From an uncultured Candidatus Actinomarina sp. (GTDB taxonomy: Bacteria > Actinomycetota > Acidimicrobiia > Actinomarinales > Actinomarinaceae): DNA of 55,087 nt. Shown piece by piece: positions 1 through 55,087 of this stretch. Each line of letters starts with the position of its first letter. The stretch's first letter is position 1. The DNA is taken from NCBI GenBank assembly GCA_902576605.1, contig CACGVI010000005.1, forward strand, positions 1 through 55,087, given 5' to 3'. Both the position numbers and the translations under genes were made by a program. The notes beneath the pieces are model-generated. The model saw only the letters and a program-made list of their open reading frames with translations. It did not search any database and was not told the origin of the DNA.

Positions 1-52
1 ATATAAGAAAAGGTATACATAGTGTTAAAAAAATATAGGTGAATTCACTCAA

Positions 53-430
53 TTGCATATGCTATTTACAATAATAGAAGTGTTGAAGAATATAATTAAA
101 AATAATAGTAGTCAAGCTTTTGCAGTTTCAATTCTATTCATGTTAATTGTGAGAATTATTTCAAACACATCAACATTTTTGTTTTCAGCAATTTTTGTTT
201 TTTCGTTTATTTCATATTTTTTAATGTTTACTCTTGCCATAGATGCACTTAAAAAAAATAAAATAATAGGGATTTACCTTTGTATAACAGTTTTTTTTAT
301 ACCTCCTAATATTTTTGAAGAATACAAGGGTCTATTATTTCCTGTTACATATCTCTCCCATTTTGCTTATCTAGGTTATTTAATTTCATTAGAATTGTTT
401 GATAAATGGAAAAAAAGTCATGAATTATGA
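53..430 (+). CDS. small hydrophobic membrane protein, unknown function
   Basis: 125-aa ORF with several hydrophobic segments; no recognised motif. Confidence 0.5.
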   Translation: MHMLFTIIEVLKNIIKNNSSQAFAVSILFMLIVRIISNTSTFLFSAIFVFSFISYFLMFTLAIDALKKNKIIGIYLCITVFFIPPNIFEEYKGLLFPVTYLSHFAYLGYLISLELFDKWKKSHEL

Positions 431-460
431 AAAATACTCTTTGTACCCTAAAATGAAATA

Positions 461-3424
461 ATGAAACAGGGTGTGATAAAATTTTCTATTTTTGTTATTG
501 CATTTTTTGCAACAACTTTTTTAATTAATTCACAAAATGAACCTGCAATGGCATTTGAATTACCGACAAGTGTAACTCTCAACTGTGTAGACAATGCCGT
601 AGCACCCTTAAATAACTTAAAAGAAATTCAAACATTTCTAAGCTGTAATGGGTTTAACCCTGGTCCAATTGATGGTCTTAGTGGTTCTAGAACTGATGGA
701 GCAATTAAAAGCTTTCAAAAAACTGTAGGCCTTACAGCAGATGGTCAAGTGGGTCCTGCAACGAGACAAGCCATGAGAAGCTACAGTTCTGTTTCTTTCA
801 CATTCCAAGGGAGTGGTTGGGGTCATGGAGTTGGGCTTAGCCAGTATGGCTCAAAAGGATTGACTGAGCTAGGAGCTGATTTTTGTTCAAATACAAGTTC
901 ATGTAATTCTAATGAGGTTGTGACTTACTATTTTCAAGGTACTTCTGTAAAAAAATTGTCAGAAATTAGCTTATCCTCACCAGATATATCAACAAATAGT
1001 AATGCGCTATGGGTTGGATTAGCTCGAAATGCGAAATCAATAAGCTTGACTACTCTTCCTTCTTCAAGTCCTCCAACCTTATTTATATGCCAGGAAAACC
1101 TACCACAAGTAGCAGGGGTGCAAGCATTTCTTTCTTCAAGGGGTTTTGACCCAGGTACTGTAGATGGTGCATATGGTGATAGGACTGCTGATGCTCTTAA
1201 AAGTTATCAAGCTTCTGTCGGCATAGGTCAAACAGGAACAATAAATGATGAGACTTTAAACAAAATTAAGTCAGATGCAAATTCTGACGGACCATGTGAA
1301 TCAAACTTTGGTCCATTGAAAATATCTGGTGGTGCAACAATAAATATAATTTATTCGAATGGGAATTGCTACCTTACTGGACATCCTTTACTATCAAAAG
1401 TTCCTGCATCATGCAATATTGGAATTAGGTGGTCTGATGGTGGAAGAATCAGAGTTGGTCCAAGAGAACATAAACATGGGGTTCTCAAGTTAAGAAACAA
1501 AGGTGTATCAAGTGGCTTTCACGTTTCGTTAGCAGTGAATATTGAAAAATACCTTTACGGATTAGCTGAGATGCCATCACATTGGAATGTGAAAGCACTT
1601 GAAGCTCAAGCTTTAGTTGGTAGAAGCTATGCTGTCTTTCAGTATTTAAAACGTGATATTCCTTCTGAAAAAACCGATATTGATGCTGGATTATCAAGCA
1701 CTAGAAAAAGTTATTGCTGGTGCCATATCGGCTCTACAGCATCTAGTCAATATTATTATGGTTATCTTAAAGAAATTGCTGGACCTAACTGGGTACAAGC
1801 TGTAAATAATACCTCTGGAAAAGTTATAACGTATGATGGAGGATACACCGAGAGCACTGTTGTTCAAGCGTTTTATTCATCATCTACTGGTGGAAAAACA
1901 AATGATAATGTAGTTGGATTTGGTTCTGCTACTGCATGGCCATATTTAAAAACTGTTGATGATCCATGGTCAGTTGACAACAGAGTTGGAAATCCCAAAG
2001 CTGCGTGGTCATATGACTTCAGCTCTTATCAGCTATCAAAAAATATTCTTTGTGGTGAGACACCATGCTTTGATGCAGTTACAGATATTTATGTATCTTC
2101 TGTTTCAGAGTCTGGTGCTGCTTTACAGGTAACAATGAAAGGTTTTAAAAATGGCTCTGCTAAAACTGTAACTAAATCTGGTAGAAATATTAAATCACAA
2201 TTAGGGTTCACTTCTCATTATTTCAAAACTTCAAGTCAGTCTGATGTTTCGAATTTAAATATAGGGCCCATTACTGCAAATAATACCTCAACCGCTGCTG
2301 TTGAAAATTCATCAAGCTCAACAGGTGACACTCCACAGTATGCAACTTCTTCCAGTGGACTAAATTACTTATCAAAAGCAGGACTTTTGAATGTTTGTAA
2401 TGAAACATCAAGTGCATGTCAAGCAAAAACAATTTCAAGAGAAGAAGCTGCAGCAGTTGTATCTGTGGTTGGTGGAGTCTCTCTTGATGCACCAAATGCA
2501 TATAGTGATGATGATCAAAGTATTTACCAACAAGCAACTAATGCCTTGCCTTATTATGGAATGCAAATTTGTTTTGGTAGCCCATTTCAAATTCAACCAT
2601 CCGAAACTGTTTCTAGAGATGAACTTGCTTGTTTGCTTGTTAAATCTATAAGAGCTGGAACAACTGAAAATCTTAGTGGTTCAGTTGATAAGTATTCTGA
2701 TGAAGGTGCAAGTAAGTGGACAAATGAAATAAATGTACTTGCAGCAAACGATATAATGCCGGCATGTAGTGACTTAAGCGATAAATTTTGTCCAAGTCGA
2801 AAAATAACAATTGGAGAAGTTTCGTATATTGTCAATAAATTGGTTGAAAAATCACTTGTCCCAACATCAGTATTTGATGCTAATCCATTCCAGACAGGAT
2901 GGACAGCAAATGGTGGTGAAGTAACTGAAGCTTCATCAACAGCTGTTTCAAATCCTAATGCGGGTAATGACGCATGCATACCCCAAAACAACAGTTCTCT
3001 AGTTATCAATTCAACTTTAGACATTCAGCAATTTCTTTCCAACAATGGGTTTAATCCTGGACCAATTGATGGTCAATCTGGTCCAAAAACTAAAAACGCA
3101 ATTATTGCCTTCCAAAAAGAGAATGGACTTTTAGCAGACGGAATAGCTGGGAATAAAACTAAAGCTGCAATGAGGGCATATACAGGTTGTAAAAGTGAAA
3201 ATACTTGCATAGCAAGAGATAATAGATCAGCAAAACTTGACTCAATTTCTGATATTCAAACTTATCTAGCGAACAACGGATTTAATCCAGGAATTATTGA
3301 TGGAAAAATGGGATCCTATACCAGAGAAGCTATTAAAGCCTTCCAAAGAAAAGTTGGATTAATTCCAGATGGTGTCGCTGGGGCAAGAACTAAATCAGAG
3401 ATGAAATCATATACAGGCTGTTAG
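461..3424 (+). CDS. secreted cell-wall protein: four peptidoglycan-binding (PG_binding_1-like) repeats, SpoIID/LytB-like domain and SLH-like segments
   Basis: N-terminal signal-like hydrophobic segment; repeats of type FNPGPIDGxxGxxTxxAIxxFQxxxGLxxDGxxGxxTxxxMxxY; GSGWGHGVGLSQYGSKG and ALEAQALVGRSYAV SpoIID motifs; SLH-like region at about aa 635-810. Confidence 0.85.
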   Translation: MKQGVIKFSIFVIAFFATTFLINSQNEPAMAFELPTSVTLNCVDNAVAPLNNLKEIQTFLSCNGFNPGPIDGLSGSRTDGAIKSFQKTVGLTADGQVGPATRQAMRSYSSVSFTFQGSGWGHGVGLSQYGSKGLTELGADFCSNTSSCNSNEVVTYYFQGTSVKKLSEISLSSPDISTNSNALWVGLARNAKSISLTTLPSSSPPTLFICQENLPQVAGVQAFLSSRGFDPGTVDGAYGDRTADALKSYQASVGIGQTGTINDETLNKIKSDANSDGPCESNFGPLKISGGATINIIYSNGNCYLTGHPLLSKVPASCNIGIRWSDGGRIRVGPREHKHGVLKLRNKGVSSGFHVSLAVNIEKYLYGLAEMPSHWNVKALEAQALVGRSYAVFQYLKRDIPSEKTDIDAGLSSTRKSYCWCHIGSTASSQYYYGYLKEIAGPNWVQAVNNTSGKVITYDGGYTESTVVQAFYSSSTGGKTNDNVVGFGSATAWPYLKTVDDPWSVDNRVGNPKAAWSYDFSSYQLSKNILCGETPCFDAVTDIYVSSVSESGAALQVTMKGFKNGSAKTVTKSGRNIKSQLGFTSHYFKTSSQSDVSNLNIGPITANNTSTAAVENSSSSTGDTPQYATSSSGLNYLSKAGLLNVCNETSSACQAKTISREEAAAVVSVVGGVSLDAPNAYSDDDQSIYQQATNALPYYGMQICFGSPFQIQPSETVSRDELACLLVKSIRAGTTENLSGSVDKYSDEGASKWTNEINVLAANDIMPACSDLSDKFCPSRKITIGEVSYIVNKLVEKSLVPTSVFDANPFQTGWTANGGEVTEASSTAVSNPNAGNDACIPQNNSSLVINSTLDIQQFLSNNGFNPGPIDGQSGPKTKNAIIAFQKENGLLADGIAGNKTKAAMRAYTGCKSENTCIARDNRSAKLDSISDIQTYLANNGFNPGIIDGKMGSYTREAIKAFQRKVGLIPDGVAGARTKSEMKSYTGC

Positions 3425-5334
3425 CTAAGATAGTTTCTAATTTTTTCTCCAATAGATTCTGCATTAACCTTAAAAAACTCTGCTAAATCTTTTTCTGGTG
3501 CAGATTTACCAAAAGTCTGAACGCTAAAGGATTCTGTTATATTACCAATATAATCTGACCATCCTGCAGACTTACCTAACTCAATGGTAAAGATAAATTT
3601 ATTGTTATTTAATGACTTAGATATTTCAGGAGTTAATTTGTTTAGTATTGGAACGCTTACAATTTGAATTGAAAATTCTTTAAGCATTTCTTTTACTTCC
3701 AATGCTAAATTAACTTCTGAGCCGGATGCAAAAATAGTTAAATCCTTCCCTTTGGAAATGACAAAACCACCATTTAGAAAATCTGAATAGGTGACATCAT
3801 AATTTAAAAATTTCAAATTTTGTCTTGTCAGTGAAAGAGCTTTAGGATTTTTTGTATTAGAAAATAAATACTTATAAGCAAATATTGTTTCAATACTGTT
3901 AGAAGGTCTTATAACATCTAGCCCTGGAATTAGCCTCAAAGACATGAGGTGTTCTATTGGTTGGTGTGTTGGGCCATCTTCTCCAAGATATATTGAATCA
4001 TGTGTAAATATATATGCAGAATTTAAATTCATTAGTGAAGCCAACCTGATGCTTGGACGCATGTAGTCTGAAAAGACTAAAAAAGTAGAACCGAAAGCAA
4101 ATAAATTGCTATGAAGACTTATTCCATTAACTACTGCAGCCATACTGTGTTCTCTAATTCCAAACTCAATATTTTGCCCACTTCTATTTTTACTTGTATA
4201 TGATTCATCACTAATTATTTGCTTAGTTGATGCAGCGAGATCAGCTGAACCCCCTAAAACAAATTTATTATCTAAACCAATCAACTTCATATAATTACCG
4301 CCAGTAACACGTGTAGCTGCATCTTGAATTTCAAAACTTTCTGGAAAATTTAATTCATTTTTTTCAAACTGTTCCCATAGTTTTTTAAATGATCCATCAT
4401 TTGTTAATTTATTATTTAAATTTGAATTCCATTTTTCAAAAGATTTATCATCTTCTAATCTTTTTTCAGCAAAATATTCATAAATATCATTACTATGCTC
4501 GAAAGGATCTCCTTCCCAGCCAATTTCTCCTAGAAATAATTGCATTTCCTCACTCCCTAAAGGAGCACCATGAATTGAGCTTGTATTTTGTTTATTTGGT
4601 GCAAATTTTCCAATTGTGCTTTTTGCTATTATTAAGGAAGGCTTGTTTATTTCTTTTTTTGATAAATCTATAGCATTTTCAATTTCTACTTCACTATGAC
4701 CGTCAACTTCTAAAACTTGCCACCCAACGGATTCGAATTTTTTCTTTTGATTAGTAATAGATACTTTGTCGACATTCCCATCTATAGAAATATTGTTGTC
4801 ATCAAATATATATATCAATTTTCCTAATTTCCATACTCCAGCTAACTCTGCAGCTTCAAAAGATATTCCTTCCATCAAATCTCCATCAGAGACTATGCCG
4901 TAAACATAATGATCAATAATGTCTTTTCCTAAAACTTCAGACAAATAGGACTCTGCTAAAGCTAGTCCAACTCCAGTTGCAAATCCTTGGCCAAGAGGTC
5001 CGGTAGTTATATCAATTCCTAATGAAGTTTCAACTTCAGGGTGACCAGCAGTTTTAGAATTTAGTTGTCTAAATTGCTTTATATCTTCAAGGGAAATATC
5101 AAATCCATTAAAATGAAGCAAACTATAAAGTAGCATCGAACCATGGCCTGCGCTTAAAACAAACCTATCCCTATTGATCCAGTTAGGTTGTTTATTTGAA
5201 ACTTTTAGCACATTTTTGAATAAGACTGTACCTACTTCTGCCATACCCATAGGCATTCCTGGATGTCCAGAGTTTGCTTTTTCTACAGAAGCTGCAGATA
5301 TGACTCGAATAGATTTTGTTACTTTATCAAACAT
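3421..5334 (-). CDS. tkt: transketolase
   Basis: 637 aa; SGHPGMPMGMAEVG, GPLGQGFATGVGLALAE, DGDLMEGISFEAAELAG, FGIREHSMAAVVNGI, THDSIYLGEDGPTHQPIEH motifs. Confidence 0.95.
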   Translation of the reverse strand: MFDKVTKSIRVISAASVEKANSGHPGMPMGMAEVGTVLFKNVLKVSNKQPNWINRDRFVLSAGHGSMLLYSLLHFNGFDISLEDIKQFRQLNSKTAGHPEVETSLGIDITTGPLGQGFATGVGLALAESYLSEVLGKDIIDHYVYGIVSDGDLMEGISFEAAELAGVWKLGKLIYIFDDNNISIDGNVDKVSITNQKKKFESVGWQVLEVDGHSEVEIENAIDLSKKEINKPSLIIAKSTIGKFAPNKQNTSSIHGAPLGSEEMQLFLGEIGWEGDPFEHSNDIYEYFAEKRLEDDKSFEKWNSNLNNKLTNDGSFKKLWEQFEKNELNFPESFEIQDAATRVTGGNYMKLIGLDNKFVLGGSADLAASTKQIISDESYTSKNRSGQNIEFGIREHSMAAVVNGISLHSNLFAFGSTFLVFSDYMRPSIRLASLMNLNSAYIFTHDSIYLGEDGPTHQPIEHLMSLRLIPGLDVIRPSNSIETIFAYKYLFSNTKNPKALSLTRQNLKFLNYDVTYSDFLNGGFVISKGKDLTIFASGSEVNLALEVKEMLKEFSIQIVSVPILNKLTPEISKSLNNNKFIFTIELGKSAGWSDYIGNITESFSVQTFGKSAPEKDLAEFFKVNAESIGEKIRNYLS

Positions 5335-5354
5335 TGCTTTAAGTATATAAGAAT

Positions 5355-6983
5355 CTATACAGACGCAAAGGAATCTTTTGCATGGTATGAAGACCTAACT
5401 AAAGGACCAGATTCTACATGCGGTATTCCGAAAGACTCTCCTATAAGTTTATAATGTTCAAATTCTTCCTCCGGTGCGTATCTATCTATTGGTCGATGTT
5501 TTGCAGTAGGACGCAAATACTGCCCAATAGTTACAATATCAACATCTAATTTTGATATATCTCTTAACACAGATATTACTTCCTCTTTGCTCTCTCCCAT
5601 TCCAACAATTAAACCTGTTTTTGTTTTTCCTTCAAACCCCTGAGATTTTACATAATGCAATAAAGATAAGGATCTTCCATAAGATGCAGATGTTCGTATC
5701 TCTCTTTGCAGCCTTGGTACTGTTTCAAGATTATGATTGATTACTTCTGGTGAGGCTTCAATTATATTGTTAATTGCTGCTCTATCACCTTTAAAATCTG
5801 GTATCAAAACTTCTACATCACAACCATTATTAAATTTTTTGACTTCTCTTATTGTTTCTGCAAAAAATAAAGAACCACCATCGTTTAAATCATCTCTATT
5901 AACAGAAGTGATTACAGCATGTGAAAGTCCCATAGTATTAACACTTTCAGCTACTCTTTTTGGTTCTTCCCAATCTAAACTTCCAGGCTTTCCAGTTTTT
6001 ACATCACAAAACCCACAAGCCCTAGTACAAACATCACCCATAATCATAAATGTTGCAGTTCCCATAGACCAACATTCATATATATTAGGACATGAAGCCT
6101 CTTCACAAACTGTATTTAGCTTTTGTTCATTCAATAGATTTTTTAAAGATCTGTAATCATTTCCCAAATTAGCTTTAACTTTCATCCATTCAGGTCTTTT
6201 TGGCTCATTTGGTAAAACCCCTTTAATAGTTATTGGAATTCCTTTACTTGACGGTTTAAAAACTCCCTCTGCAACCATTTTGTCTATGTTGAACTCTTTT
6301 TTTGACTTAAGTTGTTTTGGTGTGAATTGTGAAAATTGCTCATCAACTTCTTTATATTTAAATAACTTTGAGAAATTTTTAGACACTATATGTGAAACTT
6401 CCTCAAAAGAAACTTCATTATTATAGTTTTGAATTGAGGTAATATTTTCTAACTCATTTCCACAAGGATTTATGAGCTGGAACCCTTCTAATTTATCAAA
6501 AATATTTAATGAAAAACCATGATACGTTGTCCACTTACTAACTTTTACCCCTATTGAAGCAATCTTTCCTTTTTCAGTCCAAACCCCGGTGTCATCTTCT
6601 TTAGTAAATGAATCTATAGATAATTCTTTTAGAGAATCGATTAAAGTGTTCTCAATCAATCTCACAAAAGGAATAACTTTTTTTGGATCTTCAAGTCTGA
6701 TAATTGGATATCCAATCAATTGACCTTCTCCGTGAAAAGTAATATCTCCACCTCTGTCCGTCTCGAAATAATCTATTTTCATTTCTTCTAAATAATCTAG
6801 TGAAACAAGTAAATTGCCTTCTTTTGATGTTCTTCCAGATGTGATTACATTGTCATGTTCAAGTAATAAAAGGTAGTCGTCATTTTCTAAGTTGTTTGAT
6901 ACAGATTTGTGTAAACCTAGTTGTAAATCATAAGCTTCAGAATATGAAAGTTTACCAAGCCACCTTATATTTAATTTTCTCAA
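5355..6983 (-). CDS. fused octanoyltransferase (LipB) - lipoyl synthase (LipA)
   Basis: N-terminal LipB motifs (RGGDITFHGEGQLIGYPI, GKIASIGVKVSKWTTYHGFSLNI, NPCG); C-terminal LipA CEEASCPNIYEC and CTRACGFCDV clusters, NHNLETV, SSYHA; one uninterrupted frame. Confidence 0.93.
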   Translation of the reverse strand: MRKLNIRWLGKLSYSEAYDLQLGLHKSVSNNLENDDYLLLLEHDNVITSGRTSKEGNLLVSLDYLEEMKIDYFETDRGGDITFHGEGQLIGYPIIRLEDPKKVIPFVRLIENTLIDSLKELSIDSFTKEDDTGVWTEKGKIASIGVKVSKWTTYHGFSLNIFDKLEGFQLINPCGNELENITSIQNYNNEVSFEEVSHIVSKNFSKLFKYKEVDEQFSQFTPKQLKSKKEFNIDKMVAEGVFKPSSKGIPITIKGVLPNEPKRPEWMKVKANLGNDYRSLKNLLNEQKLNTVCEEASCPNIYECWSMGTATFMIMGDVCTRACGFCDVKTGKPGSLDWEEPKRVAESVNTMGLSHAVITSVNRDDLNDGGSLFFAETIREVKKFNNGCDVEVLIPDFKGDRAAINNIIEASPEVINHNLETVPRLQREIRTSASYGRSLSLLHYVKSQGFEGKTKTGLIVGMGESKEEVISVLRDISKLDVDIVTIGQYLRPTAKHRPIDRYAPEEEFEHYKLIGESFGIPHVESGPLVRSSYHAKDSFASV

Positions 6984-6984
6984 A

Positions 6985-8259
6985 CTAGTTTAATTCCTGT
7001 GACCAGTCAGAGTTTTCTAATTTTTCTCTTATAGAATTTAAGAACAATAATGCAACTGAACCGTCAAAAGCTCTGTGATCCCATGTCAAACTTAACATTC
7101 CAGTATGCCTAATAGCTATAGAATCAGTGCCATCCTGTGCTTCAATAACTACTGGTCTTTTTTTAACTGACTCAGTAGACAATATTGCTACGTTTGGCTG
7201 ATTAATTATTGGAGAAGTTAAGAATGAATTGAATGAACCATTGTTAGAGATGGTAAATGTACTTCCCGAAACATCATCCAAATCATAAGATCCTTCTCTT
7301 AGCTTTGATGATGTATCGGATATTTTTCTTGCTAAACCTTTCAAGCTAAATGAATCTGCTTCACGAAGAGTTGCGACTAATAAGCCCTCTTGATTGAGGT
7401 CAACAGCTATACCTAAATTAATATTACTGTGAAAACTGTGGATATTTTTATCAAGGTCGAATGAACTATTTACAACGGGATACTCTCTTAAGGCATATAT
7501 TGTAGCTAGAGATATAAAAGGTAGATAAGTTAAAGAAAAACCATTCTCTTCTTTAAATGATTTTTTGTGCTTGCTTCTTAGTATTTCAACATTTTCATAG
7601 TCAACTTCGACAGAAGTCATTACATGAGCAGAAGTCTGTTTTGACATAATCATATTCTCAGCAATTCTTCTTCTTAATCTAGAAATTTCACCACTTGAAG
7701 GTTCGGCTGATTGTACTTGCTTCTCTTTTTGTTGGCTTGGTGCTTCTTTTGGTTTTTGAACAGTCTGACTTTCAGAAGTTATAAAACTCTCAATATCTTT
7801 CCTTGTAATCCTTCCACCTGATCCAGTACCGGTAACTTGCTCAAGATCTACATTGTTTTCAGTTGCTAATTTTCTAACAACAGGTGATAACTTTAAATTA
7901 GTACTTTTAACAACTGGAGAAGATCTGACTTCTTCAACTTCCACTTCAACAACTTCCTTGACTGGCTCGCTGACAGTTTCTACTTCGTTCGATGTTTTTT
8001 CGTTAACAGAGCTACCACTTGAATCTCCATCAAGTTCCAATAGAGATGCTCCAACTTCAACAGTCTCACCTTCTTCAACTAGAAGAGATGTGACCTGACC
8101 AGTAAAAGGAGATGGAACTTCAGTATCAACTTTATCAGTTGATATTTCTAGAATAGGATCATCTTCTTTTACCTCATCACCAACTTGAACTAGCCAGCGA
8201 AGTATTGTTCCTTCAGTTACCGTTTCACCCAATTGGGGCATAGTTACAATTTGACTCAT
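6985..8259 (-). CDS. 2-oxoacid dehydrogenase E2 dihydrolipoamide acyltransferase
   Basis: Lipoyl domain (EISTDKVDTEVPSPFTG), E3-binding domain (SPVVRKLATENNVDLEQVTGTGSGGRITRKDI), catalytic domain ending LTWDHRAFDGSVA. Confidence 0.93.
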   Translation of the reverse strand: MSQIVTMPQLGETVTEGTILRWLVQVGDEVKEDDPILEISTDKVDTEVPSPFTGQVTSLLVEEGETVEVGASLLELDGDSSGSSVNEKTSNEVETVSEPVKEVVEVEVEEVRSSPVVKSTNLKLSPVVRKLATENNVDLEQVTGTGSGGRITRKDIESFITSESQTVQKPKEAPSQQKEKQVQSAEPSSGEISRLRRRIAENMIMSKQTSAHVMTSVEVDYENVEILRSKHKKSFKEENGFSLTYLPFISLATIYALREYPVVNSSFDLDKNIHSFHSNINLGIAVDLNQEGLLVATLREADSFSLKGLARKISDTSSKLREGSYDLDDVSGSTFTISNNGSFNSFLTSPIINQPNVAILSTESVKKRPVVIEAQDGTDSIAIRHTGMLSLTWDHRAFDGSVALLFLNSIREKLENSDWSQELN

Positions 8260-8263
8260 GGTT

Positions 8264-10270
8264 TTATTGTAATTCTTTTATAGCTTTTATGACTTTTTCA
8301 GCACTCGGTATGAAAGCATCTTCAAGCACAGGAGCAAAAGGAATATGAGTATTTGGAGGTGTAACTTTAACAATTGGATTGTCTAAGTTCCAAAAACCTT
8401 TTTCAGCTACCATAGATGAAATTTCAGATGCCACTGATGAGAAAGGAACATCCTCTTGTAAAATGCACAAATTTGATGTTTTTTCAACAGAATGAAGAAT
8501 AATTTCTTCATCAAGTGGAACAATTGTTCTAATGTCAATAATCTCAACGGAAATGCCTTCCTTTTCTAATTCTTGAGCAGATTGTTCTGCTACTGAAACC
8601 ATTCCTGACCATGTAACAATTGTTATGTCTGAGCCTTCTTTGACTATTTTTCCCTTACCAATTTCAACTTCATATAGTCCAAGTGGCACATCCATTTTTA
8701 TGTCAGGTTTTCTATATAGTTTTTTATGCTCTAAATACATAACCGGGTTTGGATCATTCACAGCAGCTACCAAAAGTCCTTTTGCATCATATGGATTAGA
8801 TGGAGCAACTACCTTAATTCCAGGATGATGAGCTAACAATGATTCAGGACTTATTGAGTGAAATGGACCAGACCTTGTACCTGCTCCTGTTGGACCCCTT
8901 ACAACCATAGGGACAGCTTTTCCAGCTTTCCAATGATATTTTGCTGCTTCGGTTGTTATCTGATCAAGTGCTGGATATACAAAATCATAAAACTGTAACT
9001 CAACTATCGGCTTTTTACCTGCTAGAGCTGCTCCAACTGCTGCTCCAGTAAATCCTCCCTCTGAAATTGATGTATCTATAACTCTGAACGGTCCATATTT
9101 ATCAAAAAGACCTTTTGTTGCTTTAAACGCACCTTCAAAAACTCCAATATCTTCACCCATCATAAAAACGTTTTCATCATTTTCCATCAACTCATCTAGT
9201 CCGTTAGTAATTGCTTCAATGTAGTTCATTGTTTTTTTATTATCTTCACTATTTTCAATTTTCGGAGTCGTTCTTATAGCAAAAATATCTGCTTCCTCAT
9301 TATTTGGATCCGGATCATCTTGATTTTTTGCCCAATCTAATGTTTCTTTTATTTCGGTTTCTAACTCATCTGTTAAATTTATAAAATGTTCAGTTGTGAA
9401 TAATCCTTCCTCTAATAAGGAATCCTCAAATCTTGCAATGGGATCTCTTTTCATCCAAAAATCTCTTACTTCATCATTTACGTATTCAGCGGGATCGTGT
9501 CCTGCGTGACCATAATGACGAAAGGTGACTAATTCAATTAATGAAGGTCCGTTACCATTCCTAGCTTCTTCACACGAATCATGAATTGCATCTATTACTT
9601 CATATATATCATTTCCATCAATAATCTTTGCTGGAATTCCATAGCCAGCAGCTCTATCAGCTACATTAGGTGTACCAAATTCAGTATCATTTGGTGATGA
9701 ATAAGCAAACTGATTATTTTGAACAGTAAAAACTACAGGTAGATTTAGCACTGCAGCCATATTTACACTTTCGTGCCATGTACCTGTTGCAGTAGCTCCT
9801 TCACCACAGTTTGCAACAGCAACTACGCCGGAACCACTTTGTTGAGATGCTAAAGCCCAACCAACTGCTACAGGTGCTGAATCAGGTAGCGGGGAAACAA
9901 CCATCAAAGTGCCTTTATCAACAATACCAAAGTGGCTATTTCCATCTCGTCCTTTAGATGGACCATCATTTTTTCCATAGAAATTTAATGCAATTTCTTT
10001 AAGAGTTACGCCTTTTTTAATTTGAACACCAAGATCTCTGTGTGTTCCTCCAAATATATCTTTTGAATCCATACCAGCAGCAATTCCCGCCATACATGCT
10101 TCTTGACCAATTCCCGGATAAACTGCACCACTTAACTGTCCACCTTTGTACATTTTTAACAATCTATCCTCTAATAATCTTTGTGTTTTCATTGATTTGT
10201 AAATATCCCACAAAACTTCTTTTGAAAGTGTTGCTGAATAGCCTTGTCTAGTTATTTTTTCAATTTGCAT
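8264..10270 (-). CDS. 2-oxoacid dehydrogenase E1, fused alpha and beta subunits
   Basis: E1alpha TPP region (VANCGEGATATGTWHESVNMAAVLNLPVVFTVQNNQFAYSS) followed in the same frame by E1beta (MGEDIGVFEGAFKATKGLFDKYGPFRVIDTSISEGGFTGAAVGAALAG). Start taken at MQIEKITRQ (10270) instead of the longer ORF start at 10291. Confidence 0.92.
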   Translation of the reverse strand: MQIEKITRQGYSATLSKEVLWDIYKSMKTQRLLEDRLLKMYKGGQLSGAVYPGIGQEACMAGIAAGMDSKDIFGGTHRDLGVQIKKGVTLKEIALNFYGKNDGPSKGRDGNSHFGIVDKGTLMVVSPLPDSAPVAVGWALASQQSGSGVVAVANCGEGATATGTWHESVNMAAVLNLPVVFTVQNNQFAYSSPNDTEFGTPNVADRAAGYGIPAKIIDGNDIYEVIDAIHDSCEEARNGNGPSLIELVTFRHYGHAGHDPAEYVNDEVRDFWMKRDPIARFEDSLLEEGLFTTEHFINLTDELETEIKETLDWAKNQDDPDPNNEEADIFAIRTTPKIENSEDNKKTMNYIEAITNGLDELMENDENVFMMGEDIGVFEGAFKATKGLFDKYGPFRVIDTSISEGGFTGAAVGAALAGKKPIVELQFYDFVYPALDQITTEAAKYHWKAGKAVPMVVRGPTGAGTRSGPFHSISPESLLAHHPGIKVVAPSNPYDAKGLLVAAVNDPNPVMYLEHKKLYRKPDIKMDVPLGLYEVEIGKGKIVKEGSDITIVTWSGMVSVAEQSAQELEKEGISVEIIDIRTIVPLDEEIILHSVEKTSNLCILQEDVPFSSVASEISSMVAEKGFWNLDNPIVKVTPPNTHIPFAPVLEDAFIPSAEKVIKAIKELQ

Positions 10271-10271
10271 A

Positions 10272-11636
10272 TTAATGTAACCCCCTACCACTTAAACTCA
10301 TTAATGATTCACCAATTGCTTCACTCAAAGTTGGATGTGCATGTATAAATTCTGATGCTTCATCTGGAAGCGCTTCCCAGCCAACCATATACATTAATTC
10401 ATGTATCATTTCACCAGCAGCGGGACCGCACACACTTGCTCCCACTATAGGACCATTTTCCTCTGAGTAAACTTTTACTAATCCCTGATTTTGATTTTGT
10501 ATCATAGCTCTCCCTATACCAGCGAAGCCGTGTTGCGATTGATTAATTTTCACTCCAAGTTCTTTTGCTTTATCGGAGTTTAAGCCTACCTCAGCAAGTT
10601 CTGGCCTGGTGTATACAACATAAGGTATTGCATTGTAATTTACTGGATTGTTTTCACCTGTTGCAATATGAGTTACTGAACTTACTGCTTCAGCAAAAGC
10701 TACATGAGCTAATTGAGGAGTGTCCTCAACAATATCCCCTAAAGCATAAATATTTTCTATCTCTGTTTGTAAAGTGTCTAAGTTAGTTTTTATAAAGCCT
10801 TTATTAACATTTATACCTATTTCCTCAAGTCCAATATTTTGAGTTAAAGGTTCTCTTCCTACAGCAACTAATACACAATCAAAGCTATCACTCTCACCAT
10901 CGGAAAAGTTAACTTTATTATCATTAATAGAATCAACAGACGTACCTAATTTGAAAATAACCCCTCTTTTTGAGAGTTGCTTTCTTAATTCACCGGAAGT
11001 TCTTTTGTCTAAGCCAGGTAAAATTTCATTAGCCAACTCAACGACTACAACATCTGAATCCAAATCGTTTAAGAGACTTGCAAATTCACAACCAATGGCT
11101 CCCGCTCCGATCACACAAACTCTTTTTGGGGGTGTCTCCCAATTCAATGCTGTGTCAGATGTTATTACAAATTCATTATCAATTTCAATACTTGGGAGTG
11201 ATCTTGGTTTTGAACCAGTTGCAAGAAGTATAAAATCTGATTCAATTATTATTTGTTCACCATCTGCTTTTTTGACTAGGACATTATTTTTGTCTTTAAT
11301 CGAACCCCAGCCTTCAATTACATTTACTTTTTTGGATTTAAGCAACATACTGATTCCGCCAACAAGCTTGTTAACAATTTCATATCTTTTTTCAGCTGTT
11401 TTAGCCCAGTTAATAGTTTTTTTATCTATATCTATCCCAAACTCACTTGATGTCTCGATTTCATGATTTAATTCTGCAACATGTAGCCAGTATTTTGCTG
11501 GTATACAGCCCCTATTTAAACAAGTTCCACCGAGAGTATCAGATTCGATTAGGGTGGTTTCTAAATCAAAATTACTTGCGTAAAGTGCAGCAGCATAACC
11601 TGCTGGTCCTCCACCAATGATGGTTAATTTTTTCAA
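10272..11636 (-). CDS. lpdA: dihydrolipoamide dehydrogenase (E3)
   Basis: GGGPAGYAAALYAS, GGTCLNRGCIPAKYWL redox-active disulfide, VCVIGAGAIGCEFASLL, HAHPTLSEA. Confidence 0.93.
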   Translation of the reverse strand: MKKLTIIGGGPAGYAAALYASNFDLETTLIESDTLGGTCLNRGCIPAKYWLHVAELNHEIETSSEFGIDIDKKTINWAKTAEKRYEIVNKLVGGISMLLKSKKVNVIEGWGSIKDKNNVLVKKADGEQIIIESDFILLATGSKPRSLPSIEIDNEFVITSDTALNWETPPKRVCVIGAGAIGCEFASLLNDLDSDVVVVELANEILPGLDKRTSGELRKQLSKRGVIFKLGTSVDSINDNKVNFSDGESDSFDCVLVAVGREPLTQNIGLEEIGINVNKGFIKTNLDTLQTEIENIYALGDIVEDTPQLAHVAFAEAVSSVTHIATGENNPVNYNAIPYVVYTRPELAEVGLNSDKAKELGVKINQSQHGFAGIGRAMIQNQNQGLVKVYSEENGPIVGASVCGPAAGEMIHELMYMVGWEALPDEASEFIHAHPTLSEAIGESLMSLSGRGLH

Positions 11637-11712
11637 ATTACCTCTTTCTGGACAGGGTCTCTATCCAATCGAGATAATAACTACACTTTTACGAGGGGTT
11701 CCCAAGAAAAAT

Positions 11713-11725
11713 GATAATAGTTATC
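11713..11725. promoter_or_regulatory. short palindrome GATAA-TAG-TTATC, candidate operator
   Basis: GATAATAGTTATC read directly in the intergenic region. Confidence 0.35.
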
Positions 11726-11747
11726 GTCACATTTAAATCTACTAAAG

Positions 11748-11764
11748 TTTGAACGAAGTTCAAA
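11748..11764. promoter_or_regulatory. perfect 7-3-7 palindrome TTTGAAC-GAA-GTTCAAA, candidate operator
   Basis: Palindromic sequence in the divergent intergenic region between lpdA and the 28-aa ORF/MBL gene. Confidence 0.5.
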
Positions 11765-11799
11765 ATTAGGATTGTTTTATATTTAAGTAGAATGTAACT

Positions 11800-11886
11800 A
11801 TGCAGACAAGACATTTAATAATTGCATCTCTTTTGACAGGTTTATTAATACTTGCAGCCTTTGGTGCTTGGCTATTAACTTTTTAG
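11800..11886 (+). CDS. 28-aa putative single-pass membrane microprotein MQTRHLIIASLLTGLLILAAFGAWLLTF
   Basis: ATG..TAG read from sequence; almost entirely one hydrophobic helix; -10-like TAGAAT ends 6 nt upstream of the ATG. Confidence 0.4.
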   Translation: MQTRHLIIASLLTGLLILAAFGAWLLTF

Positions 11887-12857
11887 AATTGAAAAACTTT
11901 AATCTACAACAAGGCATCATACATATACCAATGGAACTTCCGTGGAACTCTCCTGGATTTGTAAATGTTTATTTCATTGAGGACAATGACGGATATGTAA
12001 TGATTGATTGTGGAGTAAACGGAATCGAATATCAAGAATTATTAGAAACCAAAATGGATTTAATTGGTTTGTCATACGAAAATGTAAAGTTATTAATTGG
12101 CACTCATATGCACTCTGATCATATAGGACTATCTACAACATTAAGAAAGAAAGGGATACCTTTCGCACTCTATAAAAATTCTGTTGATTTTATAGACGGT
12201 TATAACGATTGGTCAATTAGATTTAAAAAACTTAGAGAATTTGCTAAAAAAGAAGGAGCTCCAAAAAGTTTCTTGAATGACCTCGATCAAATAGAAACTC
12301 CAATATATGCGGGTAAAATTTCAAAACCAGATGTTTTGCTTGATGAAGGAAATATAAAAAATATTAAAAGAAATATTGAAATTATATTTACCCCTGGACA
12401 TGATAGAACAGAAATCTCTATCCTTGATAATCCATCCAAAATATTATTTTCTGGTGATCATATCTTACCAAAAATTACCCCATTCATTCCCTTAGAGGAC
12501 GCTGATGATGACATGCTTGAAAAATATACATCTTCACTAAACAAGGTTTATAATCTTGAACAAAAGTTAATTGCTCCTGGTCATGGAAATTTAATTGAAA
12601 AACCATACTCTCGTATTGAGCAAATGCAACTTCATCACAAAAAAAGATCTGATAAAATCATTGACCTGATTGGTGACTCAAAATTTTCAGGCTGGGAGAT
12701 TGTAAATTTACTATTTCCAAGAAAACTTGATGAACTTAACCTAAGGCTTGCATTTCAAGAAACTTTGGCTCATTTAATATATTTGGAAAACAAGGGTTTG
12801 ATAACACATGTCGTAGATGCAAATAGAAATTACTGGGAGAAAGTTAGGCAGGTTTAA
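11868..12857 (+). CDS. metallo-beta-lactamase-fold hydrolase
   Basis: GTHMHSDHIGLS (HxHxDH), FTPGHDRTEIS, FSGDHIL, APGHG. True start may be internal (TTG about 11892 or ATG about 11931). Confidence 0.85.
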   Translation: MAINFLELKNFNLQQGIIHIPMELPWNSPGFVNVYFIEDNDGYVMIDCGVNGIEYQELLETKMDLIGLSYENVKLLIGTHMHSDHIGLSTTLRKKGIPFALYKNSVDFIDGYNDWSIRFKKLREFAKKEGAPKSFLNDLDQIETPIYAGKISKPDVLLDEGNIKNIKRNIEIIFTPGHDRTEISILDNPSKILFSGDHILPKITPFIPLEDADDDMLEKYTSSLNKVYNLEQKLIAPGHGNLIEKPYSRIEQMQLHHKKRSDKIIDLIGDSKFSGWEIVNLLFPRKLDELNLRLAFQETLAHLIYLENKGLITHVVDANRNYWEKVRQV

Positions 12858-13047
12858 AACCTCTATTTTTTGCTTCATCAATATTGTCTGGTGAAAATGA
12901 TTGAATAAGATTTAATTTAATGTAATCAACACTGTTGGTCAAAGCAGACAATTTTTCAAATTGTTCTACGTCGTCACAATCATAAAATTTCATATTTTTT
13001 CTAAATCCGACAAACCTAAAATTTTCGAATCTATCTAGCCTATTCAA
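12844..13047 (-). CDS. small protein of unknown function
   Basis: 67-aa ORF with TTG start immediately after the stop of the upstream acyl-CoA dehydrogenase; overlaps the 3' end of the MBL gene by 14 bp. Confidence 0.5.
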   Translation of the reverse strand: MNRLDRFENFRFVGFRKNMKFYDCDDVEQFEKLSALTNSVDYIKLNLIQSFSPDNIDEAKNRGFKPA

Positions 13048-13048
13048 T

Positions 13049-14170
13049 TTAGAGGTTAAGTAATTCTGCTATTTTATCTCTTGCTAGTTTAGGAGTTCCC
13101 AGTAAGAGTGAGTCGGACTTAGCTTTTTTAAAATATAAATGCGCTGGATGTTCCCATGTAAAACCAATTCCGCCATGAACTTGAATATTGTCACCTGCAA
13201 TTTTATTAAAAACTTCGGAACAATATGATTTGGCAAGCATTGAGCTCATTTCAGTCTCTACGTCATCTAAATAATCAATCCTTACGGCGCTATAGGCTAC
13301 AGATTTTGCACTTTCCAGATGCATAAGCATATTGGCACATATATGTTGAATTGCTTGAAAAGATCCGATTGGCCTTCCAAATTGTATCCTTTCTTTTGCA
13401 TACTGCGTAGACATATCTAAACATGCCTGTGATGCACCAACTTGTTCCATTGCTAAATAGCCGAGTGCAATATTTTTAACTTTATTCCATGCAGACAACT
13501 CTGCGTCTAATTCAATTAGAACATCATCCGTACTTAATGTAACCTCTGACATTTCAACTTCACACATTGGTCGTGTTTGATCAAGAGAAGTAGTTTCTTT
13601 AATTATTACACCGTCAGAGTTGGTAGAGACTAATACAAACTTACAACCGTCTTCATGTTTTGCTAAAACTGCAATGTAATCTGAAACATCTCCAAACATA
13701 ACATATTTTTTATTTCCACTAAGAATATAGCCAGAATCAACAGTAGTTAGCTGTGTGTTTATTGTGTCTTTATTAATTTCATATTTATCACTTTCATAGA
13801 CTGCAAAAGTTCCTATTTTTTCACCACTTATAATTTCAGGTAAAAGCTCGTCTTTTTTTTCCTTTTTTGAATTCATTAATATTTGTTTGAAAACTACACC
13901 GGAGCTAAATATTGGAATTATTGGCATATAGTATCCAAGAACCTCAGAGAGAATAGCTGTATCAGTATTAGAAAAACCAAGTCCACCGTCTTCTTCAGGC
14001 ACATCTAAGGCTAACCAGCCTTGGTCGATGACTAAATCCCATACTTTTTTATCAATTCTGCAGTTTTCATCCACTTTCTGGATTGTCTCTAGAAGATCTA
14101 TATTTTCCTTTAAAAGTTTATTTGAGTTCTCTTTAATTTCATTTTGAAGATCGGTCAATGTAAATTGCAT
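13049..14170 (-). CDS. acyl-CoA dehydrogenase
   Basis: ERIQFGRPIGSFQAIQHICANM, VHGGIGFTWEHPAHLYFKKAKS. Confidence 0.92.
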   Translation of the reverse strand: MQFTLTDLQNEIKENSNKLLKENIDLLETIQKVDENCRIDKKVWDLVIDQGWLALDVPEEDGGLGFSNTDTAILSEVLGYYMPIIPIFSSGVVFKQILMNSKKEKKDELLPEIISGEKIGTFAVYESDKYEINKDTINTQLTTVDSGYILSGNKKYVMFGDVSDYIAVLAKHEDGCKFVLVSTNSDGVIIKETTSLDQTRPMCEVEMSEVTLSTDDVLIELDAELSAWNKVKNIALGYLAMEQVGASQACLDMSTQYAKERIQFGRPIGSFQAIQHICANMLMHLESAKSVAYSAVRIDYLDDVETEMSSMLAKSYCSEVFNKIAGDNIQVHGGIGFTWEHPAHLYFKKAKSDSLLLGTPKLARDKIAELLNL

Positions 14171-14246
14171 TATCTAATTGTAATTTTTATTTTTTATTTC
14201 GCTAATCATATTTAACTTGTTTCAAATCGTAATTAACATAGATGTT

Positions 14247-14972
14247 ATGTTAGAAATTAAAAATTTACATGCAGAAGTTGAAGGTACTGAAATTTTAAAA
14301 GGTGTTGACTTAAAAATTAATCCTGGGGAAGTACACGCAATTATGGGGCCAAATGGTTCTGGTAAATCTACCTTAGCAAATGTAGTTATGGGAAATCCAG
14401 TTTATGAGGTTACGGAAGGATCAGTGATGTTTGAGGGTGAGGATATCACTGAAGAACCAGTAGACAACAGAGCAAAATTAGGTATGTTTCTCGCATTTCA
14501 ATATCCGGAATCAATTCCAGGAGTAACAATAGTAAATATGCTTAAAACAGCGCTAACAAATATTGAAGAAACTGAGTACACGACACTTGAACTTAGATTA
14601 AAAGTTGCCGAAGCAATGGAACAGCTAGGCCTGTCTGCAGATTTTGCTGATAGATATTTAAATGAAGGATTTTCTGGTGGAGAAAGAAAAAGAAATGAAA
14701 TTCTTCAACTTGCTGTACTCAATCCAAAGCTTGCAGTTTTAGACGAAACTGATTCTGGATTAGATGTAGATGGATTAAAAGTTGTTGGAGAGGGTGTAAG
14801 TAAATTAAAAACAGATGATAAGGGTTATTTAGTTGTAACCCATTACCAAAGACTTCTGGAATATATAAAACCTGACTTCGTCCATGTTTTTGTCGATGGG
14901 GCAATTGTTGAATCTGGTGGAGTCGAATTATCTGAAAAACTTGAAAAAGAAGGATATGAATCATACTTATGA
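14247..14972 (+). CDS. sufC: Fe-S cluster assembly ATPase SufC (copy 1)
   Basis: MGPNGSGKSTLANVVMG Walker A, FSGGERKRNEILQLAVL signature, LAVLDETDSGLDVD Walker B; start at MLEIKNLHAEVEG. Confidence 0.93.
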   Translation: MLEIKNLHAEVEGTEILKGVDLKINPGEVHAIMGPNGSGKSTLANVVMGNPVYEVTEGSVMFEGEDITEEPVDNRAKLGMFLAFQYPESIPGVTIVNMLKTALTNIEETEYTTLELRLKVAEAMEQLGLSADFADRYLNEGFSGGERKRNEILQLAVLNPKLAVLDETDSGLDVDGLKVVGEGVSKLKTDDKGYLVVTHYQRLLEYIKPDFVHVFVDGAIVESGGVELSEKLEKEGYESYL

Positions 14973-16189
14973 TTAAAGTAAGCGATCTTAAAAAAGATTT
15001 TCCAATTTTTGATAGAGAAATTAATGGAAAAAGACTGACTTATTTAGATTCCGGTGCAACTTCTCAAAAACCAGAATTAGTTATTAATGAAATGTCAAAT
15101 GTATATTCAAATATTAATGCAAATGTTCATAGGGGTACTTATGTTCTCTCATCAGAAACTACAGCAAAATATGAAGATGTGAGAAACAAGCTTAAAGAAT
15201 TTATTAATGCTTACTCCTCCGATGAAATTATTTTTACAAAAGGTTGTACAGAGGGATTTAATTTTTTAGCAAATTCTATTTGCAAAGATTTAAATCCCGG
15301 AGATGAAATCATTCTTTCAGAAATTGAACATCATGCAAACATAATTCCATGGCAAATGGTTGCAGAAAAATACAATCTAAAAATCAAATATATTAATATA
15401 ACTGAGTCATTTAACCTAGATATCGATCATTTTGAAAGTCTCTTAAATTCAAATACTAAAGTAGTTTCTATAGTTGGAGAATCAAATATGTCTGGAATGC
15501 TCCCAGATATAAAAAAACTTAATTCACTAATTAGAGAAAAAACAAATGCAATATATATTGTTGATGGTGCTCAACTGGTCCCACACAGAAAAATTGATGT
15601 ACAAGATTTAGGAATTGATTTCATTTGTGTATCAGGACATAAAATGTTGGGACCTACTGGGATTGGCGTTGTTTGGGGCAGAAAAGAATTACTTGAGAAA
15701 TTAGATCCAGTTTATGGTGGTGGAGACATGATTGAAGAAGTTTTCTATGAAACTGCAACTTGGGCTCCCATTCCACATAAATTTGAAGCGGGCACTCCGC
15801 CGTATGTAGAAGCGATAGGCTTAGGAGCTGCAGTCGATTATTTGACTAAATTAGATATGAAAAATGTTGAAAAACATTCAGATGAGCTGCGACTATATGC
15901 AAAAAATAAATTAGAAAATATTGATCGCTTGAACATTGTTCATACAAACTCTAATTTAGCTGGCTGTACATTTGCAATGAGTGTGGAAGGAGTACATGCT
16001 ACTGATGTTTCTTTAATGCTAGACACATTTGGAGTCGCAGTGCGGGCAGGGCATCACTGTGTTCAACCATTCCACAGGAAATTAAACCTTGATGCCACTT
16101 TTAGAGCTACTGGCTATATTTATAATGATGAAGAAGATTTTGATATATTGTCTAACACAATTGAAGAAAGTATAAAATTATTAACTTAA
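14969..16189 (+). CDS. sufS: cysteine desulfurase SufS
   Basis: LDSGATSQKP, NVHRGTYVLSSETT, SGHKMLGPTGIGVVWG PLP lysine, RAGHHCVQP catalytic Cys. Confidence 0.95.
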   Translation: MIKVSDLKKDFPIFDREINGKRLTYLDSGATSQKPELVINEMSNVYSNINANVHRGTYVLSSETTAKYEDVRNKLKEFINAYSSDEIIFTKGCTEGFNFLANSICKDLNPGDEIILSEIEHHANIIPWQMVAEKYNLKIKYINITESFNLDIDHFESLLNSNTKVVSIVGESNMSGMLPDIKKLNSLIREKTNAIYIVDGAQLVPHRKIDVQDLGIDFICVSGHKMLGPTGIGVVWGRKELLEKLDPVYGGGDMIEEVFYETATWAPIPHKFEAGTPPYVEAIGLGAAVDYLTKLDMKNVEKHSDELRLYAKNKLENIDRLNIVHTNSNLAGCTFAMSVEGVHATDVSLMLDTFGVAVRAGHHCVQPFHRKLNLDATFRATGYIYNDEEDFDILSNTIEESIKLLT

Positions 16190-16190
16190 A

Positions 16191-16604
16191 ATGAGTATTC
16201 AAGAAAAAGTTGAAGGGTATAAAAAAACTCTTGCATTATTTCCAAACCCACAAGAAAAATATCAGTATTTAATTGAACAAGCTAAGAAAAGTGAAGACTT
16301 TCCAACTGAATTAAGAATTGATGAATTTAAAGTAAATGGTTGCCAGAGTCAAGTCTGGTTAGTTCCAGAAGAAAAAGATAATAAATTGTATTTTAAAAGT
16401 GACTCAGATGCATTGATAGCTAAAGGACTCGTAACCTTAATTGCATCTATCTACTCAGACGAAGCACCCAAAGATATTCTGAACTCAGAGATTGATCTGA
16501 TGGAAGAATTTGAATTAGGTGTAATTTTGAGCCCTGCAAGAAGAAATGGTGCTTTCAGTATGTTAAAAACTATTAAGGAATTTTCACAAAAATTAGCTGA
16601 TTGA
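16191..16604 (+). CDS. sufE: SufE-family sulfur acceptor
   Basis: VNGCQSQVWL motif, directly downstream of sufS. Confidence 0.9.
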   Translation: MSIQEKVEGYKKTLALFPNPQEKYQYLIEQAKKSEDFPTELRIDEFKVNGCQSQVWLVPEEKDNKLYFKSDSDALIAKGLVTLIASIYSDEAPKDILNSEIDLMEEFELGVILSPARRNGAFSMLKTIKEFSQKLAD

Positions 16605-17078
16605 ACCTTCCCACCAATTTTCATGTGGAAAATAAATCCAAACTTGTTCAGTATCTTTTGCTAAATCTTGTGTGTAATAATGTGGCTCAAAATCACACTC
16701 GTTATTCCACCACAATGCAGAAAAGCGAACATCACACTCATGATTTATATTTTCTTTAATATAGTTTGATAATCGCTCAAACGTTTCACCGCTATCACAT
16801 ATATCATCTACAATTAAAACTTTTGAATCATTAGATTTTGGAAGATAATTTTCCCAATGTGGAAAATCTCTGGTTGAAGCATGCACTGGTTTAAAAGGAA
16901 TACTTAATTTGTGAGATATCATAACTCCTGGAATCAATCCGCCTCTACTAATGCCAACGATTACATCGGGTTTAAATCCATCTGCTTCAATTTTTTCACA
17001 AATTAAATTTGTATCTTCAATTTGTTGTTCCCACGTATAAATTAATTTTTCCATTTTCGTAAGTGCTAATTTTATCAA
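16593..17078 (-). CDS. purine-type phosphoribosyltransferase (xanthine/hypoxanthine-like)
   Basis: VGISRGGLIPGVMISHKL and PRPP motif VLIVDDICDSGETF. Confidence 0.8.
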   Translation of the reverse strand: MIKLALTKMEKLIYTWEQQIEDTNLICEKIEADGFKPDVIVGISRGGLIPGVMISHKLSIPFKPVHASTRDFPHWENYLPKSNDSKVLIVDDICDSGETFERLSNYIKENINHECDVRFSALWWNNECDFEPHYYTQDLAKDTEQVWIYFPHENWWEGSIS

Positions 17079-17180
17079 AGAATAAAAAGTGCAGAGAAGA
17101 TATTTAATTATTTTTTAACTTCAAAATAAAAGACGTAGCTTGAGTATGTTCTATACTAATCGTATGAAAAGGAGGTAAGG

Positions 17181-18209
17181 ATGCGTAGAAGTTGGGCGGT
17201 AGGCCTAATTATTATCAGTATTCTTGCTATGGCCTGCGGGGGAGCCGCAGACGTAGATGATTACAAAGCAGCCTTTGTGTATCTTGGATCCGCAAACGAC
17301 GGAGGATGGACACAGGCACATGACGAAGGTCGTCAATATTTAGTTGAGCAAACCGGGATTGAAACAGCTTTCACTGAGGATATTCCACCTGATGCAACTG
17401 AATTCAGAACAGTAGCTGAAGCTTATATTGAACAAGGTTACAATATAATTTTTGGAACTACTTTCGGATACCTAGACATAATGGAAGAGATGGCACTTGA
17501 ATATCCAGATGTTATCTTCTTACATTGCTCTGGATATAAATCAAATGATTCTAACTATACAAACTATTTTGGAAAAATTTATGAAGCAAGGTATTTGTCT
17601 GGATTAGCAGCTGGATCACTTACAGAGTCAAATAAAATTGGCTATGTTGCAGCATTTCCAATACCAGAAGTTATAAGAGGTATTAATGCTTTTGCAAACG
17701 GTGTCAAAGAAGTGAACCCAAATGCTACTGTTGAAGTAGTTTGGACAAACACTTGGTTCGGACCTGAAGAGGAAACTCAAGCAGCAAATGCACTTCTAGA
17801 AGCAGGTGCTGATGTATTAACTCAACATCAAGATTCAGCTTCTACCGGCATTGCCGCTGAAGCAGCTGGGGCAAAATGGATTGGTTACCATACTGGTTAT
17901 GGAAAAGATGCCGCTCCAAGTGCTTTCGTCACTGCACCAGTCTGGAACTGGGGACCGTTATACACTGATATGGTTAATGCAGTTATAAATGACGAATTTA
18001 CTACAACACCATATTGGACAGGAATGTCTGGTAATGTTGTAGATTTGTTTGAGGTATCTGATGATGTGTCCAGTGATGTTAAAGCATTGATTGAACAAAG
18101 AAAACAAGAAATTATCGACGGAACTTTTGTGATATTTGAAGGTTCAAGTGATGGTGACTTATTAGGTATGAGTTACTTTGTTGACAATGTTGTAGGTACA
18201 TTAGACTAA
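17181..18209 (+). CDS. BMP-family (basic membrane protein) ABC transporter substrate-binding lipoprotein
   Basis: Lipobox ILAMACGG, AFVYLGSANDGGWTQAHDEGR, GTTFGYLDIMEEMA; strong Shine-Dalgarno AAAGGAGGT upstream. Confidence 0.92.
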   Translation: MRRSWAVGLIIISILAMACGGAADVDDYKAAFVYLGSANDGGWTQAHDEGRQYLVEQTGIETAFTEDIPPDATEFRTVAEAYIEQGYNIIFGTTFGYLDIMEEMALEYPDVIFLHCSGYKSNDSNYTNYFGKIYEARYLSGLAAGSLTESNKIGYVAAFPIPEVIRGINAFANGVKEVNPNATVEVVWTNTWFGPEEETQAANALLEAGADVLTQHQDSASTGIAAEAAGAKWIGYHTGYGKDAAPSAFVTAPVWNWGPLYTDMVNAVINDEFTTTPYWTGMSGNVVDLFEVSDDVSSDVKALIEQRKQEIIDGTFVIFEGSSDGDLLGMSYFVDNVVGTLD

Positions 18210-18218
18210 ATGTTTTTA

Positions 18219-18255
18219 TTACAGCACCTCTTCTTGAGGTGCTGTAATTTTTTTT
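18219..18255 (+). terminator. intrinsic terminator: 12-bp perfect stem TTACAGCACCTC/GAGGTGCTGTAA, 5-nt loop, T8 tract
   Basis: Direct reading of 18219-18255. Confidence 0.85.
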
Positions 18256-19752
18256 ATGAATAATAAAATTTTAGAAACTAAAAATATTACAAAAAGTTTT
18301 GGAACATTAAAAGCTCTTGATAATGTAAGTTTTAATCTTTATGAGGGCAAAATTCACGGATTATTAGGTGAAAATGGAGCTGGTAAATCATCACTTATGA
18401 ATGTTCTCTCAGGACTTTATCATCCTGAAAAGGGATCCATATATATTAAAAATCAAAAATATAAAATTTCAAATCCAGACTTTGCTTCGAAACTTGGGAT
18501 TGGAATGGTTCATCAGGAATTTAGGCTGGTTGAAAGTTTTAGTATTAAAGATAATTTAACTCTTTCAAGATCAAATATTTACATAGACAACTTCAAGACT
18601 GCATATAAAAAATATTCTGAAATATTTGCATTAAATGTAAGAGAAGATGAAGCAGTTTCTAACTTATCTGTTGGGGAGAAACAAAAAATTGAAATTATGA
18701 AACTTATTTTTAACAACAGCAATATCATGCTTTTGGATGAACCAACAGCAGTGCTTACGCCTCAAGAAACTCTTCAGCTTAAAAATTCTCTCGTAACACT
18801 TGCAAAAGAAGATATGAAAACAATAGTTTTAATTACACATAAATTAAAAGAAATACGTGAATTTACAGAAATTGTTTCAGTTTTAAGAAATGGAAAAATG
18901 GTTTCAAATGATTTACTAACTCAAGAGGTTAGTAATAACCAACTAATTAATCTAATGATGGGCAAAGTTAAAAAATCTCAAATAAATAAAAACAATGAAA
19001 TTGGAGATATTAAATTAGAAGTCAAAAGTGTTACTTCCAAAGATCCGGTAAATAATATCAAAAAGCTAGACGATATTAACTTTCAAATAAGAAGTGGTGA
19101 AATTTTAGGACTAGCAGGAGTATCTGGAAATGGACAAGTGGAGTTAGCAAATCTAATTGCGGGCATTGAAAAAAATTTTGAAGGAAAAATAATTATAAAT
19201 AACAACGATGTTTCGAACAAAGGAGTTAAATCTAGAAAAAAACTAAATTTATCTTATATTCCTGAAAACAGGCTTGGAGTCGGTCTAGCTCCTGGAGTTT
19301 CAGTGTTAGATAATTCAATAGTTAAAGATTATTTTCAGACAAAACTTGGACCACACTTGTCTAAAAATAGAACTGTAAAATATTTAGAAAATTTAATAAA
19401 TCAATTTTCAATCAAAGCGCCAAATCCAAAAGCTGAAATTTCTACTTTGTCTGGAGGCAATATGCAGAAATTATTGATGGGTAGAGAGCTAATTGGAAAC
19501 CCTGATGTAATTATTGCGTCACAACCAACTAGAGGCCTCGATGTAAATGCTGTTGAAGCAATTCATAATCTTTTAATAACTCAAAGAAATAAAGGTTCAG
19601 CAATTTTTCTAATTTCAGAGGATCTTGATGAACTTTTTAAATTAAGTCATAAACTACTTGTGATTTATGAGGGTAAAGTAATTAAATCTTTTTCCACATC
19701 TGAATCAGATATTGAAAGTATTGGCTTAGCAATGGCAGGTATTGGTGAATAA
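18256..19752 (+). CDS. BMP-family nucleoside ABC transporter ATP-binding protein (double ATPase)
   Basis: GENGAGKSSLMNVLSG, NLSVGEKQKIEIMKLI, LLDEPTAVLTPQE; second ATPase half with LSGGNMQKLLMGREL. Confidence 0.92.
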   Translation: MNNKILETKNITKSFGTLKALDNVSFNLYEGKIHGLLGENGAGKSSLMNVLSGLYHPEKGSIYIKNQKYKISNPDFASKLGIGMVHQEFRLVESFSIKDNLTLSRSNIYIDNFKTAYKKYSEIFALNVREDEAVSNLSVGEKQKIEIMKLIFNNSNIMLLDEPTAVLTPQETLQLKNSLVTLAKEDMKTIVLITHKLKEIREFTEIVSVLRNGKMVSNDLLTQEVSNNQLINLMMGKVKKSQINKNNEIGDIKLEVKSVTSKDPVNNIKKLDDINFQIRSGEILGLAGVSGNGQVELANLIAGIEKNFEGKIIINNNDVSNKGVKSRKKLNLSYIPENRLGVGLAPGVSVLDNSIVKDYFQTKLGPHLSKNRTVKYLENLINQFSIKAPNPKAEISTLSGGNMQKLLMGRELIGNPDVIIASQPTRGLDVNAVEAIHNLLITQRNKGSAIFLISEDLDELFKLSHKLLVIYEGKVIKSFSTSESDIESIGLAMAGIGE

Positions 19753-20803
19753 GTATACTTTATCAAAACGTCAAGCTGTCAATGAATTATCGACCTTTTA
19801 CTCTTTTCTAGCTGGATTTTTGATTGCATTAGTCATAGGCTCAATAATTTTATTAATACAAGAAAAAAATCCTATCGATACTTTCTCTTTAATGTTCAAG
19901 CTTTCTATTGGTAGTGTTAACAGCTTAAGTTCATCATTAAATAAAGCAACCCCATTAATTCTTGCAGGTTTAGGTATTGCGATAATAAATACCGTGAAAC
20001 TGTGGAATATAGGTGCTGAAGGCCAAATTTTCATGGGTGCAATAGGTGTGAATTTATTTTATATTAATTCAAACTTATCAAATCCAACAATATTAATTTT
20101 TTTGCTTTTATTATCGGCATTTATAGGTGGTGCTTTTTGTATTCTAATTCCAGCTCTTGCAAAAGTTTTGTTTGGTGTTAATGAAATAATTACTACCTTA
20201 TTAACAAATTACATAGTCATAGGGTTGACTATTTATTTAGTAAATGGTCCCTGGAAAGATCCTAATTCGCTTAACTTTCCTGCAGCAGCTTACGTTGGAA
20301 AAGAAGTCTATTTGCCAACCATGTTTGGTAAATTAAGCTATGGATTTTTAATTTGCATTATATTTACAGCTTTAGCGCATTATCTAAAAAATAAATCAGT
20401 TTTTGGGTATGAAATGAGAATTGCTGGAGGATCTGAAATGACTGCAATTTATGCCGGAATAAATGCAAAGCAAAAAGCTTTTTTTGCAATGTTAATTGGT
20501 GGGGGTTTTGCAGGTTTAGCTGGTGGAGTTGAATTATTAAGTCAGACGCATCGGGTCTCAACAGGAATCTCACAAGGATTTGGATATACAGCGATAATTG
20601 TTGCAGCAATCACCGGAATGAGGCCCATAGGAATTTTTTTAGTTGGTACATTGTTTGGAGCACTGTCTATTGGTGGGTCAGTAATTCAAACTATCGGTGT
20701 AAGCACTTATATTGCTGATATTATTCAGGCATCAACATTATTTGGAGCTTTAGTAATTCAGTTTTTTTTCAATTATAAATTATTAAGAGTAGATGATGAT
20801 TGA
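19742..20803 (+). CDS. BMP-family nucleoside ABC transporter permease
   Basis: Polytopic; LWNIGAEGQIFMGA, FGVNEIITTLLTNYI motifs; GTG start overlapping the ATPase gene. Confidence 0.9.
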   Translation: MVNKYTLSKRQAVNELSTFYSFLAGFLIALVIGSIILLIQEKNPIDTFSLMFKLSIGSVNSLSSSLNKATPLILAGLGIAIINTVKLWNIGAEGQIFMGAIGVNLFYINSNLSNPTILIFLLLLSAFIGGAFCILIPALAKVLFGVNEIITTLLTNYIVIGLTIYLVNGPWKDPNSLNFPAAAYVGKEVYLPTMFGKLSYGFLICIIFTALAHYLKNKSVFGYEMRIAGGSEMTAIYAGINAKQKAFFAMLIGGGFAGLAGGVELLSQTHRVSTGISQGFGYTAIIVAAITGMRPIGIFLVGTLFGALSIGGSVIQTIGVSTYIADIIQASTLFGALVIQFFFNYKLLRVDDD

Positions 20804-21719
20804 TATACAGCTTCTTGGTTTATTGAACGCAACACTTCAAGCAGCAACATTATTATTTGTTGCAGCACTAGGTGAATTAATTACTGAAAAATCTGGGATA
20901 TTAAATCTTGGTGTTGAAGGAATGATATCAATTGGCGCAGTTGCAGGGTTCATGACTGCTGTTAATACAAACAATATCTTTTTAGCAGTTATTGTTGGGG
21001 TTCTTTCGTCTTCTGTATTTGCTTCAATACACGCAGTAGTTACCGTTGTTTTAAAACAAGACCAAACAGTATCTGGATTAATTTTAACGATACTTGGTTT
21101 AGCTCTTTCATCTTTAATTGGAAAAAATTATGTTGGGAAAAAACTCGATACAAAGCTAGATAGTTTTTTTTCTATTGATGATCCATCAAACATTCTGCAA
21201 GTGCTTTTAAGCCAAAACATAATATTTTATGTTGCAATTTTGTTGATGATACTAGTTTCGTATACCCTCAAAAATACAATGTTTGGAAGAAGACTTGAAG
21301 CAGTAGGTGAAGATTCTAAAGCAGCAGACTCAATGGGGTTAAATGTTACAAAAACACAATTTATAGCCACATGTTTAGGTGGAGCATTTGCTGGATTATC
21401 AGGAGTTTACTTAACATTAAGCTACGTTCCCTACTGGACAGACAATATGACAGCTGGAAGAGGATGGATTGCACTTGCTCTAGTAATTTTTGGAGGATGG
21501 AAGCCTTATCGCACAGCTTTAGGTGCTTTACTTTTTGGATTCCTCGAAGCATTAGTTCCTAGACTACAAACATATGGTTTTGAATTAAATCCTTATATTG
21601 TAAAAATTGCTCCATACATAATCACAATATTAATTTTGGTTTTATTAACAATTTATAAGGGTGGAAAAACAGGTGCACCAAAAAATATTGGTATTCCATT
21701 CTTTAGAGAAAATAGATAA
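20793..21719 (+). CDS. BMP-family nucleoside ABC transporter permease
   Basis: Polytopic; ITEKSGILNLGVEGMISIGAVAGF, GRGWIALALVIFGGWKP. Confidence 0.92.
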   Translation: MMIDIQLLGLLNATLQAATLLFVAALGELITEKSGILNLGVEGMISIGAVAGFMTAVNTNNIFLAVIVGVLSSSVFASIHAVVTVVLKQDQTVSGLILTILGLALSSLIGKNYVGKKLDTKLDSFFSIDDPSNILQVLLSQNIIFYVAILLMILVSYTLKNTMFGRRLEAVGEDSKAADSMGLNVTKTQFIATCLGGAFAGLSGVYLTLSYVPYWTDNMTAGRGWIALALVIFGGWKPYRTALGALLFGFLEALVPRLQTYGFELNPYIVKIAPYIITILILVLLTIYKGGKTGAPKNIGIPFFRENR

Positions 21720-21779
21720 ATCAAATTATTTAAATCAATTTTTTGGTAGTATTAACACAACTTTAATTAACACCTGTGA

Positions 21780-22274
21780 GTGTTGAAAGGAAACGTCTTG
21801 GAAATAGATAAAATAATTTATCGTCTAAGTAAAGAAATTACTGAATCTGAGTTTAACAATCCTCTATTACTTGGAATCCCAAGAAGAGGCGATTTAATTG
21901 CAAAAAGAATTTCAAAAAACCTTGATCAACTAAATTACGCTCATGATATTGATACTATTGATTATTTACCATTTAGAGATGATTTAGAGGAAGAAATTAA
22001 GAAAACCAAATTAAATATAAATCCGCAAGAAAGAGATGTCATTTTGATTGATGATGTTATTTATACAGGAAGAACCTTAAGAGCTTCAATAGAGGCCGTA
22101 GTTCATACAGGCAGGCCAAGATTAATAGCTCTTCTTTGCTTGATTGACAGAGGCCATAGAGAATTACCCATGAGTCCAAAATTCATTGGAAAAAATATAC
22201 CTACTAATGAAGAGGAGTATGTTTCAGTATTTCTTAAAGAATTAGATGATGTTGATAAGGTTGAGGTTAAATAG
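21780..22274 (+). CDS. pyrR: bifunctional pyr operon regulator / uracil phosphoribosyltransferase PyrR
   Basis: GIPRRGDLIAKRI, LIDDVIYTGRTLRASIEA, RPRLIALLCLIDRGHRELP; TTG at about 21798 is a plausible alternative start. Confidence 0.92.
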   Translation: MLKGNVLEIDKIIYRLSKEITESEFNNPLLLGIPRRGDLIAKRISKNLDQLNYAHDIDTIDYLPFRDDLEEEIKKTKLNINPQERDVILIDDVIYTGRTLRASIEAVVHTGRPRLIALLCLIDRGHRELPMSPKFIGKNIPTNEEEYVSVFLKELDDVDKVEVK

Positions 22275-22277
22275 CAT

Positions 22278-23156
22278 ATGAAGCATCTTCTAGATTTTCA
22301 AAATTTAGAAAAAAGAAATTTAGAAAAGATTGTTAATGCTATTTTGAAACTTAATATACAAAAATTAAAAAAAATTGATTCTTTTACCCTTTTGCAATTT
22401 AATGAAGGTTCAACAAGAACTAGGCTTTCATTTTCAATTGCTGCTCAGAAATTGGGTATCAATGTAGTAGAGTCGCAAGACTCAATTTCAGCTAAAGAAA
22501 AAGGTGAAAGCTTGACTCACGAATTGGAAACTTTTAAATCTATGGGAATAGAAGCATTAGTAATAAGGACAAAAGAAAATAATTTAGAGGAATATAAAAA
22601 TTTTGATGAAATTTCAGTTATTAGTGGAGGATTTGGTAATACTTCTCATCCAACACAAGCATTAGTTGATGTTGCAACTCTAACAAAACTAAATAAATTT
22701 TCATATGAAGTACCAGTAACGTATGTTGGTGACCTTAAACATTCAAGGGTATTTTCTTCTGGCAGGGAGCTATTAACCAAATTAGGATTTAAGGTTGGTG
22801 TTTTCTCTAATGAAGAACTTCTTCCAAGTAATTTAGATAATTTATGTGTTTTTAATTCTTGGGAAGAAGTAGTTGAAAATTCAGGATCTGTTGAATTATT
22901 AAGAGTTCAAAAAGAACGCATTGAAAATATTGAAGGTTTTGATTTTAATAATTACAAAAAAAACTTTCAATTAACCAATGAAATACTTGAAAACACTTCC
23001 GATGACTTTGTGGTCTTGCACCCAATGCCGATAAATATTGGAATAGAAATAGATGAAAGTGCAGTAAAAAGCAAAAAATTTATATACCAAGAGCAATTAA
23101 AAATGGCAATTCCTGCAAGGGTTGCAAGCTATCAATATGTTTTTGGAGCTATATGA
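22278..23156 (+). CDS. pyrB: aspartate carbamoyltransferase catalytic subunit
   Basis: FNEGSTRTRLSFSIAAQKLG, SHPTQALVDVATL, YVGDLKHSRVFSS, LHPMPINIGIEI. Confidence 0.95.
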   Translation: MKHLLDFQNLEKRNLEKIVNAILKLNIQKLKKIDSFTLLQFNEGSTRTRLSFSIAAQKLGINVVESQDSISAKEKGESLTHELETFKSMGIEALVIRTKENNLEEYKNFDEISVISGGFGNTSHPTQALVDVATLTKLNKFSYEVPVTYVGDLKHSRVFSSGRELLTKLGFKVGVFSNEELLPSNLDNLCVFNSWEEVVENSGSVELLRVQKERIENIEGFDFNNYKKNFQLTNEILENTSDDFVVLHPMPINIGIEIDESAVKSKKFIYQEQLKMAIPARVASYQYVFGAI

Positions 23157-24211
23157 TTGAAATGCCATCATTTATTGATCTTCATACCCATACACGTTAT
23201 CCAGATAAAAATAATTTCCCTATTTTAGAAATTGAAAAAGCAGCATTAAATGGTGGGTATTCAGAAGTTTTAGCTATGGCAAATTCTGAAATAACAATTG
23301 ATTCAATAGAAAATCTTAAACTAGCGAGGTCCTTTGATAAAAAGTTAAGAATAAAAGTTCATCGAGTTGGAGCATTATCAAAAAATCTTGATGGAAAAGA
23401 GCTTGTAAATTTTAATAAATTTGTTGATGAAGGAGTAACAATTTTTTCAGACGATGGAAAAACACTTATTGATGATGATCTTTCGGAAATTGCTTTTAAA
23501 GAAATTGCTAAGTTAAATGGTGCAATTTTTCAACATTGTGAAAAAAACTGCCACACAAATCCTGGTGATATAGCACCTCCTTACAACACTTCGGAGCTAA
23601 TTACTATTCATGAAAATGAAGAGTTTGAAATTGTAAAAAGAGATTTAGATTTAGTAAACAAATATAAAACTAGATATCATATACAACATGTTTCTTCTAA
23701 AAAGAGTGTCGAACTAATAAAAGATGCAAAAGAAAATGGCCTTCCAGTAACTGCTGAAGTAACCCCTCATCACTTACTAAAAAATAACCTAGATATAAAT
23801 ATGAATGATGGAAGCCTCAAAATGTATCCACCATTAAGATCAGAAGAAGATAGGCAAGCATTAATTAGTGGCCTGAAAAATGGAATTATCGATGTTATTG
23901 CTACTGATCATGCTCCCCATCCAAAAGAAACTAAAGAAGTAAGTTTCAAGAAATCTGCCAGAGGCGTGGTTGGGCTTGAGTCAGCATTTGTTGTTTTATT
24001 TTCCTCAAATTTATTTAGCTTGGAAGAACTAACAAGATTTATGTCGATAAACCCAATGAATATTCTGGTTAGTCTTGGATATGATAGTTCAAACACTAAA
24101 AAGAATAACTGGACTAAAAATGATAGTACTTTTATTACAAAATCATTCTACAAAAATTCAGCCTTTGAAAACTTCCAAGTAAGCATTCAGAAAGAACTTA
24201 ATCATGTATAA
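23153..24211 (+). CDS. pyrC: dihydroorotase
   Basis: FIDLHTHTRYP, QHCE, HIQHVSSKKS, VTPHHLL, DVIATDHAPHPKETKE. Confidence 0.93.
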   Translation: MIEMPSFIDLHTHTRYPDKNNFPILEIEKAALNGGYSEVLAMANSEITIDSIENLKLARSFDKKLRIKVHRVGALSKNLDGKELVNFNKFVDEGVTIFSDDGKTLIDDDLSEIAFKEIAKLNGAIFQHCEKNCHTNPGDIAPPYNTSELITIHENEEFEIVKRDLDLVNKYKTRYHIQHVSSKKSVELIKDAKENGLPVTAEVTPHHLLKNNLDINMNDGSLKMYPPLRSEEDRQALISGLKNGIIDVIATDHAPHPKETKEVSFKKSARGVVGLESAFVVLFSSNLFSLEELTRFMSINPMNILVSLGYDSSNTKKNNWTKNDSTFITKSFYKNSAFENFQVSIQKELNHV

Positions 24212-25301
24212 AAAAACTTTGCTTGTCAATCAAAATGGAGATGAATTTATAGGATGGTCCGATAACGAATTTAACCCCACAACTGGTGAGCTAATATTTA
24301 ATACAGCAATGACAGGTTTTGTTGAAATTCTCAGTGACCCCTCCTATATAAATCAAATAATTACGTTTACTTCTTCTCATGTTGGAAATTATGGAATGTC
24401 ACAAGATGATTATGAGTCTAATGAACCAAAAGTTGAGGCTGCAATAGGTAATTCATTTACATATGATCCTTCATCTTGGAGATCAGAAAAATCTGTAACT
24501 TCTTGGTTAAAAGAATATGAAATACCCTTCAGTGGAGGTTTTGATGTCAGGTCAATAGCAAAGCATCTTAGAGACTATGGGTCCAGTATGTTTGCAATAG
24601 GACAAGAGGTTGATAAAGACTCACTTATTAATTTAGTAAAGGATGCCAAGGACATAATTGGTGACAATTCAGCACTGACAGCTGGTAGTTTGAGCTTGGG
24701 TAACGATACTGTTGGTAAAGTTGGAATTTTAGATCTTGGAGCTAAACAAAGTATTGTAAATGTATTGAAAAAGTTAAATTTTCAAGCTGTAGCAATTTCT
24801 CCAAAAGAATCAGCAGAAAACATTCTTTCAATGAATCTGAAAGGTATTTTAATATCTAATGGACCTGGAGATCCAAGATCTCTTGGTGGTGTTATTGATA
24901 CTGTTCAAAAGCTAATTGGTAATATACCTATATTTGGAATCTGTTTAGGCCATCAAATTTTAAGCCTTGCGTGTGGTCTGACTGTTAAAAAATTAGAATT
25001 TGGACATCATGGCTCTAATCACCCTGTAGAAATCAAAGGAATCAAGAAAGCATTGATTACTGCCCAGAATCACGGATTTGCTGTAGATGATTTTGAATCT
25101 GATCTTGTACACGAAAAGTTTGGAAGAATTGAAAGTTACGCAAGTAATTTAAATGATGGAAGTAATGAAGGTATAAGTATTTGGGAATCAATGGCTTATT
25201 CAGTACAGTTTCATCCAGAATCTGGTCCGGGCACATCTGATGGACTACAAATTTTTGATCCATTTGTGAAACTTATGGAAAGTAATTATGCCAAAAAATA
25301 A
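24204..25301 (+). CDS. carA: carbamoyl-phosphate synthase small subunit
   Basis: [24 protein letters not shown]-type region, [10 protein letters not shown] catalytic Cys, [10 protein letters not shown]. Confidence 0.95.
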
Positions 25302-28300
25302 AGATATAAATAGCATTTTAATAATTGGATCAGGACCAATTGTAATTGGGCAAGCATGTGAGTTTGATTATTCAGGATCACAGGCTGCAAAAGCACTTAA
25401 ACATGAGGGTTATAGAGTTATTCTTGTTAATTCAAATCCAGCAACTATTATGACTGATCCTGAAATGGCAGATGCTACATATATTGAACCACTGACTGTA
25501 AATTATTTGAAAAAGATAATTGAGATTGAAAGACCTGATGCTGTCTTACCTACATTAGGTGGACAAACAGCACTTAATTTATCAATGGAATTAGAAAATG
25601 AAAATGTATTCGATAAAAATGATATTTTACTTTTGGGTGCTTCAGCAAAATCTATAGAGATTGCAGAAAATAGGTGGCTATTTAAAAGTGCTATGGAAAG
25701 TGCAGGAATTAAAACATTACAAGCTGAGTATGTTAAGTCTATCGAAGAGGGTGTCTCTGCTAGTGAAGATATAGGATTTCCATTAATGCTTAGGCCTTCA
25801 TTTATTCTAGGTGGAGGTGGCACAAGTCTTGTTGAAAGTAAAAAAGACTTAGAGAAAAAGTTAAAAGATGCATTTAAAGCATCACCAACGCAAGAAGTTT
25901 TAATTGAAGAATCTGTTTATGGTTGGAAAGAGTATGAACTTGAGGTAATGAGAGACAGTGATGGAAACGGTGTTATTGTCTGTGGAATTGAAAATTTTGA
26001 CCCAATGGGCGTTCACACTGGAGATTCCATTACAGTAGCCCCAATTCAAACTTTGTCTGACAAAGAATATCAAATTATGAGAGACGAAGCGCTACTTTGT
26101 TTAGACACAATTGGGATTGCAACTGGTGGAAGTAACGTTCAATTTGCAGTTAATCCAGAAAATGGTGATAGAAGAATTATAGAAATGAATCCTCGAGTCT
26201 CGAGGTCTTCAGCATTAGCATCTAAAGCAACTGGGTTTCCTATTGCAAAATTTGCAGCACTATTAGCTGTGGGTTACAACCTTACAGAATTAAAAAATGA
26301 TATTACTGGTTCAACACCAGCAAGTTTTGAACCAGTTCAGGACTATGTAGTTGTTAAGATTCCAAGATTTGATTTCCCAAAATTCCCCTCTACAGATGAC
26401 GTCTTAGGAACGTCTATGCAAAGTGTAGGTGAGGTTATGTCAATAGCTTCAACTTTCACAGAAAGCTTGACTAAAGCAATTAGATCACTTGAAATAGGAA
26501 AAACAGGAATAAGAAATATTGACAATCGATTTATAAACCTGCCAAAAAAACAACTTCAAGAAGAAATTAAAACACCAAGACCTAGAAGAATTTTTGCGAT
26601 TCTAGAAGCTATTAGAAGAAACTGGCCAATCGAAGATATAGCTTTCTTGTCAAAAGTAGATTTGTGGTTCTTAAGAGAGATTGAAAAAAGTTTTAATGTA
26701 AACCCAGAGTCAACTCCTGTATCAATTTTAAAAATGCTTGGTTGGACTGATGAAGATCTAGATTCTAAAGAAATAAAGGATGACCTTGAAAATAAAAGAG
26801 CTTATAAACTTGTAGACACTTGTTCAGCAGAATTCCTATCAAAAACTCCATATTTGTACTCTACTTTTGGGACGTCAGACGATGACAGCGCATCAAAGAA
26901 TAAAAAAGTCGTAGTCATAGGTTCTGGGCCAAACAGAATTGGACAGGGAATAGAGTTTGATTATTGCTGCGTCCATGGGGTTGAGTCTTTAAAAGAAAAT
27001 AATTATGAAGCTATCATGATTAACTCCAACCCAGAAACTGTTTCTACAGATTATGACACTGCAGATAAATTGTATTTTGAACCACTTTCTTGGGATGAAG
27101 TTAAAGCAGTGTTAGCAAGAGAAAATCCAGATTCAGTGATTATTCAACTTGGAGGGCAAACTCCCCTAAAGCTAGCAGATAAAATCTCTTCAGCAGGTTA
27201 TAAAATTGCTGGATCGTCTCTAGATGTCATAGATGCAACTGAGGATAGAGATTTATTTCAAAAACTTTGTTTATCTTTAAATATTGATCAACCAAAATCA
27301 AAAATTTCATTTAATGAGGATAAGTTAATCAGTGCAGTTAAAGAGATTACTTATCCTGTGCTGTTAAGACCAAGCTATGTTTTGGGAGGTAGGGCTATGC
27401 GTGTTGTTAAAAATGATGAGGAGTTAAAAAACTACCTTTCAATATTAGCAACTGCAGATGACGATGGGAATCCTTTTAGTTCCGGCCCACTACTTGTTGA
27501 CCAGTTTCTAACAGAAACTATCGAAATAGATGTTGATTTAATTTCAGATGGAAAAGATGTCTTTATTGCAGGAATTTTAGAGCATTTGGAACCTGCAGGA
27601 GTTCATAGTGGAGATTCTACAGCTGTTCTTCCACCATTTAGTATTACGGAGAGCATGATAAAGGAAATTAAAGACAAGAGTACGACCCTTGCAAAAGCCC
27701 TTGGTGTAAAAGGGTTATTAAATATTCAATTTGCTATTAAAGATGATACATTGTTTATTCTTGAGGCAAATCCAAGAGCTTCAAGAACTATGCCTTTTGT
27801 GTCAAAAGTGACAGGAAACCAAATAATCAAAGCTGGAACCCTTTTAATGCTTGGACATAGTTTGGATTCAATCAAAAAAACTACCAATTATTTGAATAGT
27901 TCAACAAATAAAGTAGCTATTAAAAAAGCTATTTTTCCTTGGTCAAGATTTCCAGCTGAAGATACAATGCTTGGCCCTGAAATGAAAGCAACAGGAGAAG
28001 TGTTGGGAATTGGAAGAAGTTTTGGAGTTGCTTTAAATAAAGCTTATGCAGCTGCAGGAGTTGAGATAAATGAAAATGAAAAAGGTATTTTTGTATCTCT
28101 TAGCGATCAAGAAAAACCTAATTTTATAAAAATTGTAAAAACTTATTCCGACTTAGGATTCAAAATTTATTCAACATATGGAACAGGAGAATACTTAGAA
28201 AATAACGATATTAACTCAACTATTGTTGGAAGGGCTGATGAGACCTTTCCAACTTCTTTGACTATTCTTCAAGATAAGCTCATTTCACTTGTTATCAATA

Positions 28301-28470
28301 CGCCTACATTTGCAAACGAATATACAGATGGATGGAAAATTAGGCGACTCTCACATGAAACTGGTGTAGCAGTAGTTTCATCTGTTAGAGAAGCTGAGGC
28401 TTTTTTACAGGCATTTTTAGAAACTACGAAATCTTTTGAAGACATGGAGGCAATACAAAATGTCAGTTAA
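25288..28470 (+). CDS. carB: carbamoyl-phosphate synthase large subunit
   Basis: 1060 aa, duplicated ATP-grasp; [53 protein letters not shown]. Confidence 0.97.
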
Positions 28471-29098
28471 ACCAATATTCTTTGCACTAGATGGAAAATC
28501 ATTATCTGAATTTGAATTTGAACTAAAAAAATTAAAAGATCATATATACGGAGTAAAAGTAGGCCTTGAACTCTTTGTTTCTGAAGGGCCATCTGTTGTA
28601 GAAAAGTTAAAAAAACAAGGATGGCAAGTTTTTTTGGACCTAAAACTTCATGATATACCAAATACTGTTAAGGAAGCTACAAGAAGTGCAGCAAACCTTG
28701 GTGCAGATTTTTTAACAATTCATATCGCTTCTACTAGCGATGCCTTAATTGAAGCATCAAACAATAAAGGCAATACTCTGCAAATTCTTGGTGTTAGTAG
28801 TTCACTAACCAGTAGAGCTATGAGTAACTCAGTAAGTGAAGAAGTAAACAAAGAGTTTAAAGCAGCGAAAGAATGTGGTGTTGACGGAGTAATTTGTCCA
28901 GCTTCAGAAATATCTAAAACAAAAGAGATATTTGATTTAATTGTAACTCCTGGGATACGTCTTAAAAATGATGACAAAAATGACCAAAAAAATATTGCAA
29001 CACCTAATTTTGCAATCAATGAAGGTGCAAAATATATAGTTATGGGAAGATCTATAAGAAATAATCTCGACTACATTATCAATGATTTAGAGTTATGA
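28460..29098 (+). CDS. pyrF: orotidine-5'-phosphate decarboxylase
   Basis: [21 protein letters not shown] catalytic motif, [15 protein letters not shown]; start taken at [12 protein letters not shown]. Confidence 0.93.
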
Positions 29099-29772
29099 AA
29101 ACATTTATTGCAGCACCATTTGGAAATTATATTAAAACATCAAGTACAATCTCCGTTACTGGAAGCTGGACTATAGAAAAACGTAAAGGCCGTATAAAGC
29201 AAATTGTAAAAACACTGAGATACACCAAGAGAGGGTGGGTTAACAAAATAGGCTTAAGAAATCCTGGATTTGAATATGGTATAAAAAATCATAAAGAAAA
29301 TGAGGTATTTTCAGTAGCTGGAATTGAGGAAGATGATTGGAAAATTTTTGCTGAATTGATTCCCAGTGATACAAATCTAGAAGTAAATATGTCATGCCCA
29401 AATATTGAAAACCACTTTACTTCAGGAATTGAAAACTTCAGTTATGAGTCTCGCCAGTGGTACATTGGAAAGATTTCTCCATTAACAACTTTTGATGAGC
29501 TAGAAAAATATATAAATGAATTTAATTTTAAACAAATCCATGCATGTAATACTTTGCCCATTGAAAAAGGTGGTTTAAGCGGAAAAGAACTTATCCCATA
29601 TACTTCTAAATTTATTGAGCATATAAAGCAGTACTATCCTCATATTGAGATTATTGCTGGTGGAGGAATATCTGAAAAAAAAGATATTGAGCATTATATT
29701 GAGTTAGGCGCAGATCACATAAGTCTTGGAACTGTATGTTTCAATCCAGTAAAATTAGGAAGGTTATTATGA
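29095..29772 (+). CDS. pyrD: compact dihydroorotate dehydrogenase-like protein
   Basis: WVNKIGLRNPG, LEVNMSCPN, ACNTLPIEKGGLSGKEL, EIIAGGGIS, ADHISLGTVCF; located between pyrF and pyrE-like ORF; only 225 aa. Confidence 0.75.
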   Translation: MKTFIAAPFGNYIKTSSTISVTGSWTIEKRKGRIKQIVKTLRYTKRGWVNKIGLRNPGFEYGIKNHKENEVFSVAGIEEDDWKIFAELIPSDTNLEVNMSCPNIENHFTSGIENFSYESRQWYIGKISPLTTFDELEKYINEFNFKQIHACNTLPIEKGGLSGKELIPYTSKFIEHIKQYYPHIEIIAGGGISEKKDIEHYIELGADHISLGTVCFNPVKLGRLL

Positions 29773-30125
29773 ATTTATTTATCAGAGAAGATTTTATTTC
29801 ACACGCAGGATTGCCATTGACTTGGAAGGTCGAATGTGATGCGTTAGGTGAGGGTGATTACGAAGCGCTTGCAAAAATAGTGAGCGAAAAAATTAAATTT
29901 AAAGATGTTGTTGGTATACCTCGTGGAGGTATTCCTTTTGAAAATGCCCTTAAACAGTACGCATCTAATGACGAAAATGATCCTTTGTTAATTTGTGATG
30001 ATGTATATACAACTGGTACATCAATGAGAGAGGTTTATCAAGAGGGTGCAATTGGTATTGTGGTTTTTGCAAGGAATGAGATTACAGATGATTGGATTAA
30101 GGCAATTTGGCAAATGTCAATTTAG
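29769..30125 (+). CDS. pyrE: compact orotate-type phosphoribosyltransferase
   Basis: VVGIPRGGIPFENAL and PRPP motif LLICDDVYTTGTSM; start MNLFIREDF overlaps the previous stop (ATGA). Confidence 0.7.
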   Translation: MNLFIREDFISHAGLPLTWKVECDALGEGDYEALAKIVSEKIKFKDVVGIPRGGIPFENALKQYASNDENDPLLICDDVYTTGTSMREVYQEGAIGIVVFARNEITDDWIKAIWQMSI

Positions 30126-30556
30126 TCTTCAAATTTACTAATTCTTCTTAAATATCTCTCATCTTGAATTAATTTAGCATCTAAGAAACTTTCAACAATA
30201 TCTAGAACATTTTCTTCATTTATATTGTTTGCGCCTAAACATAAAACATTTACATCATTGTGTTCTACACTTTGGGTTGCAGTCTCTTTATCAACTACAT
30301 TTGCAGCTCTTATTCCTTTTATTTTATTAGCAGAAATAGACATGCCTACACCGCTTCCACAAATCAATAATCCTCTTGAGGATTCATTATTGACTACAAA
30401 ATCACAAACTTCTTTTGCAAAGTCTGGAAAATCGCAACTCTCTTCACTGTTGGTTCCAAAATCATTTAAGTTAATTTCTTTTTTAAGGTTGTGAACAATA
30501 TAATTTTTTAGATTGTATCCAGCATGGTCAGATGCAATTGCTAAATTTTGAATCAT
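30122..30556 (-). CDS. rpiB: ribose-5-phosphate isomerase B
   Basis: IASDHAGYNLK, DYPDFA-like DFPDFAKEV, LLICGSGVGMSISANKIKGIRAA. Confidence 0.92.
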   Translation of the reverse strand: MIQNLAIASDHAGYNLKNYIVHNLKKEINLNDFGTNSEESCDFPDFAKEVCDFVVNNESSRGLLICGSGVGMSISANKIKGIRAANVVDKETATQSVEHNDVNVLCLGANNINEENVLDIVESFLDAKLIQDERYLRRISKFED

Positions 30557-31923
30557 TAAATTAATTTTTCTATATTTAAAAGCTCATCAATTTCTTCACT
30601 TGAAATCAAGTTTTTCTCAATTAAAACTTCTTTAATAGTTTTGTTTTGTGACATTGCTTCTTTTGCAACTTCAGCAGATTTGTCATAACCAATTACAGGC
30701 ACTAAAGCGGTGACTAATATTGAATTTTTTTGAATATTTTCATCAAGCTTTTCTGTATTTGCTTCTAAATGATTAATTAATTTTTTTTCAAATACATCGG
30801 TACTAGTAGTCAAAAGCTCAATACTTTCAAGTAGATTGTGTGCCATAACAGGTAACATTGTATTCAATTCAAAGTTCCCATTTGATGAAGAAAAGGTAAT
30901 TGTATTGTCATTTCCTATTACTTGTGCAGAAACTTGCATAACCATTTCAGGTATTACAGGATTAACTTTGCCAGGCATTATTGAAGAGCCGGGCTGTAAT
31001 GCAGGAATAATTAACTCATTTAGTCCAGAGATAGGTCCACTACCCATCCACCTAATATCATTTGCTATTTTAAACATAGATACAGCAAATGCTTTTAAGG
31101 ATCCTGACAAATGAACAACTTCTTCTCTAGACCCTTGACGAGTAAAATGGTTTTCTACTTCAACAAAATTAATACCTAATGATTTTGAAATCTCTTTTGC
31201 TACATCTTTACCAAAGTTGTCTGGTGCATTGATTCCTGTACCAACTGCTGTACCACCAATAGCTAATTTACTTGTATTTATAAGTGATAATTTAATATCT
31301 TCTAGTCTCTCTGATAAAATTGCTGAATATCCGCTAAATTCTTGTCCAAGGGAAACAGGCGTTGCATCCATTAAATGGGTGCGTCCATTTTTGTAAACTT
31401 TTTCCCATTTTTTGGCTTTATCTTCGAGAGACTGAATTAAACTTTCAACTGCTGGAATCAAATTTTGAACAATTTCTGTTACAGCAGCGACATTAGTGGC
31501 TGTTGGAATTACATCATTCGATGACTGACTCATGTTTACATGGTCATTTGGATGAATATTTTCACTTAAACTTTCTGACGCAATTTTTGAAATTATTTCA
31601 TTAGCATTCATGTTTGTTGAGGTGCCTGATCCAGTTTGAAATATATCCACAACAAAATCTTTATCATGATCACCGTCAATTACCTGTTGCGCTGCATCAA
31701 TAATTGAATCTGCAAAATTTTTATCTAATAATTTATTATTTTGATTTACTTTTGCACAAGCTTTTTTGATCTCACCTAAAGCTTTAATAAACGATCTAGA
31801 AAATCTAAGATTTGAAATTGGAAAATTGTCAACTGCTCTTGCAGTAGAGGCTCCATATTTAGCATCAATTGGAACTTGAAACTCTCCCATTGAGTCTTTT
31901 TCAGTTCTAAATTGTTCTGTCAT
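30556..31923 (-). CDS. fumC: class II fumarate hydratase
   Basis: MGEFQVPIDAKYGASTARAVDNF, GSGTSTNMNANEI, GRTHLMDATPVSLGQEF, GSSIMPGKVNPVIPE. Confidence 0.95.
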   Translation of the reverse strand: MTEQFRTEKDSMGEFQVPIDAKYGASTARAVDNFPISNLRFSRSFIKALGEIKKACAKVNQNNKLLDKNFADSIIDAAQQVIDGDHDKDFVVDIFQTGSGTSTNMNANEIISKIASESLSENIHPNDHVNMSQSSNDVIPTATNVAAVTEIVQNLIPAVESLIQSLEDKAKKWEKVYKNGRTHLMDATPVSLGQEFSGYSAILSERLEDIKLSLINTSKLAIGGTAVGTGINAPDNFGKDVAKEISKSLGINFVEVENHFTRQGSREEVVHLSGSLKAFAVSMFKIANDIRWMGSGPISGLNELIIPALQPGSSIMPGKVNPVIPEMVMQVSAQVIGNDNTITFSSSNGNFELNTMLPVMAHNLLESIELLTTSTDVFEKKLINHLEANTEKLDENIQKNSILVTALVPVIGYDKSAEVAKEAMSQNKTIKEVLIEKNLISSEEIDELLNIEKLI

Positions 31924-31932
31924 TTACTGTTC

Positions 31933-32622
31933 CTAGTATTGAGTGTATCCACCAGAATCGACTTCTTCAATAAGTTCTTTAGTTCCTGTTTTTGCAATTT
32001 CACCATTTACTACAATATGCACCTTGTCTACATCTAAGTAGTTTAAAATCCTACTGTAGTGAGTAACAATAAGGTATGCCGTGGTGTTATTTCTATTTTC
32101 ATTAATCAGCTCGGCAACAGATTTTATAGCATCAATATCTAGTCCTGAATCTATTTCATCTAGTAATGCTACTTTTGGATTTTTAAGTGTTAATTGAAAA
32201 AGCTCACACCTCTTTTTTTCACCGCCGGATAAATCTACATTTACTTCACGATCAAGAAATTCTTTTAATTTAAAATTCTCAGCAAGGCTAGTAATTTCAT
32301 CATCAGATAAGTCTGGATTTATAATTTTAGAAAATTCGAGAAGCGTTACTCCAGGTAGTCCAACGGGGTATTGAAAAGACTGAAAAACTCCCATTTCTGA
32401 TCTTTCGTTTTGTTGTTTTTTACTTATTTCTTTTTCATCAATAAAAATTGAACCTTCACTTTTATAATCTTTATTACCCATTACAACATGGCATAGTGTT
32501 GATTTTCCTGAACCATTGGGACCCATTACCGCATGGAGTTCACCAGGCTTAATTTCTAAATCAACTCCCTTAAGGATTTCTACTTCACCTATTGATGCCT
32601 TTAAGTTTTCAATCTTGAGCAT
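31933..32622 (-). CDS. sufC: Fe-S cluster assembly ATPase SufC (copy 2)
   Basis: MGPNGSGKSTLCHVVMG, DLSGGEKKRCELFQL, VALLDEIDSGLDID. Confidence 0.93.
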   Translation of the reverse strand: MLKIENLKASIGEVEILKGVDLEIKPGELHAVMGPNGSGKSTLCHVVMGNKDYKSEGSIFIDEKEISKKQQNERSEMGVFQSFQYPVGLPGVTLLEFSKIINPDLSDDEITSLAENFKLKEFLDREVNVDLSGGEKKRCELFQLTLKNPKVALLDEIDSGLDIDAIKSVAELINENRNNTTAYLIVTHYSRILNYLDVDKVHIVVNGEIAKTGTKELIEEVDSGGYTQY

Positions 32623-32932
32623 CAGTAACCATTTCTACATATATATAACCATCAATTATTTCAGTTTCATAGGTATTAACACTCTTTGTTGCAGGTAATG
32701 TAACTGCTTCACCAGTTTTTAAATCAAACTCAGCACCGTGAAGAGGGCATTCAACTTTGCAATCATATACTTCCCCTTCAGATAAACTGGCTTCAGCATG
32801 AGAACACATATCATCAATGGCAAAATATTTCCCTTCACAATTAAATAAAGCAATCTGCTGAGTATCAGTTTCAAATAAAGCCGATGAGTTTTCAGCAATA
32901 TCTGCACATTTTATTGTTTTTAATTTTTTCAT
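32609..32932 (-). CDS. Rieske-type [2Fe-2S] ferredoxin
   Basis: CSHAEASLSEGEVYDCKVECPLHGAEFDLKTG (CxH...CxxH). Confidence 0.9.
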   Translation of the reverse strand: MKKLKTIKCADIAENSSALFETDTQQIALFNCEGKYFAIDDMCSHAEASLSEGEVYDCKVECPLHGAEFDLKTGEAVTLPATKSVNTYETEIIDGYIYVEMVTDAQD

Positions 32933-34090
32933 TTAGTTACTTTCAATTATGTTCATATATTTTTTTTCAATAATTTTAGAAACTTTATCATGAATAACTT
33001 CCCACTCAGAATTATTTATTACTTCATTAAAAAAGCCTTTGATAAGTAATTTATCTGCATCAACTTTTTCAACACCTCTAGCCATAACATAGTGATAAAC
33101 ATTTTCTTCAATTGGACCTACTGAAGAACCGTGACTGCAGATTACATCATCACACAATATTTCTAGATTGGGTACAGATTGAGCGGTAGCTTCTTCGCTG
33201 AGTAGTATATTTCTGTTTTCTTGATGAGATTCTGTTTTTTCTGCTCCCTCAGCTATGTGTATTGTACCAGTAAATATTGAACTACTTTCATCACCTAATA
33301 CACCTTTTGTAATCATATTTGATGATGTATTTTTTCCCAGGTGATTTACAAATACTCTGTTGTCATGAATTTGCTTTTCTTCACCAAAATAAATTCCATC
33401 TAAACTAAATTCTGAGCCATTGCCTAAAAGATCTATATCCATTCTTGAACGAGAAAATCCTGCACCTGTGCTTATATTGTGAATAGTTAAATTAGAGTCT
33501 CTTTCAAGCTGGGCATATATTGAATTTACAATATTGATTTCTTTTGTTGAAGTTACAGAAAGTATTATTTCTAAATTTGAATTATCGTTTAGGAAAATTT
33601 CAATAATTGGATAAATGTTTCCAATAACTAATTCATCAAAATTTAAATATAATTTTCCAGATTTGTTCTTTTCTACACTAATTCCGATGTAAGGAATAGC
33701 GTTATCGTCTGATTGGAAATTTACAGTAAAATATTGTTCGCTATCTCCTTTTATATTTAGTTGAAAACCACCCGTTACTTTTTCAAATTGTTCAATATTA
33801 AATTTATCAAACGGTCTTTTAATTGACTCTTTGATTAGCGGTTTTTTGATTTCATTGATGTCTGTAATTTCAATATGATTATGTTCTGAATTTATTTCAT
33901 AAGTAAAACAATTTGAATCAATATCAAAGGTTTTAGAATCCTTTATATCAGTAGCTTTTCCAATTTCAATGTCATTAAGTTCGAATAATTTTTTTCCGAG
34001 ATACTTCCAGTCCTCATCTTTAGCAGTAATGTTTTCGAAATCTTTTGATGAAAGTGACTTTAATTTTTTTTCAAATAATTTAGTGTTCAA
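32933..34090 (-). CDS. sufD: Fe-S cluster assembly protein SufD
   Basis: Beta-helix SufBD family: IFTGTIHIAEGAEKTESHQENRNILLSEEATAQSVPNLEILCDDVICSHGSSVG. Confidence 0.92.
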   Translation of the reverse strand: MNTKLFEKKLKSLSSKDFENITAKDEDWKYLGKKLFELNDIEIGKATDIKDSKTFDIDSNCFTYEINSEHNHIEITDINEIKKPLIKESIKRPFDKFNIEQFEKVTGGFQLNIKGDSEQYFTVNFQSDDNAIPYIGISVEKNKSGKLYLNFDELVIGNIYPIIEIFLNDNSNLEIILSVTSTKEINIVNSIYAQLERDSNLTIHNISTGAGFSRSRMDIDLLGNGSEFSLDGIYFGEEKQIHDNRVFVNHLGKNTSSNMITKGVLGDESSSIFTGTIHIAEGAEKTESHQENRNILLSEEATAQSVPNLEILCDDVICSHGSSVGPIEENVYHYVMARGVEKVDADKLLIKGFFNEVINNSEWEVIHDKVSKIIEKKYMNIIESN

Positions 34091-34104
34091 TTTTTACCTA
34101 TTCA

Positions 34105-35514
34105 TTAACCAACAGCGCCAGCTTCAATCATGTTTAGTTCAATCAGTTGATTAAATTCCATGGCATACTCCATTGGTAACGTTTTAGTAAATTCTTCTAC
34201 AAACCCTGCGACGATCATAGAAGTTGCTTCAGATTCAGAAAGGCCTCTGCTCATAAGATAAAACAGTTGATCTTCTCCTACTTTTGAAACTGTTGCCTCG
34301 TGACCTATGACTGCTGACGCTTCTTCGATTTCCATATAAGGATAGGTATCTGATCTTGATTCATCATCAAGAATCAAAGCATCACATCTTACAAAACTTT
34401 TTGCTGTTTCTGAACCATCTTCAACTCTGACTAATCCTCTGTAAGCACCTCTTCCACCACCTTTGGAAACCGATTTTGATGTAATCAAAGAGGTTGTATC
34501 TGGAGCAAGATGAACCATTTTCGCTCCTGTATCTTGATGTTGGCCAGAATTTGCAAAAGCTACAGATAAGACTTCACCATGCGCACCTGGTTCCATTAAA
34601 TAAACAGAAGGATATTTGACCGTTAAACCTGAACCAAGATTTGCATCAATCCATTCCATTGTTGCATTTCCATAAGCCTGCGCTCTTTTTGTGACCAAGT
34701 TATAAACATCATTTGACCAGTTTTGAATTGTTGTGTATCTACATGTCCCAGATGCTTTCACAACTATTTCTACAACCGCGGAATGTAAAGCATCCGTTGT
34801 ATAAACAGGTGCTGAACAACCTTCAATATAATGTACAGAAGCGCCTTCATCGACAAGAATTAATGTTCTCTCAAATTGACCCATATTTTCTGCATTAATT
34901 CTAAAATATGCCTGCAAAGGATCTTCCACATGTACACCTTTTGGAACATAAATGAATGATCCACCTGACCAAACGGCTGAATTTAGTGCAGCAAATTTAT
35001 TGTCACCTGGAGGTATTACCGTTCCAAAATATTCTTTAACTAATTCCGGATACTCTCTGACTGCTGTATCCATATCGCAAAATAATACACCTAATTTTTC
35101 TAAATCTTCTCTATTTTTGTGATAAACAACTTCGCTCTCATATTGTGCCGTAACTCCAGCAAGATATGTTCTTTCAGCCTCAGGAATACCAAGTTTTTCA
35201 TAAGTTTGTTTTATTTCTTCTGGTACTTCATCCCATGAGTCTGCTTGATTTTCAGTAGGTTTTATGTAGTAATAAATATCATCAAAATCTAATTGACTTA
35301 ATTTTTCCTTTGCAACCCACTCAGGCATAGGTTTGTCAAGAAATCTTTTGTATGCTTTAAGTCTGAAATCTAGCATCCATTCAGGTTCTTCCTTAATTTC
35401 AGACATCTTACGAATAATGTCTTCACTTAAACCTTTTTCAGGTTTGAATACATTTTTTTCAGGATCAGACCACCCAAGCGAATACTTACCTAAATCTATA
35501 TCAACGTTTGCCAT
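34105..35514 (-). CDS. sufB: Fe-S cluster assembly protein SufB
   Basis: [83 protein letters not shown]. Confidence 0.96.
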
Positions 35515-35595
35515 ACTTTTATATTAATAATGTGCTGATTCAATCATAAAAAGTATTGATTTAATTTATTTTCTTAATTAGTTATTATTTTTTAT

Positions 35596-36030
35596 ATGCC
35601 TGCAATTTTTATAAATCCAAATACTGAAGAACACATAAATTTATTGAATCGCCTAAAAGAACAGAATCAAGATTTAAGAGTTTTTATATCAGACAAAATT
35701 GAAAAAGAGTTTATAGAAAAATTACCTGGAAAAAAAGCAATAGGCGACATTTACGATGATTCACACATATATACAGCTTCTGAAGGAGCATTTTGTGGAA
35801 TATTTTATGAAGGATCTGAAAATTCTTTAAGAGAAGTGTTTATAAAGTCAATTAAACAGTCATCATTAAAAAGAATTTTATGGATATCTAATCAGAAAGA
35901 ATCGGATGCAATCACAGAATTAGATAATTTAACTTATATTTTTTGTAACAATGATTCAAATTATGAAGATACTGTTTTGAAATTAGAAGAAATTGATGAA
36001 GTAAGTGATAAATTTATCGACTTATCTTAA
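35596..36030 (+). CDS. conserved-looking protein of unknown function
   Basis: 144-aa ORF with good coding character; no recognised motif. Confidence 0.6.
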   Translation: MPAIFINPNTEEHINLLNRLKEQNQDLRVFISDKIEKEFIEKLPGKKAIGDIYDDSHIYTASEGAFCGIFYEGSENSLREVFIKSIKQSSLKRILWISNQKESDAITELDNLTYIFCNNDSNYEDTVLKLEEIDEVSDKFIDLS

Positions 36031-36078
36031 AAAACTTTGAACTTAGATTACTAGATTGTAAAGTTGTAAAATTCTCTT

Positions 36079-36918
36079 ATGAAGAAAAATTCATTTTTTA
36101 AATCTGGTTCCGGAGCTCGAAAAGCATTTGTTTCTAACTTCCAAGATAAAACAGAATTAAAAGAGGTCACAGACTCAAACAATAAGTCAAAAATAATAGA
36201 TAAAATTTTTCACAAAAGCTCTGAAAATATGGAGGAACTTGAAAATAATTCTGTTAGCCTCACAGTCACATCCCCGCCTTACAACATTGGTAAAGACAGC
36301 GACCTAGATTTAACTGATGATGAGTACTGGTCAATGATGGAAAATATTTTTAAAGAAACATATAGAGTCACTGAATCCGGGGGGAGACTTGTTGTAAATG
36401 TTGCTAATTTAGGTAGGAAACCATATATTCCTTTTTCAAAATACTTCACAGAGCTTTTAATTGAGACTGGTTTTATTATGCGTGGTGAAATCATATGGCA
36501 AAAGTCCAAAGGAGCTAATGCTAATTTTGCCTGGGGTAGCTGGCTATCGGCATCCAACCCAGTTATTAGAGATATTCACGAGTATTGTTTAGTATTTTCA
36601 AAAGATTCACTTAAAAAATCTACTCAAGGTGAATCTTCTCTTGAAAAAGAAGAGTTTATGGAATCTACACTTTCTATATGGAATATAAATCCAGCAAGAG
36701 CAAAGAAAATAGGCCATCCCGCTCCATTTCCAATAGAACTTCCACAAAAATTTATAAATCTATACACATACAAAAATGATTTAATTCTTGATCCTTTCCT
36801 AGGAAGTGGAACAACAGCTATAGCAGCAAAATTATTGGAGCGAAATTTTGTTGGTTATGAAATTGAAGAAGAGTACATCGAAATAGCTAAGAATAGATTA
36901 AAAAAAGAAGTTAATTAA
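36079..36918 (+). CDS. site-specific DNA methyltransferase (beta-class N4/N6), orphan
   Basis: Motif IV TSPPYNIGKD before motif I LILDPFLGSGTTAIAAKLLERNFVGYEI (beta-class order). Confidence 0.92.
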   Translation: MKKNSFFKSGSGARKAFVSNFQDKTELKEVTDSNNKSKIIDKIFHKSSENMEELENNSVSLTVTSPPYNIGKDSDLDLTDDEYWSMMENIFKETYRVTESGGRLVVNVANLGRKPYIPFSKYFTELLIETGFIMRGEIIWQKSKGANANFAWGSWLSASNPVIRDIHEYCLVFSKDSLKKSTQGESSLEKEEFMESTLSIWNINPARAKKIGHPAPFPIELPQKFINLYTYKNDLILDPFLGSGTTAIAAKLLERNFVGYEIEEEYIEIAKNRLKKEVN

Positions 36919-38632
36919 CTAAATTCCAAGCTGAAAATAATTGTTGATAAATTTCGTTATTTGAAAGTAAAGTTTCATGATTATCAAAACCAACTAATTT
37001 GCCGTCACTCATAACAAGTATCTTTTCTGCATTTAAAATAGTTTCCAATCTATGAGCAATAACAACAGATGTTTGATAATCAAGCAATTTATCAGTTGCG
37101 TCAAGAATGGAGCTTTCAGATTCAATATCTAAGTTAGCTGTAGCCTCATCGAATACAATAATTTGTCTTTTAGCAAGCACTGCTCTGAGTAAAGCAATAA
37201 ACTGCCTCTCTCCTGCTGAAACATTTGCTCCTCTTTCTCCTACATCTTGCTCTAACCCGTCTTCATATCTTTCAAACCAATCGATCAAACCAATATTTTC
37301 TAGTTCACTTTTTAAATCTATTTTTTCAGGATTAGAATAAATTAAATTATCTTGAATCGAACCTCTGAATAAAAAGCTTTCCTGAGGAACATATGCAATA
37401 TTTTCCCTTGCCCATTTTTGTGATATATCTTTTGAAGATTCACCATAAAATTTTACATCCCCTTTAATAGGGAGATAAAATCTTAAAATTAATTTTGCAA
37501 TAGTGCTTTTTCCAGCTCCGGTTTCTCCAACAATAGCGATTTTTTCTCCTCTATCGATTGAAAAAGAAACATCATGAAGTACAGTTTCTCTACCGTATGA
37601 AAATTCAACATTTTCGAATTTTATGACATTATTTGAGTCTGCTTCTGGAGAATTAGTTCCTGTTTTACTTAATACAGGTTCTTCATCTAAAATTGAAAAA
37701 ACTTTCTTCATTGAAGAGCCTGCAGACCTTAAAACATCATAGTTAAAAGAAAGTTGAATTAGAGGATCAAAAAAATAATTAAGATAAAACAATAATGCAA
37801 CTAGTTCACCAACTGTGAGTGTGCCTTGCTCTATTCTTGCAGCTGCAAACCAAATAACAACTGCAATTGAGGTCACTCTTGTAATCTCCAAAAAAGGAAA
37901 GTATATTGCAATATTTTTTGCCGACTGCATATTTGCTTTTAGGTGTTCATTATTAACTTCTTTAAATCTTTTTAATTGCTTTGATTCATCTGCGTAAGCT
38001 TGAATGATTCTTACTCCTGAAATTCCCTCCTGTAGAGATGATAAGACTTGTCCTATCCATTCCCTCACTGACCAGTATGTTTTATCCGCGTGTTTTCTAA
38101 ATATTCTGGTTGCAATTCCAAGTAACGGAAGAATCAGAAATGATAATAATGAAAGCTGGACGTCTACCAAAAATACGGCAATGGTAGCACCAAATATGGT
38201 AAGTAAAGAAGTCAAAATACTACTAGCTCCTTCTCTTGCAAATTCATTCAAGCTTTGCATGTCAGAAGTCATTCTTGCTACTAGCACTCCTGTTTTATTT
38301 TTTTCAAAATAATTTATATCTAAAGATGACATATGTCTAAATAATTTTTCTCTTATGCTTTTCACATAAGACTCACCAACAAGACCAATAGAAAGAAGTG
38401 CTTTACTTGTCACAAAATATAATACAACAAGTGTTGAGAAATAAAATAAGCACTGAATAAGTAAGTACTCATAGTCATACTGCATTACACCATTGTCAAT
38501 TCCTCTAGATATTAATTGTGGACCAATCATTCGCACACCAGTTCCAAGCATTGCAATCATTGAAGCAAAGAGGAAAGGTCTATGAACTTCTGGTACTAAT
38601 TTGAATGATCTTAAGAAGGTGTTGTCTTTCAT
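36911..38632 (-). CDS. ABC exporter (TM-NBD fusion), half-transporter
   Basis: N-terminal TM domain; GETGAGKSTIAKLILR, VSAGERQFIALLRAVL, IIVFDEATANLD. Confidence 0.92.
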   Translation of the reverse strand: MKDNTFLRSFKLVPEVHRPFLFASMIAMLGTGVRMIGPQLISRGIDNGVMQYDYEYLLIQCLFYFSTLVVLYFVTSKALLSIGLVGESYVKSIREKLFRHMSSLDINYFEKNKTGVLVARMTSDMQSLNEFAREGASSILTSLLTIFGATIAVFLVDVQLSLLSFLILPLLGIATRIFRKHADKTYWSVREWIGQVLSSLQEGISGVRIIQAYADESKQLKRFKEVNNEHLKANMQSAKNIAIYFPFLEITRVTSIAVVIWFAAARIEQGTLTVGELVALLFYLNYFFDPLIQLSFNYDVLRSAGSSMKKVFSILDEEPVLSKTGTNSPEADSNNVIKFENVEFSYGRETVLHDVSFSIDRGEKIAIVGETGAGKSTIAKLILRFYLPIKGDVKFYGESSKDISQKWARENIAYVPQESFLFRGSIQDNLIYSNPEKIDLKSELENIGLIDWFERYEDGLEQDVGERGANVSAGERQFIALLRAVLAKRQIIVFDEATANLDIESESSILDATDKLLDYQTSVVIAHRLETILNAEKILVMSDGKLVGFDNHETLLSNNEIYQQLFSAWNLVN

Positions 38633-38634
38633 AT

Positions 38635-40389
38635 CTATATTTCCGTAGTTTCATTCTCTAGAAATAAAGACTTGTATGTATCAACTGACTCTATAAGCTC
38701 CTGGTGTTTTCCTTGGGCTTTGACTTTGCCATTTTCGAGAAACACCACTTCATCACACAACTCTATAGTTGGGACTCTGTTTGTTATTATTAAAGTCGTC
38801 ATATTTGACATTACTTGATTTAATTCATTTCGAATCTCTTCTTCAGTACTTGCATCTACTGCTGAAAGGGCATCATCGAGAATAAGGACACGTGGCTTTC
38901 TTAAAATAGCTCGAGCTAGTGCGATCCTTTGTCTCTGACCCCCAGACAAACCATAGCCTCTTTCTCCTACCTTTGTTTCGTAAGATTCTGGAAGTTGTGA
39001 AATAAAATCATGCGCTCTAGCAATAAGTGCTGCGTCTTCTATCTCTTCTAGTGATGCATCCTCTAACCCAAGCGAAATATTTTCTCTTGCTGTATTAGAA
39101 AATAAAAAACTTTCTTCAAAGGCAAGGCTTACCTTACTTCTTAAATCACTCAATCTTAAATTCTTGATATCTACTCCATCAATTTCAATAGAGCCAGACT
39201 CAATTTCATACAATCTTGGAAGAAGATAAGCCAGTGTAGATTTTCCAGAACCTGTAGAACCTACTATTGCTACAGTCTTTTTTCCCTCAATTTCTAAAGT
39301 AAGATCATCAAAAATTTTCTCATTTCCATACTTAAAATTTACTTTTGAAAACTTTAATGAACCGTCTCCGTCTTCAGGTAGCTCATAAGGTAATTCATCA
39401 TCTGTAATTGTTGGTGTTTCGTTTAGTAACTCAAGAATTCTATTTCCAGCAGCAACACTTGATGGAATTTCGGATAGAAACCAAGCTGTAATTCTTAGAG
39501 GCCAAATTAACAAAAATACATATTGTGTAAAAGCAATAAATTCACCAAGAGAGAGAAAATTATTAATTGTTAAATACCCTCCTAAAAGCAACACTGCAAG
39601 TGTTATGACCATTGGTATAAGTTCAAATAAAGGAACAAATCTTGTTCTCAACTTAAGGTATCCGAGTGAAGTGTCATAAATTTTTTGGACCGCATCTTCT
39701 ACTCTGTTATTAGCTTGTTCTTCATTTCCAAATGCTTTTACAACCCTGATTCCTCCCAACTGTTCTTCAACTTCAGTTGTCATATTTGCTTCTGCCTCTT
39801 TTACTTTCAAAGAAACACCCATTGCTTTGGAGGAAAAGTTAGATGCTAACCACAAAACAGCTGGAATAGATAGCAGCACTATGCTTCCAAGTGGAAGGCT
39901 CAAGCTTAATAGTGTCACGCTTAAAATAAGAAGTAGAAATATATTAGCGGATGCAAGTGGAGCAATAGCAAAAGCTAGCCTTACTTGTGATGCGTCACTT
40001 GAGGCTCTTGCCATCAAATCACCTGTAGGTACCTGATCGTGATAATTAAATGCAAGCTTTTGCATATGTGTAAAAATTCGATTCCTAATTCCAGCTTCTA
40101 CATTATAGGAAACATCCATACTGAAGTATCTTCTTGTGCCAATTGAGATTGCTCTTGTATATCCTGCGATAACCATAAAGGAAATAAACACAATTAAAGC
40201 TCTTTGATTTTCAGCAACAATACCATCGTCAATAATTCTTTTGATTAGATATGGTTGAATAATTACTAAAAAACACCAAAGAAGAGCTGAACTGTTAGAA
40301 ATATAAAAGCTTTTTTTGTTTTCTTTTATACCTTCTATAAAAAAAGATATTGCTTTTTTAAATTCTGGTGTTTTAAAGACTTTAAACAT
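38635..40389 (-). CDS. ABC exporter (TM-NBD fusion), partner half-transporter
   Basis: GSTGSGKSTLAYLLPRLY, GLSGGQRQRIALARAIL, VLILDDALSAVD; start likely MFKVFKTPEFK. Confidence 0.92.
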   Translation of the reverse strand: MFKVFKTPEFKKAISFFIEGIKENKKSFYISNSSALLWCFLVIIQPYLIKRIIDDGIVAENQRALIVFISFMVIAGYTRAISIGTRRYFSMDVSYNVEAGIRNRIFTHMQKLAFNYHDQVPTGDLMARASSDASQVRLAFAIAPLASANIFLLLILSVTLLSLSLPLGSIVLLSIPAVLWLASNFSSKAMGVSLKVKEAEANMTTEVEEQLGGIRVVKAFGNEEQANNRVEDAVQKIYDTSLGYLKLRTRFVPLFELIPMVITLAVLLLGGYLTINNFLSLGEFIAFTQYVFLLIWPLRITAWFLSEIPSSVAAGNRILELLNETPTITDDELPYELPEDGDGSLKFSKVNFKYGNEKIFDDLTLEIEGKKTVAIVGSTGSGKSTLAYLLPRLYEIESGSIEIDGVDIKNLRLSDLRSKVSLAFEESFLFSNTARENISLGLEDASLEEIEDAALIARAHDFISQLPESYETKVGERGYGLSGGQRQRIALARAILRKPRVLILDDALSAVDASTEEEIRNELNQVMSNMTTLIITNRVPTIELCDEVVFLENGKVKAQGKHQELIESVDTYKSLFLENETTEI

Positions 40390-40476
40390 GCTTAACCATA
40401 ATAATTGGGTAAAAAATTTAAAATAATGGACCAAATACTTTGTGCATTATTTCACAAGCGTATTATCGTAATCGAT

Positions 40477-41994
40477 ATGAGTGATGTCTTAGATAAAAAA
40501 ATTGAAAATGTTTTAGATCAAGCAGATCGAATGTTCATAGCTACTAGCGTAGGAGGAAACTCTTCTGGAGCATCTGTATTTTTTAGTAGAGATGGAGAGG
40601 ATCTAGTTTTCTTTACCTTCCACCCTACCCGCAAAGCTGAGCAAATAAGATTAAACCCCAGAGTGCACGTTGTAATCTGGCCAAAAGGTCAAGAAGGAAT
40701 CGAAGGATTACAAATTGATGGTGAGTGCTACAAGATAAAAGATGAAGATGAAAAGAAAAGAGCTTACGAATTAGTCTTAAATACAACCGAAGCGTTTAAA
40801 GAGTTCATGGAAGATGAGTTTTTAATTAAAAATGATGTTGTTGGTTATTACAGAATTAAACCAACAACCATTAAATATGTGAACTTTTATCAAGAAGAAA
40901 AGTTTGAGTGGAAGACATATCCTGCAAACAAAACATCTGCAGTAAAAATGGCATTTAAACTCGGACTAAAAAGAATTGGACTATGGTTAAGAACTATTCG
41001 CGCACCATTTTTAACAGCTACTTTTGCCCCAATTTTTATTGGTGCAGCAGTTGCTTGGAATGATTTAAAAGAAGCTGGTTTAGATTCAAGTTGGTCATGG
41101 AGAATGTTTTGGCTTGTTCTTGGTGGAGCATCACTAGCTCAAGTTGCTACAAACGCATCAAATGATTATTTCGATCACACTTCAAATGCTGATGAAATAA
41201 ACAAAGTGGCAAGTCCATTTAATGGTGGTAGTAGGGTTATACAAGTTGGCTTAATGACACCTGGACAAGTTCTTTTAACTGCATTAATTAGTATTGCTGG
41301 AACTGTTGCTATTGGTCTTCATTTAAATCAACAAGTTAGTGGAGAGTTTTTTGGTAATACTCCAATTTTATGGACAGGTATAATTGGAACATTTTTAGCC
41401 CTGGGCTATACCGGTGATCCTGTAAGACTTGGATACAAAGGTTTCGGAGAAATCGCAATTGCACTTGGATTTGGTCCAGTTATGGTAATGGGAGCACATT
41501 ACGTATTGACAGCGTCAATTCATAACAATGTAATTTCAGAATGGAATTGGATTGAAGCATTGCTTGCATCTGTTCCAATAGCAATTCTTGTAATGCTTAT
41601 TGTCTGGATTAATCAGTTTCAAGATGCTCCTTCTGATGCTGCAGTAGGTAAAAATACTTGGGTTGTAAGAACTGCAGAACAAGGTGAGTGGATGAAGCTT
41701 GAAAAACCAATGAAGTTGTATAAGCAATTCATGATTGAAGCATTTGTTGCAGTTGCGTTTGTAGGTGTCATAAGTTTTTTCACAGATTACGGTACAGTTT
41801 ATGCTTTCATGGCGTTACTCCCCCTTGCGCTTGTTTGGAAAGCTTTTAAGATGGCCGATGAATGGATGATTAAGTGGAATAATCCTGAGGCTGATCGTCA
41901 AAAAGTTCCTTACGAACTTCTTTTAGTAAATGTATCGACAATAGGAATTCATTTCCTAACAGGTATTTTGCTAGCAGTGGCATACATTCTCTAA
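40477..41994 (+). CDS. fusion: N-terminal PPOX (pyridoxamine-5'-phosphate oxidase-like flavin split barrel) + C-terminal UbiA/MenA prenyltransferase
   Basis: N-term PPOX-like (ADRMFIATSVGG..FFTFHPTRKAEQIRLNPRVHVVIWP); C-term polytopic UbiA with NDYFDHTSNADE and DAPSDAAVGKNTWVVR motifs; start taken at MSDVLDKKIENVLDQ. Confidence 0.85.
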   Translation: MSDVLDKKIENVLDQADRMFIATSVGGNSSGASVFFSRDGEDLVFFTFHPTRKAEQIRLNPRVHVVIWPKGQEGIEGLQIDGECYKIKDEDEKKRAYELVLNTTEAFKEFMEDEFLIKNDVVGYYRIKPTTIKYVNFYQEEKFEWKTYPANKTSAVKMAFKLGLKRIGLWLRTIRAPFLTATFAPIFIGAAVAWNDLKEAGLDSSWSWRMFWLVLGGASLAQVATNASNDYFDHTSNADEINKVASPFNGGSRVIQVGLMTPGQVLLTALISIAGTVAIGLHLNQQVSGEFFGNTPILWTGIIGTFLALGYTGDPVRLGYKGFGEIAIALGFGPVMVMGAHYVLTASIHNNVISEWNWIEALLASVPIAILVMLIVWINQFQDAPSDAAVGKNTWVVRTAEQGEWMKLEKPMKLYKQFMIEAFVAVAFVGVISFFTDYGTVYAFMALLPLALVWKAFKMADEWMIKWNNPEADRQKVPYELLLVNVSTIGIHFLTGILLAVAYIL

Positions 41995-42618
41995 TTGGCT
42001 GAAAAAGCTAACTTTTCAAACATATATAAGTTTTACGACGTAATTAATTCTTTCATAACACTTGGGTTTGATAAATCTTGGAGAAACAAAGCCAGTAACC
42101 ATATAACTGGTACAAGGGTTTTAGATCTTGGAAGTGGAACTGGTGCAGCTTTTCAACAGCTTCAAAACCTCGAAGTAACGGCTATTGACCCTGATGAAAA
42201 GATGCTTCAACTTAATAAATTCAAAAACAAAATTATTGGTGGTGCTGAAAACCTTCCGTTTCCAGATAACTCTTTCGACAGTGTTTATTGTGCTTTTGTA
42301 TGGAGAAATGTAAACGATCCAACAAAAGGCATTGAAGAGGTACATAGAGTTTTACGACCAGGTGGAAAATTTATTCTTCTTGATATGACCAGGCCTAAAA
42401 ATAACTTTCTTAAATTACTACATAAGGTTGGTACATTCAAAGTAACTCTATTGATTGGATTGTTAACCTTTAACTTAAGAGAGTACAGATTTCTTCACAA
42501 CTCACTAGATAAATATCCTCAACCTGAAGAATATTTTCAAGCCCACCCTTTTCAATATTGCAATATAGAAAGAATGGGCTTGTTTAAATTTGTTTACCTA
42601 ACGGTGCTGACGAAATAA
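41995..42618 (+). CDS. menG: demethylmenaquinone methyltransferase-like (MenG/UbiE)
   Basis: VLDLGSGTGAAFQQL, DNSFDSVYCAFVWRNVNDPTKGIEEVHRVLRPGGKFILLDMTRP; TTG start. Confidence 0.88.
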   Translation: MAEKANFSNIYKFYDVINSFITLGFDKSWRNKASNHITGTRVLDLGSGTGAAFQQLQNLEVTAIDPDEKMLQLNKFKNKIIGGAENLPFPDNSFDSVYCAFVWRNVNDPTKGIEEVHRVLRPGGKFILLDMTRPKNNFLKLLHKVGTFKVTLLIGLLTFNLREYRFLHNSLDKYPQPEEYFQAHPFQYCNIERMGLFKFVYLTVLTK

Positions 42619-42638
42619 GTAATGTTAGGCTAATAATT

Positions 42639-43094
42639 TTAAAATGGGGGCATATCGTCATCATCGTAATCCCTTCTATATCGCCAAGGTGGGATATTTA
42701 AATCGGTTTCTATACTTTTTAAAAAATCATTCATATTTGATTTTTTTATTTTTAATGCACTAAAGGTATTGATATTAAATTCTGGAAATTTTTCAACATT
42801 TGATAGTACAGTTTGTATTGCATCAGCATTCCCAGCTTCTACGTATAATTCAAGTTCTTTAAGTGCATCTAGTCTTAAATTCAACTGTCGAATATATAAA
42901 GAAAGTTCTTTAAGGTATATACTCGATAGAAGAGTTGAGTAAAAAACAGGATTTGTTGTCATCCAGTTGGTTACACTATTTGCTGATATATTAAGTTCAT
43001 CCAAGATATCTTCAACATCATTACCCGCTACAAATAGGTTTATAAAATGAGTTTGTTTTTCGCTTAGTTTGCCAAGCTTTTTTTTAGAATTCAT
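42639..43094 (-). CDS. putative helix-turn-helix protein (terminase-small-subunit-like HTH)
   Basis: LSEKQTHFINLFVAGNDVEDILDELNISANSVTNWM resembles an HTH; overlaps the upstream ORF by 11 bp. Confidence 0.55.
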   Translation of the reverse strand: MNSKKKLGKLSEKQTHFINLFVAGNDVEDILDELNISANSVTNWMTTNPVFYSTLLSSIYLKELSLYIRQLNLRLDALKELELYVEAGNADAIQTVLSNVEKFPEFNINTFSALKIKKSNMNDFLKSIETDLNIPPWRYRRDYDDDDMPPF

Positions 43095-43611
43095 TGAAAT
43101 CCTCCATACTCATTTCATCGGGAAGAGGTGGGGTTGTATTTAACTCTTTATACATTTCAGGTATCCAAGGCATAAGGTCTGGACATTGCGATGACACAGT
43201 AGAAACTAAATATTGATGATATTCAAATTGTTTTTTACTACTTTTTGAAATTGCATAAACACAAACATATAACCATGTAATCAGTGATACTGGAACACTT
43301 GTAGTTTGTTGTGTCGTCTTAATAAACACTCCAGGCCCCTCAAGTAGAAGATGAATTGGCATCCCATCAAAGGGGTGAATCATTACTCCATCATCTAACT
43401 TTTCAGCATTCAATTTTTTTTGTGTGTTTGTAAATAAAAAAATAAACAAAAATATTGAAACAAAATAGCTCGCAACTAAATTGCTTCTGTAAAGCCATGC
43501 AGAAGCAATTAAATATATATTTGTTATTGCTAATAAAAGCACTAAGTATATTTTTGAAAACTTATTATTTCGCATAAGCTTTGGTATTTGTGATTTAAAT
43601 TTAGACAACAT
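43084..43611 (-). CDS. membrane protein of unknown function
   Basis: N-terminal hydrophobic helices (YLVLLLAITNIYLIASAWLYRSNLVASYFVSIFLFIFLF); ATG directly abuts the stop of the HerA-like gene. Confidence 0.65.
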   Translation of the reverse strand: MLSKFKSQIPKLMRNNKFSKIYLVLLLAITNIYLIASAWLYRSNLVASYFVSIFLFIFLFTNTQKKLNAEKLDDGVMIHPFDGMPIHLLLEGPGVFIKTTQQTTSVPVSLITWLYVCVYAISKSSKKQFEYHQYLVSTVSSQCPDLMPWIPEMYKELNTTPPLPDEMSMEDFNEF

Positions 43612-45360
43612 TTAAAAATCCTCAACAGAAAATTCTATCAACATGCCTTTTCCATTTGGATCAATTGCAGACCTAAGTCCTAAAGCAAAAAATTGACAGC
43701 TAATCATTAGACCAGTTTTTTTATCTTCATCAAGTGGATCTAGTGTTTTGAGCTCTTTAAATGCTTCACTTGTTAAATTTTTTGATAATTGATTAATTAC
43801 TGACTGCTGTATTCCGTACCCTAAAAGTAGAATTTTGTTTTTAATTCTCTCAAAAATTTCACTATCAAGTTGCAGTGGATCCGGATTTACAAATGCAAAA
43901 CCTAAGCCTTTGGATCTGGCCCAATTATTCAGCAATTCTTTAATGCCTTTAATAGCGCTTTCCTGATATATATTTTCTGTTTTATTTGGAAAATACATAC
44001 CAGCCTCATCAGCAAAAAATAAAGCTTTTGTCTGTTTGAAATTAGAATCTGATAAAAGTTTCTTTTGGCGTTCAATCAATTTTGAAACTATAAGACTCAA
44101 ATGCTTTTCTTTTACCCACTCAGGGATAAAATTTTTACTTCCTGGATGGATAAAAATTATGGTATTTTTACCTGAGTTTTTTGTCTTGCTAGATTTCTTT
44201 GTCAAAAACTCGTCTATAATTTCTTCAATACTCCACTTTTTATCATTACTAGAGAAGTACTGTATTAATTTATTTAGATTATTTTGGATGGAACAGACTC
44301 TGTAGTTATCATTTAAAAGTTCTGTTACTTTTTCTTTAAATGCCTCCAGTGGTCTAGGATTCGAAACCCCAGCATATACTTGAGTAGCATATGTATCTTC
44401 TTCAAATTTTTGAAGGATAAATATTACGTCATCTCTTTGAACTTCAGAACCATTTTTTATTAATTCAGGTTTTTCTTTTAGTAAGATATCTAAGAAAACG
44501 TCAATGAATTTTGCTTTGTTTCCAATATTAAAAGTAGCTTTGTTATTAAAAGTATCATATGCTTTAGCCATTGCAACTAAATTTTCATGATTCAAATCTA
44601 AAATAATGTCATCAAAAATTGATAAATTATAAATTTCTCGATTGTTTTGATGCACTGTATCAATAAAGTTTTTACTAGAGGCAAGAGATTCACCATACAT
44701 TTGGGACTTTGGATCAATGCCTAGCAGATTGATATCAGTTCCAGAATAAATTTTCAGCAAATTCAATAGTACTGAACTCTTACCCTGACCCGTATCGGCA
44801 AATATACCAATATGCTTAGCAGAGTTATCGTGATTTGGTTTTAAAATCAGATTGTCATATCCACCTTTAATTTTTTTTGAGGGAATTCTTCCAAATTTTG
44901 AATAGTCTTCTAGGTTTAATGTAGATTCCAATTTTTCTATAAAATCTCCAGCATCAACAACTGCTTCACCTGGCAATATGGGTCTGGGTAATGCATTTAA
45001 CGACTTAACGCCATCAATTGGATCAGTCTCAATTACGTTGTATATTTTAAAATTTGCTTTGTAATATGTAGTTTCACGAATTTTTAGCTCTAACGCATAG
45101 CCATCAATATTTTCAATTTCATTCGATCTTGAACGTGTATATTCAATATATTCCTTGTTTCTATCTTCAACACCATTAATTGGCTCTAACCCTGTAACTA
45201 CACCAGCTACTAGATAGCTTGCCATAGTCTTAGGGTTTTGGATTTTAATTGCTAGCATTTCGCCTTCGCGAATAGATTCCCTGTTGTCTCCAGATACTGT
45301 TATGGGTACCTCCCATACATCTCCTCCAACATTTGTTTTAGCTATAATATTTTCTGACAT
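43612..45360 (-). CDS. HerA/FtsK-family DNA-translocase-like ATPase
   Basis: N-terminal barrel-like region, Walker A ADTGQGKSSVLLNLL, Walker B ALFFADEAGMYFP, downstream KGLGFAFVNPDPLQLDSEIFERIKNKILLLG typical of HerA. Confidence 0.82.
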   Translation of the reverse strand: MSENIIAKTNVGGDVWEVPITVSGDNRESIREGEMLAIKIQNPKTMASYLVAGVVTGLEPINGVEDRNKEYIEYTRSRSNEIENIDGYALELKIRETTYYKANFKIYNVIETDPIDGVKSLNALPRPILPGEAVVDAGDFIEKLESTLNLEDYSKFGRIPSKKIKGGYDNLILKPNHDNSAKHIGIFADTGQGKSSVLLNLLKIYSGTDINLLGIDPKSQMYGESLASSKNFIDTVHQNNREIYNLSIFDDIILDLNHENLVAMAKAYDTFNNKATFNIGNKAKFIDVFLDILLKEKPELIKNGSEVQRDDVIFILQKFEEDTYATQVYAGVSNPRPLEAFKEKVTELLNDNYRVCSIQNNLNKLIQYFSSNDKKWSIEEIIDEFLTKKSSKTKNSGKNTIIFIHPGSKNFIPEWVKEKHLSLIVSKLIERQKKLLSDSNFKQTKALFFADEAGMYFPNKTENIYQESAIKGIKELLNNWARSKGLGFAFVNPDPLQLDSEIFERIKNKILLLGYGIQQSVINQLSKNLTSEAFKELKTLDPLDEDKKTGLMISCQFFALGLRSAIDPNGKGMLIEFSVEDF

Positions 45361-45372
45361 TTTATCTCCTTT

Positions 45373-46437
45373 TCATGTCCTGACTCTAAATGGAAGATTA
45401 TGTAAAAAATCTTCCTGTTCCATTGCTATTTTTTCATCCAAGCTATTGAGCGAGAACCTACGCTTCATTTCACTTTTAGCAAAATCTTCTGCAAAAAATG
45501 TAGCATAAGGTTCTTTTTGAATACCCAACATTTCTATGGATAAAGCTTTAAATATTGATTGTTTTGATTTTTGAAATAACTTGTTGTTTAAATATTCAAC
45601 TTTTAAAGGACTGTCGTTTGTGTCAAACTTAAGGATTTCACCCTTATATATATTTTTAGAGAAATTTAACAACCTTTCATATTGATCTATGTAATCAGCT
45701 GCATTGCTATCAAAAGCTCTTAATGAAGAGAGCCTCGTAAGCATTTGGTCTTGATGTATTTTCTCAATAAAGGATTCATTAGAATGCAATACAACACCAA
45801 AAACTCTCTTTGGAATCAATTGATTATAGTCTTTTTTAAATTCATCTAGAATAATTTTCAAATCATATGAAAAAAAATCCTTAACAACATAACAAACTGT
45901 ATTTGTCATTAAATTATCAACTAAAGTTTTAAACTCAGACGCATCGAATCGATCACAAAGTTCTGGAAAAATTTCAACAAGGTTTTTAATATCTTTAAGA
46001 ATTGCCCAGAATGGTCCATCTACAATTATCAAATCATCGTCTTGAGTATTTTTGCAAGTTTCATTAATAGCTTGGAATTCAAGTAGCCTCATTTGCAAGA
46101 GATCTTTTTCTAAATTTGTAGACCAGATTGTGTCAGATTTTGCAAAATCGTACTGATGCCGTCCTTCAAGAATTACACCTGTTGTTGAAGCACATGCTAT
46201 AACTTTGTATTTGTATTCTCCACTTACATCATTTATTTCAGATAGTGTGCCATCAATTCCAAAGGTTCTTGGTGATGGCACAACTATCTTTTCCCCTTGC
46301 CCTATAGGGGTAAGGGTCCCAGGGTTATTTCTTAAAATATATTCTCTTAATCGCATCCTATCTTTAGCTAAATTTGTTCTTAACTTATAGTCGTTTATTG
46401 ATAGAGAGCTAATTGAGTTCTCTGTAGTTTTACTCAT
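45373..46437 (-). CDS. NurA-like nuclease
   Basis: TFGIDGTLSEI and later LIIVDGPFWAI (two DG motifs of NurA), conserved E in the intervening helix, C-terminal KEPYATFFAEDFAKSEMK; immediately upstream of the HerA-like gene; start taken at MSKTTENS. Confidence 0.65.
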   Translation of the reverse strand: MSKTTENSISSLSINDYKLRTNLAKDRMRLREYILRNNPGTLTPIGQGEKIVVPSPRTFGIDGTLSEINDVSGEYKYKVIACASTTGVILEGRHQYDFAKSDTIWSTNLEKDLLQMRLLEFQAINETCKNTQDDDLIIVDGPFWAILKDIKNLVEIFPELCDRFDASEFKTLVDNLMTNTVCYVVKDFFSYDLKIILDEFKKDYNQLIPKRVFGVVLHSNESFIEKIHQDQMLTRLSSLRAFDSNAADYIDQYERLLNFSKNIYKGEILKFDTNDSPLKVEYLNNKLFQKSKQSIFKALSIEMLGIQKEPYATFFAEDFAKSEMKRRFSLNSLDEKIAMEQEDFLHNLPFRVRT

Positions 46438-46582
46438 AAGACTGTTCCAAAATATTTTCAAATCCCTGCTCAGTTATTAGATTTTCTAATTCAGTAAGCC
46501 GAAGGTCAAGAGCGGTTGTTTCACTCTGAAGGTAATCTAAGATTTTCACAATCATTGATATCTTTTTAAACAACTTATACAT
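46430..46582 (-). CDS. 50-aa small protein MYKLFKKISMIVKILDYLQSETTALDLRLTELENLITEQGFENILEQSYE
   Basis: Read from sequence; below the ORF-track cutoff; coiled-coil-like; overlaps the start of the NurA-like gene by 8 bp and the end of the upstream ORF. Confidence 0.5.
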   Translation of the reverse strand: MYKLFKKISMIVKILDYLQSETTALDLRLTELENLITEQGFENILEQSYE

Positions 46583-46967
46583 TTGTAGGTCCTTCTTCAG
46601 TGGAACTTTCTTCTAAAACATACTTAAAAATTTGTGCTTCATTCATCATTGGAGCAACAGCAACTAAGAAGTTCCCAGTGTCATCTTCCACAACAAAATT
46701 TTGTTTTGTTTTTGGGTCAACTTCTTTTATAAATATTTGATCCGGATCTAATGAATGAAATTCATCCTTTGATGCAATTTCTCCAAATAAAACACAGCCG
46801 TCATCATCTGTAAAAACCAATTGATCTCCTTCTGCAAAGTGACCTTTTAGTTGACCAGTTTTATACCTTCTTAATACTTCCGTATTGATTATTTGGCACA
46901 ATTGATACAATTTTGAGTTTGTTGTATTAGATATGCTTTCTTTAATTGTTGTTAAAACTTCTTCCAT
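46575..46967 (-). CDS. protein of unknown function
   Basis: 130-aa ORF with SD (AAGGAGAATAAAAATG) inside the stop region of the upstream gene; acidic. Confidence 0.6.
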   Translation of the reverse strand: MEEVLTTIKESISNTTNSKLYQLCQIINTEVLRRYKTGQLKGHFAEGDQLVFTDDDGCVLFGEIASKDEFHSLDPDQIFIKEVDPKTKQNFVVEDDTGNFLVAVAPMMNEAQIFKYVLEESSTEEGPTNV

Positions 46968-46969
46968 TT

Positions 46970-47158
46970 TTATTCTCCTTGAGTTCTATTGATATGTCCA
47001 CGTATCCTTGGGAAGGAAACTGGTGTGTGTAAAAAGCAATATTTTTTTTTGTTGTAAATCGATAGTTGCGTAAGGCAGTATTGCTCTGCACAAAATCTAC
47101 CGCTAACATATTGCTTCGACTTGCGTCTGTTACTCGTTCCGAGTCTTTTTCCATTCAT
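46970..47158 (-). CDS. small zinc-ribbon-like protein
   Basis: 62 aa; RFCAEQYCLTQLSIYNKKKYCFLH (C-x4-C-x12-C-x2-H) resembling the CxxCGTxLSxYNxxxxCxxH short zinc-binding motif; SD GGAGAA upstream; preferred over the overlapping 46942..47154 ORF. Confidence 0.55.
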   Translation of the reverse strand: MNGKRLGTSNRRKSKQYVSGRFCAEQYCLTQLSIYNKKKYCFLHTPVSFPRIRGHINRTQGE

Positions 47159-47199
47159 TCGAAATTCTCCTAAATTAAATAACTATTAATAACTATTTT

Positions 47200-47261
47200 T
47201 GAGCAGAGTGAGCAGAGTGAGCAGAGTGAGCAGAGTGAGCAGAGTGAGCAGAGTGAGCAGA
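47200..47261. repeat. tandem array: 7 exact copies of TGAGCAGA at 9-bp spacing (unit GAGCAGAGT)
   Basis: TGAGCAGA begins at 47200, 47209, 47218, 47227, 47236, 47245, 47254. Confidence 0.97.
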
Positions 47262-47270
47262 AAACATACC

Positions 47271-47311
47271 TTGGTAGTGCAAACCGTCTGCTCATTGGTA
47301 AGCACTACCAA
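47271..47311. promoter_or_regulatory. 10-bp perfect inverted repeat TTGGTAGTGC/GCACTACCAA; 21-nt loop contains an inverted copy of the array core (TCTGCTCA)
   Basis: Arms 47271-47280 and 47302-47311; TCTGCTCA at 47287-47294; alternative hairpin TTGGTA-AGCAC-TACCAA at 47295-47311. Confidence 0.85.
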
Positions 47312-47387
47312 AAGTAATAATCTATTTATAACAGATATAAAAATTAATGCGCGCTTATTTTATAAGAATTTGATAATTTTTATAAAT

Positions 47388-47416
47388 TTAGCAAAATCGT
47401 CGGTACAATATATAAT
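47388..47416 (+). promoter_or_regulatory. sigma70-like promoter TTAGCA-17-TATAAT for the 414-aa ORF
   Basis: TATAAT at 47411-47416, ATG at 47428, implying a very short or absent leader. Confidence 0.5.
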
Positions 47417-47427
47417 AGTTAGTAACA

Positions 47428-48672
47428 ATGACAAAAATTAAAACTTTAGAAGAAATTAAATATCTGTTGGTTAGTGATTTTGGAATCAAAAATATTTCTG
47501 GCAGACCTATATTGACTACCAATTCAGAAGATATATCAGGCATTCTAGGAAGTGCCCTCCCCTCTATTTATTATCGTGTCGAAATTGAGTACGAAAATTA
47601 TAAAAATAATGCATATGTTATTTTTTCTTTAGCTTTGGATCCAATTAAAAATACTGAACTATATTCATATAATGAAAATACAATTAAAATTCTCAATTAT
47701 TCACAAAATCCTGGAAGATCACCTTCATCTCCTGAATTCAAAATTGAGTTAAGAGAAAATAATATTGATCAAAGTTTTGAAGTAGCCTACAGACAGTTTC
47801 ATAAAAATTTAGAAAATGATGAATTTGAAAATATTTTTTTAGATAAAGAATTAAAAACTCTGAAATTAGCTTTTTCTGATCTGGAAACAATACTGAATAA
47901 AACTAAAAAAGAAAGAAATAATCTAGTTCAACAAGTAAATGTAGAAAATGAGCTAAAGACATTTTCATTAGATCCTCAAATGTTTAATGACTTTAACATT
48001 TTAGATTTGCAAAAAACATGTACCCTTTTTCTTGAAGCTAGGTATGGTGCACTACATAAATTAAAAGAAGATAATTCAGATATTCAGACACTAGAAGTTA
48101 TTGATTGGCAACAACTTTATAATACTTACACTACAAAAAATATTGCTCTTTCCTATCTAAACAAAATAAACGATGCTGAATCTTTCAAAATAAATGATGA
48201 ATTTTTAATATCTATTTATTTCACAATAATCAAAGACTTGAATGGCATAGAGCAGAAAATATTTACTAAGGCATTAAAAAATTTAAATATTGAGCCAAGC
48301 ATTTTAGAAAGTAGCCTATATAAAGCAATTGATAGAATGAAAAAAATTCAAAATGAAGAATATCAAAAACGACAAAAGTTGAAATCGTCAATTGGCGAAG
48401 CTCCAAGGAAAAGAGAGTATAAAATTGAAATTAATTCTGCGACAAATCCAAAATTAAACAAAACAAGGGACGCCCTTTTATATATTGAAGTTTTACTGCG
48501 GTTAATATCCAAAAACAATACTATGAATCAAGATCTTCTTTTGCAAAGATCTTTAGACATGTATCTTAGAACTAAATTTGCAAGGTTTAAACAAGATGGG
48601 TATATAAATAATTCAAAAAATGGTCCTCGGTACACTCTTGAAAGCAAAGGTCGAAATCTTCTAACTAAATAA
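47428..48672 (+). CDS. protein of unknown function, possible C-terminal winged-helix
   Basis: 414-aa ORF with good coding character; coiled middle region; C-terminal LLLQRSLDMYLRTKFARFKQDGYINNSKNGPRYTLESKGRNLL resembles a winged helix. Confidence 0.7.
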   Translation: MTKIKTLEEIKYLLVSDFGIKNISGRPILTTNSEDISGILGSALPSIYYRVEIEYENYKNNAYVIFSLALDPIKNTELYSYNENTIKILNYSQNPGRSPSSPEFKIELRENNIDQSFEVAYRQFHKNLENDEFENIFLDKELKTLKLAFSDLETILNKTKKERNNLVQQVNVENELKTFSLDPQMFNDFNILDLQKTCTLFLEARYGALHKLKEDNSDIQTLEVIDWQQLYNTYTTKNIALSYLNKINDAESFKINDEFLISIYFTIIKDLNGIEQKIFTKALKNLNIEPSILESSLYKAIDRMKKIQNEEYQKRQKLKSSIGEAPRKREYKIEINSATNPKLNKTRDALLYIEVLLRLISKNNTMNQDLLLQRSLDMYLRTKFARFKQDGYINNSKNGPRYTLESKGRNLLTK

Positions 48673-48886
48673 AATCTAATATCTCAAGATACATATTAAG
48701 ACTAGGTTTTATTTTAATACTTTTAAGGCTGAGAGATTTAACTTTATTTTCATTCGTAGAAATAATTTCTAAAATTACTTCTTCATTTCCAGGATAATTA
48801 TTAAATACGTTTCTTAATTTATACAAACTTTCTTTATTTAATTTATACTCTTCAAACCTTATGATAAAAGCATTGGGATCTGTCAT
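48665..48886 (-). CDS. standalone segment resembling the extreme C-terminus of DNA polymerase III alpha (DnaE)
   Basis: LYKLRNVFNNYPGNEEVILEI..LKSIKIKPSLNMYLEILDFI resembles the LKEVLxxHPGxTEVxLxL..xRVxPSPxLxxxLKxLLG tail of actinobacterial DnaE1. Confidence 0.45.
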   Translation of the reverse strand: MTDPNAFIIRFEEYKLNKESLYKLRNVFNNYPGNEEVILEIISTNENKVKSLSLKSIKIKPSLNMYLEILDFI

Positions 48887-48890
48887 GGTT

Positions 48891-49133
48891 CTACCAAAGA
48901 GGTCCGAAAAGACGAGAATATAAAATATATAGTGAATTTTTTTCTACTTCAACCATTTGTTTCCAAAACTTTATATTTTCATTAGAGTAAATTGCACTAG
49001 CTTCATCCTCTGACATACCAGAATCAATATTTCTTATATAATTTTCCTGTGGTTCAGTAATACCAACTTCTAATAAGTCTTTAAGGGCTTTTTGGATAAT
49101 ATTTAATTCTTGTTGATTTAACTCATATTGCAT
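48891..49133 (-). CDS. small protein of unknown function
   Basis: 80-aa ORF ending 4 nt before the start of the next minus-strand ORF. Confidence 0.5.
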   Translation of the reverse strand: MQYELNQQELNIIQKALKDLLEVGITEPQENYIRNIDSGMSEDEASAIYSNENIKFWKQMVEVEKNSLYILYSRLFGPLW

Positions 49134-49166
49134 ATATGCAATATTAAAAAAAGACTATGACAAAAT

Positions 49167-49793
49167 TTATTGATTAGCTAGAGCTACAAGAAGTTGTCCT
49201 ACTTGATCCTGTGGAAGGTTTCCAGTTCTTCTTGCAACAACATTCAAATCTTTATCTAAAAACACCCAGTAAGGAAATGCGTTTAGTCCATAAGCAGTAG
49301 CAATCTCTTTATCAAGGTCGTATAACTGAAGTTCAGACCAACCCTCATTTGCTAGCCAATCGTGTGGAGGATAATTATCCCTGGATCTGTCAATTGAAGT
49401 TGCAACCGCTATCAACTCAATGCCGTCTGGTACGCCAATTAGATTTACATATTCTTGAACTACAGGCACTTCTTGTTGACAGTACCCACACCAGTGAGCT
49501 AGAAAGAGTAATGCTTTAGCATTGCCGTTCTTTTCAATTGTTACAATTTCAGAATTTTGATTAGGTGCAGAGAAAGTTGGAGCAGCTAAGCCTCTAGCGA
49601 TATTGTCATCATTTTCTGATGCAAATTGAGGAAGAAAATCACCATTTACTGTTGTTTCACCTTCTGGTAAGTTGCCATCTATAGGTTCATCTACAAGCGT
49701 CACACCAATAGCAACAGCTAAACCAATTACTAAAACAACTCCACCAGCGATAAAAAAGTTTTTATTCAATAATTTCCTTTCTCGATAAATCAT
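49167..49793 (-). CDS. membrane-anchored thioredoxin-fold protein (TlpA/ResA-like)
   Basis: N-terminal TM anchor; ALLFLAHWCGYCQQEVPVVQEY (WCxxC). Confidence 0.9.
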   Translation of the reverse strand: MIYRERKLLNKNFFIAGGVVLVIGLAVAIGVTLVDEPIDGNLPEGETTVNGDFLPQFASENDDNIARGLAAPTFSAPNQNSEIVTIEKNGNAKALLFLAHWCGYCQQEVPVVQEYVNLIGVPDGIELIAVATSIDRSRDNYPPHDWLANEGWSELQLYDLDKEIATAYGLNAFPYWVFLDKDLNVVARRTGNLPQDQVGQLLVALANQ

Positions 49794-50280
49794 AATACAA
49801 CAAAGCTAAAAATATCGTCAAAAAACCAGTACTAGCCATAACTGGAATTGAAATAAATCCAAAGATGTCAACATATTTTAGATTACATGGCACGTCAACA
49901 GCGCAGGAACCTCCACCTCCTCCACCATTTTGGAGATATATATGATAAGCTCCTACTCCAACGCCTAAAAGACTCAAGTATGCAGCGCGGATAAATCTTT
50001 TATTAAATAATCCAATTATCAATATTAATGCGATTGGGTACATCAAATAGCGTTGATACCAGCAGAATTTACATGGAATAAATCCAACAACTTCTGAATA
50101 GACCAAACTTCCAACAGAACAAACAAAAGCTACTAATGTTGCAAAGTTGTAAAATTGATCATTTATAACTTTGCTAAATCTTTTTTTTGTAAAGATAAAA
50201 AATAATAATAGTGAACATATAGCCCATGCAACAAAAGTAAAGAAGCCAAATAAAGTATTAAAAAAAACAATTAAGTCCAT
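49762..50280 (-). CDS. disulfide bond formation protein DsbB-like
   Basis: Polytopic; CKFCWYQRYLMYPIALIL and CAVDVPCNLKYVDIFGFISIPVMA. Confidence 0.88.
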   Translation of the reverse strand: MDLIVFFNTLFGFFTFVAWAICSLLLFFIFTKKRFSKVINDQFYNFATLVAFVCSVGSLVYSEVVGFIPCKFCWYQRYLMYPIALILIIGLFNKRFIRAAYLSLLGVGVGAYHIYLQNGGGGGGSCAVDVPCNLKYVDIFGFISIPVMASTGFLTIFLALLYYDLSRKEIIE

Positions 50281-50294
50281 AAAGAATTTTACCC

Positions 50295-50331
50295 TAAAAA
50301 AAATGATAGGCGGTCATTGCCGCCTATCATT
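50295..50331 (-). terminator. intrinsic terminator for the rhodopsin gene: AATGATAGGCGG/CCGCCTATCATT 12-bp stem, 6-nt loop, T-tract on minus strand
   Basis: Direct reading; A-run on the plus strand at the left arm is the U-tract of the minus-strand transcript. Confidence 0.85.
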
Positions 50332-50353
50332 AAAGTTTTTGTATGAAAAAGTT

Positions 50354-51013
50354 TTAGACTTTTTCTCCTGACTTGATTCTTGCCATTCCAAGTACCAATA
50401 CACCAAGACCAACTTTATTAATTATGTCAGCAATTGTGTAAAGAACTTCTCTAATAGCATCGAAGTCGCCTGCTACTGGAGCTAAATAACCTAATGGATA
50501 GATTATCCAACCAACAAGTATGAGATTTTTGATTTTCTCAAACTGATCTGCTTCTGCAGCTTTAAGTCCTGCACCTTCTGCTTGAAGATTTCTCATCAAG
50601 TATGCATATGCAAGCATAGCTACAACAAATCCAATCCAGTAATTGTCACTGCCTGCAGATGATGTTTCACCGTAATAACCAGCTCCGATCATCACTGTTG
50701 CAGCGAGTCCCCAGTTTCTAACTTTTTCGTTATACTCTGCACCTGAAGATGTCACAGCAAGCACCTCTACAAACATTAATGGTACTGTTAGGATCCAGTC
50801 GACATATCTTAAGCCTGTATCATAATCCCCACCAGCCCATGAGCCAGTCATTTTGTTATAGTGATACCAAGCTATTCCTGTCACAAGAGCGGAGATATAC
50901 ACTCCTCTTCTGTGTTTTGGATCTACTTCTCTTGATGATGCTAGTAAAAATACTGTTCCAGCGAGCATACCCACTGTTGCCACCATAAAGAGTCTATAAG
51001 TAAGTTCAGCCAT
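50354..51013 (-). CDS. light-driven proton-pump rhodopsin (proteorhodopsin/actinobacterial-type, DTE motif)
   Basis: Helix C RYVDWILTVPLMFVEV (D..T......E), helix G LYTIADIINKVGLG with retinal-binding Lys, seven hydrophobic helices in 219 aa. Confidence 0.95.
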   Translation of the reverse strand: MAELTYRLFMVATVGMLAGTVFLLASSREVDPKHRRGVYISALVTGIAWYHYNKMTGSWAGGDYDTGLRYVDWILTVPLMFVEVLAVTSSGAEYNEKVRNWGLAATVMIGAGYYGETSSAGSDNYWIGFVVAMLAYAYLMRNLQAEGAGLKAAEADQFEKIKNLILVGWIIYPLGYLAPVAGDFDAIREVLYTIADIINKVGLGVLVLGMARIKSGEKV

Positions 51014-51043
51014 TTTAGCTTACTCCTTTTGTTTAATTTTTAC

Positions 51044-51063
51044 ATTGTGAAACTAATCACAAT
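51044..51063. promoter_or_regulatory. CRP/GlxR-type palindrome ATTGTGA-AACTAA-TCACAAT upstream of rhodopsin
   Basis: Perfect TGTGA-N6-TCACA with flanking AT pair, 31-50 bp upstream of the rhodopsin ATG. Confidence 0.75.
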
Positions 51064-51129
51064 ATTATGTTATTCATTTTGTGCATTTGTGAATGTATTT
51101 TTAAATTTTTTTTTAAAATCGGTGTAACT

Positions 51130-52632
51130 TTATTTCAAAATACTAGTAATGACGCCCAACGACTCATTACCCCATTGCTCAAGATAGGGTTTTAAGTTAA
51201 ACTTTCTGGCTGTTGAGTCAGAAGTCATATATCTAATTTTCCCAAATATACTACGCTCTGGCCCCCATGCTCTGTCATACCTTCCAAGAATCCAAAAAAC
51301 TCCTGAATACGAATTTGGATCTCTGCCGTCTAATGAATATCTATCATTAAGAGTAATCATATAAGAAAGTGCAATTTGCGGATTTGGTGTCCATTCAAGA
51401 ATTTTTTTTCCCCACAACATTCTCAAATAGTTTTGTATAACTCCTTGAGTTCTTAATTGATTTTGGGCAGCATTCCAAATTTCGTCATGAGTTTGAGAGT
51501 AAGTTAATTCGTCTAAAGAGTAAATGTATTCTCTTTCGTCTAAAGAATGTTCTTGTAAAGTTTTTATAGCCCATTCCGGTAAGCTAGAGTACTGATTGTA
51601 ATTAGCACGCCTAACACACGTATGGTAACCAAGCTCTCTCCATGTAATTAATTCATCCATAAAGCTTTCAAAATTATCAGAACTTCCCCACCAACCTTCT
51701 CTTCGTCCAACCATTTTTGGATTTATAGATTCTGGAGACCAAGACTCTAGTTCAGATATTTTATCAAATACTTCATGAGTCGATATCTGACCGGAGTGAA
51801 AATATGGAGATAGCTGGCTACTTGCTTCTTTTGAAGGGTCACTTCTGTATTGTGCATAATCTTGATATCCAACCTCAATAAATTTATTAAGTTGTTTTGC
51901 AGCATTCGAATACCCACCTCTGATAGAACTAATCTCAACTGTTTTGTCTATATTTAAATTTTCTAGAAAGTCATCTATGTTTTCACTTTCAAAATTATAA
52001 GGAACCCATTTATTTTGTATATCTTTTATAAGTGAAACATCAAATTTTTTGTTTAAAAGATCAAGAGGGTGTTCAAGAGGTGTTTCAATAATAAAATCTT
52101 CTAAATTTTTATGAAGATACCTTCTAAAATCATGTGCTCTTACATACTCTTTTTCTGAAAGCCTTATTGGAACAATTCCGTTCGAATCTACAAGCTCATA
52201 TCTTGTATTAATTTCACCAGATGCTTTTGCTGTCATTTGAGGAACGAAATAAGTTGGATAATCATCCGTTACTACTACTGAAGCATCTTTTGAAATCTCT
52301 GTTAACAGTCCTTCAGACTCCTTTGATGACTGTTCAACAAATGGATAGTAGTAAGCCTTAGAACTTAGAACTGTTTCATATACTTCTTTCATACCTTCAA
52401 GTGTGAACTTATGAAATCGTATACTTGACATCGGATAGTCAAGTATTAATGGTTCCAAAATAAGCAGAGGTTGAGAAAGTTGATTCGCCCACTCAACTGC
52501 TCGTTGCAACGCAAAGTTATACCCAACTCTCTTAAAGGAAATCATCCAGTAAACAACATATTTTGAATCTGGAATTGATTCGGGATTGATGTCTTTTAGT
52601 GTAGTAACACGTGTAAGTGGAACTTGTACCAT
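51130..52632 (-). CDS. phr: class II deoxyribodipyrimidine (CPD) photolyase
   Basis: QNYLRMLWGKKILEWTPNPQIALSYMITLNDRYSLDGRDPNSYSGVFWILGRYDRAWGPERSIFGKIRYM, class II-type signature. Confidence 0.93.
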   Translation of the reverse strand: MVQVPLTRVTTLKDINPESIPDSKYVVYWMISFKRVGYNFALQRAVEWANQLSQPLLILEPLILDYPMSSIRFHKFTLEGMKEVYETVLSSKAYYYPFVEQSSKESEGLLTEISKDASVVVTDDYPTYFVPQMTAKASGEINTRYELVDSNGIVPIRLSEKEYVRAHDFRRYLHKNLEDFIIETPLEHPLDLLNKKFDVSLIKDIQNKWVPYNFESENIDDFLENLNIDKTVEISSIRGGYSNAAKQLNKFIEVGYQDYAQYRSDPSKEASSQLSPYFHSGQISTHEVFDKISELESWSPESINPKMVGRREGWWGSSDNFESFMDELITWRELGYHTCVRRANYNQYSSLPEWAIKTLQEHSLDEREYIYSLDELTYSQTHDEIWNAAQNQLRTQGVIQNYLRMLWGKKILEWTPNPQIALSYMITLNDRYSLDGRDPNSYSGVFWILGRYDRAWGPERSIFGKIRYMTSDSTARKFNLKPYLEQWGNESLGVITSILK

Positions 52633-52732
52633 ATAAAGACATTTTAAATTCCAAATTGAATTATTAATAATAATAAGGAGTAAATTAGTTTTAAATATGA
52701 AAATTTTTAGCTACACTAAAAAGGTTTAAATA

Positions 52733-53908
52733 ATGGGTGCAATAAATATTTCTAGTGTTGGTAAAATTTATCCAAATGGCACGCGTGCTTTAGAAGATGT
52801 CAATATTGAAATCAATGACGGAGAGTTTGTAGTATTAGTCGGCCCTTCTGGTTGTGGTAAAACAACTTTACTCAGAATGGTAGCTGGTTTAGAAGATATA
52901 ACCGAGGGAGAGATTTCTATTGCTAATAAATTAGTAAATGAAGTCGCACCTAAAGATAGAGATATAGCAATGGTTTTCCAAAATTATGCTTTATATCCTC
53001 ATATGTCTGTGTATGACAATATGGCTTTCTCACTTAAATTGCGTAAATTACCCAAAGATGAAATTGATAAGAAAGTAAAAGATGCGGCAAAAACATTAGA
53101 AATTGATGAATTATTAGATAGAAAACCAAAAGCTCTATCAGGAGGCCAAAGACAAAGAGTTGCTATGGGTAGAGCAATCGTTAGAAGTCCACAAGCATTC
53201 TTAATGGACGAACCTCTTTCAAACTTAGATGCTAAATTAAGAGTTCAAATGAGAGCAGAATTGGGGCAACTTCATACCCAGTTAGAAACTACTACTTTGT
53301 ATGTAACACACGATCAAGTTGAAGCTATGACTATGGGTGATAGGGTTGCAGTAATCAGGAAAGGCCTTTTACAGCAAATTGATACACCTAGGCAAATTTA
53401 TCTGTATCCGAAAAATATTTTTGTTGCTGGTTTTATTGGAAGTCCTTCAATGAATTTTGTCTATGCAACTGCAACAAAATCTGGAAAGGGAATGAAAATC
53501 AATTTTGGTGAAAACGAAGTAAAAGTAGCAAGCGCTCCAAAGGCTTTAATGGCATATGAAGGAAAAGAAATTGTTGTTGGAATTAGACCAGAGGCATTTG
53601 AAGATTCTGTATATGCAAATGAAAAAGAGTTTAGCGAGTATATAGAAATTGAAATATCTCTTCTTGAACAATTAGGTTCAGATACATATGTTCATTTTTA
53701 CAAGGATATCAAACCTGTTCAAACAGAAGCCATTGCAGAGATATTGGCTGATGAAGGCGAAGATATTTCAGTGCTTGGCAGTGAGACAAAATTTATTGCA
53801 AGGATAAATCCAAACTCATCCGTTGAAGAAGGTCAGAAAATAAATTTAGCGCTTGACCCGACAAAGTTGCATTACTTTGATCCTGATACCGGTTTAGCAA
53901 TAACTTAA
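52733..53908 (+). CDS. sugar ABC transporter ATP-binding protein (MsmX/UgpC type)
   Basis: GPSGCGKTTLLRMVAGLE, LSGGQRQRVAMGRAIV, FLMDEPLSNLDAKLRVQMR, IRPEAFED TOBE region. Confidence 0.95.
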   Translation: MGAINISSVGKIYPNGTRALEDVNIEINDGEFVVLVGPSGCGKTTLLRMVAGLEDITEGEISIANKLVNEVAPKDRDIAMVFQNYALYPHMSVYDNMAFSLKLRKLPKDEIDKKVKDAAKTLEIDELLDRKPKALSGGQRQRVAMGRAIVRSPQAFLMDEPLSNLDAKLRVQMRAELGQLHTQLETTTLYVTHDQVEAMTMGDRVAVIRKGLLQQIDTPRQIYLYPKNIFVAGFIGSPSMNFVYATATKSGKGMKINFGENEVKVASAPKALMAYEGKEIVVGIRPEAFEDSVYANEKEFSEYIEIEISLLEQLGSDTYVHFYKDIKPVQTEAIAEILADEGEDISVLGSETKFIARINPNSSVEEGQKINLALDPTKLHYFDPDTGLAIT

Positions 53909-55087
53909 TTAAAAATTAGTATCTAATTCCTCTGTAATGTCTTCAATCTCTCTGTACGCTCTTTCTTTACCCATGTCAATATAGTTCTTTAATGCTATCC
54001 AGAGTGCATCAGCCCCAATCTTTCTTTCCATTAATTCACTAGCATCATAACGAAAAGAGTTTTCTATTAGTGAAACCATTACCAGATCGGCTTCTTTCTT
54101 AGTTAAAGGATTTATAATTGGATTTTTATTACGCTTATTTGCTGGAACATACGTGGCATCTAATTGATTCATCCATTGTTTGCCAAATTCTTCATTTATC
54201 AATGCATTAAACACTACTTCCGTTTCGTTTGAATAATTTAAAACAGTCAAAATATCTCCAATACCTACAATTGAAGACTCGCTTTTTGTTGATGGAAATT
54301 TAAAAAAGTCATAGTCTTGACCAAAGGTCTTATTTTCTGGCATATAAAATTCTGCATAATGACCTCCCCATGAAAAGACACAATCTACATCTTCACTAAG
54401 TAGGTTCTTGTAATTATTCCTGAATTCTTTTCTTATAACTCTTTTATTTGTTCCATATACAGCATTTTCTATGAATACTAATTTACCAATACTATTTATA
54501 GAACTAAGTATTTTGCTATCAGAAGATAATATATTCTGATTACTCCAATTATCGTATGTCTCTAGTCCATATTCACTAATAATTAAGTCTTCTAACCAAT
54601 TTGTGGCTATCCATCCAGTGGAAGCCCCACTTTCAATATCTAGACACCATAAATTTTCGTTAAATTTTGAATATTCTAAAGTAAAATTTAAAATTTCCCC
54701 GTAAGAATTAAATTGAGGAGATCCAATATTATTATATTTTTCAACACTATACCAAATCATTGAGTTTGGAAACAATCTAAAAAATGCGCCATAATTTTGG
54801 TTAGAGTTTTTTGAAGTTGTAATTTGCTGAAGATGTTTTGAATAGTAATTTTTCATTTGTTCTGAAGATATAATTTGTCCGATTGGCTTGATTATCGAAC
54901 GCTCACCAAGGTTTACAACTCCTTGAGGATTTGGAATTAATGCAATATCAATACTTGTATTCTGGTTCTCAATAAGATGTGTCTCAATGTCTGAAAAAAT
55001 TTCGTATTTAATTTTTAAATCTGTCGAGTCTTCAATAACCTTTAATTCATCCATAAAGTATTCTAAATCTGTCATTTGAGGTCCAGC
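53909..55087 (-). CDS. extracellular solute-binding protein of sugar ABC transporter, 5' end outside window
   Basis: SBP-like sequence; frame stays open upstream of the listed ATG to the window edge (..AGPQMTDLEYF), so the true start is probably beyond 55087. Confidence 0.7.
   Translation of the reverse strand, partial: AGPQMTDLEYFMDELKVIEDSTDLKIKYEIFSDIETHLIENQNTSIDIALIPNPQGVVNLGERSIIKPIGQIISSEQMKNYYSKHLQQITTSKNSNQNYGAFFRLFPNSMIWYSVEKYNNIGSPQFNSYGEILNFTLEYSKFNENLWCLDIESGASTGWIATNWLEDLIISEYGLETYDNWSNQNILSSDSKILSSINSIGKLVFIENAVYGTNKRVIRKEFRNNYKNLLSEDVDCVFSWGGHYAEFYMPENKTFGQDYDFFKFPSTKSESSIVGIGDILTVLNYSNETEVVFNALINEEFGKQWMNQLDATYVPANKRNKNPIINPLTKKEADLVMVSLIENSFRYDASELMERKIGADALWIALKNYIDMGKERAYREIEDITEELDTNF

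What the first reader, a model, noticed from the sequence alone, without database searches (positions are those of the whole stretch)
42639..47158. Seven-gene HerA-NurA operon with small accessory proteins: candidate undescribed defence or DNA-processing system
Seen in sequence: seven minus-strand ORFs packed with overlaps or near-zero gaps (Zn-ribbon-like 62 aa, 130 aa, 50 aa, NurA-like, HerA/FtsK-like ATPase, membrane protein, HTH protein). Established knowledge: HerA and NurA form a translocase-nuclease complex for end resection in archaea, and bacterial HerA-containing pairs such as SIR2-HerA and HerA-DUF4297 are antiphage systems. Inference: a HerA-NurA pair co-transcribed with a membrane protein and regulatory-looking small proteins, placed among core metabolic genes, looks like a mobile defence or DNA-maintenance module with unusual composition.
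Basis: partly seen in the sequence, partly recalled or inferred. Interest (0 to 1): 0.85.

Follow-up and report, generated by a model that had tools for sequence, protein, structure and literature searches.

The report
Mobile HerA-NurA operon, probable phage defence
A small ocean bacterium carries a mobile block of genes for a ring-shaped DNA-pumping motor coupled to a DNA-cutting enzyme, in a seven-gene arrangement that matches no catalogued defence system and probably destroys invading viral DNA, although no function has been tested.

Summary
The seven packed minus-strand ORFs are real and form a unit. The same ordered operon (Zn finger, two small proteins, NurA, HerA, two-helix membrane protein, HTH protein) was found in three of 42 genomes of the genus, at two chromosomal sites. 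In the window it belongs to a clean ~6.55 kb insertion (42619-49166) between menG and tlpA, which abut tail-to-tail in 19 of 20 relatives examined. HerA is secure. NurA alone falls below Pfam's cut-off, but a profile of the three island proteins finds the protein directly upstream of HerA on a haloarchaeal plasmid, which passes Pfam's NurA cut-off; both motif aspartates are kept. Between copies, frame genes are 75-88% identical (p414 59%) while NurA is ~24%, the membrane protein 31-35%, and the two small core proteins are not detectably similar: a hypervariable cassette in a conserved frame. Defence is inferred from HerA-nuclease precedents, relatives in a DruA/UvrD locus and near methyltransferases, patchy mobility and fast core divergence. 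DNA transfer (ICEth1-like) and repair remain live rivals. No PADLOC system matches; the mad8 hit is generic. Verdict: new variant of a known kind (HerA-nuclease modules), worth an experiment.

The parts
42619..49166 (.). Whole insertion between menG and tlpA
   Evidence: menG and tlpA abut tail-to-tail in 19 of 20 relatives; second copy at the same site in G034, third at another site in G060
46970..47158 (-). 62-aa CxxxxC...CxxH Zn-finger-like protein, first gene of the operon
   Evidence: 77-84% identical in G034, 42% in G060; 52% to a gene upstream of dnaK in the same genome
46575..46967 (-). 130-aa core protein of unknown function
   Evidence: positional equivalents of 109 and 137 aa in G034 and G060; no sequence similarity above shuffles
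46430..46582 (-). 50-aa small core protein
   Evidence: positional equivalents of 58 and 120 aa; similarity not significant
45373..46437 (-). NurA-family nuclease, 354 aa; motif Asp at residues 62 and 140
   Evidence: island profile finds haloarchaeal NurA upstream of HerA; motif Asp invariant in 10 sequences
43612..45360 (-). HerA-family translocase ATPase, 582 aa; Walker A GxxxxGKS ending near residue 195, Walker B FFADEA near 448-453
   Evidence: hhalign 97.6% to L092 HerA over 409 columns; haloarchaeal HerA E 1.9e-12; PDB HerA entries weakly
43084..43611 (-). Membrane protein, two predicted helices near the N-terminus plus soluble domain
   Evidence: hydropathy; homologues in G060 and G034, shuffle z 27-33
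42639..43094 (-). 151-aa protein with N-terminal HTH-like segment (LuxR/terminase-small-subunit-like) and acidic C-terminus
   Evidence: 75% identical in G034, 45% in G060; weak HTH hits
47200..47261 (.). Seven 9-bp tandem units TGAGCAGAG, about 40 bp upstream of the operon's first start codon
   Evidence: G034 has TTAGCAGAA units changed in concert, G060 has none
47271..47311 (.). 10-bp inverted repeat (47271-47280 / 47302-47311) with an inverted copy of the 9-bp unit in its loop
   Evidence: sequence and folds; z about -1.8, so weak
47428..48672 (+). Divergent 414-aa gene, frame of the island, function unknown
   Evidence: 59% identical over the part held in G034; G060 has an unrelated 504-aa gene at this place
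48665..48886 (-). 73-aa frame gene
   Evidence: 88% identical in G034; not seen in G060
48891..49133 (-). 80-aa frame gene
   Evidence: 84% in G034, 44% in G060; also in G010 beside a C5 methyltransferase
42608..42616 (.). Left copy of a 9-bp near-repeat (TGACGAAAT), end of menG
   Evidence: may be chance
49158..49166 (.). Right copy of the 9-bp near-repeat (TGACAAAAT)
   Evidence: may be chance

Best explanation
It is a mobile HerA-NurA module that most likely protects the cell by destroying incoming DNA. Shown here: the pair is HerA plus NurA, in a conserved seven-gene operon that sits at two different convergent gene junctions and is absent from most relatives, with a fast-diverging core in a conserved frame. 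Inferred: HerA forms a hexameric dsDNA pump carrying a NurA dimer, as in archaea; the two-helix membrane protein holds the complex at the envelope where phage DNA enters; the HTH protein and the variable small core proteins choose the DNA or gate the activity; the Zn finger, the 9-bp array and the divergent gene regulate expression; the complex then pulls in and cuts linear foreign dsDNA. The core diverges quickly because phages evade or inhibit it.
For: HerA and NurA identities; conserved operon in three genomes; insertion absent in 19 of 20 relatives; core 20-35% identical against 75-88% for most frame genes; nearest chromosomal HerA-NurA pair lies between DruA and a UvrD/PD-(D/E)XK protein; a Euzebya pair lies near methyltransferase and restriction genes; the 80-aa family recurs next to a C5 methyltransferase; DUF4297-HerA is antiphage (PMC11291478) and T. 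kodakarensis HerA-NurA is proposed to be antiviral (PMC12977600).
Against: No functional data. No PADLOC system match; the mad8 hit is to a model that rings in every genome searched. Related HerAs on Rhodococcus and Dietzia plasmids sit near primase and SMC-type ATPase genes rather than defence genes. The Thermus ICEth1 NurA/HerA-like pair serves DNA transfer (PMC5365140). Only three copies are known; equivalence of the two small core proteins rests on position.
Confidence: 0.5

Rival explanations
1. DNA-transfer module like Thermus ICEth1: the membrane-bound HerA-like ATPase pumps DNA between cells, NurA prepares the substrate, and the island spreads by this route.
For: ICEth1 carries an adjacent NurA homologue and membrane-binding HerA-like ATPase (TdtA), both promoting DNA donation, next to restriction-modification genes (PMC5365140); Ced/Ted systems are thought to use HerA-NurA products (PMC9905601); the island is mobile and has a membrane protein.
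Against: No integrase, relaxase or pilin gene and no long att repeats found; the membrane protein has only two predicted helices; fast core divergence in a conserved frame is not expected of a transfer pump.
Confidence: 0.2
2. DNA repair or end-resection module, an accessory copy of the archaeal/Deinococcus HerA-NurA function.
For: HerA-NurA was first studied in end resection (background in PMC12977600); related HerA genes on actinobacterial plasmids lie near SMC-type ATPase and primase genes; the Zn-finger paralogue stands upstream of dnaK, hinting at stress control.
Against: Absent from nearly all relatives; core diverges faster than its flanks; no Mre11/Rad50 in the island.
Confidence: 0.15
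3. Remnant or part of a phage satellite or plasmid: a terminase-small-subunit-like HTH protein and a packaging-type ATPase that serve the element itself.
For: HTH protein weakly matches terminase small subunits (E 0.002-0.007); HerA belongs to the FtsK/packaging superfamily; tandem repeats in the control region.
Against: No relatives found in phage records, plasmids (window proteins) or viral contigs at the sensitivity used; no capsid, portal, integrase or replication gene recognised; HTH hits are near noise.
Confidence: 0.1

Closest known systems
Archaeal and Deinococcus HerA-NurA complex (PF01935 / PF09376)
   Same: Adjacent NurA and HerA genes, conserved motif residues
   Different: Below Pfam cut-offs as single sequences; accessory and mobile; dedicated Zn-finger, membrane, HTH and small proteins; no Mre11/Rad50
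SIR2-HerA and DUF4297-HerA antiphage systems
   Same: HerA-type ATPase paired with a nuclease or effector, accessory distribution
   Different: Nuclease is NurA, not SIR2 or DUF4297; seven or eight genes instead of two
Thermus ICEth1 (NurA homologue + TdtA)
   Same: Adjacent NurA and HerA-like ATPase in a mobile region absent from a sister strain
   Different: ICEth1 has an integrase and 47-bp att repeats (PMC5365140); the island has neither and has further conserved genes. Sequences not compared here
DruA-NurA-HerA-UvrD locus of L092 (G188) and haloarchaeal/Euzebya plasmid pairs
   Same: Closest HerA and NurA found here by profile comparison
   Different: No DruA, UvrD or restriction genes in the island; the Zn-finger/membrane/HTH set was not seen there (HTH and membrane profiles negative on L139)
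MADS (mad8)
   Same: ATPase resembles the mad8 profile (E 3e-8)
   Different: The profile matches FtsK/HerA-type proteins in every genome; no other MADS gene

Membership tests
NurA nuclease family (PF09376) | Profile match above the curated cut-off | tested here: not met
   14.9 bits against 21 for the window protein; none listed for G034 and G060
NurA nuclease family (PF09376) | Homology to accepted NurA through a profile | tested here: met
   Island profile finds the haloarchaeal protein (E 3.5e-5 among 2118 sequences) that passes the NurA cut-off at 34.1 bits
NurA nuclease family (PF09376) | Two motif aspartates (DG[S/T]) | tested here: met
   D62 and D140 invariant in ten sequences; in G034 motif I reads DAS
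NurA nuclease family (PF09376) | RNase H-like NurA fold | tested here: inconclusive
   Model pLDDT 56, pTM 0.60; highest-probability PDB match is NurA 3tal (prob 0.60, E 0.089); NurA sequences were in the alignment
NurA nuclease family (PF09376) | Nuclease activity | not testable with these tools
   needs protein
HerA translocase family | Walker A and Walker B, full-length profile match to HerA | tested here: met
   hhalign 97.6%, 409 columns; haloarchaeal HerA E 1.9e-12
HerA translocase family | DUF87 match above curated cut-off | tested here: not met
   15.2 and 17.5 bits against 23.2
HerA translocase family | Hexamer that translocates dsDNA | not testable with these tools
   needs protein
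SIR2-HerA / DUF4297-HerA defence | SIR2 or DUF4297 partner | tested here: not met
   neither domain found in island proteins
MADS defence system | Set of mad genes | tested here: not met
   only the generic mad8 profile matches
Druantia | DruA or DruE-type proteins in the island | tested here: not met
   no PADLOC match in island proteins; DruA occurs only in the L092 relative
ICEth1-type element | Adjacent NurA and HerA-like ATPase on mobile DNA | tested here: met
ICEth1-type element | Integrase and long direct att repeats | tested here: not met
   no integrase hit; only a 9-bp near-repeat at the ends
Antiphage defence system (general) | Protection against phage | not testable with these tools
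   needs phage challenge

The most novel reading that the evidence does not exclude
An undescribed multi-gene antiphage system: a membrane-tethered HerA-NurA engine whose core genes (two small proteins, NurA, HerA, membrane protein) are exchanged or diversified as one cassette between conserved flanking genes, so that strains of one genus carry different specificities.
Probability: 0.4. Interest if true: 0.78.

Novelty: new variant of a known kind. Interest (0 to 1): 0.6.

Why it matters
If the host is a 'Ca. Actinomarinales' bacterium, as its traits suggest (inference), this would be notable: that order is reported to lack identifiable CRISPR and toxin-antitoxin systems and nearly all mobile elements (PMC7771536), so how it resists phages is open. 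A mobile, fast-diverging HerA-NurA operon is a concrete, testable candidate. It also bears on whether HerA-NurA is a repair or an antiviral machine, because here it is an accessory, mobile module with dedicated partners.

Tried and rejected
Single-sequence searches found nothing: HerA in 59 relatives, NurA in 398 phylum genomes, window proteins in plasmids and phages and viral contigs. An alignment with invented filler rows (A1) was used only to steer the search patterns to the ATPase motifs; its one genome hit (L056) is a 36-residue Walker A match in an FtsK-like protein without NurA and was dropped. MADS assignment rejected, the model being generic. Single-sequence AlphaFold of NurA useless (pLDDT 32). 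The 70-aa ORF 46942-47154 rejected as an out-of-frame overlap. A G008 hit to the 414-aa protein (L109) lies in a biotin-ligase-like gene and was rejected as chance. No Rfam RNA in the window; the control region folds only slightly better than shuffles. Composition does not mark the island: dinucleotide distance 29 lies within the contig's 22-38.

Full report
Observation. Single proteins give only weak hits: DUF87/HerA at 15.2 bits (cut-off 23.2), NurA at 14.9 bits (cut-off 21), nothing for the small ones.

The block is part of an insertion. In 19 of 20 relatives whose locus was fetched, menG and tlpA lie tail to tail, about 7-110 bp apart; the twentieth (L030) is rearranged and has no island there. 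The window has about 6548 extra bp, 42619-49166, which hold the operon, a divergent 414-aa gene (47428-48672), and genes of 73 and 80 aa. A 9-bp near-repeat (TGACGAAAT / TGACAAAAT) marks the ends; the same motif stands in the empty site of L015. It may be chance. No integrase was recognised and the window has no tRNA gene. Composition does not set the island apart.

Other copies. A DNA search of 42 genomes of the genus found a second copy in G034, at the same site but broken over three contigs (L118, L119, L120). An HTH-protein profile found a third, complete copy in G060 at another site, between a phosphoribosyltransferase gene and rpiB; these two genes abut in the window (29736-30125 and 30122-30556). 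The gene order is the same in all: Zn finger, small protein, small protein, NurA, HerA, membrane protein, HTH protein. G034 and G060 add a lipoprotein-like gene that overlaps the HTH gene. A HerA profile found only the window and G060 among 396 genomes of the class; the G034 HerA is cut off by a contig end just where its Walker A should begin.

Cassette and frame. Between the window and G034 the frame genes are similar (HTH 75%, Zn finger 77-84%, 73-aa 88%, 80-aa 84%, 414-aa 59%), like the flanking core genes (menG 72%, tlpA 79%, dsbB 84%). The core is not: NurA 24%, membrane protein about 31-35%, HerA 27% between window and G060, and the two small proteins show no similarity above shuffled sequences, so their equivalence rests on position alone. 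NurA similarity is clear in the pairs with G060 (z 15.6 and 9.4) and weak between window and G034 (z 3.8). So a core cassette was replaced, or diverged much faster than its frame.

HerA. The two full-length island sequences match a HerA that lies next to NurA in a distant actinobacterial genome (L092) with 97.6% probability over 409 columns. The profile picks three HerA structures out of the PDB, weakly (E 0.007-0.21), and finds a haloarchaeal plasmid HerA at E 1.9e-12.

NurA. The haloarchaeal locus (L139, Natribaculum longum plasmid) was fetched through HerA only. The gene directly upstream is found by the three-sequence island NurA profile (E 1.7e-6 in that locus; 3.5e-5 in a 2118-sequence set that includes the ORFs of the other fetched loci), and it passes Pfam's NurA cut-off (34.1 bits). 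With it added, the NurA of L092 follows at 6e-8. In a ten-sequence alignment the Asp of both motifs is invariant and the C-terminal EPY..FA block aligns with YPYPLA..H. AlphaFold with this alignment reached only pLDDT 56 and pTM 0.60. The Foldseek match with the highest probability is NurA (3tal, 0.60); several others are Argonautes, which share the RNase H-like fold; none has E below 0.05. Because NurA sequences were in the alignment this is weak support.

What it may do. HerA-NurA of Thermococcus is two NurA on six HerA subunits, and its 2026 study argues for an antiviral rather than a resection role (PMC12977600). DUF4297-HerA protects against phage by degrading DNA (PMC11291478). Context points the same way without proving it: the L092 pair stands between DruA and a UvrD/PD-(D/E)XK protein; a Euzebya megaplasmid pair stands near methyltransferase and restriction genes; the island's 80-aa family recurs beside a C5 methyltransferase in G010. 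Against this, related HerA genes on Rhodococcus and Dietzia plasmids sit near primase and SMC-type or AAA ATPase genes, and the Thermus ICEth1 NurA/TdtA pair serves DNA transfer (PMC5365140). I put defence at 0.5, transfer at 0.2, repair at 0.15, phage-satellite or plasmid function at 0.1.

Control region. About seven 9-bp units (TGAGCAGAG) precede the operon. G034 has TTAGCAGAA units, changed in concert, and each genome has an inverted copy of its unit in a nearby hairpin loop; G060 has no array. The first gene is a paralogue of a 66-aa gene directly upstream of dnaK. Both suggest regulated expression; neither is tested.

Limits. Many genomes of the genus are incomplete, so absence counts are approximate, but the empty-site count is not affected. 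Sampling outside the class was limited: one pattern scan of genome contigs with a poor query, and phylum samples with single queries.

Noticed in passing
window 47200-47311: 9-bp tandem array plus an inverted copy of its unit in a hairpin loop; the units differ in concert from those of G034 (TGAGCAGAG v. TTAGCAGAA). Possible operator array; function unknown.
   Followed up: partly
L121 1937-2137 (G000:C1), also L122-L125: A 66-aa Zn-finger-like gene (CxxxxC...CxxH) lies directly upstream of dnaK in this genome and similar sequence recurs in many genomes of the genus; it is the paralogue of the operon's first gene. A candidate regulator of the chaperone operon.
   Followed up: partly
L138 7605-10651 (G010:C1): An 80-aa-family gene beside a 163-aa gene, a 332-aa gene of no known family and a C5 cytosine methyltransferase: possible restriction-modification locus with an unrecognised restriction enzyme.
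   Followed up: partly
L132 7255-8124 (G060:C3): 289-aa protein of the 5-hmdU DNA kinase helical-domain family (E 1e-21) next to the G060 island, inside the same interrupted gene junction.
   Followed up: no
L139 2303-3913 (Natribaculum longum plasmid CP095396): HFX_2341/DUF6293-type protein near the haloarchaeal HerA-NurA pair.
   Followed up: no
window 36079-36918: Solitary DNA methyltransferase-like protein (TSPPYNIG motif), also present in L030 next to menA.
   Followed up: no
window 50354-52632: Rhodopsin-like gene followed by a photolyase-like gene; the rhodopsin gene is conserved beside dsbB/tlpA in the relatives.
   Followed up: no
L030 (G008): The menA-menG-tlpA neighbourhood is rearranged in G008, with two ABC transporter genes between menA and tlpA.
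   Followed up: partly

Follow-up and report, generated by a model that had tools for sequence, protein, structure and literature searches.

Between two divergent genes of an uncultured Candidatus Actinomarina sp., a short word is repeated seven times in tandem and once more, inverted, in a neighbouring hairpin, and the question was whether this arrangement is a control element or a by-product of replication slippage. We analysed the whole stretch of 55,087 nucleotides in which it lies (the window), and we tentatively prefer to read the array and the hairpin as a cis-acting control element in a divergent promoter/leader region, with a DNA operator as its most likely form.

The array consists of seven copies of TGAGCAGA(G) with a 9-bp period and zero mismatches, just as a preliminary description of this DNA had reported, and TRF recovered it with 6.9 copies, 100% matches and a score of 124. 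In the whole window TGAGCAGA was counted 11 times where 1.8 were expected, and 0 of 100 shuffles gave as many. In 708 kb of the 758-kb genome no other non-coding tandem array scored above 53; the remaining strong arrays lie inside open frames, the non-coding share is small (38 of 708 kb outside frames of at least 100 codons), and the unit was not found as an array elsewhere in the genome. The repeats had also been called "phased", which holds for their regular spacing but not in the helical sense, because 9 bp is not the helical repeat. A CRISPR array was ruled out by anatomy, as the 9-bp copies are contiguous and have no unique spacers, and an 80-aa ORF (TTG start) running through the array on the plus strand was rejected as a gene for its overlap with the p414 start and its lack of a ribosome-binding site. 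A DNA search with the intergenic region across the genus gave a single other match, within a coding region of G061, which was taken as chance, and the exact array and hairpin patterns gave no match in viral contigs.

The perfect 10-bp arms of the hairpin enclose a loop of 21 nt with the exact reverse complement of TGAGCAGA inside it, and both of these earlier claims were borne out by the sequence. RNA folding placed an inner ACC(G)/(U)GGU stem past a 2x2 internal loop, which shortens the apical loop to 9 nt in the plus-strand RNA (UCUGCUCAU) and 11 nt in the minus-strand RNA, and this apical loop is almost wholly the 8-mer complementary to the repeats. The genome has about 27 comparable perfect hairpins, and the probability of a loop containing the complementary 8-mer was approximately 0.002, which is an after-the-fact figure, as is the range of 0.3% (shuffles) to 3% (window word rate) for any array 8-mer anywhere in the flanks. 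With a chance probability of about 0.2%, the match between loop and repeats is suggestive but not overwhelming. Folding of both strands, proposed earlier as a check on a transcribed RNA, showed that the hairpin alone is very stable compared with shuffles (z about −4.9 for plus and −4.8 for minus), but the complete 131-nt region was unexceptional as RNA (z −1.2 to −1.6). An Rfam search of the element gave no credible match.

Table 1 Features of the array region and of the island around it (positions in the window unless a locus is named)
Feature	Positions	Strand	Basis
Direct-repeat array, seven perfect TGAGCAGA(G) copies, period 9 bp	47200..47261	+	sequence, TRF
Hairpin with perfect arms of 10 bp (47271-47280/47302-47311), an inner stem of 3-4 bp and an apical loop of 9-11 nt	47271..47311		sequence, folding
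Inverted eighth TGAGCAGA copy in hairpin loop	47287..47294	-	exact reverse complement; loop P ~0.002 (after the fact)
Possible 41-aa uORF, ATG in hairpin loop, array as Cys-Ser-Leu repeats	47170..47295	-	18% of shuffles
Candidate p62-operon promoter TTGTCA-16-TATATT	47407..47434	-	consensus match only
Candidate p414 promoter TTAGCA-17-TATAAT, downstream of array	47388..47416	+	consensus match only
Accessory island, 6.5 kb, between ubiE and dsbA	42619..49166		congener comparison
HTH protein (HTH151), small-terminase-like, acidic DDDDMPPF tail	42639..43094	-	fold and sequence
Predicted membrane protein (TM), conserved in G060	43084..43611	-	sequence comparison
HerA-like ATPase	43612..45360	-	Pfam E=0.023, sub-threshold; other models; homologue
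NurA-like nuclease (tentative)	45373..46461	-	Pfam E=0.019, below cut-off; G060 homologue
p50, small ORF, counterpart by position of p120 in G060 island	46430..46582	-	gene order
p130, counterpart by position of p137 in G060 island	46575..46967	-	gene order
p62, zinc-ribbon-like protein, genus-wide family, first operon gene	46970..47158	-	sequence
p414, divergent gene; relative in G034 only, unrelated gene in G060	47428..48672	+	sequence comparison
p73, conserved in G034 island	48665..48886	-	sequence comparison
p80, conserved in all three islands	48891..49133	-	sequence comparison
Islands compared	window 42619-49166; L064 12121-19906; L037 and L038		two different chromosomal sites

The array occupies a gap of 269 bp between the minus-strand run p62-p130-p50-NurA-HerA-TM-HTH and p414, and the ORF layout thus agreed with the reported placement between a HerA-NurA operon and a divergent 414-aa gene. 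Candidate promoters were found on both strands, with 3.3 such matches expected in this AT-rich DNA. If the minus-strand candidate is used, the hairpin and the array fall in the leader of the p62 operon, while the p414 candidate lies downstream of the array, so p414 transcripts from there would lack it. Position and anatomy fit a control region between divergent transcripts.

For the operator reading, a DNA-binding protein would fill the seven contiguous 9-bp sites cooperatively, possibly along with the eighth, inverted site of the hairpin, and occupancy would set the expression of the p62-p130-NurA-HerA operon and/or p414. The direction of transcription, the protein binding and the regulation are what we infer here. 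Its starting point is observed (the repeat, the hairpin, the uniqueness in the genome and the island context), and it is supported by a perfect array between divergent genes with candidate promoters beside it, by the rank of the array as sole strong one in the little non-coding DNA of this genome, by the exact placement of the eighth copy within the loop of a stable hairpin and by at least one predicted DNA-binding protein encoded in the island. On the other side, the 9-bp spacing does not put the sites on one DNA face, perfectly identical copies also fit a recent slippage expansion, and the array is known from one genome only, with no conserved binder evident.

Two published systems provide precedents for an operator. 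The parS sites of pSM19035 are 7–10 contiguous non-palindromic 7-bp repeats overlapping promoters, in which a single repeat is bound weakly and adjacent repeats tightly, and omega, the protein that binds them, is of the ribbon-helix-helix type, with structures on both direct and inverted repeats cited in the same paper (PMC9499535). Our array is also made of contiguous short repeats in a candidate promoter region, but its unit is 9 bp instead of 7 bp and its eighth copy is in a hairpin loop, whereas the pSM19035 repeats accompany the partition genes of a plasmid, that of ParA included; here neither ParA nor a ribbon-helix-helix protein was recognised. In Mollicutes, short direct repeats at the promoter of a restriction-modification operon are bound by the controller protein HsdC (PMC5282649). 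This case is similar in its reduced genomes and in having short direct repeats at a defence-operon promoter, but there two or three spaced repeats have a proven binder, and here seven contiguous copies have putative ones. What the locus shares with such operators is tandem short repeats in an intergenic control region, whose promoters are consensus matches only.

The array was then compared with related islands. In the 26 congener loci showing both genes, ubiE and dsbA are adjacent, from a few to about 110 bp apart. Searched with a profile of the HTH protein, 42 congeners yielded the island three times and at two sites, in agreement with a HerA profile, and nothing beyond these three islands was found with the HTH profile over 395 genomes of the class; the matching congener records carry the name OCS155 cluster bacterium, which we take to mean Actinomarina-type marine actinobacteria. 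In G034 this island again lies between ubiE and dsbA, with contigs that end within p414 and shortly beyond the HTH gene, so that the array region is missing from the assembly. A homologous but divergent island of identical gene order is found in G060 at another site, beside rpiB (identity 45% for HTH, 27% for HerA, 22–25% for NurA, 54% for p62 and 45% for p80), and it has an unrelated divergent gene of 504 aa in the place of p414. The 166-bp intergenic region of G060, the only fully assembled homologous island, contains no TGAGCAGA, comparable tandem array or hairpin, which means that the array unit is not conserved upstream of the homologous operon in this one comparison. Homologous loci without repeat and hairpin had been named beforehand as evidence against a functional element, and G060 is in part such a case (n = 1). 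Thus, the conserved HerA-NurA machinery does not include the element, which at most may belong to p414-type islands, with one array-positive and one array-negative island compared.

Its absence from G060 also favours a near-neutral minisatellite, in which replication slippage recently multiplied a 9-bp word in a poorly constrained spacer beside an ordinary hairpin; template switching at the hairpin perhaps seeded the amplification, with the loop match as a coincidence or as the source copy. The perfect identity of the copies, which suggests a young array, the lack of reuse of the unit as an array elsewhere, the after-the-fact loop match (0.3–3% once the flanks are counted) and the empty Rfam search all point the same way, but such a minisatellite would have to be the sole such non-coding array of a highly streamlined genome, with its complement exactly within an apical loop. 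We consider this explanation doubtful, though almost as likely as the operator, with a leader RNA next. The element is real, unusual and locally unique, and it is probably a local control element; because of the single occurrence and the negative homologue, confidence in its function is low. If it does regulate, one of the most streamlined marine bacteria would have in it a compact means of switching a nuclease operon, possibly tunable by copy number.

As a leader RNA, the element would be part of the minus-strand 5' leader of the p62-HerA operon, where one UCUGCUCA copy of the seven pairs with the loop UGAGCAGA, or the copies titrate it, so that translation or stability is changed. The minus-strand promoter candidate is upstream of the hairpin and array, the loop and most array bases are predicted to be unpaired, the predicted loop-array duplex has −13.5 kcal/mol on the minus strand (−16.4 on the plus strand), and the hairpin has the low z score given above. 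But the promoter is a consensus match of a kind expected 3.3 times, the whole region is not unusually structured, and the element is absent in G060, so we regard a leader RNA as unlikely. A self-titrating version, in which one loop competes for seven repeats and a slippage-variable copy number tunes the nuclease operon, is very improbable.

The minus-strand leader could also be translated, since a 41-codon uORF exists there whose seven Cys-Ser-Leu units would couple p62 translation to the supply of cysteine (or leucine) and whose stop falls in the p62 Shine-Dalgarno. Cysteine-rich leader uORFs have been proposed as attenuators in mycobacteria (PMC4633059), and ours is likewise short, rich in Cys codons and placed upstream of an operon, but it is neither statistically supported (18% of shuffled flanks yield such an ORF) nor conserved, as G060 has no array or comparable uORF. 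Its ATG has no preceding Shine-Dalgarno, and its codons uncommon in host genes, CTC (4%) and TGC (24%), would confer sensitivity but also speak against coding selection. The chance of a leader peptide is slimmer still. The plus-strand array is rich in GAG triplets and stands next to a stem-loop, and leader sites of TRAP (MtrB) carry GAG/UAG triplets; here, however, the triplet spacing alternates between 1 and 2 nt, and a TRAP-regulated leader was dropped with no TRAP (PF02081) gene in the genome (63% complete).

In plasmids, both iteron origins and the double-strand origins of rolling-circle replication have direct repeats beside a hairpin. The array with its adjoining hairpin resembles them, and with a small-terminase-like HTH protein in the island it could be a replication, packaging or transfer site for an island initiator, relaxase or terminase-like protein. 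But iterons are usually longer than this unit, and the island is chromosomal. No replication initiator family was found among the island proteins, which speaks against an iteron origin, no Rep, relaxase, integrase or large terminase was recognised among them, and the element is absent from G060, which retains the HTH protein. We rate this as the least likely of all the readings.

Returning to the operator, the candidate binders are HTH151, p62 and p414, all putative. The preliminary description had proposed the HTH or the Zn-ribbon protein, but the G060 island keeps homologues of both without the array, so both are disfavoured as obligate binders. This genome (G000) and G060 differ in the divergent gene, which leaves a p414 link as the better surviving version (n = 2), and p414 or a p414-linked function would fit this tiny comparative set better than p62 or the HTH protein. 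p414 had no family match, and its structure prediction without relatives gave a pLDDT of 37. The structure model of HTH151 was good only for about residues 11–60 (the helix-turn-helix), and this N-terminal part weakly resembles phage small-terminase/phBC6A51 proteins in fold comparisons, with the phage protein phBC6A51 as the best PDB match (E 0.39). Its relatives have C-terminal tails (DDDNNSPPF and DDDDNSPPF) similar to its own, and in all three islands these recall the acidic tip of SSB, which recruits DNA-processing enzymes.

The island is a more promising object than the array. It looks like an undescribed accessory module of HerA-like, NurA-like, HTH and membrane proteins, p62, p80 and a swappable divergent gene. 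The HerA label given earlier is sub-threshold in Pfam and is supported further by several other models and the homologue, and the NurA label, with a sub-threshold Pfam match only, less so; the NurA-like protein had no match among PDB sequences. No relatives of HerA, HTH, p80 or p414 were found in viral contigs, nor of HerA and p414 in phage and plasmid records; in the genome contigs collection a HerA search found none, and an HTH search matched the G034 and G060 records alone. A survey of the Actinomarina order reported that CRISPR and toxin-antitoxin systems are lacking and that mobile elements are nearly so (PMC7771536). The HerA-NurA island is rare and mobile, with a possible anti-phage role, and is noteworthy independently of the array.

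In G010 (L116 9605-12651), a p80 relative has a cytosine methyltransferase in its neighbourhood, and the 332-aa protein next to the methyltransferase is likely the matching restriction enzyme, which hints that p80 moves together with genes for defence. At the island edge in G060 (L064 12121-13302) and G034 (L036 2111-3136) there is a gene for a putative secreted lipoprotein, and this gene is absent from the island of the window. Genes of the p62 zinc-ribbon family occur directly upstream of dnaK genus-wide and, at a further locus, close to a metal-ATPase gene (L042-L052, L053-L062), and the promoters at these loci have palindromes and no such repeat array. The p62-family gene upstream of dnaK has a conserved AATCTAAGTA/TACTTAGATT palindrome, and a second paralogue carries TTGTGAATATATTCACAA in its promoter.
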